A stretch of DNA of 64,000 nt, from NCBI RefSeq assembly GCF_023074835.1, contig NZ_JALLGW010000001.1, positions 2,356,001-2,420,000 on the forward strand. The letters are read 5' to 3'. Within the stretch, counting starts at the first letter, position 1. Each line of letters opens with the position of its first letter. The notes under the pieces are model-generated. The model searched no databases and was not told the DNA's origin. It worked only from the letters and a program-made list of their open reading frames with translations. Source of the stretch: Halomarina salina (lineage in GTDB: Archaea > Halobacteriota > Halobacteria > Halobacteriales > Haloarculaceae). Shown here one piece after another: positions 1-64,000 of the stretch. A program made the position numbers and the translations under genes.

Positions 1-423
1 TCGGGCTCGGACCTGCTCAAGCGCTACTTCCGCATCAACGCGACGCGGGCGCTGATGATACTCAAGCGCTACAAGGGCTACGAGAAGACCGCGGCCCAGC
101 AGCAGGTCTCCAGCGAGATGCTCATCGGGTTCGCCGAGGACCGCGAGGGGTTCGCGGTGATGGAGGAGACCTACCGCGAGATACTCGAAGACCGGTTGAA
201 CGTTGCCGGCATCGAGTCGGCGCTACGTGCCGTCCAGCGCGGCGACCTGTCGGTCGAGCGCCAGCGCGTCTCCTCGCCGTCGCCGCGCGCGTTCGGGCTG
301 GCGACGCTGATGGCTTCCGACGTGGTGCTGGCCGAAGACGAGGGCGAGGTGCTGCGCGAGTTCCACGAGCGCGTCCTCCGGGAGATCGGCGACGAGGAGT
401 CGATTCCCGCCCGGAGCGACTGA
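1..423 (+). CDS. Lhr-type ATP-dependent helicase, C-terminal end (partial)
   Basis: This reading frame is open from the first base of the window and encodes the last 140 residues of a larger protein. The stretch with LLKRYFRINATRALMILKRY followed by KGYE and AAQQQ matches my knowledge of the C-terminal region of archaeal Lhr (large helicase-related) superfamily 2 helicases, where a basic helix precedes a Q-rich turn. Full Lhr proteins have about 900 residues, so the DEAD/DEAH core lies upstream of the window. Lhr enzymes are 3'-5' DNA or RNA-DNA translocases implicated in DNA repair. The assignment rests on the tail only, so another long DEAD/H helicase remains possible. Confidence 0.7.
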   Translation, partial: SGSDLLKRYFRINATRALMILKRYKGYEKTAAQQQVSSEMLIGFAEDREGFAVMEETYREILEDRLNVAGIESALRAVQRGDLSVERQRVSSPSPRAFGLATLMASDVVLAEDEGEVLREFHERVLREIGDEESIPARSD

Positions 424-499
424 CACTCGCTCGTACAGTACGGTTGATGTTTTCGAGAGCCACAAGAGATAATCCAGGCCCGAGAGACGGTGGCAACCT

Positions 500-2182
500 A
501 TGGTTTCGTTCCGTGCGTCGAGTCCGCGGGGCCGTATCGTCGTCTTCGCGCTGACGGTACTGGGGACGGCGCTCATCGCCGCCGCGCCGACTCCCGAGGG
601 GCTCTCGATTCGGGGACAGTACGCCATCGCGACCACCTTCTTCGCGGCGTCGCTCTGGGTGACCGGCGCGTTCCCGCTGGCGGTGACCGCGCTGTCGATA
701 CCGTTCGTGCTGACGACGTTCGGCGTCTACGCCGAACTGGACGCGGCGCTCGTCGGGTTCGCCGACCACCTCATCTTCCTGTTCGTCGCGGGGTTCATGC
801 TGGCGAACGCGCTCCAGAAGTACGACATCGACCGCCGCATCGCGCTGTACCTGATGGCGCGGATGGGGAGTTCTCCGCGCCGACTCGTCCTCGCGGTGAT
901 GCTGGCGACGGCGTTCCTCTCCATGTGGGTGTCGAACACGGCGACGGCCGCGATGATGACGCCAATCGCGCTGGGTGTCCTCGCCCAGGTCGTCGGCGAG
1001 CAGGGGGTCGCCGCCGCGTCCGGCGGGGCGGCCGGGTCGGGCAGCCCCGACGCCGCTCCGGACGGCGGGGCTGGGTCGACGGGGGAGTCCACGACGACCG
1101 ACGGAGCGCCGACAGGCGACGGAGCGACCGCCGGTATCGCCACGGACGACGGATTCACCAACATCCAGGTGTCGATGCTGCTCGGGACGGCCTACGCCGC
1201 CAGCGTCGGCGGCGTCGGCACGCTCATCGGGACGCCGCCGAACGCGGTGCTCGCCTCGCAGCTGAACGAGATACTCGGGTACGAGATCGGGTTCGCGCAG
1301 TGGCTCGCCATCGGCATCCCGGTCGTCGTCGTGACGCTCCCGCTGGTGTGGGCGCTGCTCGTCTACGTCCTCTACCCGCCGCGCGTCGAGAACGTGAGCG
1401 ACGCCCGCCAGCAGGCAGCCCGATATCTGGAGGAGGAGGGAGCGCTCGACCCCCGCGGCCGACGGGTCGCCTACATCTTCGCCGCGACGGCGGGCCTGTG
1501 GGTGCTGGGGGGTCTCGACACGTTCCTCGGTGGGTACCTCCCAGACGCCGTCAGAGTCACCGTCTTCGGCGGTGAGGGGCTCTCGCTGTTCGGCGTCGAG
1601 GGGCACCAGGGCGTGCTCTACTACGTGATGGTCGGGCTGGCGGCGGTTCCGGCGCTCGTCCTCGCGGACACGATGGAGTGGGACGAACTGGTGGACATCG
1701 ACTGGGGCGTCATCCTGCTGTTCGGTGGCGGTATCGCGCTCGCCGGCGGACTCGCCGACACGGGCGCGACCGAGTGGATCGCCGACAGCGTGTTCGGGTC
1801 GCTGACGGGCGCGCCCATCGTCCTCGTCGTCGGTGCGGTCGTGTTGCTGGTCATCTTCCTGACGGAGGTGACCTCGAACACCGCCACCTCGACGGTCATC
1901 GTCCCCATCCTCATCGGGCTGGGGAGCGCGTTCGCGGCGACGCTCGGTCTCGCGGAGGTGGAGGCGGCCATCTTCCTCGCGACGAGCGGTGCCATCGCCG
2001 CCTCGTTCGCGTTCGCGCTCCCGGTCGCGACGCCACCGAACGCCATCGTCTTCGGCAGCGGCTACCTCGAACAGCGACAGATGATGCGCGCCGGGGTCGT
2101 CCTCAACGTCCTGATGACGCTCGTGCTGACGGGGCTCATCTGGCTGCTCTACCAGTTCGTCTGGCCGAGCGTGCTGTTCTGA
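500..2182 (+). CDS. SLC13/DASS family sodium-coupled anion symporter
   Basis: This 560-residue integral membrane protein has about 12 hydrophobic segments. The paired DASS signatures are visible: SNTATAAMMTPIA around residue 138 and SNTATSTVIVPI around residue 460, each in a re-entrant hairpin. Related motifs GTPPNAV and TPPNAIVFGSG occur in both halves. Family members import sulfate, dicarboxylates or citrate with sodium. A Gly/Ser/Thr/Asp-rich hydrophilic insert at about residues 175-215 separates two membrane segments and is probably a loop of low conservation. The gene stands alone between the helicase and a convergent tautomerase gene. The substrate cannot be read from the sequence. Confidence 0.9.
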   Translation: MVSFRASSPRGRIVVFALTVLGTALIAAAPTPEGLSIRGQYAIATTFFAASLWVTGAFPLAVTALSIPFVLTTFGVYAELDAALVGFADHLIFLFVAGFMLANALQKYDIDRRIALYLMARMGSSPRRLVLAVMLATAFLSMWVSNTATAAMMTPIALGVLAQVVGEQGVAAASGGAAGSGSPDAAPDGGAGSTGESTTTDGAPTGDGATAGIATDDGFTNIQVSMLLGTAYAASVGGVGTLIGTPPNAVLASQLNEILGYEIGFAQWLAIGIPVVVVTLPLVWALLVYVLYPPRVENVSDARQQAARYLEEEGALDPRGRRVAYIFAATAGLWVLGGLDTFLGGYLPDAVRVTVFGGEGLSLFGVEGHQGVLYYVMVGLAAVPALVLADTMEWDELVDIDWGVILLFGGGIALAGGLADTGATEWIADSVFGSLTGAPIVLVVGAVVLLVIFLTEVTSNTATSTVIVPILIGLGSAFAATLGLAEVEAAIFLATSGAIAASFAFALPVATPPNAIVFGSGYLEQRQMMRAGVVLNVLMTLVLTGLIWLLYQFVWPSVLF

Positions 2183-2218
2183 GGCGCGGTCGCACTGTCG
2201 AGCGGTTCACTCCTCCTT

Positions 2219-2596
2219 TTACTCCTCGGCGCTCCACTCCCCGCCGACCCGGTCGTACCCCATCATGTTCGAGCCGTCGTGCTCGGTGAACACGACCTTC
2301 AGGTTCTCCCGAGGCACGTCGAACCGTTCGCGGAGATCGTCCATCGTCGCCAGCGCGAACGCCCGCTTCCGGTCGAACGACCGCCCCGCCCGAACCTCGG
2401 CGTCGAGGAAGACCAGCGGCCCCTCGACGGCCCGACCGAGGTGGAGGTCCGCGGGGTCGCGGTCGCGCAGCGTCACCGCGACGTGGCCCGCAGTGGTCGC
2501 CATCTCGCGGGTGTAGTGGCCGGTGACGCTCGTGGCGAACGAGTCGCGTTCGTCGGAGGTGGGCGAGAGCGTCCAGTCGAACTGCAGTAGCGGCAT
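2219..2596 (-). CDS. Tautomerase superfamily protein
   Basis: This 125-residue protein begins Met-Pro-Leu-Leu, placing a proline directly after the initiator, as in 4-oxalocrotonate tautomerase and MIF-type enzymes, where processed Pro-1 is the catalytic base. The length fits the longer (about 125 residue) tautomerase subgroup with two beta-alpha-beta units in one chain. The second unit begins near GPLVFLDAEVRAGRSFDRKR, and the C-terminal part VFTEHDGSNMMGYDRV resembles trimeric tautomerases. The physiological substrate is unknown. It is convergent with the DASS symporter gene, with 36 nt between stops. Confidence 0.75.
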   Translation of the reverse strand: MPLLQFDWTLSPTSDERDSFATSVTGHYTREMATTAGHVAVTLRDRDPADLHLGRAVEGPLVFLDAEVRAGRSFDRKRAFALATMDDLRERFDVPRENLKVVFTEHDGSNMMGYDRVGGEWSAEE

Positions 2597-2680
2597 GCGA
2601 CCGAGTTCGGTGGCCGCGTGCGTCAGTGCACCGACGGCTGGCCGAATGACGACCCGCAGGGAGCCCCCGTCACCGGACGG

Positions 2681-4354
2681 TCACTCCCTCGACAGGCGCT
2701 CGACGGCCGGGTCCTCGTGTGACCGTCGGAACCGAACCAGTTCCCGTCGCTCGGCGTCCGCGCTGTCGGTCAGTTTGTCGACGGCGTAGGCGGTGTAGCT
2801 GCAGTCCTCGCGCGTGAACTCGACGACGGAGTAGCCCCAGTCGTGACTGTCGAAGAACGACATCTGCGGGTTCATCGCGGTGAACACCTGCCTGAACAGC
2901 GGCCGGGTGAGCCGAGTCGCGAGCCCCGACGCGAGGCCGGCACCCTCCGCGATGGTGACGCTCGTGATGGCGGGCGTCATGAACTCGGTGCCGACGGCCT
3001 CGCCCGAGGTACCGCCGAGTCGCTGCGTTCCGACGACGTAGCTGTGGAGGTCACCCGAGAACGTGACGACCGAGGGGTCGGCCGCGCCGAGTTCCTCGTA
3101 GATGCGCTTCCGCTCGACGGCGTAGCCGTCCCACGTCGCGCCGATCTTTGGGCGGACCGAGAGCGGCCCGAGACCGAAGCGAAACGGGATGGAGAGGACG
3201 GGACTCGCCCAGCAGAGCCAGCGCGACTCCGCCTGCCGGAGTTCCCGACCGAGCCACTCGAACTGCTCGCGCCCGAGCATCGAGCGGTCGGGGTCGTCGT
3301 CCACGCCGAGCCCGAACGTGGCTCCCGCGAGCGTCACGGTGTTCGTCGGCGCTCGGTCGCGGTAGAACCGCTGGTCGGTGACGACGAGGTCGAGGAGGTC
3401 GCCGAACTCGACGGTTCGGTAGAGCCGGAACTGGTCGTGCGGGTGGTCGGCGTCGGGGTCGTACTCGGCACGGACCGGGACGTAGTCGTACCACGCCGCG
3501 ATGCCGGCGCTCGTCAACCGCGTCGTGAACTCGGGGTCGTCGCCCCGCGGGTGGTCGGGGAACGCTGGCGCGTCCGTCTCGTCGTCCCAGTAGCGGTCGT
3601 CGGCGATGGCGTGGTCGTCCCAGGTCACGATGACGGTGTGCGCCTCGTGCATCGCCTGGAGGTGCGGGTCGCTCCGGTAGGTCCGGTGGAGGTGACGGAG
3701 GTCCTCGCCGGTCCACGCGACGTCGTGCCCGCTCGGCAGCGAGAGGTCGCGGCCAGCGACCGGGTCCTCGCCGGCACCGTAGAGGTTCGCGGCCGACTCG
3801 TAGACGACGTCGCCCAGATGGACGACGAAGTCCACGTCCTCGTCGGCGACGTGCGAGAGCGCGCCGTAGTAGCCGTTCTCGTAGTCCTGACAGGTCAGCA
3901 CCGCGAACCGGACGGACTCGGGGGAGGCGTCCGGGTCGGGGAGCGTGCGACACCGCCCGACGCGGGAGGCGACGCCGTCGTGGACGAACCGGTAGTAGAA
4001 CGTCGCGTCGGGGTCGAGGTGGCCGTCCGTGTCGACGCGGACGGTGTGGTCGTGGACCGCCCAGTCGTGACCGTCGGGCACACAGCCGTCGAGGACCACC
4101 TCCTCGAACGCTCGGTCGCGGGCGACGACGAGGCGGACCTGCTCGTCGGGGTCGAAGCGCTCGGGGTCGAGTCGGGTCCAGAGGACGACCCCGCTCGGCG
4201 TCGGGCCGCCGCTGGCCACCGACTGCGGGAACACGGTCTCGCTCGCACGTTCGCTCCCCGCCTCTCCATCGTCCCCTACGTAGGCGCGGTCGGTCCCGTC
4301 GTCGGGCGTCGTCAGCGCGGCCGCCGGAACGTCCGGAGCCGTTGCGTCACCCAT
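2681..4354 (-). CDS. Alkaline phosphatase D (PhoD) family phosphoesterase
   Basis: This 557-residue metallophosphoesterase shows the PhoD layout. The N-terminal domain has FPQSVASGGPTPSGVVLWTR. The core begins with VRFAVLTCQDYENGYYGAL, continues with the metal-ligand motif VVHLGDVVYES and TWDDHAIADDRYWDDE, and ends with FSGDLHSY. These supply the Asp, Asn/Asp and His ligands used by PhoD phosphodiesterases and phosphatases. PhoD enzymes are normally exported by the Tat pathway, yet no twin-arginine signal or hydrophobic N-terminal segment is visible here (it starts MGDATAPDVPAAAL), so it may act in the cytoplasm or start elsewhere. It lies downstream of the FAD monooxygenase on the same strand after a 161-nt gap. 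Confidence 0.85.
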   Translation of the reverse strand: MGDATAPDVPAAALTTPDDGTDRAYVGDDGEAGSERASETVFPQSVASGGPTPSGVVLWTRLDPERFDPDEQVRLVVARDRAFEEVVLDGCVPDGHDWAVHDHTVRVDTDGHLDPDATFYYRFVHDGVASRVGRCRTLPDPDASPESVRFAVLTCQDYENGYYGALSHVADEDVDFVVHLGDVVYESAANLYGAGEDPVAGRDLSLPSGHDVAWTGEDLRHLHRTYRSDPHLQAMHEAHTVIVTWDDHAIADDRYWDDETDAPAFPDHPRGDDPEFTTRLTSAGIAAWYDYVPVRAEYDPDADHPHDQFRLYRTVEFGDLLDLVVTDQRFYRDRAPTNTVTLAGATFGLGVDDDPDRSMLGREQFEWLGRELRQAESRWLCWASPVLSIPFRFGLGPLSVRPKIGATWDGYAVERKRIYEELGAADPSVVTFSGDLHSYVVGTQRLGGTSGEAVGTEFMTPAITSVTIAEGAGLASGLATRLTRPLFRQVFTAMNPQMSFFDSHDWGYSVVEFTREDCSYTAYAVDKLTDSADAERRELVRFRRSHEDPAVERLSRE

Positions 4355-4515
4355 CGTCGCACTCCGTCTCGTCGGTCGTCGCCTCGCCGGTCGTCGTCGC
4401 GTCGGTCCGTCGCGTCACTGCTCGCCGGTTCTCGCGCGTTCGGGATGACCGTACCGGCCCCGGCAGTCCGGTCCAGTCTCGTTGCTCTCGGCGGGGTCGG
4501 CGTCGGGTACCGCCG

Positions 4516-5817
4516 TCACTCGTCGGCGTCGACGAACCGCGTCCGGTCGACGCGCACGTCGCCGTCCCCGAAGAACCGGCGGGCGGTCCGTCGAACCGGC
4601 GGGAGTCGTGGCCCGACCGAGACGGCGGACTGGAGCGCGACGCGAGCGAGCGGGTCGGGGACCCGCTCCCCGACTCCGACGAGGGCGGTGAGGACGCGTT
4701 CGCCGCGGCGCTGGGAGCGGACGGTCCGCTCGACGGTCGGACGGCGAACGCGCTCGTACCGCTGGAGTGACGCTTCGGGGAGCGAGACGCTATCCGGATG
4801 GTTGGCGAGCGCGTCCAGCACGACGCCGTGGGCGACCACGCTGTCGGCGATGGCGAGGCCGTTGCCCTGGCCCCCGATTGGCGAGGCGACGTGCGCGGCG
4901 TCGCCGACGAGCAGGAGGCCGTCGCGGACCCAGTCGTCGCTGATTCCCGGCGCGATGTGGAGCAGCGAGCAGTCCTCGAACGACGACAGTCCCGCCTCCA
5001 GATACGGACCGAGCGACGGGTCGACGCTGCGCAACTGCTCGCGGAACGCCTCGATGCCGCGGCGTCTGAGGTCCGGGTACGTGCCTGCGGGGACGAACCA
5101 GCCGAGTTGCGCCTCCTCGCTCCCCAGCCCGAAGTAGAGTATCAGGCCGTCCGACCCGACTCTGGCCTGGGCCGTCCCGTCGGCGGCCTCGCGCGGGAGT
5201 TTGAACCAGACGAGGTCGAGGTGGGAGTCGAACAGTCCGGCGTCGATGCCCGCCGCGGTCCTGACCGTCGAGAAGCGACCGTCCGCACCGACGACGAGAC
5301 GCGCGCGGAACTCGACGTTCTCGCCCGTCTCCTGGTCGCGCGCCTGGACGCCGACGACGCTCCCGCCCTCGACGAGCAGGTCGGTGACCGGCGTGTGAGG
5401 TCGGTAGTCGAACCCCTCGTACTCGCTCGCCCGCTCGACGACGAGTCTCAGGAGCGGTTCCTGTTCGAGCAGCATCGCGTAGCCGTGCGTCGAGAACTCG
5501 TCGAGGTCGAACAGGCGGTACTCCTCGCCGTAGACGTGGACGCTCGGGCGTCGGAGTTCGTCGTGGTCGAGCGCCCGCACGTCGTCGAGCAGGTCCATCT
5601 CCTCGAAGTGGCGGACCACGGCCGGTTGCCAGCCGTAGCCCCGGAACTCGCGGTTGCGGAGGTCGGCACGTTCGAGCAGCGTCACCCGGACGCCGCTGCG
5701 CGCGAGGAGGTAAGCGAGGACGCTCCCGGCGGGACCGGCACCGACGACGAGGACGTCCGTCGCTCTCTCGGCGTCGAGCGCTCCACCGCCGCCGTCGGTT
5801 CCGTCGGCCTCGGTCAT
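4516..5817 (-). CDS. FAD-dependent monooxygenase (aromatic hydroxylase type)
   Basis: This 433-residue flavoprotein has an N-terminal Rossmann dinucleotide motif (DVLVVGAGPAGSVLAYLLAR, about residues 20-39). It also has the second flavin/NADPH motif VVGADGRFSTVR (about residue 180) and the FAD-ribityl motif GDAAHVASPIGGQGNGLAI (about residue 310), the fingerprint of class A flavin monooxygenases (UbiH/PHBH type). These enzymes hydroxylate aromatic or quinone-like compounds with NAD(P)H and oxygen. Geranylgeranyl-reductase-like proteins share the first motif but not this spacing. It is downstream of the LarA-like gene on the same strand after an 85-nt gap. The substrate is unknown. Confidence 0.8.
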   Translation of the reverse strand: MTEADGTDGGGGALDAERATDVLVVGAGPAGSVLAYLLARSGVRVTLLERADLRNREFRGYGWQPAVVRHFEEMDLLDDVRALDHDELRRPSVHVYGEEYRLFDLDEFSTHGYAMLLEQEPLLRLVVERASEYEGFDYRPHTPVTDLLVEGGSVVGVQARDQETGENVEFRARLVVGADGRFSTVRTAAGIDAGLFDSHLDLVWFKLPREAADGTAQARVGSDGLILYFGLGSEEAQLGWFVPAGTYPDLRRRGIEAFREQLRSVDPSLGPYLEAGLSSFEDCSLLHIAPGISDDWVRDGLLLVGDAAHVASPIGGQGNGLAIADSVVAHGVVLDALANHPDSVSLPEASLQRYERVRRPTVERTVRSQRRGERVLTALVGVGERVPDPLARVALQSAVSVGPRLPPVRRTARRFFGDGDVRVDRTRFVDADE

Positions 5818-5902
5818 AGTCGACCGGAGGCGTCCCTGTCGCTTCAGCGCGTCGGCGGGGTCACCGAGGGGCGAGTCGCAGTGGCTCTGCGTTTCGTGTC
5901 GG

Positions 5903-7192
5903 TCACACCAGCAGCGTGTTCAGCCCGTCCGGGACGACGAGGACGCGACTGCCCGGTTCGACGGCGTCGGCGACGCCCGTCCGGGCCTCCATCAGACACT
6001 GCTCGACGACCTCGGGGTGCTCGCTGTCCGTGACGAAGACGGGGTGGTCCCGGAGCGCGCGGGCGACGACGAACGCCCGCTGTGCGCCGGGTTCGTACCC
6101 CTCGCGCATCTCCTCGTACAGCGAGTCGGCGTCCGGCGCGTTCGAGAGGCGGTCGAAGAACCGCTGCTCACCCCGGCCGTCGCCCGCGCCCTCGTGCAGT
6201 CGGGCGGGAAGGACGACGCGGCCGCCCGTTCTCAGTGGATTCCGCGCGCCGAGGACGACGTACGTCGCGGCTCGCGTCGTCTGGTAGAGGTTGGCGTCCT
6301 TCGGCGCTCCGACGCCCGCGACGACGGCGTCGTAGCCGTCCTCGACCTCGACCGCCAGCGCCTCGCGGGCCGTGTCGGCCAGCGACCGCACGACGGCGCG
6401 CGGGTCGCCCGCCGCGACGCCGAGGACGCCCTGCGGTCCCTTCGTCACGTTCAGGCAGAACCGGACGCCCGCGACGTCGCCTGCCCGGTCGAGGAACGCG
6501 CGGAACGGGTTGTCCGCGACGCGGCCGAGGCGGACGCCCTCGCGCGCGAGCATCTCGGGGCCGTGCGTGTGCCGGATGAGCGGTTCGCCGCCCGCGCCGA
6601 CGACGGCGGTCTTCGCGCCACCCGAGAACCCCGCGTACTGGTGGGGCTCGACCATCCCGGTCGAGAGCACGTGGTCGACGGCCGCGACGGTCCGGTTCAG
6701 CTCTATCGGGGTTCCATCGACCTCCCCCGCGACGACCGTCTCGTCGGGGTCGTGGTTCTGGGCGAGGGGGGCGTACTCGCCGAGCATCGCGTCGAGTTCG
6801 TCGTCGGTCATCGGCCGGTGCAGACCGAGGCCGACGACGACGGTCACCTGCTCGCGGGCGACGCCGAGTCGTTCGAGTCGCGAGACGAGCGCGTCGAGCA
6901 GTGCCTCGTCGGGCGTCGCCCGCGTGCCGTCGGTGACGACGATGGCGACGGTGTCGTCCGGGTCGACGAGCGCCGACAGCGGCGGTCCGTGCGGGTCGTC
7001 GAGCGCCTCCTCGGCGGCGGTGGCGGGGTCGACGGGGTCGCCGCCCGGTGCCCGCGCCACGTCGACCGTGCAGTCCGGCAGGTCGACGGGAATCGACCCG
7101 TCGCCGAGTGGGACGCGGACGGGGTCGCCGTCTCCGTCCGTCTCGCTCCCGTCGGAGTCGCGTCCACCGGGGTCGGCCTCGTCGTCGCTCAT
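5903..7192 (-). CDS. LarA-like nickel-dependent lactate racemase family protein
   Basis: This 429-residue protein matches the usual LarA length. N-terminal motifs include VTDGTRATP and VGLGLHRPMT; further motifs are QNHD, EPHQYAGFSGGAK and THGPEM. The lysine in GGAK corresponds to the residue that binds the nickel-pincer nucleotide in LarA. The start was placed at the ATG that overlaps the stop of the upstream membrane-protein gene (ATGA), not at an upstream frame rich in arginine that looks non-coding. LarA enzymes racemise or epimerise 2-hydroxy acids. The cofactor genes larB, larC and larE are not in this window, so lactate specificity is unproven. Confidence 0.85.
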   Translation of the reverse strand: MSDDEADPGGRDSDGSETDGDGDPVRVPLGDGSIPVDLPDCTVDVARAPGGDPVDPATAAEEALDDPHGPPLSALVDPDDTVAIVVTDGTRATPDEALLDALVSRLERLGVAREQVTVVVGLGLHRPMTDDELDAMLGEYAPLAQNHDPDETVVAGEVDGTPIELNRTVAAVDHVLSTGMVEPHQYAGFSGGAKTAVVGAGGEPLIRHTHGPEMLAREGVRLGRVADNPFRAFLDRAGDVAGVRFCLNVTKGPQGVLGVAAGDPRAVVRSLADTAREALAVEVEDGYDAVVAGVGAPKDANLYQTTRAATYVVLGARNPLRTGGRVVLPARLHEGAGDGRGEQRFFDRLSNAPDADSLYEEMREGYEPGAQRAFVVARALRDHPVFVTDSEHPEVVEQCLMEARTGVADAVEPGSRVLVVPDGLNTLLV

Positions 7193-7722
7193 ACGATGTC
7201 TTCGCGCGTGGCGAAGTACTCGAACACGAGACCGAGACCGAAGCCGTAGACGACGTGTGCGAGCAGGGTGAGTATCGCGTAGACGTACAGCGTGTTCCCG
7301 CTCTGGCCGCCGTAGAACGCGAGGACGAACCCGGTCCAGGCGACGAACCCGAACGACACGCCGCGCCACGGCAGCGACGGTCCCGGCAGGTAGCGTTCGA
7401 CCGACGCGAACAACAGCGGCCACGGCACCATGCCGCCCGCGAGGAAGATGAGGTAGCCGACGGCGACCGTCAGGTCCGGCCCGAAGACGGCGTCGAGGCC
7501 GACCAGCCCCGCGATGTCGGCGAACGCCTCGAAGTCGAACGCGCCCAGCGCCTGCGCGACGAGGAAGACGACGGTCATCATGGCGGTGCCGACGAACCCG
7601 CCCGCCGCGCCGATGATGCCGTCCCGGACGATGGCGGTGATGTCCTCCATCGCGGTCGGTGATATCTCCCCGCGGTTCTCGTCCGGATGGATCTCTCCGG
7701 GGTCGTCCGCGTCAGTCGACAT
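7189..7722 (-). CDS. Haloarchaeal multi-pass membrane protein (DUF6789-like)
   Basis: This 177-residue protein has an acidic N-terminus of about 35 residues followed by four hydrophobic segments, including GAAGGFVGTAMMTVVFLVAQ. The Gly-rich first helix and the overall plan resemble haloarchaeal DUF6789 proteins as I recall them; no enzymatic motif is visible. An in-frame ATG nine codons upstream exists, but MSTDADD is the better acidic haloarchaeal N-terminus. The stop overlaps the LarA-like start by four bases, so the two are very likely co-transcribed and perhaps functionally linked. Confidence 0.7.
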   Translation of the reverse strand: MSTDADDPGEIHPDENRGEISPTAMEDITAIVRDGIIGAAGGFVGTAMMTVVFLVAQALGAFDFEAFADIAGLVGLDAVFGPDLTVAVGYLIFLAGGMVPWPLLFASVERYLPGPSLPWRGVSFGFVAWTGFVLAFYGGQSGNTLYVYAILTLLAHVVYGFGLGLVFEYFATREDIV

Positions 7723-7808
7723 ACCGTCACCGACGGCCGGAGGCATCAAAAATCCGCGTCCGTTCCTCCGTGCTCCTCGGTTCCGGGGACGCTACCGCGA
7801 AGTGGGTG

Positions 7809-10616
7809 CTACCGCGCCCACTCCAGCAGTCGCCCGTAGAACGGCTCGCTCGACAGCGCCCGCTCGTCGCCGACGAGACAGAGGCCACGCTTCGCACGCG
7901 TCAGCGCGACGTTCATCCGGCGGTGGTCCTCGAAGATGGGGCCGTCCAGATCGCCCGTCGCCACCGTCGAGAGGACGATGACCTCCTTGTCCGACCCCTG
8001 GAACCGGTCGACCGTGTCGACGGCGACGCCCTCTGGCGCGCGACGCTGAATCTCCGACACCTGTGCGCGGAACGGCGCGATGACGCCCACGTCATCGGGT
8101 GCGAGGCCCGCATCGAGGTACGACTGGACCACCTCGCGGACGCGGTCGGCCTCGACCGGGTTGGTGTTGCCCTCGCGGTGCCCCGACGGGTCGACGAACG
8201 AGACGGGGTTCGCGAGTTCTGGGGGCAGCGCGTCCTCGGAGACGCCCGGCAGGTCGTCGAGTCGCCGTCCCGCGACGTCGGGACCGGCGGGACGCAACTG
8301 CCCGTCGTAGAACTCCTGCGAGGAGAACCACTGGATGCGCTGGCTCATACGGTACTGGCGGTCGAGCAGCACGGAGGCGTCCGGGTACTCCTCGATGAGG
8401 CGCTGGAACAGCGACTGCGATAGCTCGTTCTCCGACCGCACCACGGGCGGGAGTTGCTGGTGGTCGCCGACGAGGACGAACCGGTCGGCGAGGTTGACCG
8501 CCGCGAGCGTCCCCGGTTCGGTCAACTGGCCCGCCTCGTCGACGACGGCGGTGTCGAAGTCGAGCGACTGGACGATGCGAGAGCCACAGGAGGCGGTCGT
8601 CGCGGCGACGACCGACGCGCCGTTCAACTCGGCGACGCGTTCGTCGGGGTCGCCCCGTTTCGAGAGCCGGAACCGCAGCATGTCGTCGCGGACGCCCGAC
8701 TCGGTACCGACGCGGACGATATCGTCGTGACCCTGGTCGACGAGGGCCTCCAGCGCGTTGTCGACCGCACGGTTCGTGAACGCCGACAGCAGGACGCGCT
8801 CGCCCCGGTCGACCAGTTCGCGGACCGTCCGGGCGAGCGTGTACGTCTTTCCGGTGCCGGGCGGCCCCTGGACGATGGTGCAGTCCTCGGCGGTGACGGC
8901 CAGCCTGACGGCCTCGTCCTGCGCCGCGTTGTTGTCGATGAACGTCTCACCGGCCGCCCGCGACTCGTCGAACGCCGGGTCACGACGGCCGAACAGCACG
9001 TCCTTGCGGTCCTGGCTCCCCTTCAGCACGGCGTCGTGGACCGTGGTGAGCATCCGGTCGACGGTGAACTCCGAGGGGTAGACGTCCAGTCGCCGGAGGT
9101 CGACCGGTTCGTCGGTGGTCACCACGATGTCTCCCGGGTCGCTCCGCTCCCCGGTCGACGTTTCCGCGGAGCGTTGCTCCGCGCTACTCCTCCCCAGTTC
9201 GACGACCCGCGCGAGTTCCGCCACGCCGCGGGTCGGGTGGCCGTCGCTGGCGAGGACGACGTCGCCCTCGCGTATCTTCGAGACGGCGTCGGTCCCCTTC
9301 GCGCGGAGTTCCCAGCGTCCGTCCTCGCGCTGGTGCTGGCCGAGCGGTTCGAGGTCTATCAGCGCCCGGTCGTCGTCCGCGCGCTCCTCCGCGGTCTGCT
9401 CCCAGAGCTTCGCGTACTCGCGGTGGACCGAGCGACGCTCCTCCTCGATGGCGGCGAACGTCTCGCGGAGGTACTCGCGTTCTTCCTCCGGGACGGGCGT
9501 CCCTATCTGCCCGGCCTTCGACTCCTCGTCGAGGCGGCCCGCGACGACCATGCAGGTGTCCTGCTCGAAGCAGTACTCGCACTTGGCGCCCGACTCGTAG
9601 CCCGTCGGGACGTCGCCGCGGACGGCGGTGGCCGCAATCTGGTTGCGCTGGCGGACGACGTACTGCAGGAAGCCGCGACCGATGGTGAAGTCCTTCGCGG
9701 GCGAGAGGTCGCCGGTCTCCTCGTGACGGTCGAGGACGCTGTTCTTCGTGTAGAGGAGCGTCCCGGTGTCGGGGTAGGTCGGGCCATCGTCGCTCTCGCT
9801 CTCGCTCGGTTCCGTGGCGGCCGTCGTCTCCCCGCCGTCCGCGGCGACACCGGTCGTCCGTCCCTCGTCGCCGTACTCGCCGAGCAGGAGGGCGTAGCAC
9901 GCCGCCTGCACCTTGTCCTGGAAGCGCGGTTCCTTCTTGAGGTTCTTCCCGGTCTTCAGTTCCACCGGGACGCCCCGCCGGATGGCGTCGGCCCGGCCCT
10001 TGAGGCCGAACCGTTCGCCGATGAGCGTCCGTTCGGAGCGCCAGTCGTCTTCCTGCCCGAGTGCGCCCTGCGAGAGCCAGTTCTCGACGGCGCGGGCGTT
10101 CTCGCGGACGTCGCCGGCCACCTCGTCGGCGGTCCGCCCCAGAAGGCCGAGTTCGAGGCCCGCATCCGCGACGTGGTCCTCGATGGCCTCGTCCAGATCG
10201 CGTCCCCGGAGCAGGTCGCCGAACACCTCGTGGACGAGCGTCCCCTTCACGACGGGGTAGTTCAGCGGCGTCGCGGTGAGGTTGCCCAGGTAGTACATCC
10301 GGGGGCACTGGACCCAGGCGCGCACGTCGGTCACGTTCACGAGGTAGGAGGGTTCGACGACGACGAACGACTCCTTCGACGTACTGTAGCGCGTCTCGCC
10401 GTTCCACTCCTCCTCTTCGGGGTCGGTCACGAGCAGGTCCATGCCGGGGTCGATCCACTCGGCCAGTTCGGTCCACTTCGGCCAGAGCGTCACGGTCACG
10501 GGGTCGCCGCGGCCCCCGTCGGGCCGCAGCGACAGTTCGAGTAGTTCGCGGTCGCCGTAGCGCGTGCTGACGGTCTTGGGCTCTCCGACCTCGCTCACGA
10601 CGCCGCGAACTGTCAC
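7809..10616 (-). CDS. Dna2-like nuclease-helicase (Cas4-type nuclease plus SF1 helicase)
   Basis: This protein of about 935 residues starts at a GTG (reading TVRGVVSEVGEP). A short N-terminal OB-like region is followed by a RecB/Cas4-type nuclease: Cys104 in WVQCPRMYYLG, VKGTLVHEVF, the catalytic VELKTGK, and a CEYCFEQDTC cluster near residues 345-355. The cysteines fit a 4Fe-4S site. The C-terminal half is a UPF1/Dna2-type SF1 helicase: Walker A GPPGTGKTYTLART near residue 585, VVDEAGQLTEPG, VGDHQQLPPV, RQYRMSQ, DTVDRFQGSDKEVI and MNVALTRAKRGL. Such enzymes process DNA flaps and ends in replication and repair. The frame stays open 5' of the GTG but its composition there is non-coding. Confidence 0.9.
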   Translation of the reverse strand: MTVRGVVSEVGEPKTVSTRYGDRELLELSLRPDGGRGDPVTVTLWPKWTELAEWIDPGMDLLVTDPEEEEWNGETRYSTSKESFVVVEPSYLVNVTDVRAWVQCPRMYYLGNLTATPLNYPVVKGTLVHEVFGDLLRGRDLDEAIEDHVADAGLELGLLGRTADEVAGDVRENARAVENWLSQGALGQEDDWRSERTLIGERFGLKGRADAIRRGVPVELKTGKNLKKEPRFQDKVQAACYALLLGEYGDEGRTTGVAADGGETTAATEPSESESDDGPTYPDTGTLLYTKNSVLDRHEETGDLSPAKDFTIGRGFLQYVVRQRNQIAATAVRGDVPTGYESGAKCEYCFEQDTCMVVAGRLDEESKAGQIGTPVPEEEREYLRETFAAIEEERRSVHREYAKLWEQTAEERADDDRALIDLEPLGQHQREDGRWELRAKGTDAVSKIREGDVVLASDGHPTRGVAELARVVELGRSSAEQRSAETSTGERSDPGDIVVTTDEPVDLRRLDVYPSEFTVDRMLTTVHDAVLKGSQDRKDVLFGRRDPAFDESRAAGETFIDNNAAQDEAVRLAVTAEDCTIVQGPPGTGKTYTLARTVRELVDRGERVLLSAFTNRAVDNALEALVDQGHDDIVRVGTESGVRDDMLRFRLSKRGDPDERVAELNGASVVAATTASCGSRIVQSLDFDTAVVDEAGQLTEPGTLAAVNLADRFVLVGDHQQLPPVVRSENELSQSLFQRLIEEYPDASVLLDRQYRMSQRIQWFSSQEFYDGQLRPAGPDVAGRRLDDLPGVSEDALPPELANPVSFVDPSGHREGNTNPVEADRVREVVQSYLDAGLAPDDVGVIAPFRAQVSEIQRRAPEGVAVDTVDRFQGSDKEVIVLSTVATGDLDGPIFEDHRRMNVALTRAKRGLCLVGDERALSSEPFYGRLLEWAR

Positions 10617-10736
10617 ACCGGAACGCGCATCCGGGAGAAAATGAGGGTGTCGGTCGCCGAGGTGGTCAGCGTCGCCGACCCGTTCCGACGGCCCGACCGT
10701 CCCAACAGCTACGGTTCCGGCCCGCGCGCTTCCACC

Positions 10737-11117
10737 ATGGCAGACGTCTCGGCGGGCGATACGAGCAGCTACGAGCGGACGTTCACGCACGAGGACGTCG
10801 AGCAGTTCACCGAAGTCTCGAACGACGCGGGTGAACACCACGTCGAGACCGACGACGAGGGCCGCCTGCTCGTCCACGGGTTGCTGACCGCGACGATTCC
10901 GACCAAACTGGGGGGTGACCTGGACTTCGTGGCGCGGACGATGGACCTCACCTTCCACCGACCCGTCTACACCGGCGAGACGATTCGCTGTGAGATGACC
11001 ATCACGGACGTGACGCCACAGGACGGCCGCACGCGCGTCCAGTCGCGCGCCGAATGTACGAACGAGGAGGGCGAGACGGTGCTCGTCGGCGATTACGACG
11101 GCGTCGTGTTCGACTGA
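10737..11117 (+). CDS. MaoC-like hotdog-fold dehydratase
   Basis: This 126-residue protein belongs to the MaoC/(R)-specific enoyl-CoA hydratase group. The segment YERTFTHEDVEQFTEVSNDA followed by GEHHVETDDEGRLLVHGLL carries the Asp and His of the hydratase signature (D-x-N/A-x2-H, here D-A-G-E-H). The start is the ATG of MADVSAG; the longer upstream frame is Arg/Pro-rich and shadow-like. Hydration or dehydration of an acyl-CoA is the likely activity. It is divergent from the Dna2-like gene and overlaps the next small membrane-protein gene by one base (TGATG). Confidence 0.8.
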   Translation: MADVSAGDTSSYERTFTHEDVEQFTEVSNDAGEHHVETDDEGRLLVHGLLTATIPTKLGGDLDFVARTMDLTFHRPVYTGETIRCEMTITDVTPQDGRTRVQSRAECTNEEGETVLVGDYDGVVFD

Positions 11118-11296
11118 TGGCACTCGGTCGGCGGGCGCTCTACGCGATGCTCCTCGGTGCAGGCATCTTCGTGGCGCTCGGCGGGTACACCCTCGCCAGT
11201 GGCGGCGAGGAGTTGCTGGCTGGAGCGCTGTACATCGTCGCTGGCGGCACGATGGTCTACTCGGGCGTCGCGCTGTATCGAGCACGCGACGAGTGA
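11117..11296 (+). CDS. Small membrane protein, two helices
   Basis: The 59-residue product contains two hydrophobic helices (LYAMLLGAGIFVALGGYTLA and LLAGALYIVAGGTMVYSGVA) and basic or acidic ends. Translation probably couples to the MaoC-like gene because its ATG overlaps that stop codon (TGATG). No family is recognised. Confidence 0.6.
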   Translation: MALGRRALYAMLLGAGIFVALGGYTLASGGEELLAGALYIVAGGTMVYSGVALYRARDE

Positions 11297-11336
11297 GTGC
11301 GTGGCGATCCGGCACGTCGCCCGACTGGCTGCTCTA

Positions 11337-12101
11337 CTACTCGAACTCCGGGTCGCGCTTCTCGACGAACGCCTCCATGCCCTCGCGCTGGTCGTGCGTG
11401 CCGAACATCCCCGACCAGAGGCGGCGCTCGAAGGCCAGCCCCGCGGACTGAGGCATCTCGTGGACCTGGTTGAGCGCCTCCTTCGCCGACCGGAGGGCGA
11501 ACGCCGGTTTCTCGGCGAGTTCCTGTGACATCTCGGCGACGTAGTCGTCGAGTTCGCCCTGGGCGACCACCTCGCCGACGAGGCCGAGGCGCTGGGCGTC
11601 CTCGGCGTCGACGCGTTCGCCGAAGAACACCATCCGGCGGGCGACGGCGTCGCCGACGATACGCGAGAGGCGCTGCGTGCCGCCCCAGCCGGGGACGATA
11701 CCGAGGTCGATCTCGGTCTGGCCGAGGACGGCGTTGTTCGACGCGACGCGGAGGTCGGCGGCGAGTGCGACCTCGCAACCACCGCCGAACGCGTAGCCGT
11801 TGACCGCCGCGACGACCGCGCCGGGGTACTCCTCGATGGCGTTGGTGACCCGGTGCCCGAGTTCGGCGTACGCCTGCGCCTCGGGCGTCGAGAGGTCCTG
11901 CATGTAGGCGATGTCCGCGCCCGCGATGAACGCGTCGTCGCCAGCGCCGGTGATGACGAGCACCCGAGCGTCGGCGGACTCGACGGCGTCCAGCAGTTCT
12001 TCGAGGACGTCCGTGTTGAGGGCGTTCAGCGCGTCGGGGCGGTCGACGGTGAGGGTCAGTACGTCGCCGTCACGGTCGCGTCGAATCGTGTCTCCGGCCA
12101 T
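11337..12101 (-). CDS. Enoyl-CoA hydratase/isomerase (crotonase family)
   Basis: This 254-residue protein has the full crotonase fingerprint. The first oxyanion-hole strand is in AFIAGADIAYMQDL, the second in NGYAFGGGCEVALAADLRVA, and the catalytic region is LGQTEIDLGIVPGWGGTQRL. The two glutamates used by enoyl-CoA hydratase are plausibly present (in GGGCEVALA and QTEIDLG), which supports true hydratase activity in beta-oxidation. The start is the ATG of MAGDTIRRDRDGD; the frame extending far upstream is a shadow of the divergent genes. It faces a conserved hypothetical gene across 90 bp. Confidence 0.9.
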   Translation of the reverse strand: MAGDTIRRDRDGDVLTLTVDRPDALNALNTDVLEELLDAVESADARVLVITGAGDDAFIAGADIAYMQDLSTPEAQAYAELGHRVTNAIEEYPGAVVAAVNGYAFGGGCEVALAADLRVASNNAVLGQTEIDLGIVPGWGGTQRLSRIVGDAVARRMVFFGERVDAEDAQRLGLVGEVVAQGELDDYVAEMSQELAEKPAFALRSAKEALNQVHEMPQSAGLAFERRLWSGMFGTHDQREGMEAFVEKRDPEFE

Positions 12102-12191
12102 GGCGGGCCAACGGCGAGCGGCCCCGTAAGCGTTCGCGCCGACTGGTCCGTGGGCCGATACGTTGAAGCGGCCGTGCGCCGACGTCGAGGT

Positions 12192-12740
12192 ATGCGCGTT
12201 CGTGACTGGCAGGACATCCTCTCCGACGTCGCCGAGTCGGGAGCCGACGCCGACGGCTGGCGCGCCGTCGCAGGTGACCGGCGCGACGGCATCGGCGAGG
12301 ACCTCTACCTCGGCCACCCCGACGCCGGCGTCTACCAGCTGAAGACGTACGCGAAGAACCCGTTCGAGGTGCAGGGCGTCGGCACCGAACTCGCCCGCCG
12401 CATCGACGACGACCTCGACCCGCTGTTCCCCCAGCAGGCCGACGGCCGGTTCGGCTTCCAGCAGGGCATCGAGGACGAGGACGAGGCCGAAGCGGCCGCC
12501 AAGCGCCTCGGCTCCGTCGTCGAGACCCACGCCGACGCGCCGACCACGCCCGGCGACTTCTTCGAGGACGTGATGGGAGCGCTCGACAGTCCCGCGTACG
12601 GTCCGATGGAGTACGACGCCTACGACCGACTGGAGGGGCTGGACGACCTCGCCGACGAGTTCGAGGAGGCCGAGCGCATGCTGAACGCCGACCTCGACGA
12701 CCTGGTCGACGAGAGCAGCGTCGACCGCGGGTTCCAGTAG
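12192..12740 (+). CDS. Conserved haloarchaeal hypothetical protein
   Basis: This very acidic 182-residue soluble protein starts MRVRDWQDILSDVAESGADA. A compact, conserved-looking N-terminal half (GDRRDGIGEDLYLGHPDAGV and YQLKTYAKNPFEVQGVGTE) is followed by an acidic helical tail containing DLADEFEEAERMLNADLDDL. I do not recognise a catalytic motif or named family. It is followed 30 nt later by an NTF2-like gene on the same strand and may share its transcript. Confidence 0.6.
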   Translation: MRVRDWQDILSDVAESGADADGWRAVAGDRRDGIGEDLYLGHPDAGVYQLKTYAKNPFEVQGVGTELARRIDDDLDPLFPQQADGRFGFQQGIEDEDEAEAAAKRLGSVVETHADAPTTPGDFFEDVMGALDSPAYGPMEYDAYDRLEGLDDLADEFEEAERMLNADLDDLVDESSVDRGFQ

Positions 12741-12770
12741 CGGTAAGTCCCGGCCAGCCCTCTCGCCGGT

Positions 12771-13187
12771 ATGACCGTCGCTGCCACCATCGAGGCGTAC
12801 TACGACGCCCTCCGCGCTGGCGACCCGCTCGCGCCGTTCTTCCTCGACTCGCCCGACGCCGCGAAGTTCGGCCTCTCGGAGCGACTCGACGGCCACGACG
12901 CCATCGCCGACGGCCTCCGCGACCAGACCGAGACGACCCGCGAGTGGGTCGTCGAGAGTTCGGACCTCGTCACCGGCCAGCAGGACGACACCGCGTGGTT
13001 CGCCGACAGCGTGTTCATGGGCTGGACCGACGTCGAGCGGGGCATCCGCTTCGAGTTCGACACGCGCTGGAGCGGGACGCTCGTCCGGGTCGACGACGAG
13101 TCCAGTGAGCCCGACGAATCCGACGGGAGTGCCCCCCACGACTGGCGGTTCGCCGCCATGCACGTCTCGACGACAGAGGCGCTCTGA
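12771..13187 (+). CDS. SnoaL/NTF2-like fold protein
   Basis: The 138-residue sequence opens with IEAYYDALRAGDPLAPFFLD, a helix typical of the NTF2/SnoaL-like cone fold. It continues with alternating strands (DDTAWFADSVFMGW and RIGTLV-like sheet segments) and ends WRFAAMHVS, the usual last strand. Such proteins bind small hydrophobic ligands or act as isomerases or cyclases; many have no known role. It overlaps the downstream two-helix membrane-protein gene by one base (TGATG). Confidence 0.65.
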   Translation: MTVAATIEAYYDALRAGDPLAPFFLDSPDAAKFGLSERLDGHDAIADGLRDQTETTREWVVESSDLVTGQQDDTAWFADSVFMGWTDVERGIRFEFDTRWSGTLVRVDDESSEPDESDGSAPHDWRFAAMHVSTTEAL

Positions 13188-13408
13188 TGGTCGGGCCGAT
13201 ATCCTCCGAGGAGCGCTCTCGGCTGATGCTCCAGCTGAAGGCCGTGTTCGTGGTGGTCATCGGGGCCTCTGCGGGCCTGATAACGCTGCTCGGGGAGACG
13301 ACGCTGCTGGAGACGGCGCTGGTGACCGGCGTCGGCCTGGTGTTCGGCGTGCTGATCGTCTGGTTCGTCTTCCCCGGCACGGGGGAGGTGAAGCGGACTC
13401 GGCGCTGA
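13187..13408 (+). CDS. Small membrane protein, two helices
   Basis: The 73-residue product has a short polar N-terminus, two hydrophobic segments (LKAVFVVVIGASAGLITLLG and LVTGVGLVFGVLIVWFVF) and a basic tail ending GEVKRTRR. Its ATG overlaps the stop of the NTF2-like gene, suggesting coupled translation. No family is recognised. Confidence 0.6.
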   Translation: MVGPISSEERSRLMLQLKAVFVVVIGASAGLITLLGETTLLETALVTGVGLVFGVLIVWFVFPGTGEVKRTRR

Positions 13409-13470
13409 GCGAGCGCGCTCGGTGCCGAAACACGTAGACCGCGGTCACCTGCTTGCGTGCGACGCTCGGT

Positions 13471-13480
13471 ACCACTAATA
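13471..13480 (+). promoter_or_regulatory. TATA-like box of the thiolase-DUF35 operon
   Basis: An A/T-rich element (accactaata) sits about 25 nt before the thiolase ATG in otherwise GC-rich DNA. The spacing fits a leaderless haloarchaeal transcript starting at or near the ATG. Confidence 0.5.
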
Positions 13481-13502
13481 GCGTGGCCACTCGACGCACT
13501 GT

Positions 13503-14669
13503 ATGCCACGAGCGAGCGTCGTGGGGGCCGGAATGACGAAGTTCGGCGTCCACGAGTCGACACTCTCCGAACTGTTCGCCGAGGCCGCGCTGTCGGCCTT
13601 CGACGACGCCGGCGTCGGCCCCGACGACGTCGACGCACTGTACTTCGGGAACGCGATGGGCGGCCAGACCGAGAACGACACGCACCTCGCCCCGAAGGCC
13701 GCCTCCCGAATCGGCCTCGCTGGCGTCCCCTGCCAGCGGTTCGAGGACGCCTGTGCCACCTCCGCGAACGCCTTCAAGAACGCCGTCCACGCCGTCGAGG
13801 CTGGCGTCCACGACACCGTCCTCGTCGGCGGTGCCGAGCGCTGTACCCCCGAAACTGGCCTCGGGACGGCCGAGATGACGCGCATCTTCGCCAGCGCGTC
13901 GGACCGCCACTACGAGCAGCCGACCGGCCTCACCTTCCCCGGCGTGTTCGCGCTGATGACCAAGCGCCACATGCACGAGTACGGCACCACCGAGGAGCAC
14001 CTCGCGCACGTCGCGGTCAAGAACCACGCAAACGGCCAGCACAACCCGGTCGCCCACTTCGGGAAGGAGGTCACCGTCGAGGAGGTGCTCGACACGCCCG
14101 TCGTCGCCGACCCGTTCCGACTGATGGACTGCTGTCCGTTCTCCGACGGGGCGAGCGCCGTCGTCGTCACCAGCACCGACCGCGCCGACTCGTTCGACGA
14201 CCCCGTCGACGTAGGGGGCATCGGCCACGCTACCGACATCGTCCCGCTGGGAGCGAAGCCAGCACCCCATCACACGCAGGCCGCTCGCGACGCCGCCGCC
14301 CAGGCCTACGAGCAGGCCGACGCGAGCGCCGACGAGATGGACCTCGCGGAGGTCCACGACTGCTTCACCGGTGCCGAGGTCATGGCCAGCGAGGCCATCG
14401 GCTTCTTCGAGGACGGCGAGGGGGGCCCCGCCGCCGCCGACGGGCGCTCGGCGCTCGACGGCGACCGACCCATCAACCCCTCGGGCGGCCTGAAGGCGAA
14501 GGGCCACCCCATCGGCGCGACCGGAACCGGCCAGATAGTGGAACTCACCGAGCAGTTGCGCGGCGACGCGAAGGAACGCCAGATCGACGGCGCGGAGAAG
14601 GCGCTCGCACACAACCTCGGTGGCGACGCCGCCACCACCGTCGTCACGGTGATGGAGGTGCGCCGATGA
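13503..14669 (+). CDS. Thiolase family acetyl-CoA C-acyltransferase
   Basis: This 388-residue protein has the archaeal thiolase layout. The nucleophilic cysteine is Cys84 in RFEDACATSANAFKNAV; the loop LAEVHDCFTGAEVMASEAIG and the C-terminal GGLKAKGHPIGATGTGQIVE supply the His and glycine loop of the active site. Family members cleave or condense acyl-CoAs in beta-oxidation or the mevalonate pathway. The architecture is closer to SCP-x/acetoacetyl-CoA thiolases than to bacterial FadA. Its stop overlaps the DUF35 start by four bases (ATGA), the typical archaeal thiolase-DUF35 pair. Confidence 0.9.
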   Translation: MPRASVVGAGMTKFGVHESTLSELFAEAALSAFDDAGVGPDDVDALYFGNAMGGQTENDTHLAPKAASRIGLAGVPCQRFEDACATSANAFKNAVHAVEAGVHDTVLVGGAERCTPETGLGTAEMTRIFASASDRHYEQPTGLTFPGVFALMTKRHMHEYGTTEEHLAHVAVKNHANGQHNPVAHFGKEVTVEEVLDTPVVADPFRLMDCCPFSDGASAVVVTSTDRADSFDDPVDVGGIGHATDIVPLGAKPAPHHTQAARDAAAQAYEQADASADEMDLAEVHDCFTGAEVMASEAIGFFEDGEGGPAAADGRSALDGDRPINPSGGLKAKGHPIGATGTGQIVELTEQLRGDAKERQIDGAEKALAHNLGGDAATTVVTVMEVRR

Positions 14670-15022
14670 GCGCGCTGACCCACGAGGAGTGGACCGACGC
14701 CCTCCGCGAGGGCGACCTGCTCGGGGTGACCTGCACCGACTGCGAGCGGGTCTACGCGACGCCGCTGTTCGTCTGCGACGACTGCGGGAGCCGCGACCTG
14801 GAGACGACGACGCTCCCCCGCGAGGGCGAGGTGTACTCCGAGACGACCATCCAGGTCTCGCCCATCGACTTCGACGCGCCGTACCAGGTCGGGATGGTCG
14901 AGGTGGACGGCGCGAAGGTGATGGCCCGACTGGAGGGCGACGCGGCCATCGGCGACCGCGTCGTGTTCGACGACGTGCAGGAAGTCGACGGCGACCTCGC
15001 ACCCGTCTTCCGGGTCGACTGA
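14666..15022 (+). CDS. DUF35 zinc-ribbon/OB-fold acyl-CoA-associated protein
   Basis: The 118-residue protein has a rubredoxin-like zinc ribbon (Cys23, Cys26, Cys37, Cys40) followed by an OB fold (EVYSETTIQVSPIDFDAPYQ and VGMVEVDGAKVMARLEG). This is the standard DUF35 architecture. In archaea DUF35 proteins bridge thiolases to partner acyl-CoA enzymes such as HMG-CoA synthase; that partner is not in this window. The ATG overlaps the thiolase stop, so stoichiometric expression is expected. Confidence 0.9.
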   Translation: MSALTHEEWTDALREGDLLGVTCTDCERVYATPLFVCDDCGSRDLETTTLPREGEVYSETTIQVSPIDFDAPYQVGMVEVDGAKVMARLEGDAAIGDRVVFDDVQEVDGDLAPVFRVD

Positions 15023-15068
15023 GCGCCGCGTTTCTCGACGTTCTGTCTCCCTCTCGTTCGGACGCTAC

Positions 15069-16019
15069 TCAGAGCGCCGCCAGCAGGTCACCGACGGTCC
15101 GCAGCGCCGGCCCCGTCGTCTTCCGGAGGATGTTGACCGCGATGACCGCCAGCAGTGCGGTCACGACGAGGTCGAAGCGGCGCTCGTCGACCCCGCGGCG
15201 ACGCAGTGCGGTGCCGGCGAGCAGTCCGACGATGGTGACGACCGCGATGGCACAGCCGAGCCACAGTCGATACGGCGTGAGCAGGCCGACCCACGCCATC
15301 TGGACGATGCGGGCGCTGAAGACGAACGTGAACACCATCGAGAGACCGCCCACGTAGCGCTCCCGGTCGCGCTCGAACGTGTGGAGGTACGCCGGGAGCA
15401 GCGGCCCGAGGTTCGTCGCCGCGAGCAGGAACCCCTCCAGCGCACCGACCGTACCGAGGGCGACGGGGTTGTGCGCCTCGTCGACGGTCACGAACCGCGT
15501 GGCGACCTGGAAGAGAACGTACCCGAGCAACAGCAGGGCGATGAGGAAGGGAATCAGCGGGCCCTTCTGGAACTCCGCGAGGAAGAACACGCCGACGACC
15601 GCACCGACGACGGCGAGCGCGATGAGCGCCCACTCGCGGCGGACGTACTCCAGTCCGGTGTTCGTCTCGCCGATCTGGAAGACGTTGATCATCCACGGCG
15701 GGATGGCGAGCACCACGACGGCGGTCACGTCGTTGGTGATGAGCGAGGCGACGATGGGCGTCGCGATGAGCGCGTAGCCGAACCCGGCGACGCCCTTGAC
15801 GAGACCCGCGCCGATGGCGACGGCGACGACCACGGCGACCGTCGTCGGACCGACCGACCCGCCGAGACCGCTGGCGACGTTCTCCGACCCGGGGTAGAGG
15901 ACGACCGCCCCGACGAGGACGGCGAGCGTCGCGACGCTCATGGTCACCTCCCGATAGCGCAACGTCCGGAGGTTGTCGAGGAAGTCGACCACACCGGCGG
16001 ACGGCTGTTCGGTCCCCAT
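15069..16019 (-). CDS. TauE/SafE family anion exporter
   Basis: This 316-residue membrane protein has about eight hydrophobic segments. The repeated Gly-rich motif GLVKGVAGFGYALIATPIVA, near residue 85, is the family hallmark, and a related second half contains LEGFLLAATNLGPLLPAYLH. Proteins of this family transport sulfite, sulfoacetate and other organosulfur or small anions. It is monocistronic. Its promoter region contains tandem palindromes, described separately. Confidence 0.85.
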   Translation of the reverse strand: MGTEQPSAGVVDFLDNLRTLRYREVTMSVATLAVLVGAVVLYPGSENVASGLGGSVGPTTVAVVVAVAIGAGLVKGVAGFGYALIATPIVASLITNDVTAVVVLAIPPWMINVFQIGETNTGLEYVRREWALIALAVVGAVVGVFFLAEFQKGPLIPFLIALLLLGYVLFQVATRFVTVDEAHNPVALGTVGALEGFLLAATNLGPLLPAYLHTFERDRERYVGGLSMVFTFVFSARIVQMAWVGLLTPYRLWLGCAIAVVTIVGLLAGTALRRRGVDERRFDLVVTALLAVIAVNILRKTTGPALRTVGDLLAAL

Positions 16020-16051
16020 TGGGCCACCGTAGTCGACCGGGATGGAAGGTG

Positions 16052-16087
16052 CTCACTGGACCGGTGAAGCTCACCGTGACCGGTGAG
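16052..16087. promoter_or_regulatory. Tandem palindromes upstream of the TauE/SafE gene
   Basis: Two inverted repeats lie 33-68 nt upstream of the exporter start. The first, tcactggaccggtga, is an imperfect palindrome. The second has perfect 7-bp arms, ctcaccg and cggtgag, around a 4-nt spacer. Both share the half-site cggtga. The location suggests a transcription-factor operator; the cognate regulator is unknown. Confidence 0.45.
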
Positions 16088-16195
16088 TCACTGCGGCGGC
16101 GGTCGTCAGCCTCGGTGGTCGGGTGACGGTCTCAGGCGACCGGACGCGGGGCTTCCGAGCTCTGTCGAGCACTCACAGGTAGCGGCAAGGCGCGC

Positions 16196-17146
16196 TCAGA
16201 CGTCCATCCGGCGGAGCCACCGCGTCGGGTTGTCGAGTTCCTCGTCGGTCGGGAGGTTGTCCGGGGACTCCCAGACGACGGCGGCGGTCTGGACGTCGCG
16301 GGCGGCCGCGACAGACTCGAAGAAGTCCTTGCCGCGTTCGTACTGGCGGCGCTTGCGCCCGAGACCGAGCAGGCGGCGGAACAGCGTCGAGATGGGGCCG
16401 CCCGCGTTGCGTCGGGCGTCGAGTTTCGCCCGGAGGTCGGCGTACTCCTCGTCGAACGTCTGGTCCATCAGGAGTTCGGCGTACCCCTCGACGGCGGTCA
16501 TCGTGGTGTCGATCTCCTTCAGGTCCGAGCGGTCGAACTGGATGGCCGAGATGTCCTCCAGCGTGTCCTGGATGAGCGATTCGAGGTGGTCGTCGAGCCA
16601 CGGGGCGGCCCCGAACTCGGCGGCGTGGCTCACCTCGTGGAAGGCGATCCAGCGCCGGAATCGCGGGAAGTCGGCGTCGAGCATGTCGGCGACCTTGACG
16701 ATGTTCGGATGGACGAAGTAGAGGCGGTGCTCGTCGTGGTCCGAGAGGAGGAGCGGGTCGTACTGCCCGAGGACGTGGTTGGCGAGGAAGCCGACCGAGG
16801 CGGCGATGGAGCCGGTGTTGAGCGTCCGGGCGACGCCGGGGACGACGGCCGGGCCGACGTCCAGTTCGTCGAGGACGCGACGGAACGTCGGGACGTTCGC
16901 GTCGATCCAGTGGTGGCGGTGGTGGAGTTCGACGGTGTCTGGCAGGTCGAACTCGACACCAGCGACCTCCTCGATGCGGCGGTGGGCGGCCTTCACGTCG
17001 TCGGCGTACGCCTGCTGCTGGGCGGGCGAGAGGTCGAGGTCGCCGGGGTCCGTGGCGGCCTTCGCTGCCTCGCCGACGGCGTGCCAGTCGACCGGTCCGT
17101 CACCGGATGCCTCTGAGACGGCGCGCACCGCACGAAAGAGGTTCAT
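16196..17146 (-). CDS. Zinc-dependent metalloprotease (DUF2342 family)
   Basis: The 316-residue protein carries an HExxH zinc site, HEVSH, at residues 170-174 in RWIAFHEVSHAAEFGAAPWL, followed by a helical C-terminal region. The surrounding plan (LNTGSIAASVGFLANHVLGQ, YFVHPNIVKVADML) matches the family annotated as F420-biosynthesis-associated zinc metalloprotease in actinobacteria and haloarchaea. Proteolysis has not, to my knowledge, been demonstrated for the archaeal members. The start is MNLFRAVRAV; upstream sequence in frame is Arg-rich and non-coding. A membrane-protein gene lies 50 nt upstream on the same strand. Confidence 0.8.
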   Translation of the reverse strand: MNLFRAVRAVSEASGDGPVDWHAVGEAAKAATDPGDLDLSPAQQQAYADDVKAAHRRIEEVAGVEFDLPDTVELHHRHHWIDANVPTFRRVLDELDVGPAVVPGVARTLNTGSIAASVGFLANHVLGQYDPLLLSDHDEHRLYFVHPNIVKVADMLDADFPRFRRWIAFHEVSHAAEFGAAPWLDDHLESLIQDTLEDISAIQFDRSDLKEIDTTMTAVEGYAELLMDQTFDEEYADLRAKLDARRNAGGPISTLFRRLLGLGRKRRQYERGKDFFESVAAARDVQTAAVVWESPDNLPTDEELDNPTRWLRRMDV

Positions 17147-17196
17147 GTCCGGTAGACGAGCACACGCTCCAAATGCCTTCCGGCTACCCCGTCTGA

Positions 17197-17742
17197 CTAC
17201 CGGGACGCGGCGACGCCGTCGGGCGACTCGGCGTACGCCTCGTACTCGTCGTCCGGTGCCGGGGTCGCACTGCGTCGACGGACGAGCGCCGTCACGAGCA
17301 ACAGGAACAGGAGGCCGACGACGGCGGCGACCGCACCGCTCCGACTCGACGCCTCGTCGGCCTCGAACTCGTCGTCGGCCGCACTCCGGTCCGTCGCGCT
17401 CGTGTCGGTCGACTCGCTGGTACCGAGCGTGGTGGACCGGTCGTCGTCGAGCGACTCGCCGAACTCGACGCTGTCCTCGTCGTCCCAGTCGTCGTCGCCC
17501 CACTCGCTCTCCTCCGGTGGGTCGTCGCTCCCGCCGCGGAACCGTCGCGTCACGGCGAACGCGAGTCCACCGACGGCGGCGACGGTACCGAGTGCCGCGA
17601 CGACGAGTAGTTTGCCGCGCCCGCCGCCCGATTCCTCTTCCTCGCCTTCCACGTCGACCCGGTCGGCCACGACGTGGCGACCGAACGGTGCCACGAACGT
17701 CGAGTCCGAGAGGTCGGCCTTGAACAGGGTGATGTCGGCCAT
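17197..17742 (-). CDS. Hypothetical two-helix membrane protein with acidic loop
   Basis: This 181-residue protein has a soluble N-terminal segment (MADITLFKADLSDSTFVAPF), a first hydrophobic helix (KLLVVAALGTVAAVGGLAFA), an acidic Asp/Ser/Thr-rich central region of about 75 residues, a second helix (AVAAVVGLLFLLLVTALV) and a short tail. The acidic region would lie between two membrane anchors. An upstream in-frame ATG at 17790 exists but MADITLF is more credible. I recognise no family. It precedes the metalloprotease gene and may be its partner or substrate (inference). Confidence 0.65.
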   Translation of the reverse strand: MADITLFKADLSDSTFVAPFGRHVVADRVDVEGEEEESGGGRGKLLVVAALGTVAAVGGLAFAVTRRFRGGSDDPPEESEWGDDDWDDEDSVEFGESLDDDRSTTLGTSESTDTSATDRSAADDEFEADEASSRSGAVAAVVGLLFLLLVTALVRRRSATPAPDDEYEAYAESPDGVAASR

Positions 17743-17867
17743 GTGTCCCGAATCGTTCGCCGACGGCTTAGCGGTTGTCCCGATTCTCACCGTGTGGGAT
17801 GGACACTCGGTGAGGGGTGCCTGCCACGAATCGCGGGCTACTTACTCCGAACCCGTGACTGGAACGT

Positions 17868-18923
17868 GTGGACGAGTCTCAACGCACCTTCCTCGACGAC
17901 CTGTTGACGACCGCCTCGCCGTCGGGGTTCGAGACGCCCGCCACCCGCGTCTGGGTCGACTACGTCTCGACGTTCGCCGACGAGGTGACGGTCGACCCCT
18001 ACGGCAACGCGGTGGCGACCGTCGAGGGGCCGGGTGACGCGAGCGTCGCCTTCGGCGGCCACGCCGACGAGATCGGGTTCATCGTGCGCGACGTCGACGA
18101 CGACGGCTTCCTCTCGCTGTCGCGCATCGGCGGGTCCGACCGGACCGTCACCCGCGGGCAGCACGTCACCGTCCACGCGGACGACCCGGTCCACGGGGTC
18201 GTCGGCCAGACGGCCATCCACGTCCGCGAGGACGACGGTGACGGCCCTCCGGACGTCGAGAACCAGTACGTCGACATCGGGGCGACGAGTCGCGAGGAGG
18301 CCGTCGAACGGGTCGAGGTCGGTGACCCCGTCACGTTCTCCAGTGGCGTGCAGGACCTCCTCGGCACCCGACTGGCCGGTCGCGGCGTCGACAACCGCGT
18401 GGGGGTCTGGGCGGCCGCCGAGGGCCTCCGCCGGGCGAGCGAGCGTGGCACCGACGCGACGGTCCACGCCGTCGCCACCATCCAGGAGGAGGTCGGCTAC
18501 GAGGGCGCGCGGATGGTCGGCGTCGACCTCGACGTCGACGCGTTCGTCGCCGTCGACGTGACCCACGCGACGGACGCCCCTGGCGCACCGACCGACCGGA
18601 CCTCGCCCGTCTCCCTCGGCGACGGCCCCGTCGTCGCCCGTGGGTCGACGAACCACCCCGGCCTCGTCGACGGCGTCCGGGAGACGGCCGCGGGCGAGGG
18701 TATCGACGTGCAGTTGCAGGCGGCGGGGAGTTCGACGGGGACCGACGCCGACGCGATGTTCACGGTCGGCGGCCCGACGCCCTCGCTCAACCTGGGGGTT
18801 CCGAACCGCTACATGCACACGCCCGTCGAGGTGGTCGACACGAGGGACCTCGACGAACTGGCGGACCTGCTGGGAGCCGTGGGTACTCGGGTCGAGGGGT
18901 ACGACCTCGGTCCCGGGTTCTAA
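17868..18923 (+). CDS. M42 family metallopeptidase (tetrahedral aminopeptidase type)
   Basis: This 351-residue enzyme begins at a GTG. All expected di-metal ligands of the M42 family are visible: His65 in GGHADEIGF, bridging Asp175 in RGVDNRVGVW, Glu207/Glu208 in IQEEVGYEGA, Asp230 in VAVDVTHATD and His317 in RYMHTPVE. The PA-like insert domain occupies about residues 75-165. M42 enzymes form large tetrahedral shells that degrade short peptides released by the proteasome; some were formerly annotated as endoglucanases. The gene is monocistronic. Confidence 0.9.
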   Translation: MDESQRTFLDDLLTTASPSGFETPATRVWVDYVSTFADEVTVDPYGNAVATVEGPGDASVAFGGHADEIGFIVRDVDDDGFLSLSRIGGSDRTVTRGQHVTVHADDPVHGVVGQTAIHVREDDGDGPPDVENQYVDIGATSREEAVERVEVGDPVTFSSGVQDLLGTRLAGRGVDNRVGVWAAAEGLRRASERGTDATVHAVATIQEEVGYEGARMVGVDLDVDAFVAVDVTHATDAPGAPTDRTSPVSLGDGPVVARGSTNHPGLVDGVRETAAGEGIDVQLQAAGSSTGTDADAMFTVGGPTPSLNLGVPNRYMHTPVEVVDTRDLDELADLLGAVGTRVEGYDLGPGF

Positions 18924-19050
18924 CGGCCCGTACGGGTCACCGGTACGACCGGCCCGCCGTCAGACCGTGGTCCGTCGGCAGACCGACCCCGGTCGTCGTC
19001 GACACCGTGCGAACCGGTCGCAATCGTCGTTTGCGGGGCGGTACCCGGTG

Positions 19051-19060
19051 GTATTAAGGT
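19051..19060 (+). promoter_or_regulatory. TATA-like box of the lsm-rpl37e operon
   Basis: The A/T-rich element gtattaaggt is centred about 28 nt before the lsm ATG, consistent with leaderless transcription of the operon. Confidence 0.6.
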
Positions 19061-19082
19061 AATTCCCCGTCCGGTAGCGAAC

Positions 19083-19268
19083 ATGCCCGGTCGTCCGCTC
19101 GACGTACTCGAAGAATCGCTCGGTGAGGAAGTGACGGTGAATCTGAAAGGTGGGGAGGTGTACTCGGGGTCGTTGACCGGCTACGACCAGCACATGAACC
19201 TCGTCGTCGAGGACGAGGACAACGTAACGATTATCCGCGGCGATAACGTCGTCTCGATAACTCCATGA
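19083..19268 (+). CDS. lsm: Sm-like archaeal protein (LSm)
   Basis: The 61-residue protein is a minimal Sm fold. The Sm1 motif runs through [20 protein letters not shown] and [13 protein letters not shown], and the Sm2 motif is [10 protein letters not shown]. LSm proteins form hexameric or heptameric rings that bind U-rich RNA and act in RNA metabolism. The shortened loop between Sm1 and Sm2 is typical of haloarchaeal LSm. The stop overlaps the rpl37e start (ATGA), a linkage conserved in this group to my knowledge. Confidence 0.93.
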
Positions 19269-19438
19269 CTGGCGCAGGAACACCTTCACAGGGGAAGAAG
19301 AACACGAAAACACACGTCAAATGCCGCCGGTGCGGCGAGAAGTCCTACCACAAGAAGAAGAAGGTCTGTGCGTCCTGTGGCTTCGGCAAGACCGCCAAGC
19401 GCCGGGGCTACGAGTGGCAGTCGAAGAAGAACGAGTAA
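19265..19438 (+). CDS. rpl37e: Large ribosomal subunit protein eL37 (L37e)
   Basis: The 57-residue basic protein has a zinc ribbon formed by Cys20, Cys23, Cys35 and Cys38 around [20 protein letters not shown], and a basic tail containing [15 protein letters not shown]. This is the full-length archaeal L37e. It is one of the few strongly basic proteins in the window, as expected for a 23S rRNA-binding protein. Translation is probably coupled to lsm through the ATGA overlap. Confidence 0.95.
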
Positions 19439-19590
19439 CGGCAGACCTCGATTTCTCTCTGCTCTCCACGCGCCGGGTAGCGACAGTGACGGCTCTGGTC
19501 GAGGCGGGCGGCAGCCCGCCGCCGATTCCGCTCGGAACCCACGTTCGTGCATACACTCGCCGAGCAGACTGTAGTGCTGGGCACAACCAC

Positions 19591-19600
19591 GAGGTTTTTA
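19591..19600 (+). promoter_or_regulatory. TATA-like box of purF
   Basis: A T-run, gaggttttta, lies about 29 nt before the purF ATG. It stands out in the GC-rich context and has the spacing of a leaderless haloarchaeal promoter. Confidence 0.55.
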
Positions 19601-19626
19601 CTCGGCGGGCGGCCACTGTCGAACCG

Positions 19627-21078
19627 ATGATGCACTCCGGGCCGCGCGAGAAGTGCGGCGTCGTCGGCATCGCTCTCGACGACCGGGCGGCGTCCAGACC
19701 GCTCTACTACGCCCTGTACGCTCTCCAGCACCGCGGGCAGGAGTCGGCTGGTATCGTCACCCACGACGGGTTCCAGCAGTACGACCACGTCGGGATGGGA
19801 CTGGTCGGCGACGCGTTCGAGGAGGCCGACCTCGACGGCCTCCACGGCACCGTCGGCATCGGCCACGTCCGCTACCCGACGGCGGGGAGCGTCGACACCT
19901 CCTGCGCACAGCCGTTCTCCGTCTCGTTCAAGAGCGGGTCGCTCGGCCTCTCGCACAACGGCAACCTCGTCAACGCTACCGAGGTCCGCGAGGCCATCGC
20001 CGAACGCGGCCACGCGTTCACCAGCGACGGCGACACCGAGGTCATCGCCCACGACCTGGCCCGGAACCTGCTCGACGGTGACCTCGTCCGCGCGGTCCGG
20101 CGCACGATGGACCGCATCCACGGGTCGTACGCGCTCACCATCATGCACGACGACACCGTCGTCGGCGTGCGCGACCCGGAGGGCAACCGCCCGCTCTGCA
20201 TCGGCGAACTCCCGGACGGCTACGTGCTCGCCTCCGAGTCGGCGGCCATCGACACGCTCGACGGGGAACTGATACGCGACGTGAAGCCCGGCGAACTCGT
20301 CGTCCTCGAACCGGACGGCTCGGGGTACGAGACCTACCAACTCGTCGACCGCGACCGAACCGCCCACTGCTTCTTCGAACACGTCTACTTCGCCCGGCCC
20401 GACTCCGTCATCGACGGGTCGCTCGTCTACGAGACGCGCCGGGACCTCGGCCGCGCGCTCTGGGAGGAGTCGGGCGTCGACACCGACGTCGTGATGCCCG
20501 TCCCCGACTCCGGGCGCGCGTTCGCCACGGGTTACGCCGAGGCATCGCAAGAGAACGGAGCCGACGTCGAGTTCGCGGAGGGGTTGATGAAGAACCGTTA
20601 CGTCGGCCGGACGTTCATCATGCCGACGCAGGACGCCCGCGAGCGGGCGGTCCGCCTGAAGCTCAACCCCATCCGCTCGACCGTCGAGGGTCGGACCGTG
20701 ACGCTCATCGACGACTCCATCGTCCGCGGCACCACCTCGAACCAGCTCGTCGACCTGCTGCGCGACGCGGGCGCGGAGGAGGTCCACATGCGTATCGGTG
20801 CGCCGCCCATCGCCGCACCCTGCTACATGGGCATCGACATGGCGACCCGCGAGGAACTCATCGCAGCGGGGCAGGACGTCGAGGACATCCAGGAGGACAT
20901 CGGCGCGGACTCGCTGGCGTACCTCTCGGTCGACGCCATCGCCGAGGCGCTCACCGAGGGCCGCGACGACCTCTGTCTCGGCTGCATCACCGGCGAGTAC
21001 CCCTACGACATCGACGGCGAGGCGACCGACCGTGACGTGACGCGGCCGTCCGTGACGCCGTCGGCCGCCGACGACTGA
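19627..21078 (+). CDS. purF: Amidophosphoribosyltransferase (PurF)
   Basis: This 483-residue enzyme catalyses the first step of purine synthesis, transferring glutamine amide nitrogen to PRPP. The N-terminal nucleophile is Cys10 in GPREKCGVVGIA, preceded by a short propeptide. The glutaminase domain continues with YALYALQHRGQESAGIVT and FSVSFKSGSLGLSHNGNLVN. The PRPP-binding loop is VTLIDDSIVRGTTSNQLVDL. C-terminal CLGCITGEYPY and other cysteines resemble the iron-sulfur-cluster type of Bacillus subtilis. An ATG one codon downstream is an alternative start. The gene has its own TATA-like box. Confidence 0.95.
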   Translation: MMHSGPREKCGVVGIALDDRAASRPLYYALYALQHRGQESAGIVTHDGFQQYDHVGMGLVGDAFEEADLDGLHGTVGIGHVRYPTAGSVDTSCAQPFSVSFKSGSLGLSHNGNLVNATEVREAIAERGHAFTSDGDTEVIAHDLARNLLDGDLVRAVRRTMDRIHGSYALTIMHDDTVVGVRDPEGNRPLCIGELPDGYVLASESAAIDTLDGELIRDVKPGELVVLEPDGSGYETYQLVDRDRTAHCFFEHVYFARPDSVIDGSLVYETRRDLGRALWEESGVDTDVVMPVPDSGRAFATGYAEASQENGADVEFAEGLMKNRYVGRTFIMPTQDARERAVRLKLNPIRSTVEGRTVTLIDDSIVRGTTSNQLVDLLRDAGAEEVHMRIGAPPIAAPCYMGIDMATREELIAAGQDVEDIQEDIGADSLAYLSVDAIAEALTEGRDDLCLGCITGEYPYDIDGEATDRDVTRPSVTPSAADD

Positions 21079-21245
21079 GCGACCGTCGACGTCGAACTGT
21101 CAATCCGGGCGTCGTTCGCCGACACGGTGAAGCCACCGACCGACGAGTGTTCTGGCAAAGTGAAAAACTGCCGTAAAGGGTGGTTAGAGCACCGATTACG
21201 GCCGTTCCGATTCGCTTAAACGGTCGGCGTCGGTACCCAGTGGTA

Positions 21246-21497
21246 ATGAGTTCTCACGAGGTCTCGTACGGAGAGTCCACGCCCGTCTACGCCGTGGTCG
21301 TCGAGGCGGTCGCCGCGGAGAAGGGAGTCGACCCGCTCTCGCTCAAGCCACCGCTCTACGACGTGCTCGACCCCGAGGCGCTCGACGCGCTCTACGACGC
21401 CACCTCGGAGACGTCGTCCCACGTTCAGGTCGTCTTCTCCTACGCCGACTGCACGGTCACCGTGAACGCGAACGGGACTGTCGATGTCGGGAGCTAA
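21246..21497 (+). CDS. HalOD1 output-domain protein
   Basis: The 83-residue protein is a single HalOD1 domain. The segment PVYAVVVEAVAAEKGVDPLS, the helix-turn around LKPPLYDVLDPEALDALYDA, and the final strands VVFSYADCTVTVNANGTVDV match the haloarchaeal output domain often fused to receiver or PAS domains. Its function is unknown; free-standing copies are common in haloarchaea. A TATA-like cttaaa lies about 30 nt upstream of the ATG. Confidence 0.8.
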   Translation: MSSHEVSYGESTPVYAVVVEAVAAEKGVDPLSLKPPLYDVLDPEALDALYDATSETSSHVQVVFSYADCTVTVNANGTVDVGS

Positions 21498-21680
21498 CAC
21501 GACTCACACGCGCTCTCGCTGGCGAACTGGTACTCTGGGTTCGCAAGCCATCGTCGTGGCGAAACGCCCCGTCACCGAGCGATTCGGCCCGCAGGACGCC
21601 GGAGCGTCGGATGGGGGCCGGTCGACGGCACCCACATCGCAGGCTCAACTCACATCCGTCCACGGTGCCTCCTCTCGTCT

Positions 21681-21839
21681 ATGTCCGAATGCGAAAACTG
21701 TGGGTCGTTCGTGACCGAAGCGTACGTCCGAGTGTTCGCGCCGCCGACGATGGAGACGGTTCGGGTCTGCCCGAACTGCGAGGACAAACTCCGTGACGGC
21801 GCGGACGTCCGGAAGGCGCGCTCCTCACGCGGCAACTGA
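21681..21839 (+). CDS. Small zinc-ribbon protein (DUF7563-like)
   Basis: The 52-residue protein has two CxxC knuckles (Cys4/Cys7 in SECENCGSFV and Cys30/Cys33 in VCPNCEDKL) separated by AYVRVFAPPTMETVR. This is a compact zinc ribbon of the type abundant in haloarchaea, where several such small zinc proteins have been linked to growth-state regulation. It could bind nucleic acid or a protein partner; no specific role can be assigned. Confidence 0.75.
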   Translation: MSECENCGSFVTEAYVRVFAPPTMETVRVCPNCEDKLRDGADVRKARSSRGN

Positions 21840-21893
21840 CGGCGTCGAAGACTGACACGGCAGCTACTTCTCCTCTCTGAACCATCCGACGGC

Positions 21894-22124
21894 GTGAAAC
21901 ACCGACTCACGTCGAGATTCGGGGGCCGAGAGGACCACACCGTCCTCGCACACGCGCTCGTCTGGGCAGCGGTACTCCTCGCCTCCGCGCTGGTACTCCA
22001 GGGAACCGACGACGCCAGGTACCTCGTTCCGCTCCTGGCCGGGGCCGCCGGGAGTAGTATCGTACTCAATTCGAGGAAGTCCCGACGGTCGTGTGAGGAC
22101 ACCGATACCGAGTCTCGACTGTAA
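21894..22124 (+). CDS. Small membrane protein, hypothetical
   Basis: The 76-residue product, from a GTG start, contains two hydrophobic stretches (VLAHALVWAAVLLASALVLQ and YLVPLLAGAAGSSIVL) and charged ends. No family is recognised. Support is limited to frame composition and membrane topology, so the gene is tentative. Confidence 0.4.
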   Translation: MKHRLTSRFGGREDHTVLAHALVWAAVLLASALVLQGTDDARYLVPLLAGAAGSSIVLNSRKSRRSCEDTDTESRL

Positions 22125-22130
22125 CAGCCC

Positions 22131-22355
22131 GTCCCACGCTGTCCGGAGCAGAACGCGGTGCGGCTGGGATTCGAACCACGGTCGCTCCACTCGCTGACGC
22201 TCCCTCCGCTCCCTGATTCAAATCCCACCTGTTCAGCATTCGCTGCTCACTGTCGTTCACGGTTCGCTCCGCTCTCCGTTCAGTGCGTGGGACTCGCTTC
22301 GCTCGTCCCACGCTGTTCGCAGCAGAATGCGGTGAGGCTGGGATTTGAACCCAGG
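22131..22355. repeat. Decayed direct and inverted copies of the tRNA-Ser 3' end
   Basis: A 51-bp segment at 22131-22181 matches 22305-22355 at 44 of 51 positions by hand alignment. The second copy covers the T-arm and acceptor 3' end of tRNA-Ser(UGA) plus 25 bp of its 3' flank. A third, inverted and more degenerate copy lies at about 22215-22250 (containing gattcaaatcccacc). The arrangement resembles duplicated attachment-site sequences left in the 3' flank of a tRNA gene by past integration and loss of an element. No integrase gene is present. Confidence 0.6.
22285..22313 (-). terminator. Hairpin in the 3' flank of tRNA-Ser
   Basis: A perfect 9-bp inverted repeat (gcgtgggac and gtcccacgc) with an 11-nt loop lies 17 nt beyond the tRNA 3' end. 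It could be a transcript-end or processing structure, or simply part of the repeated region. There is no U-tract next to it, so the terminator role is tentative. Confidence 0.35.
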
Positions 22356-22413
22356 AGGCAAATGCCACCGGTTTTCAAGACCGGCGCGATGGGCCAGGCT
22401 CCGCCACCTCACC
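22330..22413 (-). tRNA. tRNA-Ser (anticodon UGA)
   Basis: The minus strand folds as a type II tRNA of 84 nt including the discriminator. The acceptor arm pairs ggtgagg with cctcacc. The anticodon stem pairs ccggt with accgg around the loop cttgaaa, giving anticodon UGA (serine, UCA codons). A long variable arm (tggcatttgcct) is present, and the T-arm is ctggg-ttcaaat-cccag. The discriminator is G, as expected for serine tRNAs. No intron is present and CCA is not encoded. Confidence 0.95.
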
Positions 22414-22453
22414 TCGTACCGCCGTACCCGACCCGCCCTCTTTGGCCTGTCGG

Positions 22454-23173
22454 TCAGCGAGCGACCGAGAGGTCGCTCCCGTCGGCTAGGACCGTCAGGC
22501 CCAGGTCGTCCAGCACGTCGGTCGTCCGTTCGGGGACGATACGCCCGGCACGCTGGCGTGCCCGGATGAGCGAGAGCGCCTCCGCGAGGTCACGGCCCTC
22601 CTCGACGACGGGCAGGACGGGCAGGAAGTCCACGTCGTGGTCCGCGTCCAGCCCCCGGTCGGTCACCGTCTCGACGGCGGGCGGCGTGTAGGCCCCGTCG
22701 AAGTCGATGGGGTCGGTGAAGCCCGCGTAGTACACCCGACCGCGGGTCGCCGGGCCGACGACGACCTCGCTGGAGCGGAGCTTCATCGCCGCGTTGTCGA
22801 TGTGCGAGCGTCCGAGGAAGGCGGCGGTCGGTTCCACGACGGCGGCGGAGATGACCTCCTCGCCGTCGAGGAGGTGCGTCGCGGTGTTGCCCGCCCGGCC
22901 CGCGAACGTCTCGCCGACCTGCACCTCGAACCGCGCCTCGTCGGGGTCCGAGAGCGCGTCGCGGACGACGCCGCGGAGTTCGGCCTGCGCCTCGTCGTCG
23001 CCGCGATAGTTGACGAGCAGTTCGCCGCCGCTGGTCTCGACCGAGCGACAGACGTCGCCCAGCATCGCGGTGTAGAGGTCCGTACACTCGGCCGGAGTGA
23101 GCGGCGAGGTGTCGGCCAGCGTCGAGAGGACGCCTTCGCGCGGCGGGTCACAGAGGACAGCGACCGTGGTCAT
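22454..23173 (-). CDS. DUF2064 (glycosyltransferase-like fold) protein
   Basis: The 239-residue protein begins MTTVAVLCDPPREGVLSTLA, continues with LTPAECTDLYTAMLGDVCRS, and has a central SSEVVVGPATRGRVYYAGFT. This layout matches DUF2064, a nucleotide-sugar-transferase-like fold in which the first strand is followed by the processing of a diphosphate sugar. The usual DxD region is weak, and I see only GFTDPIDFDGAY at that place. Role unknown; the related TIGR04282 proteins are glycosyltransferases. Confidence 0.65.
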   Translation of the reverse strand: MTTVAVLCDPPREGVLSTLADTSPLTPAECTDLYTAMLGDVCRSVETSGGELLVNYRGDDEAQAELRGVVRDALSDPDEARFEVQVGETFAGRAGNTATHLLDGEEVISAAVVEPTAAFLGRSHIDNAAMKLRSSEVVVGPATRGRVYYAGFTDPIDFDGAYTPPAVETVTDRGLDADHDVDFLPVLPVVEEGRDLAEALSLIRARQRAGRIVPERTTDVLDDLGLTVLADGSDLSVAR

Positions 23174-23227
23174 ACAGCGACGTGCGGCCCCCGCGGGCTT
23201 TATGCCCTCGGTGTGGAAGGAGAGGGT

Positions 23228-23434
23228 ATGGCCCGGTTCAGACTCCTCGGTCCGCTCGCCGTCCTCTGCATCGTCGCGCTCGTGGTGGGTGCGCTCTGGT
23301 CGCTCTCGGTGCTGTTCACGGGTGACTACGTCTCCTCCGCCGGGGTCGTCCTCGGCGTCGTCATCGTCGTCGTCGGTAGCGGGGTCGTCGTCGGCAGACG
23401 GACCGACCGCTGGACAGACAACCCGTACTGGTGA
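23228..23434 (+). CDS. Small membrane protein, two helices
   Basis: The 68-residue product has two hydrophobic segments (LLGPLAVLCIVALVVGALWS and AGVVLGVVIVVVGSGVVVG) and a polar C-terminus ending RWTDNPYW. It is divergent from the DUF2064 gene across 54 nt. No family is recognised. Confidence 0.5.
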   Translation: MARFRLLGPLAVLCIVALVVGALWSLSVLFTGDYVSSAGVVLGVVIVVVGSGVVVGRRTDRWTDNPYW

Positions 23435-23486
23435 GCCGGGGTCGGGGACGCAGACCCCTCCAGAACTGTACTCTCGAATCGCCTTC

Positions 23487-25154
23487 TCACTCCTCCTCGT
23501 CGTCGTCTCGGAGCTTCCGCCGCTGTATCTTCCCGGTCGTCGTCTGCGGGAGTTCGTCGACGAACTCGACCTCGCGGGGGTACTCGTACTTCGCCAGGCC
23601 GTCGCGCACGCGGTCCTGAATCGCCTCGCGGAGGTGGTCGTCGCCCGTGACGTCCTCGACCGGCTGGACGAACGCCTTGATGCGCTCGCCGCGAGTCTCG
23701 TCGGGGACGCCGACGACGCCCACCTGGGCCACGTCGGAGTGGTCGAGGATGGCGTTCTCCACCTCGCCGGGGCCGACGCGGTAGCCGCTGGTGATGATGA
23801 CGTCGTCGTCGCGGGACTTGAACCAGCAGTAGCCGTCCTCGTCGCGCCGTCCGAGGTCGCCGGTGCGGTGCCACTCCTCGCCGTCGGGGTCGGTCACGGT
23901 CGCCGCGGCGGTCTTCTCGGGCGCGTTCCAGTACTCCTGGAACACGACCGGGTCGCCCGCACGGCGGACGGCGAACTCGCCGACCTCGCCGCGAGCCTGC
24001 TCCTCACCCGTCTCGGGGTCGAGGACCGCCACGTCGTGGCCGGGGACGGGCTTCCCCATGCTCCCGGCCTCGGCGGGGAACCACTCCCGGCAGTTGGTCA
24101 CCAGCAGGTTCGCCTCGGTCTGGCCGTACAGTTCGTTGACGACCGTTCCCGACAGTTCCTCGTCGGCCCACGCCAGAATCTCGGCGGTGAGCGGCTCACC
24201 GCCCGAACAGATGGCGCGCAGCGAGAGGTCGTAGCGGTCGGCGGGCGCGTCGACGCGCATCATCATCCGGATGGCGGTCGGGGGGAGGAACGACCCCGTC
24301 ACGTCGAACTCCGCCAGCACCTCGAACGCCGTCTCCGGGTCGAACGTCCCCATCGGATAGCCGACGACCGGTTGGCCGTAGTGCAGCGCCGGGAAGAGAA
24401 GGTCCCCCAGCGCCCCGATCCACGCCCAGTCGGCGGGCGTCCAGTAGACCCCGTCCAGGTCGCGCTCGAAGTACATCGTGAACGCCGGGCAGTGGCCCGC
24501 CCAGAGACCGTGGCCGTGGAGGACCCCCTTCGGCGGTCCGGTCGAGCCGCTGGTGTAGAGGACGACGGCGGGCGTCTCGTGGTCCGTCTCGGCGATGGCG
24601 AACGCGTCGTCCGCGGCGAGGAGGTCCGCGAACGCGGTGGTCCCGTCGGTCGGTGTTCCAGCGTCCTCGAGGTCGCCGTCGGTCGCCTCGACGACGTGCG
24701 TCAGGTCGTCGAGGTCGTCGGCGACCGTCGCGACGGCGTCGCTCACCTGCGGGTCGGCCACCACCGCGGACGCGCCGCTGTCTCCCAGTCGGTAGCGCAG
24801 CGAATCGGGGCCGAACAGGACGGACAGCGGAATCGAGACGGCTCCGAGTTTCCAGCACGCGAGGTGGGTCAGGAGGTTCTCGGGGCGCTGTGGACAGACG
24901 ACGGCGACGCGGTCCCCCCGGCCGATGCCTCGCTCGCGCAGTCCGTTCGCGAGGCGGTTCGACAGGCGGTCGAGGTCGTCGAACGTGTACGTCTCGCGGC
25001 GGCCGTCCGGGTACGCCTGGAACAGCGCCGGGCGGTCGGTGTCCTCGTGCTTCCGGACCAGGTCGTGTGCGAGGTTGTAGCCGTCGGGGAACGACCACTC
25101 GAAGGAGTCGCGACACTCCTCGTAGCTCCCGTCGAGGGTGACGTGCCAGGCCAT
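23487..25154 (-). CDS. AMP-forming acyl-CoA synthetase (ACSM-like)
   Basis: The 555-residue enzyme carries the ANL superfamily core motifs: the P-loop YTSGSTGPPKGVLHGHG, the adenine-binding ELYGQTEANLL, WHRTGDLGRRDEDGYCWF, the hinge region SRDDDVIITSGYRVGPGEVE, and the catalytic lysine in TTTGKIQRRKLRD. The sequence style fits acetate/medium-chain acyl-CoA ligases. It activates a carboxylic acid with ATP and CoA. It is the last gene of a four-gene unit with an SSS symporter, 60 nt after the previous gene, suggesting uptake followed by activation of the same acid. Confidence 0.9.
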   Translation of the reverse strand: MAWHVTLDGSYEECRDSFEWSFPDGYNLAHDLVRKHEDTDRPALFQAYPDGRRETYTFDDLDRLSNRLANGLRERGIGRGDRVAVVCPQRPENLLTHLACWKLGAVSIPLSVLFGPDSLRYRLGDSGASAVVADPQVSDAVATVADDLDDLTHVVEATDGDLEDAGTPTDGTTAFADLLAADDAFAIAETDHETPAVVLYTSGSTGPPKGVLHGHGLWAGHCPAFTMYFERDLDGVYWTPADWAWIGALGDLLFPALHYGQPVVGYPMGTFDPETAFEVLAEFDVTGSFLPPTAIRMMMRVDAPADRYDLSLRAICSGGEPLTAEILAWADEELSGTVVNELYGQTEANLLVTNCREWFPAEAGSMGKPVPGHDVAVLDPETGEEQARGEVGEFAVRRAGDPVVFQEYWNAPEKTAAATVTDPDGEEWHRTGDLGRRDEDGYCWFKSRDDDVIITSGYRVGPGEVENAILDHSDVAQVGVVGVPDETRGERIKAFVQPVEDVTGDDHLREAIQDRVRDGLAKYEYPREVEFVDELPQTTTGKIQRRKLRDDDEEE

Positions 25155-25214
25155 ACCGTACGGCCACTCCCTGCGGGCAAGAATAGGTTCCGCCCCCGAC
25201 GGACCGCCCCCCGC

Positions 25215-25736
25215 TCAGAGGAACGCGAACCGCGGGACGGCGGTCGAGACGTCGACGGACGCGAACGCCTCCTCGTCGGCGAGCGAGGCGACGAACGCGC
25301 GTTGCTGGTCTCCGTTCGCCGTGTTCGACAGCGTCCACTCGTGGTGCTCGTCGTCGTCGGTCCACGCGAGGGTGAGGCGCGCGCGACGAGTGCGGGTGCC
25401 CTCCGTGAGCGCGATTCGCTCGACCGAACCGAGCGGGACCGCGTAGTTGCGCTCTTCGGCCGCCAGCGCCTCGTCGGGTGACCAGTCGTCGAGTTGCCCC
25501 CGGGTACGTTCGCCCATGTCGGCGCGCAGGAGCATCGAACTGAACGACTCGCCCGCGAAGCACCACACGAGTCGCTCGTCGGTCACCACCACCTCCCAGA
25601 ACTCCAGCGAGGTGGGGCGCTTGCGGAACCACTCGGTGAATCGACCGAGGACGCGTTCGTCGTCTACCGTCGACGGACGGTCGCGGTCGCTCGATTCCCC
25701 GACGGTCGGCGTCGCTGTCTCGCTGTCGGCCGTCAT
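25215..25736 (-). CDS. Acidic conserved hypothetical protein, possible PH-like domain
   Basis: The 173-residue soluble protein has an acidic disordered N-terminus (to about residue 30), then SLEFWEVVVTDERLVWCFAG and a second strand-rich region (NYAVPLGSVERIALTEGTRT, RRARLTLAWTDDDEHHEWTL) ending in a helix (QQRAFVASLADEEAF). The strand pattern and final helix resemble bacterial PH-like or GRAM-like domains, but this is a weak structural guess. Its start overlaps the SSS symporter stop by four bases, so it is part of that operon. Confidence 0.6.
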   Translation of the reverse strand: MTADSETATPTVGESSDRDRPSTVDDERVLGRFTEWFRKRPTSLEFWEVVVTDERLVWCFAGESFSSMLLRADMGERTRGQLDDWSPDEALAAEERNYAVPLGSVERIALTEGTRTRRARLTLAWTDDDEHHEWTLSNTANGDQQRAFVASLADEEAFASVDVSTAVPRFAFL

Positions 25737-27355
25737 CGTTCGATGAGCGCGGCGATGTCCGCCGGGACGCGGCTGTTCGACTGGGTGGCCAGCGAGACGA
25801 ACACGAACAGCGCGATGGCCAGCAGGAGCGCCGTCGCGCCGACCGGGACGCCGTTCATCGTACTGCTGTAGAACCCGCTGATGTCGCTCCCCGTCGCCTC
25901 GTACCCGGCCTGCGTGAGGATGCGCGGAATCGCGCTGAACACGAGGTTGAACCCCATCCCGCCCAGCGCGGCGGCGATAGCGCCGGCCGCCGTGGCTCCC
26001 TTCCAGTTCATCCCGAGCGCCGCGACGGGGAAGATGGCCGCGGCGAAGAACCCCCAGCCGATGGTGCCGAGGATGCCGACGAGTTCGCTGGAGAAGAACA
26101 CGACGAACGTCGACATGACGGTGAGGAAGGCGAGCGCGACCTGCGTGAGTCGGAGTTCTTGGCGGTCGCTCTCGACGTCGTAGAGGGGAAGACGGAGCCC
26201 TCGTCGTTTCAGCATCGACTCCAGCGCCTTCGGGATGTCCCGCGAGATGGCGGCCGCGCCGATGTTGAGGAACGAGTCACTGGTCGACATGATGGCCGCC
26301 AGCAGCGCCGCGAGGATGAGGCCCGCGACGACACCGGGCGTGTGTTCGAGGACGAACACCGGCCCGACGACCGAGGGGTCGACCTCGGCGACTTCGCCCG
26401 CGGCGACCATCGACCGCATCGACAGCCCCGTCGAGAGTGCGAGGAGACTGGAGACGGCGTACGAGAGCGCCGCGATGGGCGCGCCCCATCGCAGGATGCG
26501 CAGATTCCGGCTCATGTAGAACTTCGTGATGAGGTGTGGCTGCCCCGCCGCGCCGAGCGAGAACATGATCCACCAGCCCAGCCCCGTGAAGATGGGGACG
26601 GCGACGGCCGTCTCGGCACCGAGCGCCCCGAACGGCGTGACGAACGCCGGGTCCGCGGATTCGAGGTTCCGGAAGATGCTCTCGACGCCACCGCCGAACG
26701 AGACCGCGAAGAAGAACACTATGACCGCACCCGTGATCATCGTGATGGCCTGGACGAAGTCGGTCCAGACGCCCGCTATCATCCCGCCGAGCATGCTGTA
26801 CAGCAGGAGGATGAGCGCGCCGCCGAACAGCCCCCAGATGACCGGGATGCCGAAGATGGCGCGCATCACGTACTGGAGCGCCGCGAGGTTCGTCGCGAGG
26901 TACGCGATGACGCCGATGACGACGGCGATGCCCGTCAGCAGGCGCACCAGGTCGCTCTCGAAGCGCACGTACATCCCGTCGGCGAGCGTCAGCACGTCGC
27001 GGATGTCAGCGAGCAGGCGCATCCGCTTGGCCAGCAGGACCCACGTGACGAGGAAGCCCAGCGGCGCGGTGAGGAATATCCAGAACGACGTCGTCCCGTA
27101 CGCGTAGATGAGTTCGGGACCGCCGACGAAGCCGAACCCGGACTGGATGACCGAGAACGCCGTCAGCGCCAGCACCCACGTCCCGATGGACTTGCCCGTG
27201 ATGAGGAAGTCCTTCGTCGACGAGGTCTGCATGTACCCCCAGACGCCGATACCGAGCACCAGCAGGAGGTAGATGGACCCGAACAGCAACACGAACGGGT
27301 CGTCGGCGATGGGTATCTCCTGCAGCGGGAGGAGGTGTGCCGGTCCTGCCGTCAT
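25733..27355 (-). CDS. Sodium:solute symporter (SSS family)
   Basis: The 540-residue protein has about 13 hydrophobic segments. SSS signatures visible include FLITGKSIGTWVLALTAFSV near residue 50, LLYSMLGGMIAGVWTDFVQA near residue 185 and ILAALLAAIMSTSDSFLNIG near residue 355, where Ser/Thr residues line the sodium site. Family members import proline, pantothenate, acetate or other organic acids with sodium. It overlaps the upstream small membrane protein by one base and the downstream acidic protein by four. The acyl-CoA ligase in the same unit suggests an organic-acid substrate (inference). Confidence 0.9.
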   Translation of the reverse strand: MTAGPAHLLPLQEIPIADDPFVLLFGSIYLLLVLGIGVWGYMQTSSTKDFLITGKSIGTWVLALTAFSVIQSGFGFVGGPELIYAYGTTSFWIFLTAPLGFLVTWVLLAKRMRLLADIRDVLTLADGMYVRFESDLVRLLTGIAVVIGVIAYLATNLAALQYVMRAIFGIPVIWGLFGGALILLLYSMLGGMIAGVWTDFVQAITMITGAVIVFFFAVSFGGGVESIFRNLESADPAFVTPFGALGAETAVAVPIFTGLGWWIMFSLGAAGQPHLITKFYMSRNLRILRWGAPIAALSYAVSSLLALSTGLSMRSMVAAGEVAEVDPSVVGPVFVLEHTPGVVAGLILAALLAAIMSTSDSFLNIGAAAISRDIPKALESMLKRRGLRLPLYDVESDRQELRLTQVALAFLTVMSTFVVFFSSELVGILGTIGWGFFAAAIFPVAALGMNWKGATAAGAIAAALGGMGFNLVFSAIPRILTQAGYEATGSDISGFYSSTMNGVPVGATALLLAIALFVFVSLATQSNSRVPADIAALIER

Positions 27356-27828
27356 CAGTCGTCACCCCGCGTCGGGTCCTCGCTCGGCGTCAGCGGGTAG
27401 CGCCCGTCGGCCTGCGCGGCGCGTGCTTCGGCCATGATGTCGTCGACCACGTCGTCGCCGCCGATGGCGGGGAACAGCAGCGCGTAGTACACCGCGCCGA
27501 GCAGGGGGAGTATCCAGATGAAGACGAGGTACGACAGGGTCGCCTGTGGCATCCCGAGCGTGTAGGTGAACTCGCCGCTCCCGGGCGTCCACAGCAGCCA
27601 GATGGCGGACAGTCCGGCGACGAACGTCACGAGCAACCCCGCCCCCAGTCCGGCGTAGGGCGAGACGTCGAGTTCGCGGACCCCCCGTTCGGCCGACGAC
27701 GCGACGACGGTCGTGACGATGAGCAGCGCGGCGACGTACGAGAACACGCGATAGGTCCCCAGGACCGCGGTCACCAGCGCCGCGACCGACAACACCCCGA
27801 CCGTTGCCATCAGTGTATTCCGTGGCAT
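27355..27828 (-). CDS. Small membrane partner of the SSS symporter
   Basis: The 157-residue protein has four hydrophobic segments followed by a charged tail (DDIMAEARAAQADGRYPLTP). Its stop overlaps the symporter ATG by one base (TGATG). Short membrane proteins encoded directly before SSS symporters are known elsewhere, for example YhdT (DUF997) before PanF in Escherichia coli; I infer an analogous accessory role. I see no sequence motif that fixes the family. Confidence 0.7.
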   Translation of the reverse strand: MPRNTLMATVGVLSVAALVTAVLGTYRVFSYVAALLIVTTVVASSAERGVRELDVSPYAGLGAGLLVTFVAGLSAIWLLWTPGSGEFTYTLGMPQATLSYLVFIWILPLLGAVYYALLFPAIGGDDVVDDIMAEARAAQADGRYPLTPSEDPTRGDD

Positions 27829-27952
27829 GGGAGGTGGTCAGCCGCGTCGATTGTAAGATGGCGGGTTAACGTGTGAACCCACGCGGTAGCTATCAGGCGA
27901 CTAACCGCTTCCAGATGACGAATCAGGGGTGGCGAGTGCTACCGCCGACCCG

Positions 27953-29194
27953 TCACTCGTCGGTCGGCTGTGCGTGGGTCTCCGCGTCGTCGGGGTCGGT
28001 CTGCGGGCTGCTCGGGTGGTAGTCGGTGTCGTACTCGCCGGGTCGGTCGTCGAGGCGGTCGGGGTTGACGCGCCCGCCGAGGAGCATGAAGTCGAGGATG
28101 GTCAGGTGGAGCATCGCCTCGACGACGGGCACCGCACGTGGTGGGAGAACGGGGTCGTGACGGCCGACGACCTGGATGCGCTTCTCCTCGCCGCTCTCCC
28201 AGTCCACGGTGGTCTGCTCCTTCGGGATGGAGGTCGGGGCGTGCCACGTCACCTCGCCGTAGATGGGTTCGCCGGTGGTGATGCCGCCCTGGATGCCGCC
28301 GTGGTCGTTGCCGACGGGGGTCGGGTCGCCTCGCGCTCGCGGGTCGGTATCCTCCCCGCTCGCGTCGTCCGAGGCGCTTCGCGCCTCGCTAAACTCCCAG
28401 TCCTCGTTCCGGTCGATACCGGCCACCTCGCGGGCCTCGCGGCCGAGGCCGAACTCGAACGCCGTCGTCGCCGGAACCGACATCATCGCCTGCCCGAGAC
28501 GGGCGGGGAACGAGTCGAACCGCGGCGCGCCCAGCCCTCGGGGGACGCCCCGCGTCTCGAAGTAGATGGACCCGCCGATGGAGTCGCCCGCCTGCTGGTA
28601 CTCGTCGATGCGTTCGCGCATCGCCTCGGCCGTCTCGGGGTGAGCACAGCGGACCGGGTTCTCCTCGGTGTGTTCGACCATCTCCTCGAACGTCACGTCG
28701 GGCGCGACGATGTCGTCTATCTGGTTGACGTGGGCCTTCACCTCGACGCCGAACCGCTCGTTCACCTTCTTCGCGATGGCCCCCGCCGCGACCCAGTTGA
28801 CCGTCTCGCGGGCGCTGGAGCGACCGCCACCGCCCCAGTTGCGCGTCCCGAACTTCGCGGAGTAGGTGAAGTCGCCGTGGGACGGTCGGGGCGCGGTGAC
28901 GAACGGTTCGTACTTGCCCGACCGAGCGTCCTTGTTCTGGACGACCATCCCGACGGGCGTCCCCGTCGTGTAGCCGTCCTGAATCCCCGACTGAATCTCG
29001 ACGGCGTCGGGTTCGCCGCGGCTCGTGGTGATCATCGACTGGCCGGGTTTCCGTCGGTCGAGTTCCCGCTGCACGTCCTCCTCGGAGAGTTCGAGGCCCG
29101 CCGGGACGCCCGAGACGGTGACCCCCATCGCCTCCCCGTGACTCTCGCCGTAGGTAGTGACCCGGAACAACCGCCCGAACTCGTTGCCGTTCAT
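27953..29194 (-). CDS. aroC: Chorismate synthase
   Basis: The 413-residue enzyme converts 5-enolpyruvylshikimate-3-phosphate to chorismate using reduced FMN. Family signatures include RVTTYGESHGEAMGVTVSGV near the N-terminus, the FMN-binding RPSHGDFTYSAKFGTRNWGG and SSARETVNWVAAGAIAKKV, and NDHGGIQGGITTGEPI toward the C-terminus. An acidic insert of about 25 residues with SEARSASDDASGEDTDPRA and a hydrophilic tail are lineage-type additions. The start is MNGNEFGRLFR; an ATG eight codons upstream is an alternative. EPSP synthase, the preceding pathway step, is encoded about 3 kb away on the same strand. Confidence 0.95.
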   Translation of the reverse strand: MNGNEFGRLFRVTTYGESHGEAMGVTVSGVPAGLELSEEDVQRELDRRKPGQSMITTSRGEPDAVEIQSGIQDGYTTGTPVGMVVQNKDARSGKYEPFVTAPRPSHGDFTYSAKFGTRNWGGGGRSSARETVNWVAAGAIAKKVNERFGVEVKAHVNQIDDIVAPDVTFEEMVEHTEENPVRCAHPETAEAMRERIDEYQQAGDSIGGSIYFETRGVPRGLGAPRFDSFPARLGQAMMSVPATTAFEFGLGREAREVAGIDRNEDWEFSEARSASDDASGEDTDPRARGDPTPVGNDHGGIQGGITTGEPIYGEVTWHAPTSIPKEQTTVDWESGEEKRIQVVGRHDPVLPPRAVPVVEAMLHLTILDFMLLGGRVNPDRLDDRPGEYDTDYHPSSPQTDPDDAETHAQPTDE

Positions 29195-29345
29195 GTCCGT
29201 CGTGGGGTGCGGACCCATTTCAAGCGTGCGGATGGCACAGTGCGGTCGACCCCGCAGTCGCGCCGACCGGCTGTCCCGATTCTCCCGGCGTCTCGGTCCG
29301 GGACCGCTGCCCACGCATAAGTGGCCGGAGGCACACGACTCCGGT

Positions 29346-29570
29346 ATGGACGAGGTACTCGAAGCCGTCGACGTGGTGGCCGACTCGGGGTTCGAGGGCG
29401 TCGTGACGTGGCTGCTCCGTCTCGTCGGTCTGCTAGCCGTCCTCGCCGGACTCGGCCTGTGGCTGTTCACGGACATGGGGCTGCTGGTCGTCCCCGCGGT
29501 AGTACTGCTCGGTGGACTCGTCCTGCTGGTCGCACCGACCGTCCTGCTCGCACTCGCGGAACTGGCCTGA
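29346..29570 (+). CDS. Small membrane protein, two helices
   Basis: The 74-residue product starts MDEVLEAVDVVADSGFEG and has two hydrophobic stretches (LLRLVGLLAVLAGLGLWLFT and GLLVVPAVVLLGGLVLLVAP). It is divergent from aroC. No family is recognised, though similar short membrane proteins are frequent in haloarchaea. Confidence 0.55.
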   Translation: MDEVLEAVDVVADSGFEGVVTWLLRLVGLLAVLAGLGLWLFTDMGLLVVPAVVLLGGLVLLVAPTVLLALAELA

Positions 29571-29669
29571 AGCGAGTCGGGGAGGACGCCACCGAACGCG
29601 GAACGACCGCCCCGTCACACGCCCGGTCGTCGAACCGGTTGGGGAGTGGGGTCGCCTGCCGACGGCCGC

Positions 29670-29978
29670 TCACTCGCCGCGGGACTCTCGCTCGAACAGT
29701 TCGACCGTCCCCGCGCTGACGAGCACCGAGTATCCGCAGAAGGAGAACGAGAGCTGGACCGTCCCGACGGTCGCGGGTCGCCGGTCGGAGAACATCGACT
29801 CCATCGCGTCGACGGCGACGGCGTCACAGAGCAGTTCCGGCAACTCCAGTGGGTCCACCCCGGCCGCGTCCGCGACGGCAGAGACGACCGCGACGCTGTA
29901 CGGTTCGTCGGGGCCGACCTCGTAGGTCCACCCCTCCGTCTGTGTTCCGTCGTTTCGACACGAGTTCATCTCGACCAT
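29670..29978 (-). CDS. HalOD1 output-domain protein
   Basis: The 102-residue protein is a second free-standing HalOD1 domain: PYSVAVVSAVADAAGVDPLE, LCDAVAVDAMESMF and the last strands VQLSFSFCGYSVLVSAGTVE. The first 20 residues form a short extension (MVEMNSCRNDGTQTEG). A conspicuous A/T-rich stretch, aaattaaattctt, lies about 40 nt upstream and could be its promoter. Function unknown. Confidence 0.8.
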   Translation of the reverse strand: MVEMNSCRNDGTQTEGWTYEVGPDEPYSVAVVSAVADAAGVDPLELPELLCDAVAVDAMESMFSDRRPATVGTVQLSFSFCGYSVLVSAGTVELFERESRGE

Positions 29979-30148
29979 ACGTTCCGTGTGATGAATCGGA
30001 GTTCGGTCGTGGCAAATTAAATTCTTCTATCGAACAAACACTGTCGGGCAGTGCGTCGGACCCGTCGCGGTGTTGTCACTGCTCTCCTCCCGATTCGACG
30101 CGTCGCTCCGTCGCCCATCTCACCCGAACCTCTTTCGGGAGTGGCGCG

Positions 30149-31018
30149 ATGGAGACGGATATGGACGACGCCTCCGGTATCACCGTCGAACACCGACCGC
30201 CCGACGAGGTGTTCGCCGTCCTCGGCAACGAGACGCGCATCGACATCCTCCGCGCGTTCGCCGACGCGGACGGCCCGCTGACGTTCTCGGAACTCCGCGA
30301 AGCCGTCGGGATGCGCGACTCGGGACAGTTCAACTACCACCTCGGGAAACTCGTCGGGCCGTTCGTCCGGGAGAGCGAGGAGGGGGAGGGGTACGAACCG
30401 ACGCTCGCGGCGCTCCAGGTCGTCGGCGCGCTCGTCGCAGGGACGTACACCGCCGACGCGACCATCGACCCCATCGAGGTGGACGACCCCTGTCCGACCT
30501 GCGAGGAGCGACCACTCCTCGTCACCTTCGAGGACGACCAGGCGCACGTCACGTGCGAGCACTGCGACGAGTTCCAGAACTTCTACTCGTTCCCGCCGGG
30601 CACCATCGACCAGTACACCCGCGCGGAACTCCCGGAGGTGTTCGACCGCTGGCTCTGGACGCTGTTCCAGCGCATCACGGCGGGGTTCTGTGCGAACTGC
30701 GCCGGGCGGCTCTCCGGGCAGCTCCGCTCCGACGAGGAGCCACCGCGCGTCGAGTGGCGCTGTGACCGCTGTGGCGACCGAGCCATCGCCTCGCCGTCGA
30801 TGCCCGTCCTCTACCACGCCGCGACGCAGGGCTTTCTCTACGACCACGGCATCGACCCGACGACGACGCCGTCGTGGCGCATCGCCTCGAAACGCGACGT
30901 CGAGGTGGAGGCTACGGAGGAACAGGCGACGGTTCGTCTCGCCTTCGGGGGCGACACCCTGACCGGCTACGTCGACGCCGAGGGACGGGTCACGAGCGTC
31001 GAGCGCTCCGACCGGTAG
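30149..31018 (+). CDS. ArsR-type winged-helix regulator with zinc-ribbon sensor region
   Basis: The 289-residue protein starts with a winged HTH of the ArsR class (VFAVLGNETRIDILRAFADA, LTFSELREAVGMRDSGQFNY, HLGKLVGPFVRE). The C-terminal two thirds contains several cysteine pairs (CPTCEERP, CEHCDEFQ, CANCAGRL, CDRCGDRA), suggesting two zinc ribbons, followed by an all-beta segment. The architecture matches haloarchaeal transcription factors with a DUF7351-like C-terminal region. The ligand and targets are unknown. An alternative ATG four codons downstream would remove only METD. Confidence 0.8.
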   Translation: METDMDDASGITVEHRPPDEVFAVLGNETRIDILRAFADADGPLTFSELREAVGMRDSGQFNYHLGKLVGPFVRESEEGEGYEPTLAALQVVGALVAGTYTADATIDPIEVDDPCPTCEERPLLVTFEDDQAHVTCEHCDEFQNFYSFPPGTIDQYTRAELPEVFDRWLWTLFQRITAGFCANCAGRLSGQLRSDEEPPRVEWRCDRCGDRAIASPSMPVLYHAATQGFLYDHGIDPTTTPSWRIASKRDVEVEATEEQATVRLAFGGDTLTGYVDAEGRVTSVERSDR

Positions 31019-31037
31019 CCGGACACTCCACTCGACC

Positions 31038-32222
31038 CTACCACGCCCGTTCGAGCGTCTCGAGGATGGTCTCCTCGTCCGGGTCGAACCCGGACGGGGC
31101 GTTCGCCATGAAGTCGTCCTCGGCGGTCCGAGCGGCCACCCGCGGGAGCGCGTCCCGTTCGACCGCGTCCAGTTCGCGCAGTCGGTCTGGCAGTCCGAGT
31201 CCGTCGCGAACCTCGGCGACGGCGTCGACGACGGCACTGGCCGGGTCCCCCGCGTCGTCGACGCCGAGTGCCTCCGCCAGGAGGTCCCGTCGGCCGTCGA
31301 CCGCGTCGAACAGGAGTTCGAGCGCGGGCGGTGCCATCACGGCGTGCGCGAGGCCCTGCTGGACGCCCTCGTCACGGAGCCCGTGCCCGAACGCGTGGAC
31401 GACCGAGAGCAGTCGGGGGTTCGTCGTCGCACGCGGGTACTGGACGAGGAGGATGCCCGCGACGACCTGTTCCATCACTGCGTCGTCCGCGGGGTCACCG
31501 ATGGCGGGGAGCGCGTCGACGAGCAGTCGCAGTCCGCGCACCGCCGGCGCGTCGGTCAGGGGCGACGCCTGGCGCGCGTACAGCGCTTCGAGTCCCTTGT
31601 CGAACCCGTTCATCGCGGAGCCGACGAGCGCACCCGTCGGCGTCGTCTCGAAGACGTCCGGGTCGTACGCCAGCGCGTCCGGCATCAGGTCGGGGTCGGC
31701 GTACCCCGCTCCCAGCGCCTCGTCGCCGTCGTAGAAGGAGATCGAGCCCACCGTCGAGAGGTCCGCCCCGGCGAGCGTCGTCGGCACGGCGAGCAGCGGC
31801 GGGAGGTCGGCGTCCGGGCTCGGTATCGTCCCGTGCTCGACGACGTACTCCCGGAGGCCGTCGTAGTCGTGCCCCGACACCGAGACGGCCCGCAAGGCGC
31901 GGGCGACGTCGATGGTGGAGCCGCCGCCCACCGCGACCAGCGAGTCGGCGTCGTGTTCGGCCATCGCCGCGACGCCCTCCGTGACCGCCCGCGCGTCCTT
32001 GTCGGGGGTCGTGCCGTCGAACACGCCCGCCAGTCGGTCGCCGAGGCCCGCCCCGACCGGGTCCATCGTGTCGCGGTTCGCGCCGACGTTCGACCCGCAG
32101 ACGACGAGCGCACGCTCTCCGCCCGCCTCCTCGAGCAGGTCGCCGAGGTCGGCGACGCTGCCGCGTCCGAAGGTGATACGACCAGCCACGTTCTCGTAGC
32201 TGAACGGTTCGACGTTGTCCAT
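31038..32222 (-). CDS. Iron-containing (type III) alcohol dehydrogenase family protein
   Basis: The 394-residue enzyme shows the Rossmann-like segment VAVGGGSTIDVARALRAVSV and the metal region with NGFDKGLEALYARQ, SVVHAFGHGLRDEGVQQG and LAHAVM. Asp and His residues there match the iron or zinc ligands of type III alcohol dehydrogenases. These enzymes oxidise or reduce alcohols, glycerol or hydroxyacids with NAD(P). The start MDNVEPFSYENVAGRITFGR was preferred over an ATG 13 codons upstream. It is convergent with the regulator gene, with 19 nt between stops. Confidence 0.85.
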   Translation of the reverse strand: MDNVEPFSYENVAGRITFGRGSVADLGDLLEEAGGERALVVCGSNVGANRDTMDPVGAGLGDRLAGVFDGTTPDKDARAVTEGVAAMAEHDADSLVAVGGGSTIDVARALRAVSVSGHDYDGLREYVVEHGTIPSPDADLPPLLAVPTTLAGADLSTVGSISFYDGDEALGAGYADPDLMPDALAYDPDVFETTPTGALVGSAMNGFDKGLEALYARQASPLTDAPAVRGLRLLVDALPAIGDPADDAVMEQVVAGILLVQYPRATTNPRLLSVVHAFGHGLRDEGVQQGLAHAVMAPPALELLFDAVDGRRDLLAEALGVDDAGDPASAVVDAVAEVRDGLGLPDRLRELDAVERDALPRVAARTAEDDFMANAPSGFDPDEETILETLERAW

Positions 32223-32289
32223 GGTGGACGAACGGAATCGTCCGTGGTAAGCGTTGACCACTGGGCAGTCGTCGCCTTCTCGTGGAGTC

Positions 32290-33576
32290 TCAGTCGAGTC
32301 GCGTCAGGTCCGCACCCAGTTCGTCGAGGACGTCGAAGAACGCGGGGAACGAGACGTCGACGTGTTCGGCTTCCTGCACGGTGGTCTCTCCCTCGGCGAC
32401 GAGTCCGGCGACGGCCAGCGACATGACGATGCGGTGGTCGTGGTAGCCGTCGACCGTCGCGCCGGCGAGCGCCGAGTCGCCGCCGTGGACGGTCAGCGCG
32501 TCGCGCTCCTCGGTGACCTCGACGCCCATCTTCTCCAGCTCCGTCGCCATCGCGCTCACGCGGTCGGTCTCCTTGAACCGGACGTGCTCGGCGTCCGTGA
32601 TGCGGGTGTCGCCGTCGGCGACGGCCCCGAGCGTGGCGATAGTTGGGAGGAGGTCGGGGGTGTCAGCGACGCTCACCTCGACGCCGGTGAGCGCCGAGCG
32701 CCAGACGGTGAGGACGCCCGCGTCGCGGTCCCACTCCACGTCCGCGCCCATCCGGTCGAGCACGTCGACGATGGCGGTGTCGCCCTGTGCGCTCGGCACC
32801 GCGCCCTCGATGCGGAGACCGTCCGGTGCTGCGAGCGCCCCCATCGCGAGCAGGTACGAGATGGAGGAGAAGTCGCCGGGAACGGTGTACGGGTCGTCGC
32901 GAGCGTACGACTGCCCGCCGGGGACCGCGAACCCGGCGTCGGTCCGCTCCGTCTCGACGCCGAAGTCGGCGAGCAGTTCCCGCGTGATGTCGACGTACGG
33001 CGCGCTCTTCAGCTCCGTCTCCAGGTCGATGCGGAGCCCCTCGTCGGTCACCGCGCCCGCCATCAGCAGCGCGGTGATGTACTGCGAGGAGACGTCGCCG
33101 GGAATCGACACCTCGCCGCCGTCGATGGCCCCGCCGACGACGAGCGGTGCCTGCCCGTTCGCGCGGGTCGACTCCGCGCGTCCGCCGAGGTCGGCGATGG
33201 CGTCGAGGAGCGGTCCCTGCGGGCGCGAGCGCAGCGAGTCGTCGCCCGTGAGCACGGTGAGGCCGTCGCCGAGGGCGGCGGTCCCGGTGGTCAGGCGCAT
33301 CGTCGTCCCGCTGTTCGCGCAGTCGACCACGTCGTCCGGAACCTCGGGACGGCCGTCGAACCCCGTCACGGCGCGGTCGTCGCCCTCCTCCTCGACGGTG
33401 CCGCCGTACGCCTCGACGGCCCGCATCGTCGCTCGCGTGTCGGCGCTCACGAGCGGTCGGCGGACCGTCGCCTCGTCGGCGTAGCCGGCGGCCAGAATCG
33501 CCCGGTGCGTGTAGCTCTTCGAGGGCGGTGCCCGCGCGGTCCCGGAGAGCAGCGACGGCGAGAGTCGAACGTCCAT
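32290..33576 (-). CDS. aroA: EPSP synthase (3-phosphoshikimate 1-carboxyvinyltransferase)
   Basis: The 428-residue enzyme has the paired EPSP-synthase signatures: [20 protein letters not shown] near the N-terminus, [18 protein letters not shown], the substrate loop DDSLRSRP, and the C-terminal [20 protein letters not shown]. It transfers enolpyruvate from PEP to shikimate-3-phosphate in aromatic amino acid synthesis. It is followed by an iron alcohol dehydrogenase gene, not directly by aroC, which lies about 3 kb downstream on the same strand. Confidence 0.95.
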
Positions 33577-33718
33577 GCGACGGCGTGGCGCGGGCCTCGC
33601 TTGAGGGTTCCGGAGCGCGCAGGGCTTGCAGGGCGGTGGGCCTCACCACCGAACCTCGGTCCCACCACCTCGCCGCGGGGAAACGCTATTGTGACGTGCT
33701 CACGCACCACGGGCCACC

Positions 33719-34516
33719 GTGGACACCGACGCACTCTCGACCGACGACCTCCGTATCGAGACGGGCGACGACGCACTCGTCGTCCGGGCGACCATCGACC
33801 GTCCCGACCAGCGGAACGCGCTGAACGAGTCGGTCGTCGCTGGCCTGCTGGACGCCCTCGACGCGGCGGACGACGCCGACGCTCGCGTGTTCGTGATTCG
33901 CGGTGCGGGCGGGACGTTCTGCTCGGGCGGCGACCTCTCGTCGATGCCCATCGGGGGGGACGCACAGGAGTACCGCGAGAACTTCTCCGGTCTCGCACGG
34001 GTGCTGAAGCGGATGAAGACGGCCTCGGTCGTCACCGTCGCCGCCGTCGAGGGCTACTGCCTCGCCGGCGGCTGTGGTCTCGCGGCGGCCTGCGAGTTCG
34101 TCGTCGCCGACGCGGACGCCGAGTTCGGGACGCCGGAGGTGAGCGTCGGCCTCTTCCCCGCGCAGGCGATGGCCCCCATCACCCGCGCCGTCGGCGAGAA
34201 GCAGGCCCTCCGGCTCATGTTCACCGGTGAGCGCATCGACGCCGAGGAGGCGAAGGACGTCGGCCTCGTGACCACCGTCGCCGACGAGGGGGCGTTCGAC
34301 GAGACGCTCGACGACACCGTCGCGTCGGTCGCCCAGAACAGCCCCGTCATGCTCTCGATGGGCAAGGAGGCGTACTACGCCCAGCGAGACATGGGCTACG
34401 GCGAGGCGCTCGACTACCTGAAGGAGGTCATCGCGCTGCTGGCGATGTCCGAGGACACCGAGGAGGGCATCGACGCGTTCCTGACCGACCGCGAACCGGA
34501 GTGGCGGGGGCGATAG
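33719..34516 (+). CDS. Enoyl-CoA hydratase/isomerase (crotonase family)
   Basis: This 265-residue crotonase starts at a GTG. The first oxyanion loop is GAGGTFCSGGDLSSM; the second is EGYCLAGGCGLAAACEFVVA; the active-site helix is FGTPEVSVGLFPAQAMAPIT. The Glu of the second oxyanion segment seen in canonical hydratases is replaced by Gly/Leu (GGCGLA), while Glu remains in TPEVSVG, so an isomerase or other crotonase reaction is possible. It is separated by 2 nt from the BKACE gene, indicating co-transcription. Confidence 0.85.
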   Translation: MDTDALSTDDLRIETGDDALVVRATIDRPDQRNALNESVVAGLLDALDAADDADARVFVIRGAGGTFCSGGDLSSMPIGGDAQEYRENFSGLARVLKRMKTASVVTVAAVEGYCLAGGCGLAAACEFVVADADAEFGTPEVSVGLFPAQAMAPITRAVGEKQALRLMFTGERIDAEEAKDVGLVTTVADEGAFDETLDDTVASVAQNSPVMLSMGKEAYYAQRDMGYGEALDYLKEVIALLAMSEDTEEGIDAFLTDREPEWRGR

Positions 34517-34518
34517 CG

Positions 34519-35403
34519 ATGACCGACATGGACGACCAGGAGTCGGTGAAGGGCAACGACCCCGAGAAGGTGGTGATTTCGGCGGCGCTGACGGGGGCGC
34601 TCACGACCCGCGACCAGTGCGAGCACATCCCGTACACGCCCGAGGAGATAGCCGAGGACGCCGCCGCCGCCCGCGAGGCGGGCGCGAGCGTCGCGCACAT
34701 CCACGCACGGACGCCCGACGGGAGTCCGACGTTCGAGACGGAGACCTACGAGGAGATACGGGAGGCGGTCCGCGAGCGAACCGACATCGTCGTCAACTTC
34801 TCGACCGGTGCGGTGGGCGTCCCCGTGGAGAAACGGGTCGCGTACGTCGAGGAGACGGCTCCCGAGATGGCCGCGCTCAACATGGGGTCGATGAACTACG
34901 CGAAGTACTCCGAGTCCCGCGAGGAGTTCGTCTTCGACATGGTGTTCGAGAACTCGTTCTCCGAGATACGCGAGTTCGTCACGGCGATGAACGGCGCGGG
35001 CGTCAAACCAGAACTGGAGTGCTTCGACACGGGGCACATCGGGAACGCCCGCCCGCTGGTCGAGCACGGTGACCTCGAACCACCGCTCCAGTTCAGTCTC
35101 GTCATGGGCGTACTCGGGGGCATCCCGGCCACCGTCGAGAACCTCGCCCACCAGGTCCGCCAGTTGCCCGACGACGCGACGTGGCAGGTCATCGGCATCT
35201 CCCGCGACCAGTGGCCGCTCTGCGCGGCGGCGCTGTCGATGGGCGGCAACATCCGGGTCGGTCTGGAGGACAACTTCTACCTCCCGGACGGCGAGATGGC
35301 GACGAACGCCGAACTCGTCGAACAGGCCGCGGACCTCGTGCGGACGGTCGGCCGGACCCCCGCGACGCCCGACGAGGCGCGCGAGATCCTCTCCATCGAC
35401 TGA
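34519..35403 (+). CDS. BKACE family beta-keto acid cleavage enzyme
   Basis: The 294-residue protein matches the BKACE (DUF849) family, zinc enzymes that condense a beta-keto acid with acetyl-CoA and cleave it to acetoacetate and a new acyl-CoA; the founding member cleaves 3-keto-5-aminohexanoate in lysine fermentation. Visible family features are ISAALTGALTTRDQCEHIPY, the metal motif ASVAHIHARTPDG, FSTGAVG, ECFDTGHIGNARP and the C-terminal RVGLEDNFYLPDG. The start MTDMDDQESV lies 2 nt after the crotonase stop; MDDQES three codons on is an alternative. The substrate is unknown. Confidence 0.85.
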   Translation: MTDMDDQESVKGNDPEKVVISAALTGALTTRDQCEHIPYTPEEIAEDAAAAREAGASVAHIHARTPDGSPTFETETYEEIREAVRERTDIVVNFSTGAVGVPVEKRVAYVEETAPEMAALNMGSMNYAKYSESREEFVFDMVFENSFSEIREFVTAMNGAGVKPELECFDTGHIGNARPLVEHGDLEPPLQFSLVMGVLGGIPATVENLAHQVRQLPDDATWQVIGISRDQWPLCAAALSMGGNIRVGLEDNFYLPDGEMATNAELVEQAADLVRTVGRTPATPDEAREILSID

Positions 35404-35454
35404 GTCGGTACCAGACCCGTCTCGCTCTTTACCGCTGGTGTGGTACGAGTGCCC

Positions 35455-36705
35455 ATGCGCGTCCACTTCCGGTCGACGGCGTTCGACTACCAGACGCTCC
35501 GGGCGATGGCCTACACCACCTTCGACGGGGCCGAGGTCGGCGAGGTGCTCGCGACGGTCGACCGAATCCCCGACGGGGACGCCGAGTCGTGGTACGAGGA
35601 GTGGAGCCGGACCGCCACGCTCGTCGAACGGGCTGCCGACGACGCGCTGGACGTCGGGCGGTCGCGGACCGCGGGCCACGCGTTCCACCGCGCACACACC
35701 TACTACCGCACGGCCGAGTTCTTCCTCGACCCTGACGACGAGCGACGCCCGCCGACCTACGAACGAAGCCGCGAGACGTTCCGCGCCGGACTGAACGCGC
35801 TCGACGTTCCGGTCGAGCGCGTCACGTTCCCGTACGAGGGGACGACGCTGCCGGGCTACCTGTTCGTCCCGTCTGACGGCGACGGCTCGGCGACGACGCC
35901 GCGACCCACCGTCGTCTGTCTCGGCGGGTTCGACTCGCTCGCCGAGGAGTTGTACTTCCTCTGTGGCGTCCCCGAGGCGCTGGCGCGGGGGTTCGCCGTC
36001 GTCCTGTTCGAGGGGCCGGGACAGGGCGCACCGCTCCGCGAGGATGGGCTGACGGCGCGCCCGGACTGGGAGCACGTCGTGGGGCCGGTGCTGGACGAAC
36101 TCGAACGGCGCGAGGAGGTCGACGACGAGCGCATCGCCCTCGTCGGGGTCAGCTTCGGCGGCTACTACGCCCCGCGTGCGGCCGCGTTCGACGGCCGCGT
36201 CGCCGCCTGCGTCGCGTTCGACCACATGCACGACCTCTGGCGGGCGTCGGCGGACGACGCGCCGCGGCTCGCTCGGGCGATGCTGTACGCGCCGGACGCG
36301 CTGGTGAACCGCCTCGCCGCGCTCGGCGAACGCACCAGCGTCGACGCAGGGTGGCTGATGGCCAACTCGCGGTGGGTGTTCGGCATCGACACCGCAGCGG
36401 AACTCCAGCGCACGCTCCGGGAGTACTCGCTCACCGCCGACGCCAGGCGCATCGACTGCCCCACGCTCGTGCTCGCGGGCGAGGACGACCACTTCGTCCC
36501 GGTCGGTCTGGCCGACGAGTTCGTCGAGTTGGTCGGTGAGACGGCCGTGCGGCGCGTCTTCCGGACCGAGGAAGGGGCGGCCGAACACTGCCAGGTGGGG
36601 AACCTCACGCTGGCGACCGACACCATCTACGACTGGCTGACGGAGACGCTGGCGGCGTCGCGGTCGTCCCCTGGCACGGTCTCGGATTCGACCACCGGCG
36701 TGTGA
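35455..36705 (+). CDS. Alpha/beta-hydrolase (dipeptidyl-peptidase/FrsA-like)
   Basis: The 416-residue protein has an N-terminal helical domain of about 125 residues followed by an alpha/beta-hydrolase core. The nucleophile elbow is LVGVSFGGYYAPRAA with Ser233; the oxyanion strand is TVVCLGGFDSLAEELYFLCG; the acid is likely in LVLAGEDDHFVP and the His in AEHCQVGN. This layout resembles the family of 2,6-dihydroxypseudooxynicotine hydrolase, which cleaves carbon-carbon bonds, and FrsA-like esterases. It follows the BKACE gene by 51 nt on the same strand and may act in the same pathway (inference). Confidence 0.75.
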   Translation: MRVHFRSTAFDYQTLRAMAYTTFDGAEVGEVLATVDRIPDGDAESWYEEWSRTATLVERAADDALDVGRSRTAGHAFHRAHTYYRTAEFFLDPDDERRPPTYERSRETFRAGLNALDVPVERVTFPYEGTTLPGYLFVPSDGDGSATTPRPTVVCLGGFDSLAEELYFLCGVPEALARGFAVVLFEGPGQGAPLREDGLTARPDWEHVVGPVLDELERREEVDDERIALVGVSFGGYYAPRAAAFDGRVAACVAFDHMHDLWRASADDAPRLARAMLYAPDALVNRLAALGERTSVDAGWLMANSRWVFGIDTAAELQRTLREYSLTADARRIDCPTLVLAGEDDHFVPVGLADEFVELVGETAVRRVFRTEEGAAEHCQVGNLTLATDTIYDWLTETLAASRSSPGTVSDSTTGV

Positions 36706-36792
36706 GTCGTTCGTCACCGCGGTGAACGGTCCGTCGCGATGACAGCGACGGAACCCGAGCGATTCAAGCGTCCGGGGTCGTAGGTGAGGGCA

Positions 36793-37428
36793 ATGACGCA
36801 GCCGTCGTTCGTCATCGGCATCGCCGGGGGCACGGGTGCCGGGAAGACCGCCGTGGCGCGCGAGGTGAAAGACGCCGTCGGGGAGGCGGTCACGCGCATC
36901 CCGCTCGACAACTACTACCGGGACCTCTCGCACCTGCCGATGGACGAACGCGAGGACGTCAACTACGACCACCCGTCGGCGTTCGAGTGGGACCTGCTCG
37001 CCGACCACGTCGCGGCGCTGCTGCGCGGGGAGTCCGTCGAGATGCCCCAGTACGACTTCACCGCCCACAACCGCAAACCCGAGCGGCTCACCGTCGAACC
37101 CTCGGCGGTCATCGTCGTCGAGGGAATCCTCTCGCTGTACGAGTCCGACCTCCGGGACCTGTTCGACCTCTGTGTCTACGTCCAGACGGACGCCGACGTG
37201 CGCATCCTCCGGCGCATCCAGCGCGACGTCATCGACCGGGGCCGCGAACTGGAGGGCGTGATGGACCAGTACCTCGGGACGGTGAAGCCGATGCACGAGC
37301 AGTTCATCGAACCGACGAAGAAACACGCCGACATCATCATCCCGGAGGGGCTGAACCGCTCGGCGGTCGACCTCCTCATCAAGAAGATCCACGCCGAGAT
37401 GCGCGAGCAGGAGGAAGCGCTCGCCTGA
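36793..37428 (+). CDS. Uridine kinase
   Basis: The 211-residue kinase has the P-loop GGTGAGKT (residues 12-19), the uridine-site loop IPLDNYYRDLSHLPMDER, NYDHPSAFEWDLL and DFTAHNRKPERLTVEPSAVI. The C-terminal RILRRIQRDVIDRGRELEGV and HADIIIPEGLNRSAVDLL fit uridine/cytidine kinases. It phosphorylates uridine or cytidine in pyrimidine salvage. The start is the ATG of MTQPSF; a GTG nine bases upstream is possible. It is monocistronic or at the end of the preceding unit. Confidence 0.9.
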   Translation: MTQPSFVIGIAGGTGAGKTAVAREVKDAVGEAVTRIPLDNYYRDLSHLPMDEREDVNYDHPSAFEWDLLADHVAALLRGESVEMPQYDFTAHNRKPERLTVEPSAVIVVEGILSLYESDLRDLFDLCVYVQTDADVRILRRIQRDVIDRGRELEGVMDQYLGTVKPMHEQFIEPTKKHADIIIPEGLNRSAVDLLIKKIHAEMREQEEALA

Positions 37429-37494
37429 GCGGCTCCGACCGGTCGTGCGCCGGACGGAATCCTCGTACGCTCTCCTCCCGCCCCTGCTCTCGTC

Positions 37495-37746
37495 TCAGCG
37501 ACGGCCGTCGTCCACGAACCGTTCGACGGCCGCGACGAACCGGTACAGCAGGTAGACGACGTACAGCACGACACCGGCCCAGAAGAGCTGGTAGAGCAGG
37601 CCGAACCACACGGCGATGCCGGGGCCTCGGAAGCTGAGCAGGGTGTAGACGAGCGAGAGTGCGAGGAAGCCGACGATTGCTGGTGGGATGTACTCTAGCC
37701 ACGACGGACCGCGTTCGTACAGTTGGAGGGGAGTGTACGGCGACAT
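37495..37746 (-). CDS. Small membrane protein, two helices
   Basis: The 83-residue product starts MSPYTPLQLYERGPSWLE and has two hydrophobic stretches (YIPPAIVGFLALSLVYTLLS and WFGLLYQLFWAGVVLYVVYL), ending in a basic tail. No family is recognised. A nine-codon longer frame is possible but the MSPYTP start is more natural. Confidence 0.55.
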   Translation of the reverse strand: MSPYTPLQLYERGPSWLEYIPPAIVGFLALSLVYTLLSFRGPGIAVWFGLLYQLFWAGVVLYVVYLLYRFVAAVERFVDDGRR

Positions 37747-37818
37747 ACGGTCACGGTTCGGCGTTCTAACCATAACAGTTCCGGGGGGTTGACACTCCGG
37801 TTCGAAGGTAATTCGCCC

Positions 37819-39621
37819 TCAGAACAGCACGGTCCCGTGGTGGCGGTCCCGCTCGGTGCGGCGCTTGTTCCGGAACGCCCGGAGGCGAGCGGCTAGCTGG
37901 TCGCGCAGGTCGCCGGCCGGGACGAGTTCGTCGACCTGCATCGTCGCGGCCTGTGAACGGATGTCCACGTACTTCTGGAACTCCGCCTTGGCGCTCTCGA
38001 CGAACTGCGCACGCGCCTCGCCCTCCATCTCCTCCAGTTGCCCGCCGAACAGCGCGTGGACGGCCGCGTCCGGCCCCATCACCGATATCTCGGCGGAGGG
38101 GAGCGCGAGCGTCGCGTCCGGGCCGAACGACGGACCGCACATCGCGTAGATGCCCGCGCCGTACGCCTTCCGGGTGACGACGCAGAACTTCGGTACCTGC
38201 GCGTTCGACGTGGCGTAGATGAACTTCCGGCCGCGCTGGAGGATGCCGTCGCGTTCGACCGCGGAGCCGACCATGAACCCCGGCGTGTCACAGAGGTAGA
38301 CGAGGGGGATGCCGAACGCGTCGCAGATCCAGACGAACTCCGCGCCCTTCTCGGCGCTGTCCGGGAAGATGGCCCCCGAGACGCGCTCGGGCTGGTTGGC
38401 GACGATACCGACCGGGCGACCGTCGATACGGCCGTAGCCCGTGACAAGTTCCGGCGCGAAGCGAGGTTTGAGTTCGAACCACGACTCGCGGTCGACGAGG
38501 CGGTCGATGACCTCGTGGACGTCGTACGCCTTGTTCGGCTCCTCGGGGATGACCGCGTCCAGGCTCTTCGGGTTCGCGGCGGGCGGTTTCGGCGTCCGGG
38601 TCGGGAGGTCGGCGTCGAACGTCTGCGGGAGGTAGCCGAGCAGGTCCCTGACGGCGGTGGCGGCGGCCTCCTCGTCCGGGACCACGAGGTCGGCGCTCCC
38701 CGACTGCGTGGCGTGGACGTCCGGCCCCCCGAGTCCCTCCATCGTCACCGACTCGCCGGTCATCGCCTCGACGATTCGTGGGGAGGCGATGGCCATCCCG
38801 GATATCTCCTCGACCATTATCAGATAGTCGCAGAAGACGGGCGTGTAGGCGCTCCCGGCGATGTCGGGACCGTAGAGCACGCCGATCTGTGGCACCTGGC
38901 CCGAGTGGATGCACTGGTTGTAGAACATCCGGCCGCCGCGGTAGCGGTCCATGTGGGTGTCTCCCTCGTCGCGTTCGTCGGCGTCGAGGCGCGCGCCCGT
39001 CGAGTCGATGAGCCGCAGGATGGGCGCGCCAGCCTCCACCGCGCGCTCGGCGAGGCGTATCTCCTTCTCGACGCCCATCTGCCCGAGCGACCCGGCCTTG
39101 ACGGTGTAGTCGTTTGCGGTGAAGAACACTTCTCTGCCGTCGATGAGGCCGACACCAGTGAGCAGGCCGTCGGCGGGGAACTCCAGTTCGTCGGCGTCGC
39201 CGGACTCGAACCGGGCGAACGTGCCGTCCTCGTAGGTCACTTCGTCGAAGATACGGTCGATGCGCTCGCGGACGAACAGCTTCCCGAGCTGGTCGAGCTT
39301 CTCGTGGCCGCGCTCGGGGCCGCCCGAGACGACGCGCTCGATGTCCTCGCGCAGTCGGTCCTCGCGGTCGGTGACGACGCGGTCGCTCTCGTCCCACGCG
39401 TCGTCCCCGGCCGTGGCGACCGGGCCGTCGTCGGCGACGAGTTCGACCGGCCGACCGAGGTGTTCGGCGAGGGCGGTGGCGAGGACGCGAGCCGTCTCCT
39501 CGTCGGTGTCGCCGCGGACGGTTATCTCCACGACGACCACCGCCGTGGGTGTGCTCGACACCGCCGATGCGTCGTCCGTCGAATCGACCGGGAGGGAGGC
39601 AGTCGGGTCATGCACGGTCAC
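37819..39621 (-). CDS. Acyl-CoA carboxylase carboxyltransferase with N-terminal extension
   Basis: The 600-residue protein is a biotin-dependent carboxyltransferase of the propionyl/methylcrotonyl-CoA class. Recognisable elements include LGKLFVRERIDRIFDE, RLAERAVEAGAPILRLIDST, GPDIAGSAYTPVFCDYLIMV, the acyl-CoA pocket YGRIDGRPVGIVANQPE, and FGIPLVYLCDTPGFMVGSAV with CGPSFGPDATLALPSAEISV. It transfers carboxylate from biotin to an acyl-CoA. Typical homologues have about 515 residues; here about 85 N-terminal residues are extra (with VEITVRGDTDEETARVLATA). No biotin carboxylase subunit is encoded in the window. It is divergent from an acyl-CoA dehydrogenase gene across 94 bp. Confidence 0.9.
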   Translation of the reverse strand: MTVHDPTASLPVDSTDDASAVSSTPTAVVVVEITVRGDTDEETARVLATALAEHLGRPVELVADDGPVATAGDDAWDESDRVVTDREDRLREDIERVVSGGPERGHEKLDQLGKLFVRERIDRIFDEVTYEDGTFARFESGDADELEFPADGLLTGVGLIDGREVFFTANDYTVKAGSLGQMGVEKEIRLAERAVEAGAPILRLIDSTGARLDADERDEGDTHMDRYRGGRMFYNQCIHSGQVPQIGVLYGPDIAGSAYTPVFCDYLIMVEEISGMAIASPRIVEAMTGESVTMEGLGGPDVHATQSGSADLVVPDEEAAATAVRDLLGYLPQTFDADLPTRTPKPPAANPKSLDAVIPEEPNKAYDVHEVIDRLVDRESWFELKPRFAPELVTGYGRIDGRPVGIVANQPERVSGAIFPDSAEKGAEFVWICDAFGIPLVYLCDTPGFMVGSAVERDGILQRGRKFIYATSNAQVPKFCVVTRKAYGAGIYAMCGPSFGPDATLALPSAEISVMGPDAAVHALFGGQLEEMEGEARAQFVESAKAEFQKYVDIRSQAATMQVDELVPAGDLRDQLAARLRAFRNKRRTERDRHHGTVLF

Positions 39622-39715
39622 GTCGCCGAGATAGCAAATAGCTGTGGGGGACGTGGTCGTGGACCGTGTGGCGTGTCACCACAACCGTCATTACCGCGCC
39701 GGTCGGCGGTCGTGT

Positions 39716-40882
39716 ATGGCGAGTGACAACGACGACCTCCACGGCCTCATCCGCGAGTCGGTGCGAGGTATAGCGAGCGAGTTCGACCGGGAGTACTGGC
39801 GCGAGCACGTCGACGAGAAGGCGTTCCCGGAGGCGTACTGGCAGGCGCTCGCCGACGACGGCTGGCTGGGCGTCGCCATCCCCGAGGAGTACGGCGGCGA
39901 GGGCCTCGGGATGGAGGAGATGACTATCATCATCGAGGAACTGTCGCGGGGGGGCGGCCAGGGCGGCATCGTGTTCGTCCTCACGCCGGTGTTCGGCGGC
40001 ATCGGCATCACCCGCCACGGCACCGAGGCGCAGAAGGAGGAGTACCTCCCGAAGATCGCGTCGGGCGACGTGCGGTTCTGCATGGGGCTGACGGAGGCTC
40101 ACGCCGGGACGAACACGCTCAACATCGAGACGCGGGCCGAGAAGGAGGGGGGCGAGTTCGTCGCCTCTGGCCAGAAGATGTGGATATCGGGCGTCGAGAA
40201 CGCCGACACGATGCTGCTCATAGCGCGGACGAGCGAGTTCGACCCGTCGAACCCGACCCACGGCGTCTCGATGTTCCTCGTGGACGACCCCGCAGAACGC
40301 GACGCCATCTCGCTGTCGACGGTGGACGTGGCGCTGCCGTGGTTCGAGAAGCAGTACCAGGTGGACATCGACGGGCTCCGGATCCACGAGGACGACATCC
40401 TCGGCGAGGAGGACGGCGGCCTCTACATGCTCTGGGACACGCTCAACACCGAGCGCATCGCGGGGGCGGCGTCGTCGCTCGGTGGGGGGCTCCGGGCGGT
40501 GGACCTGGCTGTCGACTACGCCTGCGACCGCGAGGTGTTCGGCCAGCCAATCGGTGCTCACCAGGCCATCCAGCATCCCCTGGCCGAGTCGTACGCGAAA
40601 CTCGTCTCGGCGCGGGAGGTGATGTACGAGGCCGCGCGGAAGTGGGACGCTGGCGAGGACTGCGGCATGGAGGCGAACGCGGCGAAACTGCTCACGAGCG
40701 AGTTCGCCACGGAGGCCGCAGACCGGGCCATCCAGACGCACGGCGGCAACGGGTTCACCCGCGAGTACGAGGTGTACGACATCTGGCAGAACATGCGGCT
40801 GACGCAGGTCGCGCCGGTCACCAACCAGATGGCGAAGAACTTCATCGCCGAACACCACCTCGGCCTGCCTCGAAGCTACTGA
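39716..40882 (+). CDS. Acyl-CoA dehydrogenase (IVD/LCAD-like base position)
   Basis: The 388-residue flavoprotein has the acyl-CoA dehydrogenase motifs FCMGLTEAHAGTNTLNIETR, GQKMWISGVENADTMLLIAR and QTHGGNGFTREYEVYDIWQN. The usual catalytic Glu of the YEGT loop is absent: the equivalent segment reads RLTQVAPVTNQ. A glutamate is present in helix G (Glu246 in LNTERIAGAA), where isovaleryl- and long-chain acyl-CoA dehydrogenases carry their base, so it is probably active on branched or long chains. It dehydrogenates acyl-CoAs with electrons passed to ETF. It is divergent from the carboxyltransferase gene. Confidence 0.9.
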   Translation: MASDNDDLHGLIRESVRGIASEFDREYWREHVDEKAFPEAYWQALADDGWLGVAIPEEYGGEGLGMEEMTIIIEELSRGGGQGGIVFVLTPVFGGIGITRHGTEAQKEEYLPKIASGDVRFCMGLTEAHAGTNTLNIETRAEKEGGEFVASGQKMWISGVENADTMLLIARTSEFDPSNPTHGVSMFLVDDPAERDAISLSTVDVALPWFEKQYQVDIDGLRIHEDDILGEEDGGLYMLWDTLNTERIAGAASSLGGGLRAVDLAVDYACDREVFGQPIGAHQAIQHPLAESYAKLVSAREVMYEAARKWDAGEDCGMEANAAKLLTSEFATEAADRAIQTHGGNGFTREYEVYDIWQNMRLTQVAPVTNQMAKNFIAEHHLGLPRSY

Positions 40883-41080
40883 GTCGGTGAGAGCTGCGGC
40901 CGTGCGGCTCTCCCGTTTCGGTGGTCTCACGTGGGTACGACTGCCGCGGTACGTGGCACCACAGTTCTGACTGTTCGTCCACGAAAACCCTCATCGTCGT
41001 GAACTCGTCCGGTATCTGACCATCTAGTACCTTATACACCTGAGTCGAGCGTGTGAGAACATAGGTCATGTCAGCAAAGG

Positions 41081-41090
41081 CTTTTCAATG
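41081..41090 (+). promoter_or_regulatory. TATA-like box of the small acidic protein gene
   Basis: The element cttttcaatg is centred about 26 nt before the ATG at 41112, the usual spacing of leaderless haloarchaeal genes. It supports a real gene there. Confidence 0.45.
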
Positions 41091-41111
41091 TCACCCCGAA
41101 CAACAGGATGT

Positions 41112-41252
41112 ATGCCCGAGACCATCCAGCCTGAGCACGACGACGCGCCCGACGACGAACTGGAGGAGGAATCGGTCGAGGACAGCGAGGCGGAGGAGGA
41201 AGAGGAGAAGACGTTCGACTTCCCGACACCGGGTGGCCTGCGCGGCCTGTAA
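41112..41252 (+). CDS. Small highly acidic protein, hypothetical
   Basis: The 46-residue product starts MPETIQPEHDDAPDDELEEE, continues with a further Glu-rich run and ends TFDFPTPGGLRGL. It is strongly negative except for a hydrophobic/Gly C-terminal tail that could be a binding peptide. There is no cysteine. No family is recognised. Support comes from the TATA-like element at leaderless spacing and the haloarchaeal-type composition. Confidence 0.5.
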   Translation: MPETIQPEHDDAPDDELEEESVEDSEAEEEEEKTFDFPTPGGLRGL

Positions 41253-41352
41253 TCCGGTACCGCACCCGCTCGTTCTATCGATTCGACGGTTCGCCGAGTG
41301 TCACCACCAGCCGCCGGCGCGCTCGGCGAGACGCGACGGTCGCTCGGCGACG

Positions 41353-42993
41353 CTACAGCTCCTCGCTCGGTGAGAGCGGTCCGTCGAGCCGTTCGTCGGC
41401 GGCCTCCTCCAGCTTGTAGCGCTGGACCTTCTGGGTCGCGCTCCGCGGCAGGTCCTCGACGAAGAACACCCGTCGTGGATGCGCGTAGGTCGCCACGTGG
41501 TCCAGCGTGAACCGACGGAGGTCCTCCTCGGACACCGATTCGCCCTCCTCCAGCACGACGAACGCGATGGGTGCCTCGCCCTTCGTCTCGTGGGGGACGC
41601 CGACGACGGCGGCCTCGGCGACGGCCGGATGTTCGTACAGCGCGTTCTCGACCTCCGCGGGGTAGATGTTCTCTCCGCCCGCGATGATCATGTCGTCGGC
41701 GCGGTCGACGATCCAGAAGTAGCCGTCCCGGTCAACGCGCGCGACGTCCTCGGTGTAGAACCAGCCTTCGTCGTCGAACACCTCGGCGGTCTTCTCCGGG
41801 CGGTTGTAGTACCCCTCGAACACGTTCGGGCCGCGGATGGCTATCTCGCCGGTCACCGAGTCGTGGTCGTCGAAGTCGATGTCTGGGTTCGGATGCGGCG
41901 AGAGGTCGTCGGGGGCGACGATCGTCTCGCGGGTCGCCGGGTCGGCTATCTTCAGTTCCACGCCGTAGACCGGCGGGCCGACGCAGCCGGCCGCCTTCCG
42001 GACGCCGCGGGCGGGTTCGACGGTACCGGCCGGAGCGGTCTCCGTCATCCCCCAGCCTTCGACCATCGGCACGTTCCACGCCTCCTCGATGGTGCGGCGC
42101 GTCTCGTCGGCCAGCGGCGCGGCCGCGCAGGTGACGTCCTCCAGCGACGAGAGGTCGTACTCCTCGGGGTCCTTCCGATACTCGCGGAACATCGTGGAGT
42201 ACATCGCCGGAACGCCCGCGAACTTCGTGATGCGTTCGTCCTCGATGGCCCGCAACATCGGGACGGGTTCGGGCGTCGGCTGCAGGTACATCGTCGTCCC
42301 GGAGTAGATGCCGGTGCCCATCAGCGCGTTGAGCGCGTAGATGTGGAACAGCGGGAGGACCAGCAGGAACGAGTCCTCGGCGTCGATGGCGAGGCCGCCC
42401 TTGTCGTACGCCTCGACGGTCGTCAGCAGGTTCTCGTGGGTGAGCATCACGCCCTTCGGCCGACCGGTGGTCCCCGAGGTGTACGGCTGGCAGGCCACGT
42501 CGTCGTAGGCCCGCGACGGTCGGTCGAGGTCCGGCGAGGCGTCGGCGAGCGCGGCTTCGAGGTCCTCCACGCCGTCACCGCCGCCCGCGACGAGGGGGTG
42601 TTCTACCTCGGCGGCCGCCGATAGCTGGCCCACCTTGTCGCCGATGAGCTGAGACCCCACGAGGTGGTTCGCGCCCGCGTCGTTCAGAACGAACACGAGC
42701 GTTTCGGGGTCCATCCGGAGGTTGAGCGGCGTCGGCACGCCGCCTGCCTTGATGGCTCCGAAGTACGCGACCGGGAACTCGTTCGTGTTCGGAATCATCA
42801 GACCGACCCGGTCGCCCGGCGTCAGCCCCCGGTCGAGCAGGGCGTTCGCCATCCGGTCCGAGCGGTCGTCGAGCCCCGCGAACGAGAGTTCGTCCGCGTA
42901 GAAGCTGAACGCCGCCTTCTCGCCGTACCGGTGGGCGGCCATCGCCGGCAGGTCGCCCACGTGTCGCAGGGGTTCGCCCTGGTGGAGTTCCAT
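41353..42993 (-). CDS. Long-chain acyl-CoA ligase (AMP-forming)
   Basis: The 546-residue ANL enzyme has the P-loop PYTSGTTGRPKGVMLTHEN, the A5 motif VEGWGMTETAPAG, the A7 motif WFYTEDVARVDRDGYFWIVD with RADDMIIAGGENIYPAEVE, and the catalytic Lys near RSATQKVQRYKLEEA. It activates long- or medium-chain fatty acids to acyl-CoA with ATP. The start is MELHQGEPLRH; the upstream in-frame segment overlaps the promoter. A 9-bp perfect inverted repeat and a TATA-like box lie in the 133-bp divergent region shared with the HAD phosphatase gene. Confidence 0.9.
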   Translation of the reverse strand: MELHQGEPLRHVGDLPAMAAHRYGEKAAFSFYADELSFAGLDDRSDRMANALLDRGLTPGDRVGLMIPNTNEFPVAYFGAIKAGGVPTPLNLRMDPETLVFVLNDAGANHLVGSQLIGDKVGQLSAAAEVEHPLVAGGGDGVEDLEAALADASPDLDRPSRAYDDVACQPYTSGTTGRPKGVMLTHENLLTTVEAYDKGGLAIDAEDSFLLVLPLFHIYALNALMGTGIYSGTTMYLQPTPEPVPMLRAIEDERITKFAGVPAMYSTMFREYRKDPEEYDLSSLEDVTCAAAPLADETRRTIEEAWNVPMVEGWGMTETAPAGTVEPARGVRKAAGCVGPPVYGVELKIADPATRETIVAPDDLSPHPNPDIDFDDHDSVTGEIAIRGPNVFEGYYNRPEKTAEVFDDEGWFYTEDVARVDRDGYFWIVDRADDMIIAGGENIYPAEVENALYEHPAVAEAAVVGVPHETKGEAPIAFVVLEEGESVSEEDLRRFTLDHVATYAHPRRVFFVEDLPRSATQKVQRYKLEEAADERLDGPLSPSEEL

Positions 42994-43022
42994 GGTAGCG
43001 TCTGACGCTGTTCGTCCGACAA

Positions 43023-43029
43023 CATAAAC
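43023..43029 (-). promoter_or_regulatory. TATA-like box of the acyl-CoA ligase gene
   Basis: On the minus strand the sequence cgtttatgtt reads as a TATA-like element about 32 nt before the acyl-CoA ligase ATG. It lies between the start and the inverted repeat at 43038-43073. Confidence 0.45.
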
Positions 43030-43037
43030 GTTCACTC

Positions 43038-43073
43038 CGTTGGTAGGTATAGAGGGGTGTTGTTCTACCAACG
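43038..43073. promoter_or_regulatory. Inverted repeat between acyl-CoA ligase and HAD genes
   Basis: Perfect 9-bp arms (cgttggtag and ctaccaacg) are separated by 18 nt. The repeat sits immediately upstream of the ligase TATA-like box and about 54 nt before the HAD ATG. Each side is flanked by acgttcac. The geometry fits a dimeric regulator site or a longer hairpin; the regulator is unknown. Confidence 0.5.
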
Positions 43074-43126
43074 TTCACGGACCCTACGACCGTCGTCGTT
43101 AACCGACACTCTCGCGTCTGGTCCGT

Positions 43127-43918
43127 ATGGACGTTCGCGGGGCGGTCGTGGACCTGGACGGGACGGTGTATCGCGGCGGGACGCTCGTCGACGGGGCGCT
43201 GGCGGGTATCGAGGCGCTCCGTGACCGCGGGGTCGACCCGCTGTTCGTGACGAACAACCCGACTCGCTCGCCGGCGGAGTACGCCCGACGGCTCGGCGAG
43301 ATGGGACTCGACGTGGCCCCCGACCGCGTGCTGTCGGCGGGGTCGGTGACGGCGCAGTTCCTCGCGGACCACCACGCCGACGAGGAGACGTTCGTCGTCG
43401 GCAGCGACGGCCTCCGCGAGCAGTTGCGAGCGGTCGGCGTCGCGCTGACGGGTGACCCGGAGGACGCGGCGGTACTCGTCACCTCCCACACCTACGGGTT
43501 CGACTACGAGGCGCTGACCGAGGGGTACTGGGCGCTCCAGTCCGCCTCGACGTTCGTCGGGACGGACCCGGACCTGACGTACCCGAGCGCCGACGGCCGC
43601 GACCGGCCGGGGTCGGGAGCCATCACCAACGCCGTCGGCGGCGTCGCCGACCGCGACCCGGACCACGAGTTCGGCAAGCCCTCGCCGGAGACGCTGGCGG
43701 CGGTCCGCGAGCGACTGGACTGCAAGCCGGAGCACTGCCTCGTCGTCGGCGACCGTCTCGACACGGACGTCGCACTGGGAGCGACCGGCGGGATGCAGAC
43801 CGGCCTCGTCCTCTCGGGAAGCACCTCTCGGGCGGTGTACGAGGCGCGAGACCCCCAGACGATGCCGACGCCCGACGTCGTGCTGGAGCATCTGGGCGAA
43901 CTACGGACCGTCTTGTGA
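43127..43918 (+). CDS. HAD-IIA family phosphatase (NagD/PGP type)
   Basis: The 263-residue protein has the HAD nucleophile motif VVDLDGTVYRGG (Asp9, Asp11), motif II VTNNPTRSPAEYARRLGEMG, the lysine motif FGKPSPETL, and motif IV VVGDRLDTDVALGA. Class IIA cap members dephosphorylate sugar phosphates, nucleotides or phosphoglycolate. The gene is divergent from the acyl-CoA ligase across 133 bp. The exact substrate is unknown. Confidence 0.85.
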   Translation: MDVRGAVVDLDGTVYRGGTLVDGALAGIEALRDRGVDPLFVTNNPTRSPAEYARRLGEMGLDVAPDRVLSAGSVTAQFLADHHADEETFVVGSDGLREQLRAVGVALTGDPEDAAVLVTSHTYGFDYEALTEGYWALQSASTFVGTDPDLTYPSADGRDRPGSGAITNAVGGVADRDPDHEFGKPSPETLAAVRERLDCKPEHCLVVGDRLDTDVALGATGGMQTGLVLSGSTSRAVYEARDPQTMPTPDVVLEHLGELRTVL

Positions 43919-43935
43919 GTCACTGTCTGACATAG

Positions 43936-43945
43936 CTTTTTATAC
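43936..43945 (+). promoter_or_regulatory. TATA-like box of the 50-residue protein gene
   Basis: The T-rich element ctttttatac lies about 26 nt before the ATG at 43967, the usual leaderless spacing. It is one of the clearest TATA boxes in the window. Confidence 0.6.
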
Positions 43946-43966
43946 GTGGCTGTGTTCCCCACTACC

Positions 43967-44119
43967 ATGAGGAATCCAGACAGCCCGTACCTCTTCGGCG
44001 AGGTGGACGACGACGACCCAGAACCCCCAGAGACGCCGGACGTGAGCCGTGAGACGGTCATCGTCGACGGCGCGGCGATGAGCTACAGGGGATACCAGCG
44101 CCAGCAGGGTGAGGAGTGA
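43967..44119 (+). CDS. Small acidic protein, hypothetical (50 residues)
   Basis: The 50-residue product begins MRNPDSPYLFGEVDDDDPEP, then has ETVIVDGAAMSYRGYQRQQG. It is soluble, acidic in its first half and Tyr/Gln-rich at the C-terminus, with no cysteine. A strong TATA-like box supports expression. I do not recognise a family. Confidence 0.55.
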   Translation: MRNPDSPYLFGEVDDDDPEPPETPDVSRETVIVDGAAMSYRGYQRQQGEE

Positions 44120-44213
44120 CGGACCCGCCACGACCCTGACGAGTCGTCGAGGCTGGCGACCCTGACTCCGTCGGCCGTGTAAACTCGGAGCGTTCGGTTT
44201 GCGGTTCCATACG

Positions 44214-44223
44214 GTTTTTTATT
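44214..44223 (+). promoter_or_regulatory. TATA-like box of the MTH865-like gene
   Basis: The T-run gttttttatt is centred about 31 nt before the ATG at 44250. It has an A/T content unlike its surroundings. Confidence 0.55.
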
Positions 44224-44249
44224 GTCAACGGTTCACTGTCCGGTGTCCT

Positions 44250-44504
44250 ATGGCAGACAAAGACGAACTCCGTCAACAGATGATCGACGCGTTCGAAGGT
44301 GCCGACTACCCCATCAACAGCCCGATGGACCTCGTCCCGGCGCTGCCGAACGGTCCCTCGACGAAGTTCGAGTCGGGTGACTTCTCGATGACCGCCATGG
44401 AGCTCAACACGAAGCTCGGTGGGGGAGACTTCCCGTACGAATCGGCGGACGCGTTCGTCGACGACATCATGGACCAGCTCGAGGACCAGGGTCACTTCGA
44501 CTGA
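44250..44504 (+). CDS. MTH865-like family protein
   Basis: The 84-residue protein starts MADKDELRQQMIDAFEGADY and has the repeated plan of MTH865: PINSPMDLVPALPNGPSTKF, then FSMTAMELNTKLGGGDFPYE, then SADAFVDDIMDQLEDQGHFD. MTH865 proteins are small all-helical EF-hand-like bundles of unknown role. The conserved Pro-rich turn and Gly-Gly-Asp-Phe-Pro are visible. It is monocistronic with its own TATA-like box. Confidence 0.8.
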   Translation: MADKDELRQQMIDAFEGADYPINSPMDLVPALPNGPSTKFESGDFSMTAMELNTKLGGGDFPYESADAFVDDIMDQLEDQGHFD

Positions 44505-44573
44505 GTCGCTGCTGCGACTGAGTCGCCGCCGCGACAGAACCGGCGTCGCCTCTCGCCTCCGATTCTCGTTCTT

Positions 44574-45053
44574 TCAGCGCGCGAGCACCGCCAGTGCCGT
44601 CGCGAACAGGCCGAGCGCCAGCAGCCCCCAGTTGGCGACGGTGCTGCTCGCTCGTGTCACTCCGAGACTGAACCGACGCCCCGACAGCGGCCAGAGCAGC
44701 GGGACGCCAGAGGGCGTCAGCCAGTCGGCCAGCAGGTGTGTAGTGACGCCGAACGCACCGACGAATCCCGCGAACGGGACCAGCCACTGAACGGCGAGCG
44801 ACGGGGGGAGTCGAGTGACGGCCAGCGTCGCGACCCCCGCCAGCGTCGCGCCGACGAGCAGCGCGAACGCGAGGGAGTGGGTGGGACCGCGATGGCGGAG
44901 CAACGGTATCCGGAGGTCCACGTCCGGGAGCCGTGCCAGTGCGAGGACGACGACGCCACCCGCGACGGCGAGTACGGGGTCGGTCCCGAACACCGTCCAG
45001 CCGACGGGAGCGTAGCAGACGAGCGCTGCCCCCCAGTGGCCCTCTTTGCGCAT
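44574..45053 (-). CDS. YdjM-type membrane-bound metal-dependent hydrolase
   Basis: The 159-residue protein has four hydrophobic segments and the family motifs LARLPDVDLRIPLLRHRGPT with HSLAF, followed by HLLADWLTPSGVPLLWP. The conserved Asp and His residues are the proposed metal ligands of DUF457/YdjM proteins. The biochemical activity is not established in archaea. It is divergent from a 39-residue membrane protein across 65 bp. Confidence 0.8.
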   Translation of the reverse strand: MRKEGHWGAALVCYAPVGWTVFGTDPVLAVAGGVVVLALARLPDVDLRIPLLRHRGPTHSLAFALLVGATLAGVATLAVTRLPPSLAVQWLVPFAGFVGAFGVTTHLLADWLTPSGVPLLWPLSGRRFSLGVTRASSTVANWGLLALGLFATALAVLAR

Positions 45054-45118
45054 GGAGGGGATGACGACGCGACCGGCATGAACCGTCCGCTTTTCGTCAC
45101 CGCGTCCCTCGACTCGGT

Positions 45119-45238
45119 ATGTTCGCGCTCGCGGGGTCGGTCGTCGAGTCGTACGGGCCGTTCCTCGTCCCCGTCGTCGTCTTCGTGGCGGGACTCGTCG
45201 GCTACGGACTGCTCTACGCGCTCAACCGGTGGCAGTGA
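45119..45238 (+). CDS. Single-helix small membrane protein
   Basis: The 39-residue product has one hydrophobic helix (FLVPVVVFVAGLVGYGLLYA) and a short basic C-terminus ending LNRWQ. A T-rich gcttttcg lies about 27 nt upstream. Such short single-helix proteins are often missed; no family is recognised. Confidence 0.45.
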   Translation: MFALAGSVVESYGPFLVPVVVFVAGLVGYGLLYALNRWQ

Positions 45239-45326
45239 GCGACGGGTCGTCACGCGAGCAACGGCGGAGCACTCGGGACGCGACCCGCCACCTAGAGCTT
45301 TCCCGTCGGCCCCGGAAGTCGGCCCC

Positions 45327-45923
45327 ATGAGCGACGAGACGGAGCCGGCGATGCGGAACTTCCCGGTCCCCGACTACGACGACCTGCCCGAGGACCTGCA
45401 GGAACGAATCGACGAGGAGACGGAGCAGGCCGGGTTCACGCCGAACGTCTTCTCCGCGATGGGGTACAAACCGAGTCACTTCCGGGCGTTCTTCGACTAT
45501 CACGACGCACTCGTCGAGGACACCGCCCTCGAACGCGAGGAAATAGAGATGCTCGTCGTCACCGTCTCCGGCGTCAACGACTGCCTCTACTGCGTCGTCG
45601 CCCACGGTGCGCTCGTCCGCATCTACTCGAAGGACCCGAAACTCGCCGACCAGCTGGCGACGAACCACCGCGCCGCCGACCTCAACCCGACCCACCGCGC
45701 CATGCTCGACTTCGCCGTGAAACTCACCGAGTCGCCGGGTCGAATTGACGAGGAGGACCTCGAAGCGCTCCGCCTGCAGGGGTTCTCCGACGAGGCAATC
45801 TGGGACATCGCCAGCGTCGTCGGCTTCTACAACCTCTCGAACCGGATGGCCGTCGTGATGGACATGCGCCCGAACGACGAGTTCTACCGGTTGGGGCGAG
45901 ACCAACCGTCACACTCGGAGTAG
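45327..45923 (+). CDS. AhpD-like peroxidase-related protein (CMD family)
   Basis: The 198-residue protein has the carboxymuconolactone decarboxylase/AhpD fold. The redox centre is visible as Cys86-x2-Cys89 and His93 in VNDCLYCVVAHGALVRIYS. Segments RAFFDYHDALVEDTALEREE and HRAMLDFAVKLTESPGRIDE match the peroxidase-related subfamily (about 190 residues). AhpD-type enzymes recycle thiol peroxidases; this subgroup lacks a proven substrate. The start ATG follows the usual TATA-free GC-rich spacer. Confidence 0.85.
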   Translation: MSDETEPAMRNFPVPDYDDLPEDLQERIDEETEQAGFTPNVFSAMGYKPSHFRAFFDYHDALVEDTALEREEIEMLVVTVSGVNDCLYCVVAHGALVRIYSKDPKLADQLATNHRAADLNPTHRAMLDFAVKLTESPGRIDEEDLEALRLQGFSDEAIWDIASVVGFYNLSNRMAVVMDMRPNDEFYRLGRDQPSHSE

Positions 45924-46027
45924 GGGGCTCGAACGACGTTCTACGTCCCTGTCCGTTAGAGAGAGAGGTCCGATGGTGCTACTGTGAGTCGGTACGGCTC
46001 CACGACGGCAAGAGGACCCGGCCCCGG

Positions 46028-47347
46028 TCACGCCCCCGCCTCCGCGCTCGTCCCCGAGCGGACGAGCGGGACCGCCGCGACCACCAGCGTGAGAACGACG
46101 ACTGCGGCACACAGGGCGTAGGTCGTCCCGAAGCCGAACCAGTCGTCGACCATCGGGACGGCGAGCAGTGGACCGAGACTCAGTCCGACGTCGCCCATGA
46201 TGTTGTAGACGCTGCCCATCCGACCGATCTCGTCGCCCGGCGTGATGTCGCCGAGGATGGCCAACAGCGCGGGGCCAGCACCGCCGGTCCCGACACCGAT
46301 GAGTGCCGTCCCAGCGAACAGGCCGAGGAGCGTCGGGAGCGCGGCGAGCGTGAGGAGACCCCCACCCATCGCGAGGAACGCGGGGACGAGAATGGAAGCT
46401 CTGTTCGAGAGCCCGTCGGAGACCCGACCGCTGGCGAACGTCGTGAGACTCGCCGTGACGACGCCGACGCCGAGGACGACGCCACTGATGCCCGCAGCGT
46501 CGAGGACTCCGAGTTCGACCCCGGTCTCTGCGGCGTACTTGACGACCGTCGCTAGCAACACGCCGCCGAACGTGAACCGGATGGTCATGTTTCCGACGCC
46601 GATGGGGACGACCCGTGGCTCGCGGCGGACCATCGCCGGCAGCTCCCGGAGACTGGTCCGCTCGTCGGTCGACGGCGCGACGTCGGGGAGGACGACCAGC
46701 GCGACGAACCCTGCGACGACCGCCAGCACGCCGGCCAGCAGGAACGCCTCCGCGATGCCCAGCAGGTCCGCCATCAGTCCACCGACGACCAGTCCGGTCG
46801 GGAACCCCAGGGACTGGCCGCCGCGCATGTAGCCCAGCCACCGTCCACGGTTGGCCGCCGTCGTCACGTGCGTGATGGTGGCGAACGCACCGAGGAAGAC
46901 GAACGCGCTGCCGAACCCCCACATCGTCCGGGCGAGCAGGAAGACGGCGGCGGCGTTCGACACCGGCCCGACGACCGGCAGCGCCGCGAACGTTCCACTG
47001 GGGACGTACAACCCCGCGACGTAGCCGAACGGGGCCAGTCCCTGCACGAACAGGCCGACTATCATCGGTCGGCGCGCACCGACGGCGTCGACGACGGTGC
47101 CCGCCGGGGCGTTCATCAACAGGCGCGCGATGCGATTCGCCGAGAGGATGACGCCGAGGACGACCGCGCTGATACCGAGGAGGTCGTCGAGGAGGGGGAG
47201 CGTCGGGAACGCGACGCCCGTCGCCACCCCGCCGAAGAACACGCCAGCCACCACGGCCAGCGCGACGGTCCGAATCTCGTGGGGTTCGAACGTCGCGTCG
47301 GCCTGCGACTGGGGTCGCTCCGCGGCGTCGGACTCGCCCGTCGTCAC
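46028..47347 (-). CDS. MFS family transporter
   Basis: The 439-residue protein has 12 predicted helices. The first includes VAGVFFGGVATGVAFPTLPL, followed by the major-facilitator loop LSANRIARLLMNAPAGTVVD with GARRPMIVGL. A second-half counterpart is TFASGRVSDGLSNRASILVP. These features fit drug or metabolite efflux MFS carriers. Both termini are acidic. The substrate is unknown. It is divergent from the ABC binding-protein gene across a 204-bp region. Confidence 0.88.
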   Translation of the reverse strand: MTTGESDAAERPQSQADATFEPHEIRTVALAVVAGVFFGGVATGVAFPTLPLLDDLLGISAVVLGVILSANRIARLLMNAPAGTVVDAVGARRPMIVGLFVQGLAPFGYVAGLYVPSGTFAALPVVGPVSNAAAVFLLARTMWGFGSAFVFLGAFATITHVTTAANRGRWLGYMRGGQSLGFPTGLVVGGLMADLLGIAEAFLLAGVLAVVAGFVALVVLPDVAPSTDERTSLRELPAMVRREPRVVPIGVGNMTIRFTFGGVLLATVVKYAAETGVELGVLDAAGISGVVLGVGVVTASLTTFASGRVSDGLSNRASILVPAFLAMGGGLLTLAALPTLLGLFAGTALIGVGTGGAGPALLAILGDITPGDEIGRMGSVYNIMGDVGLSLGPLLAVPMVDDWFGFGTTYALCAAVVVLTLVVAAVPLVRSGTSAEAGA

Positions 47348-47521
47348 GGTCGCTGAGTCACCTCGCGGCCAGCGGGTGGCGACGGTACCGGCACTGCAAC
47401 GAGATACCGTGCGCGTCGGTTAACAGTTTCTCACGGGACGAAGTCGAGTCCCCAGAGGTAACCGATGGATGGACTGTCTGCGGTTTTAACGAACAACGCT
47501 GTCTCAGAGACCGGAACGCTT

Positions 47522-47541
47522 GTATATTGTTAACATAATAC
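47522..47541. promoter_or_regulatory. TATA box with overlapping palindrome before the ABC binding protein
   Basis: The sequence gtatattgttaacataatac forms a nearly self-complementary A/T-rich site with a perfect 8-bp core, tgttaaca, at 47528-47535. A TATA-like tatatt lies at 47523-47528, about 27 nt before the ATG. A factor bound here would overlap the likely transcription start, so repression is a natural guess. Confidence 0.5.
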
Positions 47542-47551
47542 ATTATAAGAC

Positions 47552-49030
47552 ATGGTCCGGAAGCCAATCGACAGACGGCGGGTGTTACAGGGAATCGGGG
47601 CCGGAATCGTCACCGCGACGGCGGGCTGTGCGGGTGGTGGGGACGGCGACCAGGTTCCGGGAGATGGAACAGGCGACGGCGGCGGGGGAGGCGGCGGCGG
47701 TGGCGGCGGTGGAAACGGGAGTGACAACGACTCGGGCAGTGGGGGCGGTAGCACCGGTGAGGTCCTCGCACTGACCGACTACGCCAGCGAGGCGTGGCAG
47801 GCGAAGTGGGAGGACGAGATAATCCCCGGATTCGAAGAGGAGGTGAGTCCGGACTACCAGGTCACGACGGAGTACGTCGGCCTCCAGGGCACCGGCGAGC
47901 AGCGCCTCACGACGCTGTTGCAGTCGGGTAACCCGCCGGAGATGTACCACGGCACAATCACGCAGGTCGCCGACCTGGTCGCGCAGGGACAGACCCGACC
48001 GCTCGACGACACGCTCTCGTCGCTCGAAGAGGCCAACGGTGAGATGTACTTCAAGAGCACCGTCACCGTCGACGATAGCGTCCAGATGATACCCCACGGT
48101 CTCTACCTCGGCGGGACGCTCAACTACCGCCAGGACATCTACGACACGCTCGGTCTGTCGGTGCCCGAGACGTGGGACCAGCTACTGGAGAACGCTCGGG
48201 CCATCTCGGAGTCCGACGAGACGAACGCCACCGGGTTCGCCATCGCCGCACAACCCGCCGGGAAGGCCGGGTCGGACTTCGACAACTTCCTCCGCAACGC
48301 CGGCGGTGGCGTCTTCCAGGGGACCGAGGGCGAGGAGGCCGAGATCTGGTTCGACGAACAGCACGTCACCGAAACGCTGACGATGATGAACGACCTCGCG
48401 GAGTTCTCGCCGGACCCGTCCAGCCTCAACTGGGGGCCGACCATCGAGAACTGGGTCGCGGGGCGCATCGGTCAGTGCATCATGAACAACGCGTGGCTGG
48501 CGGGACCGGCGTACGCCGCCGGCGCGACCGAAGTCGCACTGAACACGAACATCGCGCCCGTCCCGATGCAGAGCGACGCCGACCCCATCGACCGTGGCTG
48601 GGCGCTCATCGACGGGACGCCCGTGCTCAGCGAGTCGGACAACCCCGACGGGGCCATCGAGTTCCTGGAGTACATGTACGGCTCGCCGGAAGCGCAGGCC
48701 GACAAGAACCTCGTCGAGCCGATGCGGTTCCTCCCGCCCTACCAGGACATCCTGGAGACCGACGCCTACCAGAGCGCCGAGATATTCCAGGCGGAGGACG
48801 GCCACTTCCTCGAACTCAACCGGCGGTGTTTCGAGGAGATAGCGCCGAACCTCTCGAGCGACGAACGCCCCTCGACCGTGGCGACGACCTACGAGAGCAG
48901 GTTCCAGTACGACTCCGAGATGGTGAACTCCGTCGTCGTCCAGGGGAACTCGCCACAGCAGGCGTACGAGGACGCACTGGCGAAACTCGAACAGCGCTTC
49001 CAGGAGGGACAGGAACTCGCCTCGTCCTGA
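47552..49030 (+). CDS. Extracellular solute-binding lipoprotein (carbohydrate ABC importer)
   Basis: The 492-residue protein has a Tat signal (DRRRVLQGIGAGIVTATAGC) with lipobox Cys26, so it is exported folded and lipid-anchored. A Gly/Asp/Ser linker of about 45 residues, including a run of twelve glycines, precedes the binding domain. The domain has the cluster-B fold of sugar-binding proteins (WEDEIIPGFEEEVSPDYQVT, NPPEMYHGTITQVADLVAQG, GYLGGTLNYRQD-like segment, ILSESDNPDGAIEFLEYMYG-like segment). It is the receptor for the ABC importer encoded convergently at 49.6-52.6 kb. The substrate is unknown; sugar or polyol is likely. Confidence 0.9.
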   Translation: MVRKPIDRRRVLQGIGAGIVTATAGCAGGGDGDQVPGDGTGDGGGGGGGGGGGGNGSDNDSGSGGGSTGEVLALTDYASEAWQAKWEDEIIPGFEEEVSPDYQVTTEYVGLQGTGEQRLTTLLQSGNPPEMYHGTITQVADLVAQGQTRPLDDTLSSLEEANGEMYFKSTVTVDDSVQMIPHGLYLGGTLNYRQDIYDTLGLSVPETWDQLLENARAISESDETNATGFAIAAQPAGKAGSDFDNFLRNAGGGVFQGTEGEEAEIWFDEQHVTETLTMMNDLAEFSPDPSSLNWGPTIENWVAGRIGQCIMNNAWLAGPAYAAGATEVALNTNIAPVPMQSDADPIDRGWALIDGTPVLSESDNPDGAIEFLEYMYGSPEAQADKNLVEPMRFLPPYQDILETDAYQSAEIFQAEDGHFLELNRRCFEEIAPNLSSDERPSTVATTYESRFQYDSEMVNSVVVQGNSPQQAYEDALAKLEQRFQEGQELASS

Positions 49031-49033
49031 ACG

Positions 49034-49573
49034 GTGTTCGACTGGTTTCCCAGCCGACGCCCTCCCGACCCGGCCGTCGACTCGGCCACGCCGCGACTGC
49101 TCGGTCGCCGAGCGCTCGCCGTCGTCGTCGACCTCCTCCTGTGTTACTTCGTCCTCGAGGCGATTCCGCTCGCGCTCGTCGTCTGGCTGCTGCCCGGTCT
49201 CGCGGAGGCGAACACGACCGCGCTGTTCGTCGGGAGTGTCGTCGCGCTGGCACCCGTGTCGGTCGTCTACGGCTTCTACTTCGAGTGGCGCTACGCCCGC
49301 ACGCCCGGCAAGGAACTGACCGGTCTGGTCGTGACGACGCCCGACGGGATACCGCCCGGCATCGTCGCTTGCGGTGTCCGGAACCTGCTCCGATACGTCG
49401 ACTTCCTCCCGGTCGGGTACCTGCTCGGCGTCCTCGTCGCGGGTCTGTCGAGCGACGGTCGGCGCGTCGGGGACAGAGTCGCCGGGACGCTCGTCGTTCG
49501 ACCCAGAGCGACGGTCGAGCGCGAGCAGAGAGCCCCCACCGACGGACGAGAAGAGCGGACGGGCCGCGCCTGA
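49034..49573 (+). CDS. RDD family membrane protein
   Basis: The 179-residue protein starts at a GTG 3 nt after the binding-protein stop. It has three hydrophobic helices with RDD-type residues: LLGRRALAVVVDLLLCYFVL at the first helix, and EWRYARTPGKELTGLVVTTP then RNLLRYVDFLPVGYLL. RDD proteins are of unknown function, some linked to ion transport. Its close spacing to the binding protein suggests co-transcription with the transport system. Confidence 0.8.
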   Translation: MFDWFPSRRPPDPAVDSATPRLLGRRALAVVVDLLLCYFVLEAIPLALVVWLLPGLAEANTTALFVGSVVALAPVSVVYGFYFEWRYARTPGKELTGLVVTTPDGIPPGIVACGVRNLLRYVDFLPVGYLLGVLVAGLSSDGRRVGDRVAGTLVVRPRATVEREQRAPTDGREERTGRA

Positions 49574-49630
49574 GAACCCACTCGATACACACTCACCACC
49601 GACGGCACCAGAGCGGGAGACCGCAGCAGT

Positions 49631-50707
49631 TCAGCGGATTCGCAGGCCGCTCTCGGGGTCGAACAGGCGCAGGTGAGAGGACGACGGCTGGAGGCCGTAC
49701 GTGCGGCCCTCGCCGCGGAACCCCTTCGGGGTGACGACGGTCACGCGTCCCTCTCGCGTGTCGAAGAAGCTGTTCGTCCGGTCGCCGAGCGGTTCGTCGA
49801 GCGCGTGTTCGCCTGCGATGCCGTTGCTCGCGTCGTCGGAGACGCTGATGTCCTGCGGGCGGACGCCGACGCGGATGGGGTTCCCGGTGTACTCTCGGAG
49901 GCCGTTCCGGGTCGACACCGGCCAGCGGTGCTCGCCGACCGCCACGGCGAGACCGTCGTCCTCCTCGACGACGGTCCCCTCGAACGTCTGCATGGTGGGC
50001 TGGCCGATGAACGTCCCGACGAATTCGCTGTCGGGGTCGTCGTACAGCTCCTCGGGCCCGCCGACCTGCGCGATGTGGCCGTCGTTCATCACGACGATAC
50101 GGTCGGACATCGTCATCGCCTCCTCCTGGTCGTGCGTGACGTAGAGGGTCGGACAGCCGATCTCCTTGGTCACCTCCTCGAACAGCGGCCGGAGGTCGCG
50201 TTTCAGCTTGGCGTCGAGGTCGCTCATCGGTTCGTCGAACAGGAACATCGCCGGGTCCCGGACCATCGAGCGACCCAGTGCGACGCGCTGTTGCTGGCCG
50301 CCCGAGAGGTCCGTAGGCCGGTTGTCGAGCAGGTCGGTTATCTGGAGCAGGTCGGCCGTCTCCTCGACGCGCTCGTACCGGTCCGCCTTGGCGTAGCCCG
50401 CTATCTTCAGCCCGTAGGCCATGTTGTCGCGAACGCTCATGTGCGGGTAGAGCGCGATGTCCTGGAACAGCAACGCCACGTCGCGCTCCTGCGGCGGGAG
50501 GTCGGTGACGTCCCGGTCACCGAACAGCAGTGTACCCGAAGTGACCGTCTCCAGCCCCGCGAACATGCGCAGCGTCGTCGTCTTGCCACAGCCGGACGGG
50601 CCGACGAGGGTGACGAACTCCCCCTCGTCGATGGTGAGGTTGAAATCCTCGACCGCGACCAGCGAGCCGAACTCCTTGCGAAGGTCTTGTGCGTGAACTT
50701 GTACCAT
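49631..50707 (-). CDS. ABC transporter ATP-binding protein (MalK/UgpC type)
   Basis: The 358-residue ATPase has Walker A GPSGCGKTTTLRMFAG near residue 36, the Q-loop LLFQDIALYPHM, signature LSGGQQQRVALGRSMVRDPA, Walker B MFLFDEPMSDLDAKLKRDLR and H-loop YVTHDQEEAMTM. The C-terminal third is a TOBE/OB regulatory domain, as in sugar importers MalK and UgpC. It energises the importer with the two permeases encoded just upstream (3 nt after the second permease). Confidence 0.93.
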   Translation of the reverse strand: MVQVHAQDLRKEFGSLVAVEDFNLTIDEGEFVTLVGPSGCGKTTTLRMFAGLETVTSGTLLFGDRDVTDLPPQERDVALLFQDIALYPHMSVRDNMAYGLKIAGYAKADRYERVEETADLLQITDLLDNRPTDLSGGQQQRVALGRSMVRDPAMFLFDEPMSDLDAKLKRDLRPLFEEVTKEIGCPTLYVTHDQEEAMTMSDRIVVMNDGHIAQVGGPEELYDDPDSEFVGTFIGQPTMQTFEGTVVEEDDGLAVAVGEHRWPVSTRNGLREYTGNPIRVGVRPQDISVSDDASNGIAGEHALDEPLGDRTNSFFDTREGRVTVVTPKGFRGEGRTYGLQPSSSHLRLFDPESGLRIR

Positions 50708-50710
50708 GGG

Positions 50711-51625
50711 TTACAGTGCTCTGATCTCGAAGCCTTTCAGCAGGTACGACTGGAGGAAGAACGCGAACAGCAACGGCGGGACGGTCATCAGCAGGCCGAC
50801 CGCCATGAAGTCGCCGTAGCCCGTCTCGAACGAGGAGTTCACCAGCCGGAGGATGCCCGGCGGGAACGTCGTCGCGTCGTTCGAGGGCAGGAGGATCTGG
50901 GCGAACGTGAAGTCGTTCCACGCCAGGCCGAACGCGAACAGGGCGTTCGCGATGATGGCGGGCTTGGTCTGGGGCAGGATGACGTCGACGAACCCCCGCC
51001 AGCGCGGGGCGCCCGCTATCCACGCGGACTCCTCCATCGCCTCGGGGATGGTCTGGATGTACTTCCACATCAGCCACACCGCGAAGGGCATCGACACCGC
51101 GGACAGCGCGATGATGAGACCGATGTGCGTGTTCAACAGGCCGGTCCGCCGCCAGATGAGGTAGAGCGGCAGCGCCAGCACGATTGGGCTGAACAGGTAG
51201 CCCAGCAACAGGAACCGGGCGAACTGGACCTTCCCGCGGAAGTCGTAGCGCGCCAGGCCGTAGCCGGCGACGAGCGACACCGCGACGACCATCACGATGG
51301 TCCCGACGGTGACGATGATGCTGTTGGTGATGTACGTGACGACCGCGCCGTTGTTGATGATGTCGAAGCGTTCGAGCGTGAACGCCTCACCGGACGGGAA
51401 CCACGTCACCCCCTGGTTGATGGCGAGTCGCGTCTTGAACGCGTTCTGTGCCATCCAGTAGATGGGGAACACCATGACGAACCCGAGCAGCAGTGCACTC
51501 CCGACCGTCCCGAACCGGAGGAGGAACCGACGGGCGGCGTACGGGAGTCTCCGGGTGAGTCCGGGGCCGTTCCGTGCGCGCCTGCTGGTCGGGTCGCCCT
51601 CCTGGTCGTCGTCGAGGGTGCTCAC
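50711..51625 (-). CDS. ABC transporter permease (MalG type)
   Basis: The 304-residue protein starts at a GTG that overlaps the stop of the first permease by four bases. It has six hydrophobic segments. The EAA loop that contacts the ATPase is visible as ESAWIAGAPRWRGFVDVILP, and the region GLAWNDFTFAQILLPSN follows the usual plan of carbohydrate permease 2. The basic N-terminus is cytoplasmic. It pairs with the MalF-like permease upstream. Confidence 0.92.
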   Translation of the reverse strand: MSTLDDDQEGDPTSRRARNGPGLTRRLPYAARRFLLRFGTVGSALLLGFVMVFPIYWMAQNAFKTRLAINQGVTWFPSGEAFTLERFDIINNGAVVTYITNSIIVTVGTIVMVVAVSLVAGYGLARYDFRGKVQFARFLLLGYLFSPIVLALPLYLIWRRTGLLNTHIGLIIALSAVSMPFAVWLMWKYIQTIPEAMEESAWIAGAPRWRGFVDVILPQTKPAIIANALFAFGLAWNDFTFAQILLPSNDATTFPPGILRLVNSSFETGYGDFMAVGLLMTVPPLLFAFFLQSYLLKGFEIRAL

Positions 51626-52596
51626 GTGTCCACCTCCTGACTCGGGTTGAACGCCATGAAGTACGCGATGGCCCCCACCGCGAGGAAGCAGAACATCACG
51701 ACGGCGATGGCGTTCCCCAGTCCGTAGGCGCTCCCCTGGAACGTCTCGCGGTACGCGAGGATGGGCATGGTGGTCGTCTCGTAGCCCGGTCCGCCCTGCG
51801 TCAACTGCCAGATGATATCGTACTTGTTGAACATGAACACCGAGCGCAGCAGGACGGCGACGAGAATCGCGCCCTTGAGTCGGGGGAGCGTGATGTCGCG
51901 GAACATCTCCCACGACGTCGCCCCGCAGATCTTCGCCGCCTCGTAGAAGCGGTCCGGGATGGAGCGCAGTTGTGCGAGCGCGAAGATGGTGATGAACACC
52001 GAGAACTTCCACGACCCGATGAGGATGACGGCCGGGAGCGCGAGGCTGAACTCGCCTATCAGTGGCAGGTCGGCCCGCGCCGCCCCCAGCACGTAGTTCT
52101 CCCACAGGCCGAGGTCCGTCCCGAACTGGTGGACGACGCCGACGAACGGGTCGAGCATGAACAGCGCGATGAGCGTCACGATGATGGTCGGGATGAGGTA
52201 CGACGTGAACACGAACGTGCTCAGGAGTCGCTGCCCGCGGTCCATGCGGTTGATGACCAGCGCCATCCAGAGCCCGACGGCCAGTTGCACGAGCGTCGAC
52301 CCGACCATGAAGATGGTCCCGCGCCACATCGACCCCCAGAACCGGTCTAGCTCGAACACCCGCGCGTAGTTCTCGAGCCCGACGAAGGTCCACGCCGGCC
52401 GCGTCAGCGGTATCTGGTGAAGCGAAGCCCACAGCGCGAACCCGACGGGCAGGATGGCGATGAGCGTGTAGAGAAACAGGACGGGCAGGATGGTCAGCCC
52501 GCCCCAGAAGCCGTCCTCCGAGATGCGGAGTCGCCCGATTCTCACACCGCCCCGGGCGAATCCGCCGTCGTCCCGCACGCGCTCGTCGACGCCCAT
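51622..52596 (-). CDS. ABC transporter permease (MalF type)
   Basis: The 324-residue protein has an acidic/basic N-terminal tail then six hydrophobic helices. The EAA loop is EAAKICGATSWEMFRDITLP and a central motif is ILIGSWKFSVFITIFALAQL. This is the permease 1 pattern of sugar importers. It is the first gene of the permease-permease-ATPase operon; on the minus strand a TATA-like gataaac lies about 37 nt before its ATG. Confidence 0.92.
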   Translation of the reverse strand: MGVDERVRDDGGFARGGVRIGRLRISEDGFWGGLTILPVLFLYTLIAILPVGFALWASLHQIPLTRPAWTFVGLENYARVFELDRFWGSMWRGTIFMVGSTLVQLAVGLWMALVINRMDRGQRLLSTFVFTSYLIPTIIVTLIALFMLDPFVGVVHQFGTDLGLWENYVLGAARADLPLIGEFSLALPAVILIGSWKFSVFITIFALAQLRSIPDRFYEAAKICGATSWEMFRDITLPRLKGAILVAVLLRSVFMFNKYDIIWQLTQGGPGYETTTMPILAYRETFQGSAYGLGNAIAVVMFCFLAVGAIAYFMAFNPSQEVDT

Positions 52597-52717
52597 CTAC
52601 GTCCTCCACCGAGCACGTGTCGCGTGAACGTTTATCATCGTTAACGGTGAGGCGGATTTCGTCTGACAGCTATTAACTCTTGGCCGAATTCCGCATCCTT
52701 CGGAACGCTTATGCGAG

Positions 52718-52730
52718 CACCTGTCAGGTG
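52718..52730. promoter_or_regulatory. Palindrome between TATA-like box and acyl-CoA dehydrogenase start
   Basis: The 13-bp sequence cacctgtcaggtg is a perfect palindrome with a 1-nt centre. It lies 12 nt before the ATG and just downstream of a TATA-like cttatg (52709-52714). Binding here would occlude transcription start, consistent with a repressor operator. Confidence 0.5.
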
Positions 52731-52742
52731 TTAGAACACGAC

Positions 52743-53939
52743 ATGGACTTCAGCGAACCGGACGAGGCGGTCCAGATCAAGAAGGCGCTCGACGACTTCA
52801 TCGACCGGGAGGTCGCGCCGCTTGAGAGCGAACACCCGGAGTTCCTCGGCGAGGACTACGAACGCCACATCGTCGACGACGACTACTACCAGGTTCCCGA
52901 GTACCGCGAGATTCGCGAGACCATCCGCGAGAAAGCCGTCGAGGCGGGGTTCTACGGCATGGGGATGCCCGAGGAGGTCGGTGGCGGCGGCGTCGACGTT
53001 CTCACCAAGGCCATCGTCACCGAGCACCTCGCGAACCGACCGCCGGGGTTCCACAGCGCCATCATGGGGGGCGCGGGGGGACCGACCCCCATCCTGCTGG
53101 CGGGCGACGAGGCACAGCGAGAGGAGTACCTCGAACCGCTGATGGCCGGCGAGATTACGACGTGCTTCGCGCTGACCGAACCGGCCCACGGGAGCGACCC
53201 GCAGTACATGGACGCCCGTGCCGAGAAGGACGGTGACGAGTGGGTCATCGACGCCAACAAGTACTGGATCACGAACGGTCCCTACGCCGACTTCGCCATG
53301 GTGTTCGCCCGTACCAGCGGCGAGGACGGGGAGTACGAGGGCATCACCTGCTTCCTCGTCGACGCCGACGCGGAGGGGTACAGCGTCGAGAAGGTCCACC
53401 GGACGATGGGCCTGACGCCGGGCGGCCAGTGCGAACTCCGGTTCGACGGCGTCCGCGTCGGCGAGGACAAGGTGCTCGGTGAGGTCGACCACGGCTTCCA
53501 GACCGCGATGAACTGGATCGGTGGGGGGCGCATCAGCATCGCCGCCAACGCCGTCGGCAGTTCGCAGTTCCTGCTCGACCTGGCCGTCGACTACGCCCGC
53601 GACCGCGAGACGTTCGGCAAGCCCATCGGCCACCGACAGGGCATCTCGTTCCAGCTGGCCGACCTCGCGACCGACATCGAGCAGACCCGCCACCTGTACC
53701 GCTACGCCGCGTGGAAGATGGACAACGACGAGCGCGCCCGCAAGGAGGAGTCGATGGCGAAACTGCGGGGCGCACAGCTCAACAACCAGGCGGCGGACGT
53801 GGCGATGCAGGTCCACGGCGGGTCGGGGTTCATGAAGGACCTCCCCATCGAGCGCCAGTACCGCACCGCCCGCGTCCTCCGCATCTTCGAGGGGACCGAC
53901 GAGATTCAGAAGCGGACCATCGCCCGCGAACTCATCTGA
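52743..53939 (+). CDS. Acyl-CoA dehydrogenase (YEGT-type base)
   Basis: The 398-residue flavoprotein has CFALTEPAHGSDPQYMDARA, NKYWITNGPYADFAMVFART, the FAD motif MQVHGGSGFMKDLPIERQYR, and the catalytic loop RVLRIFEGTDEIQKRT with Glu383 at the classical base position. Helix G (NWIGGGRISIAANAV) has no glutamate, in contrast to the other dehydrogenase in this window. It oxidises acyl-CoA to enoyl-CoA for beta-oxidation. The start is MDFSEPDEAVQ; the 21 codons upstream overlap the promoter and palindrome. Confidence 0.92.
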   Translation: MDFSEPDEAVQIKKALDDFIDREVAPLESEHPEFLGEDYERHIVDDDYYQVPEYREIRETIREKAVEAGFYGMGMPEEVGGGGVDVLTKAIVTEHLANRPPGFHSAIMGGAGGPTPILLAGDEAQREEYLEPLMAGEITTCFALTEPAHGSDPQYMDARAEKDGDEWVIDANKYWITNGPYADFAMVFARTSGEDGEYEGITCFLVDADAEGYSVEKVHRTMGLTPGGQCELRFDGVRVGEDKVLGEVDHGFQTAMNWIGGGRISIAANAVGSSQFLLDLAVDYARDRETFGKPIGHRQGISFQLADLATDIEQTRHLYRYAAWKMDNDERARKEESMAKLRGAQLNNQAADVAMQVHGGSGFMKDLPIERQYRTARVLRIFEGTDEIQKRTIARELI

Positions 53940-54060
53940 GGAGGACGGTCGTCGGCTGTACCGAATGTGAACGTCCGTTCCCGACATTCCGGCCGCGGTT
54001 AACGGTGACGAGAACCGTGGGCAGTGGTAGCGTTAAGTGAGTCGACCCGTTCGGTGGAGT

Positions 54061-55062
54061 ATGGACGGGTCGGGCGAACGAGAGCAGGTCGACGGGGCGT
54101 GCGTCACGGTCCACCGCGTCGAGTTCAGTATCGAGTGGCCACCGTGGACCGTCGCGGCGTACCTGATTCCGGGGGACGAACCGATACTCGTCGACGCCGG
54201 CGTCCCCGGCGAGACGGGTGAGGCGGAACTCGTCGACGGTCTCGCCGACCACGGCTACGCACCGGACGACCTGGCCCACCTCCTGCTCACGCACCCGCAC
54301 AGCGACCACCTCGGGCAGGTGCCCGCACTGCGGGAGGCCGGAGTGACGGTGTACGCCGCCCGACAGACGCTCGACCGTCTCCGACGCGACGAAGCGGCCC
54401 TCGAAACCGGCGTTCGCGAGACCGCTCGTGCGGTGGGTCTCGACGAGGACACTGCGGAGGCACAGGTCGACCGCGCGCTCGACTCGTTGCGGCGGAACCG
54501 CCGACTGCTCCCGCCCGACGAGGTGGATATCGGGTTCGCCTTCGGCGAGTCCGTCGACGTCGGGTCGCGGTCGGTGACGCCGCTGCACACGCCCGGCCAC
54601 CAGGCCGACCACGCCGCGTTCGCACTCACGCTCGGCGACGAGCGAGTCCTGTTCTCGGGCGACGTACTGGTCGAACCGTTCCGCTCGGCCGCGCTGAACG
54701 TGGGCCTCGACAGGGGGGCCGACGACGCGGTGCGCGAGTACTACCGGGCGTACGACGCCCTCGACGGACGACCGTTCGACAGGGTCTACCCCGGCCACGG
54801 TCCCGTCTTCGACACTTTCGACGAAGTCCTCGACGCCTCCCGCGAGCGACTGGACGAGATGGTCGCGGACGTCTTCGAGGCAGTCCCCGAGAACGAGGCC
54901 GCCTCCGCCGTCGCCGTCACCGAGGCCCGCGGGAAACGCCTCGACCCGCCAGCGGCGTTGCTCGACACCATCGGCGCGCTCGGCTATCTTGCCACGTCGG
55001 GACGAATCGTCGTCGACGTGACCGACGGCGTCCGTCGCTACCGTCGCTCGGGTCGAGACTGA
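54061..55062 (+). CDS. MBL-fold metallo-hydrolase
   Basis: The 333-residue enzyme has the metallo-beta-lactamase motif LLLTHPHSDHLGQV with His78, His80, Asp82 and His83, preceded by the strand PILVDAGVPGETGEAE. Further ligands are in LHTPGHQADHAAFAL, LFSGDVLVEP and VYPGHGPVFD. A C-terminal helical region of about 80 residues (ERLDEMVADVFEAVPENEAA, ALLDTIGALGYLATSGRIVV) resembles the winged-helix tail of LACTB2-like thioesterases. Hydrolysis of a thioester or other ester is likely; the substrate is unknown. Confidence 0.85.
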   Translation: MDGSGEREQVDGACVTVHRVEFSIEWPPWTVAAYLIPGDEPILVDAGVPGETGEAELVDGLADHGYAPDDLAHLLLTHPHSDHLGQVPALREAGVTVYAARQTLDRLRRDEAALETGVRETARAVGLDEDTAEAQVDRALDSLRRNRRLLPPDEVDIGFAFGESVDVGSRSVTPLHTPGHQADHAAFALTLGDERVLFSGDVLVEPFRSAALNVGLDRGADDAVREYYRAYDALDGRPFDRVYPGHGPVFDTFDEVLDASRERLDEMVADVFEAVPENEAASAVAVTEARGKRLDPPAALLDTIGALGYLATSGRIVVDVTDGVRRYRRSGRD

Positions 55063-55079
55063 GAGCGACGACGCCTGGG

Positions 55080-56699
55080 TCAGTCCTCACTCTCGGCGAC
55101 CGTCACTCCGTCGCCGTCCACGAGCTTGAACTTCTGTATCTTCCCGCTGGCCGTTCGCGGGAGTTCGTCGGCGAACACGACCTCGCGGGGGTGTTTGTAC
55201 TCGGCGACGCGGTCGAGACAGTACTGGACGAGGTCCTCGCTCTCCACGTCGACGCCCGCCTCGACGCCGGGTCTGACGACGACGTACGCTCTGGGCACCT
55301 CGTTGCGTCGCTCGTCGGGGACGCCGACGACGGCGGCCTCCGCGACCGCGTCGTGTTCGTGGAGCAGTTCCTCGACCTCGCTCGGGTAGACGTTGTAGCC
55401 CGCCGTGACGATCATGTGCTTCTTCCGGTCGACGATCTCGAAGTAGTTGTCCGGGTCGCGGCGCGCGATGTCGCCGGTTCGGAAGAAGCCGTCGTCGGTG
55501 AACGCTTCGGCGGTGGCGTCTGGAAGGTCGTGGTAGCCGGCCATCACCTGCGCGCCGCGGACGAGCAGTTCGCCCGTCTCGCCGAGCGGCACCTCTTCGC
55601 CCGTCTCGTCGACGATGCGGGCGTCGACCATCCGCAGGGGCTGGCCGATGGTCCCGTGTCGCGGGCCGAACGTCGAGCGCTGTTGGGAGTGGGTCGCGCC
55701 GTTCGTCTCCGTCAGGCCGTACCCTTCGGTCATCTCGATACCCGCAGTGTCCTCGAACTCGCGCTGGACCGCGACCGACATCTTCGCACCGCCCTCGGCG
55801 GCCTGGACCAGCGAGGAGAGGTCGTGGTCGCCGAAGGACTCGGCGTTGACCATGTCGACGTACATCGCCGTGACGCCGACGAAGTGGGTGATGCCCTCCG
55901 TCTCGATGGTCGTCATCGCCTCGCCAGCGTCCCAGTCGGTCGGGTTGCGGAGGTAGAGCGACCCGCCGCTGACGAGCGGTTGCATCGCGGTGTGGGTGAA
56001 CCCCGTGATGTGGTACAGCGGGAGGTAAAGGAGGCTCTTGACCTCGTCGCCGGCCACCTCGCCGTAGCTGGCGAGGGTCGTGAGCAACTGTGCGCGAAAG
56101 TTCCGGTGGGTGAGTCGGACGCCCTTCGGCTGACCGGTCGTCCCCGACGTGTAGGGCAACAGCGCCACGTCGCCGTCTTCGCGGTCGACGGTCACCGGGT
56201 CGCCCCGAACCGACCGGAACGCAACGTCGTCGCCCGCGTCGCCGTCCACTTCCGTCGGCGCGTCCTCGCCGCCCGTGTCGACGGTGACGACCACGGGATC
56301 GGTGTCGGACTGCTCGATGCCACCCGCGAGGTGGTCGCGGAGCACGGGATGGGTGACGACGGCGTCGACGTCGGCGTCGTCCAACTGGTACGAGAGCTCT
56401 CGTGCCTTGTACTGCGGATTGGCGGGCGAGACGACGACGCCCGCACGGAACGCACCGAGCGCCGCGACGAGGTACTGGGGGCAGTTCGGGAGGTAGAGCA
56501 ACAGGGTGTCGTCGGGTCCGACTCCGAGGTCGTGGAGACCGCCCGCGAACGCCCTCGTTGCCCCCTGCAACTCCTCGTGCGTCATCCGATAGCCAGTCGC
56601 CTCGATGGCGAGTGCGTCCCCGTGCGTCCGGACGGTGTCGTCGAACAGGTTCGCCGCGTTCCCCGTTCGCCCGGCCGGGGTCGTGTCAGAGATATGCAT
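55080..56699 (-). CDS. Long-chain acyl-CoA ligase (AMP-forming)
   Basis: The 539-residue ANL enzyme has the P-loop LLPYTSGTTGQPKGVRLTHR, the A5 motif EMTEGYGLTETNGATHSQQR, FFRTGDIARRDPDNYFEIVD with RKKHMIVTAGYNVYPSEVEE, and the catalytic lysine in ASGKIQKFKLVDGD. It activates a fatty or aryl carboxylic acid. The start MHISDTTPAG was chosen over a longer frame because the upstream sequence contains an A/T-rich promoter region. It is convergent with the MBL-fold gene. Confidence 0.9.
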   Translation of the reverse strand: MHISDTTPAGRTGNAANLFDDTVRTHGDALAIEATGYRMTHEELQGATRAFAGGLHDLGVGPDDTLLLYLPNCPQYLVAALGAFRAGVVVSPANPQYKARELSYQLDDADVDAVVTHPVLRDHLAGGIEQSDTDPVVVTVDTGGEDAPTEVDGDAGDDVAFRSVRGDPVTVDREDGDVALLPYTSGTTGQPKGVRLTHRNFRAQLLTTLASYGEVAGDEVKSLLYLPLYHITGFTHTAMQPLVSGGSLYLRNPTDWDAGEAMTTIETEGITHFVGVTAMYVDMVNAESFGDHDLSSLVQAAEGGAKMSVAVQREFEDTAGIEMTEGYGLTETNGATHSQQRSTFGPRHGTIGQPLRMVDARIVDETGEEVPLGETGELLVRGAQVMAGYHDLPDATAEAFTDDGFFRTGDIARRDPDNYFEIVDRKKHMIVTAGYNVYPSEVEELLHEHDAVAEAAVVGVPDERRNEVPRAYVVVRPGVEAGVDVESEDLVQYCLDRVAEYKHPREVVFADELPRTASGKIQKFKLVDGDGVTVAESED

Positions 56700-57049
56700 G
56701 CCAATCGTTACCTGTGGACGGTAATTAATCCTTTTTCGTGCCTGTCGTTCGTCGACCGAGCGGCCCGAACTATCAGCGGAAACCGCAGCCGTCCGTGAGG
56801 GCCGCGCGTGACCGACCGCTCGTTCACCGACCTCGAAGCGACCGTCGGCGCGTCGAAGCAGTCTACTGTCTCCGTGCGTCGGTGACCCCTCCCCCGGGGG
56901 TGGTTCGACGCTCCCTGGGACGCCGTACCGGAACGCCAATGGTCACATCGTGTGTGCTGTGACCATACGTGACCGAGCAATGAGCGTGGGGTACACGACG
57001 GTGGGTGCGGTCGTCGAGCGAACGACCGGAGGGCAGGTGGTACCGTCCG
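56700..57049. other. 350-bp divergent intergenic region (acyl-CoA ligase / hyuA)
   Basis: This is the only gap over 300 bp. No credible gene is seen in it. It holds an A/T-rich promoter-like element for the ligase at its left end (ggtaattaatcc, read on the minus strand as ggattaattacc), with short inverted arms ttacc and ggtaa at 56708-56724. A 28-bp palindrome lies upstream of hyuA at 56939-56966. Confidence 0.5.
56939..56966. promoter_or_regulatory. Perfect-arm palindrome upstream of hyuA
   Basis: Nine-bp perfect arms, atggtcaca and tgtgaccat, flank a 10-nt spacer. The distance between arm centres (19 bp) is about two helical turns, ideal for a dimeric DNA-binding protein. It lies 84-111 nt before the hyuA ATG. 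Confidence 0.55.
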
Positions 57050-59113
57050 ATGAGTGAGCGCACCGGCGCTGGGGACACTCGGGTCGGCGTCGACGTCGGC
57101 GGGACGTTCACCGACCTCGTCACGATACGCGACGGCACCGTCAGGGTCCGCAAGACCCCCTCGACGCCCGAATCGCCCGACGAGGGCGTCGTCGCGGGCA
57201 TCGAGGAGGCGCGAGCGAACGACGGCCTCGACCCCGAACGCGTCGCGTTCTTCGGCCACGGGACGACGGTGGCGACCAACGCCGTCCTCGAAGGGGAGTG
57301 GGCGGACACCGCACTCGTGACGACCGCGGGGTTCCGGGACGTGCTCGAAATCGGGCGACAGGCCCGCCCCGACATCTACGACTTTCAGGCCGAGAAGCCG
57401 ACCCCGGTCGTCGAGCGCGACCGGCGCTACGAGGTGGTCGAACGCCTCGACGAACGCGGCGAAGTACTGACCGACCTCGACGAGGCGAGCGTTCGGTCGC
57501 TCGCCGAGGACCTCCAGGCGACGGACGCAGAGAGCGTCGCGGTCTGTCTGCTCCACTCCTTCGAGAACGACGACCACGAGCGCCGGGTGCGGGAGATGCT
57601 GGACGACGCAGGCGTCGACGCGGCCACGTCGCTGTCCTGCGAGGTGCTCCCCGAGATACGCGAGTACGAACGGACGCTCGCCACCTCGCTGAACGCCGCG
57701 CTCAAACCGGTGATGGACCGCTACATCGGCCGACTGGAGGGGAGCGTCGCCGACCAGGGCGTCCCGGCCGAACTGAAGATTCTCCAGTCGAACGGCGGTA
57801 TCATCACGGCCGACGTCGCTCGGGAACGGCCGGTCAACACGCTGCTCTCCGGGCCGGCGGGCGGCGTCCAGGGTGCGGCCTACGTCGCGGGCCTGAGCGG
57901 CGTCGAGGACATCGTCACGATGGACATGGGCGGGACGTCGTGTGACGTCTCGCTCGTCGAGGGCGGCGACCCGCTCGTCTCGACGGACGTCCACGTCGGC
58001 GACTACCCCGTCAGCGTCCCGATGGTCGACGTCCACACGGTCGGCTCGGGTGGCGGCTCTATCGGCTGGCTCGACGCGGGCGGTGCGCTCCGCGTCGGCC
58101 CGCGCTCTGCTGGCGCGGACCCCGGTCCGGTCTGCTACGGACGCGGCGGGACCGAGCCGACCATCACCGACGCCCACCTCCTGCTCGGCCGCCTCGACCC
58201 GGCTGGCTTCCTCGCCTCGGCCGACGACACGACCGTCGAGGACGTGCGGACGGTCGTCGAAGAGCGCCTCGCCGACCCGCTCGGGACCACCGTCGACGAG
58301 GCGGCGCAGGGCATCCTCGACGTGGCCAACGCGAACATGGAGCGCGCGCTGCGGGTCGTCTCGGTCGAGCGCGGCTACGACCCCCGCGAGTTCAGCATCG
58401 TGGCGTTCGGCGGTGCCGGGCCGCTCCACGCGACCAGACTCGCCGAGTCGCTGGACGTGCCTCGCGTCGTCGTCCCGCGCACGGCGGGCGTCCTCTCTGC
58501 ACTCGGGTTGCTCATCAGCGACGTCCTCTACGACTACAGCGTCTCCCGCGTGCGACCGTGGGACGAGGTCGACCACGAGTCGCTCGCCGAGTCGTTCGCC
58601 GAGTTCCGCGAGCGCGGTGAGTCGAGACTCGACGAGGAGGGTCTCGTCCCCGAGCGGATGCGGTTCGAGCGCTCGCTCGACCTGCGCTACGCCGGCCAGT
58701 CGTTCGAACTGCAGGTACCGGTGCCGGAGGGTGACGTCGACGCGGCGACGCTGGAGACGGTCGTCGAGCGGTTCCACGACCGGCACCGCCAGCGCTACGG
58801 CCACGCCTACACCGACGAACCGGTCGAACTGGTCACGATTCGGGTGCGTGCGCGCGGCCTCGTCGAGACGCCGGACCTCAGACCCGCCTCGACGGCGGGG
58901 TCGGTCGCCGACGCCCGCCGGGAACGTCGGCCCGTGCTGTTCGACGGCGAGTTCGTCGAGACGCCCGTCTACGACCGCGAGTCCCTGCCCACCGAGTCGT
59001 CGTTCGACGGCCCGGCAGTCGTCGAGGGCGCGGGGAGCACGACCGTCGTCAGGCCGGACACCAGCGCGACCGTCGACGAGTACGGCAGCATCGTCGTGGC
59101 GGTGAGCGACTGA
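57050..59113 (+). CDS. hyuA: Hydantoinase/oxoprolinase family protein, subunit A
   Basis: The 687-residue protein has an ASKHA-type fold. The phosphate motif RVGVDVGGTFTDLVTIRDGT is near the N-terminus; the second nucleotide motif is VTMDMGGTSCDVSLVEGG with VHTVGSGGGSIGWLDAGGAL and RVGPRSAGADPGPVCYGRGG. It is the ATP-hydrolysing subunit of N-methylhydantoinase, acetophenone carboxylase or 5-oxoprolinase-like enzymes, which activate and hydrolyse or carboxylate substrates. Its stop overlaps hyuB by one base (TGATG). The substrate cannot be read from the sequence. Confidence 0.92.
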   Translation: MSERTGAGDTRVGVDVGGTFTDLVTIRDGTVRVRKTPSTPESPDEGVVAGIEEARANDGLDPERVAFFGHGTTVATNAVLEGEWADTALVTTAGFRDVLEIGRQARPDIYDFQAEKPTPVVERDRRYEVVERLDERGEVLTDLDEASVRSLAEDLQATDAESVAVCLLHSFENDDHERRVREMLDDAGVDAATSLSCEVLPEIREYERTLATSLNAALKPVMDRYIGRLEGSVADQGVPAELKILQSNGGIITADVARERPVNTLLSGPAGGVQGAAYVAGLSGVEDIVTMDMGGTSCDVSLVEGGDPLVSTDVHVGDYPVSVPMVDVHTVGSGGGSIGWLDAGGALRVGPRSAGADPGPVCYGRGGTEPTITDAHLLLGRLDPAGFLASADDTTVEDVRTVVEERLADPLGTTVDEAAQGILDVANANMERALRVVSVERGYDPREFSIVAFGGAGPLHATRLAESLDVPRVVVPRTAGVLSALGLLISDVLYDYSVSRVRPWDEVDHESLAESFAEFRERGESRLDEEGLVPERMRFERSLDLRYAGQSFELQVPVPEGDVDAATLETVVERFHDRHRQRYGHAYTDEPVELVTIRVRARGLVETPDLRPASTAGSVADARRERRPVLFDGEFVETPVYDRESLPTESSFDGPAVVEGAGSTTVVRPDTSATVDEYGSIVVAVSD

Positions 59114-60912
59114 TGGTCGACTCCGTCACGCTGGAAGTCGTCCGGAACGCCTGCGAGGCGCTCTGCGAGGAGATGAACGCCAACCTGATTCGGACCAGCT
59201 ACTCGCCGAACATCAAGGAGCGGCGGGACTGCTCGTGTGCGCTGTTCGACGGCGACGGCGAGATGATAGCGCAGGCCGAGAACATGCCCGTCCACCTCGG
59301 CGCGATGCCGTTCTCCGTCGCGGCGGCGGTCGAGCGGTTCCCGCCCGAGACGCTCGAACCGGGCGACGCCGTCCTGCTCAACGACCCGTACCGCGGCGGC
59401 GCGCACCTCCCCGACCTCACGCTCGTCACGCCCATCTTCCACGACGGCGAGGTGGTGGCGTTCGCGGCCAACCGCGCCCACCACGCCGACGTGGGCGGCG
59501 CACGCGCGGGCAGCGTCGCCGCCGACTCCACCGAGATATTCCAGGAGGGCATCCGTATCCCGCCGGTGAAGCTGTTCGACGGCGGCGACCCGAACGAGGC
59601 CGTCTTCGACATGATTCTCGCAAACGTCCGCACGCCCGACGAGCGTCGTGGCGACCTGCGAGCGCAGGAGGCGGCCAACCAGACCGCCGTCGACCGGTTC
59701 GAGGACCTCGTCGGGACGTACGGCTGGGAGACGGTCGCCGAGGTGCTCGGCGAGATTCAGGACTACTCCGAGCGCCGGATGCGCGCCGAGATCGAGGACC
59801 TCCCGGACGGTACCTACGCGTTCGAGGACATCCTCGACGACGACGGGCAGGGCAACGAGGACCTGCCCGTACGGGCCGCGGTCACGGTCGACGGCGACTC
59901 GGTCACCGTCGACTTCGACGGGACCGCGCCCCAGACCGCGGGTCCCATCAACGCCGTCCTCGCGGTCACCACGTCGGCGACGTACTACGCCATCCGCTGT
60001 GTCACCGACCCGACGATACCGCCGAACAGGGGTTGCTATCGGCCCATCACGGTCGACGCACCCGAGGGGACCGTCGTCAACCCGCGGCCCCCCGCGGCGG
60101 TCGTCGGCGGGAACCTGGAGACGTCCCAGCGCGTGACCGACGTGGTCCTCGGGGCGTTCGCGGAGGCGGTCCCCGAACGCGTCACGGGCGCGAGTCAGGG
60201 GACGATGAACAACGTCACGTTCGGGGGTGTCGACCCTCGCGGGAGTCGGAGTGAGTCCGCCAGCGCGACCGAAGCCGGGACCGAGGAGGCGACGCCCGAC
60301 GCGGGGTCGCCCTACGCGTTCTACGAGACGCAGGGCGGCGGCTTCGGCGGTCGTGCCGGAAAAGACGGCATGGACGGCGTCCACGTCCACATGAGCAACA
60401 CGATGAACACGCCCGTCGAGGTGCTGGAGACGGCCTACCCGCTCCGGGTCGACCGCTACGAGTTCCGGCGGGACTCCGGCGGCCCCGGCGAGTTCCGCGG
60501 CGGCCTCGGCCTCCGGCGGGACATCACCGTCCGTGACCACACCGCGACGTTCAGCCTGCTCGCCGACCGTCGGACCCACCGGCCCTACGGCGTCGCTGGC
60601 GGCGACCCCGGTTCGACCGGGAGCGCGGTCCTCTCCGACGCCGACGGTGAGGAAGAGCCGTTGCCGGGGAAGACGACACGCGACCTCCCGCCGGACTCGA
60701 CCGTCAGCATCCGGACGCCGGGCGCTGGCGGGTACGGACCGGTCGAAGAGCGCGACCCGGAGGCGGTCCGCCGCGACGTGCGCCGGGGGAAGGTCTCCCC
60801 CGAGGCGGCTCGCGAGGACTACGGCGTCGACGTGGACGGCGACGAGCGAGACGGTAACGACGGCGGTGACGCCGAACTCGACGACGGAGAGGACGACGAC
60901 CGGGCGAGATGA
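59113..60912 (+). CDS. hyuB: Hydantoinase family protein, subunit B
   Basis: The 599-residue protein matches the HyuB family: MVDSVTLEVVRNACEALCEE at the start, SYSPNIKERRDCSCALFDGD, LGAMPFSVAAAVERFPPETL, DPYRGGAHLPDLTLVTPIFH, NRAHHADVGGARAGS and the substrate-proximal GGGFGGRAGKDGMDGVHVHM. Residues HHAD and DCSC are typical conserved positions. It is the second subunit needed for hydrolysis or carboxylation. The last 40 residues form an acidic tail (DDGEDDDRAR). Overlap with hyuA indicates translational coupling. Confidence 0.92.
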   Translation: MVDSVTLEVVRNACEALCEEMNANLIRTSYSPNIKERRDCSCALFDGDGEMIAQAENMPVHLGAMPFSVAAAVERFPPETLEPGDAVLLNDPYRGGAHLPDLTLVTPIFHDGEVVAFAANRAHHADVGGARAGSVAADSTEIFQEGIRIPPVKLFDGGDPNEAVFDMILANVRTPDERRGDLRAQEAANQTAVDRFEDLVGTYGWETVAEVLGEIQDYSERRMRAEIEDLPDGTYAFEDILDDDGQGNEDLPVRAAVTVDGDSVTVDFDGTAPQTAGPINAVLAVTTSATYYAIRCVTDPTIPPNRGCYRPITVDAPEGTVVNPRPPAAVVGGNLETSQRVTDVVLGAFAEAVPERVTGASQGTMNNVTFGGVDPRGSRSESASATEAGTEEATPDAGSPYAFYETQGGGFGGRAGKDGMDGVHVHMSNTMNTPVEVLETAYPLRVDRYEFRRDSGGPGEFRGGLGLRRDITVRDHTATFSLLADRRTHRPYGVAGGDPGSTGSAVLSDADGEEEPLPGKTTRDLPPDSTVSIRTPGAGGYGPVEERDPEAVRRDVRRGKVSPEAAREDYGVDVDGDERDGNDGGDAELDDGEDDDRAR

Positions 60913-61090
60913 GGGCGCTGCAGAACTCCGGGTAGACGGGAGATAGAGGCGGGCAGAGACCGTCTGCCGAGAACTGGAACGACCGATGGATCGACCGTCG
61001 AGTCGGCGAACGGTTCCTCGACGGCGAATGGTTCGAAACCAAACCGAACGGGCCGAAACACTGTTGATGCCAAAGCCAGTACGAGCGAGT

Positions 61091-61681
61091 ATGCCCGACC
61101 TCGACGACACCGACCGGACCATCCTGCGACTCCTGGTCGAGGACGGTCGGAGGCCCTACAGCGAGATAGCAGACGTGGTGGACCTCTCGCCGCCGGCCGT
61201 GTCCGACCGCGTCTCTCGCCTGCGTGACTGGGGTATCGTCCGTCGGTTCACCGCGGACGTCGACCGGTCGAAACTCCGCGACGGCGTCTCTGTGCTCGCC
61301 ACGCTGGACCTCGAACCCAACGCCGTCGAGACGACCCGCGCCGCACTCGTCGGTGACGAGGCCGTCGAACACGTCTTCACGACGGCCGAGGGGTCGCTGG
61401 TCGTCACGCTCCGCGTCCCGGACAACGACGTCCGCAACTACCTCGCGGAGACCATCGACTTCGGCGCGGTGCGGTCGCTGGACGTCTCGCTGCTCACCGC
61501 GTCGTCGTGGTCGCCGGGCATCGGCGCGGCGGAGTTCGCCCCCGAGTGCGCGGAGTGTGGCAACACGGTCACCGCCGAAGGCGATACGCTGACGCTCGGC
61601 GAGGACACCTACCACTTCTGCTGTTCGTCGTGTGCGGGGCGGTTCGAGAAGCGGTACGAGGAACTGGAGGCGGGGACGTAA
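61091..61681 (+). CDS. Lrp/AsnC regulator with C-terminal TRASH domain
   Basis: The 196-residue protein starts with an AsnC-type HTH (DDTDRTILRLLVEDGRRPYS, EIADVVDLSPPAVSDRVSRL), then a RAM-like alpha/beta region, then a TRASH metal domain with Cys153, Cys156, Cys177, Cys178 and Cys181. TRASH cysteines bind copper or other soft metals. In Halobacterium an Lrp-like TRASH protein controls a copper ATPase gene, as I recall. Its location beside copZ-like and copA genes strongly supports copper sensing. Confidence 0.9.
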   Translation: MPDLDDTDRTILRLLVEDGRRPYSEIADVVDLSPPAVSDRVSRLRDWGIVRRFTADVDRSKLRDGVSVLATLDLEPNAVETTRAALVGDEAVEHVFTTAEGSLVVTLRVPDNDVRNYLAETIDFGAVRSLDVSLLTASSWSPGIGAAEFAPECAECGNTVTAEGDTLTLGEDTYHFCCSSCAGRFEKRYEELEAGT

Positions 61682-61739
61682 GAACGGGTGGATAGGAGGA
61701 GGAACAGACGCTAGGGCGGCCGAGCGGCCGTCGTGGGGC

Positions 61740-61937
61740 CTACGCGCTCGCCTCGTAACCAGCGTCCTCGACCGCGGCGACGAGGTCGTCCAACTCGGCA
61801 TCGCCGTCGACGGTCGCCGTTCCCTCGCTCTCGTCGGCGGTCGCGGAGTCGACGCCCGAGACCGATTCGAGCGCGTCCTCCACGCTCTGTTCACAGTGAC
61901 CGCAACTCATCCCGGAGACGGAGAGTGTCGTCGTCAC
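61740..61937 (-). CDS. CopZ-like heavy-metal-associated (HMA) domain protein
   Basis: The 65-residue protein is a single HMA domain from a GTG start: [20 protein letters not shown] with metal-binding Cys12 and Cys15, then [20 protein letters not shown]. It would carry Cu(I) to the CopA ATPase. It is convergent with the regulator gene (58 nt between stops) and divergent from copA across 139 bp. Extending the frame upstream gives a basic non-coding-like segment. Confidence 0.88.
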
Positions 61938-62076
61938 GAGTGGCCCTACTAGCCCGTCGAACTTGAGTCTTGGCCATCGAGTTCGCCGAATAGCTTTCGG
62001 AGTCAAAGTCAGCGACCAGGATGGCGACGTATTCGAAGGCACAACCCGGTTGAATAGCGAGCACGTAACTTTAGAC

Positions 62077-64000
62077 ATGAGCTACCGCCGGGAACGCCTC
62101 GCGATAACCGGGATGAGCTGTGCGAACTGCTCGTCGACGGTGACCGAGGCACTCGAATCGCTGGAGGGGGTACGGGAGGCGAACGTCAACTTCGCCACCG
62201 ACGAGGGGACGGTGGAGTACGACCCCGAGGTCACGACGCTCGCTGCTATCTACGACGCTATCGACGACGCGGGGTACGGAGCCGTCGACGACACGCTCGC
62301 CATCACCGTGACGGACATGTCCTGTGCGAACTGCTCGCAGACCGTCGGCGAGTCGCTGCTGGACACGCCGGGCGTTATATCGGCGGACGTCAACTTCGCC
62401 ACCGACGAGGGTCGCGTCCGGTACAACCCGGAGGAGGCGACGCGCTCGGACCTCTACGACGCCGTCGAGCGGGCCGGGTACTCGCCGGTCCGGGACGACG
62501 CCGACGGCGATACGGAGGCCGGTGAGGGCAGCGGCGACGGCGAGAGCCGGGCCGACGCCGCCCGCCGCGAGGAGCTGCACCGCCAGCGGAACCTCGTGCT
62601 GTTCGGGACGGCCCTGTCCCTGCCGCTGCTCGCGATGATGGTCGTCGAACTGCTCGCGCCCGGGACGCTCCCCGAGACGATTCCGGGAACCGACCTCGCG
62701 ATGGGGTGGGTCGCGTTCGCGCTGGCGACGCCCGTCCAGGTCGTCCTCGGCCGCGAGTTCTACGTCAACTCCTACAAGGCGGTCGTCAGGAACCGCACGG
62801 CGAACATGGACGTGCTCATCGCACTCGGCTCCTCGACGGCGTACCTCTACTCCGTCGCGGCGCTGGCGGGACTCATCGCGCAGGCGGGCCTCTACTTCGA
62901 CACCGCCGCGCTCATCCTCGTGTTCATCACGCTGGGCAACTACCTCGAAGCCCGTTCGAAGAGCCAGGCCGGTGCTGCGCTGAAGCACCTGCTCGAACTG
63001 GAGGCCGACACGGCGACCGCCGTCGACTACTCCGAGGAGTCGGGAGCCACCGACGAGCGGGAGGTCCCACTCGACGAGGTGGAGGCGGGCGACCACCTGA
63101 AGGTCCGGCCCGGGGAGAAGGTGCCGACCGACGGCGTCGTCGTCGAGGGCGAGTCGGCCGTCGACGAGTCGATGGTCACCGGCGAGTCGGTCCCCGTCGA
63201 GAAGTCCCCGGGCGACGACGTGGTCGGGGCGACGGTCAACCAGAACGGCGCGCTCGTCGTCCGCGCGACGAAGGTCGGCCGGGACACGGCGCTCCAGCAG
63301 ATCGTCGCGCAGGTCCGCGAGGCCCAGTCCCGACAGCCCGACATCCAGCGCGTCGCCGACCGCATCAGCGCCTACTTCGTCCCCGCCGTCATCCTGAACG
63401 CGCTGTTCTGGGCCGCGGTGTGGTTCCTCTTCCCCGAGGCGCTCGCCGGCTTCGTCGGCGCGCTCCCGATGTGGGGACTGGTCGCCGGTGGCCCCGCGGC
63501 CGCGGGCGGCACCATCTCCGTGTTCGAGTTCTCCGTCGTCGTCTTCGCGAGCGCGGTGCTCATCGCCTGTCCCTGTGCGCTGGGGCTGGCCACGCCCGCC
63601 GCGACGATGGTCGGGACCACCATCGGCGCGCAGAACGGCGTCCTGTTCGAGGGCGGCGACGTGCTCGAACGCGTCCGCGACGTCGACACCGTCGTCTTCG
63701 ACAAGACGGGGACGCTCACCAACGGCGAGATGGAACTCACCGACGTGGTGAGCGTCGGCCCGCGCGCCGACGGCGGCGAACTCCAGTACGACGAGGAGTC
63801 GCTCGACGAGGACGGCGTGCTCCGCCTCGCAGCCAGCGCCGAACGAGACAGCGAACACCCGCTCGCACGGGCCATCGTCGAGGGTGCCGAGGAGCGCGGT
63901 CTCGACCTCGTCTCGCCCGAATCGTTCGAGAACGTCCCCGGTCAGGGCGTCCGCGCCACCGTCGATGGCCGCGAGGTGCTGGTCGGGAACCGGACGCTCC
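62077..64000 (+). CDS. copA: Copper-translocating P-type ATPase CopA (partial, truncated by window end)
   Basis: The frame is open from this ATG to the last base and gives 641 residues without a stop. Two N-terminal HMA domains carry Cys15/Cys18 and Cys83/Cys86 (both MSCANC). After an acidic linker come membrane helices, the actuator motif [10 protein letters not shown] (Thr368), the transmembrane CPC motif (Cys498, Cys500) in [16 protein letters not shown], and the phosphorylation site [14 protein letters not shown] with Asp542. This is a P1B-type Cu(I) exporter missing its ATP-binding end and last helices because of the window edge. Confidence 0.95.

Follow-up and report, generated by a model that had tools for sequence, protein, structure and literature searches.

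Background

Archaeal integrative elements with a tyrosine recombinase of the SNJ2/pleolipovirus type integrate at the 3' ends of tRNA genes and leave a copy of the tRNA end behind (PMC8371274). The window considered here, a stretch of 64,000 nucleotides from Halomarina salina, contains a tRNA-Ser(UGA) gene whose 3' end is repeated in its own 3' flank. A sequence-only reading had taken these repeats for the remnant of one or more integrations whose body was lost. In our analysis the tRNA-Ser(UGA) repeat is not the private scar of a lost provirus; it is one member of a dispersed family. The explanation that we prefer, and consider probable though far from secure, is that haloarchaea share a family of gene-less insertion units moved in trans, and that the feature in the window is a class-A member of it, probably with a second, truncated unit. 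No title or abstract in the open-access literature searched describes such units; a description elsewhere is possible.

The repeats behind tRNA-Ser(UGA)

The tandem tRNA-Ser 3' ends noticed earlier are real. Direct copies of 51 nt at 22127-22177 and 22301-22351, spaced by 174 bp, are identical at 45 of 51 positions (88%; the earlier count was 44 of 51). The best 51-mer self-match in the 901-bp stretch around the tRNA gene is 45, compared to a mean of 31.7 and a maximum of 41 in 200 other 901-bp stretches of the window. The third, inverted and degenerate copy is also present (22209-22241 against 22325-22357, 33 nt, 73% complementary), but it is no loose copy: it is paired with the lower direct copy in a palindrome, as left and right arm respectively. 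Short hairpins exist in the stretch as described, one example being the perfect hairpin GTGGGAC-TCGCTTCGCTC-GTCCCAC at 22287-22311. An Rfam scan of the window stretch returned nothing but the tRNA above gathering score.

Table 1. Features of the tRNA-Ser(UGA) locus, in window coordinates
Feature	Position	Strand	Basis or remark
tRNA-Ser(UGA), host gene	22329..22413	(-)	ARAGORN; Rfam RF00005 tRNA, 54.7 bits at 22330-22413
X, first copy (TTCAAATCCCAGCCTCACCG), inside the tRNA	22330..22349	(-)	read from the sequence
Unit spacer, with perfect hairpin 22287-22311	22229..22328	(-)	read from the sequence
Class-A unit palindrome	22164..22229	(-)	model R1, 55.6 bits, E 1.2e-9, top match in own genome
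Inverted arm (GTGGGATTTGAA)	22217..22228	(-)	reverse complement of T-loop and most of the T-stem 3' strand
Conserved motif TCAGGGA	22210..22216	(-)	conserved columns of alignment A1
Variable inner segment	22184..22209	(-)	placed between the two conserved motifs
Conserved motif GACCGTGG	22176..22183	(-)	invariant columns of alignment A1
X, second copy (TTCGAATCCCAGCCGCACCG)	22156..22175	(-)	18/20 identical to first X copy
Start of second spacer, then unrelated sequence	22127..22155	(-)	51-nt repeat extends 25-30 bp past the tRNA end

The first X copy (Table 1) comprises the T-loop, the 3' strands of T-stem and acceptor, and the discriminator. The spacer is longer than usual, the median in other units being 46. 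Since the repeat overruns the tRNA end, and scars of like shape occur at another tRNA, the segment farthest from the gene (22127..22155) is probably a truncated second unit. To this lower end, and to nothing else at the locus, the idea of a remnant that has lost its body can still be applied. The direct copies enclose a whole unit of a recurring kind, which has an invariant core motif and a hairpin with covarying pairs and is found at 29 isoacceptors.

Anatomy of the units

The units are about 100-175 bp long, contain no gene and lie 3' of the end of a host gene, of which the last ~20 bp are called X. After the host X come a spacer hairpin, an inverted half of the T-arm, the core NCAGGGA...GACCGTGG, which encloses a variable inner segment, and another X. 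Read on the tRNA strand, class A consists of the reverse complement of T-stem and T-loop, then N, CAGGGA, the variable part, GACCGTGG and X. The same arrangement is seen in the 3' flanks of Ser, Arg and Lys tRNAs in loci from related genomes.

Among 31 units of equal length, 10 pairs have changed on both sides, and the covariation score is 0.270, compared to 0.115 when shuffled and at most 0.075 for slid structures. The columns of N-C-A-G-G-G-A and GACCGTGG are invariant or nearly so in alignment A1, an invariance that is partly built in, because the collecting pattern demanded most of those letters. All four palindromes whose DNA folding was tested beat their shuffles (z -3.5 to -7.4). The outer arms contain 97 G-T (G-U) and 71 A-C mismatches, and with these numbers there is no clear sign that one strand, or RNA as opposed to DNA, is the selected form. 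In a predicted RNA fold of window positions 22150-22413 (minus strand), the partner of the inverted arm is the T-arm of the tRNA itself.

Other forms were met on the way. A second class of unit, AGACGAG...CTCGGCGTGG, was spotted by eye in arrays. The T-loop is abnormal in 24 of 203 unit copies, mostly by 1-2 extra bases (TTCACAATCC and similar); such variants occur at several different tRNAs and at many loci (e.g. L041, L147 and L192).

Position and spread of the family

Most units, whether single or in tandem, lie 35-100 bp 3' of a tRNA gene; 29 isoacceptors are represented. Exact units lie within 600 bp 3' of a tRNA in 102 of 113 cases in loci L041-L150 and in 32 of 42 cases in loci L151-L190; several of the outlying ones, inspected by eye, seem to belong to tRNAs with introns or to tRNAs missed by ARAGORN, or are at contig edges. 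The covariance model R1, built from 31 units, has 19 matches in the genome of the window, the window unit scoring best. Eighteen of the 19 lie at most 362 bp 3' of a tRNA on the same strand, and the remaining one lies 1.3 kb 3' of a tRNA-Leu that has a second unit.

A 301-bp query stretch gave many partial matches in 59 related genomes, covering 22166-22226 as well as the tRNA. The exact class-A pattern matches 278 of the 391 genomes of the class, and the reversed pattern, used as a control, matches none. At least 80 matches are in named genomes; among the matches listed, all are haloarchaeal except one MAG titled only 'Euryarchaeota'. With the covariance model, 21 of 148 genomes sampled from the phylum match, each being the own genome or a member of its family or its order, and no genome of this sample outside the order matches. 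In one genus (g44, of family f12), 12 of 13 genomes are without an exact class-A unit, although the family has related genera in which such units abound. A search of plasmid and phage records found no unit; its matches, in plasmids of bacteria and in faecal phages, were partial and weak. One IMG/VR contig matches, and a complete tRNA adjoins its unit.

Which parts of a unit follow its host can be judged from 179 units at 29 isoacceptors, a non-independent set taken from loci selected by the pattern. Here the direct copy agrees with the T-stem of its own tRNA at 0.89, compared to 0.55 for other isoacceptors, and with the acceptor at 0.83, compared to 0.44; in 102 of the 179 it is perfect over 20 nt. 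The inverted arm also tracks the T-stem (0.72 own, 0.55 other isoacceptors); compared ungapped, it does not track the acceptor (0.30 and 0.29). Long inner segments at least 85% alike make 72 pairs, of which 28 join units of the same isoacceptor and 44 units of different isoacceptors. Taken together, the tracking by the direct copy and the 44 pairs across isoacceptors imply an inner part that is common to loci and a copied end that is local. A similar spread of the inner part could result from ectopic gene conversion among old units.

Slippage or unequal exchange might simply have duplicated the tRNA end in tandem, which would account for the direct copies and for nearly identical arrays. Such a duplication offers no source for the conserved inner motif, which is not derived from the tRNA, and leaves unexplained why this motif is shared across tRNAs and genera. 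As an account of the units we give it next to no chance, although tandem duplication may drive the growth of arrays.

Filled, empty and scarred sites

The sequence-only reading held that an integration-like process leaves copies of the tRNA 3' end, and related species bear this out with filled, empty and scarred versions of the same site. The clearest comparison is at tRNA-Leu(CAA) in a genus that appears to be Halorubrum, as the locus matches named Halorubrum loci (e.g. L074 and L101). In filled sites the tRNA is followed by a unit and then by TTCAAATCCCTCCCCTCGCAT and the flank CGCCGGGG...; in empty sites the tRNA runs straight into the flank CGCCGGGG... or its variant CTGGCAACAG...; in scarred sites (L279, L282, L283 and L289) the first part of the spacer is joined to the flank. 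By reading, and with locus L280 partly masked, there are ~16 filled, ~10 empty and ~4 scarred sites; these are tallies of states, in which gain and loss are not distinguished. The copied stretch in the tRNA-Leu(CAA) example is 21 nt. A second hairpin lies 3' of tRNA-Leu(CAA) in L258-L296 and L036 and finishes with one more copy of the acceptor end (CCCTCGCA); it is conserved across the genus and present in the genome of the window. Fixation of the same tandem copies across distant relatives had been named beforehand as a finding that would count against an integration remnant: the arrangement does occur in distant relatives, but at a given locus it is not fixed.

Nor are tRNA genes the only hosts. 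Tandem units lie 3' of a protein gene ending ...DWDGYRFEPV in L073/L208 and L209, which speaks against a requirement for tRNA function. The last codons of this gene read ACCGGTTCGAACCGGT in some genomes, which is a T-arm look-alike. In L209 the third copy has 19 nt in common with the last copy; in L208 the copies have only 13 nt in common with it. No unit motif occurs within 130 bases past the end of the gene at 14 of the 30 loci inspected (L212, L213, L216-L219, L222, L224-L229 and L234), a count that leaves aside loci with the gene end out of view (L211, L214, L215, L220, L221, L223, L230-L233 and L235-L237). L210, where the gene end is likewise out of view and the match extends 100 bp beyond most others, may hold a unit.

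These observations bear on the suggestion that the unit has a function for tRNA genes as an RNA or DNA element, for instance as a 3'-trailer structure or a terminator, and is inherited vertically and kept alike by gene conversion. The conserved core, the covarying hairpin and the predicted pairing of the inverted arm with the tRNA's T-arm would all suit such an element. Still, the same tRNA can be filled, empty or scarred within one genus, copy number varies, units also stand behind a protein gene, and G-U is not favoured over A-C among the mismatches (97 and 71). We consider a functional element quite improbable.

Arrays, larger elements and the search for an enzyme

Units form arrays, such as three 108-bp units in tandem at tRNA-Lys (L191) and a mixed array at tRNA-Leu (L200). 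Other palindromic inserts sit within the T-loop of copied ends in L010, in L204 and at the right ends of L327 and L328, with the layout TTCAAA, insert, TCCC. At one tRNA-Leu (L251, G000:C1), two units, at 2501410-2501465 and 2500107-2500162, stand ~1.2 kb apart with an ORF between them that is on the opposite strand and matches DUF5518 (PF17647); this stretch may be a gene-bearing insert in the array.

Larger integrase-bearing elements are found at the same kind of site, which agrees with the earlier suggestion of integration at tRNA 3' ends. In L118 a 2.9-kb insert between tRNA-Val and its unit encodes an ORC-CDC6-like protein and a broken integrase. The latter was not recognised by Pfam; in a single direct comparison it aligns with the integrase of G060 at 38% over 114 columns (E 7e-20). 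In both G060 and G045 the integrase gene stops just before an att copy, which is followed by a unit. Integrases of this family match those of SNJ2, HRPV-9, HHPV4 and other haloviruses, and by eye several of the family's loci show, past the right end of the element, either a unit or something related to one. Integrase-bearing elements stand between or beside a tRNA-end copy and a unit in L118 (1-3400), L327 (5451-6860, reverse) and L328 (5795-7190). Such co-location is expected if both use tRNA 3' ends. A nearby integrase was considered as the unit's own enzyme and rejected: in G060 and G045 the element terminates in an att copy of its own, and the unit is found past it. In SNJ2, Humcor2 and LSV-48N (three viral att regions) the sequence behind the integrase gene has no unit motif, and in the genome of the window no integrase is near the units, judging from PF00589 positions.

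An element bearing genes between the copies, as the remnant reading would have it, was looked for in loci totalling 1.4 Mb. The search found no unit split into halves around genes, and nearly all of its leftovers turned out to be intact units in which a base varied or the core had changed. No autonomous parent of the units appeared among the loci, the plasmid records or the phage records. A large integrated element with its body deleted has in its favour that bigger, integrase-bearing elements do use tRNA 3' ends in these genomes. What makes it very improbable is that the same short structure with its conserved core is present in most genomes of the class, in none of the loci searched with genes between its halves, and that the ends of integrase elements are without the unit motif, the unit lying beyond their att copy.

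A hypothesis for the movement of the units

How might units of the favoured kind move? A unit would have no enzyme and would be moved in trans by a putative site-specific recombinase whose recognition site would be the T-arm palindrome (GGTTCRAATCC, or sequences that resemble it by chance), with recombination taking place at or next to the T-arm loop. After each insertion the host 3' end would be present on either side of the unit, so that the host gene would stay unbroken. The X copies would also permit loss of the unit and tandem growth. As for the ~20-bp X copy itself, it might be duplicated at insertion, or it might be carried in by an element adapted to that site. Neither version easily explains everything. 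A carried-in end fits poorly with an X that matches the host at 29 isoacceptors; a duplicated end fits poorly with an inverted arm that tracks the T-stem and with the 13 nt of L208.

The duplicated end can be developed into a mechanistic variant of the trans-mobilised unit, namely a target-duplicating insertion. A staggered-cut integrase, as of the Cas1 type, would add ~75-100 bp at the T-loop and copy the next ~20 bp, and the copied end would then always match the host. The agreement of X with its host across 29 isoacceptors is what one would expect, and so are the 21-nt copied stretch at tRNA-Leu and, at the protein gene, the 19 nt that the L209 copies share with the last copy. The inverted arm, although it would be within the insert, also tracks the T-stem, and at L208 only 13 nt are common to the copies and the last copy. 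We regard this variant as possible but doubtful.

A bolder suggestion can be made as well. There might be a class-wide integron-like system, in which T-arms would be the primary att sites, hairpin units would be inserted serially via a folded single strand, and extra T-arm copies would be spare landing sites for gene-bearing inserts. We think this rather improbable.

Implications and comparison with known systems

If the units are mobile, they would be among the smallest elements that target tRNA genes, present throughout most of an archaeal class and equipped with their own means of leaving the host gene intact. They suggest a putative recombinase, and the absence of exact class-A units from most genomes of genus g44 is a lead for discovering the enzyme by comparison. 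They account for repeated 'tRNA remnants' that would otherwise be filed as dead provirus scars, and they offer a testable model in laboratory haloarchaea.

The SNJ2-type elements with which we began resemble the units in that the distal end repeats the tRNA 3' end (perfectly over 20 nt in 102 of 179 units), and they occur at the same loci. They are kilobases long with their own integrase and a short att, whereas the units are 100-175 bp long and gene-less, and the att regions of SNJ2, Humcor2 and LSV-48N are without the unit motif. MITEs are likewise short, gene-less, palindromic or bounded by inverted repeats, dispersed and presumably moved in trans. The units differ from them by a fixed T-arm target, a ~20-bp copy of the host 3' end, an inverted arm that tracks the target, and tandem arrays; the flanks of unit insertions have 13-21 nt common to both sides.

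In anatomy the units may be likened to integron attC sites and cassette arrays (described for archaea in PMC9668308), with an imperfect hairpin, invariant bases, a variable apex and what looks like serial insertion behind a primary site. The units, unlike cassettes, have no gene inside and have the host 3' end on both sides. CRISPR arrays also consist of a repeat (here X) and inserts and grow with duplication of the repeat; their spacers are diverse and foreign, whereas the inserts between X copies are one conserved family. REP/BIME palindromes of bacteria are dispersed and extragenic as the units are, but the units are tied to T-arm sites and to a copy of the host 3' end.
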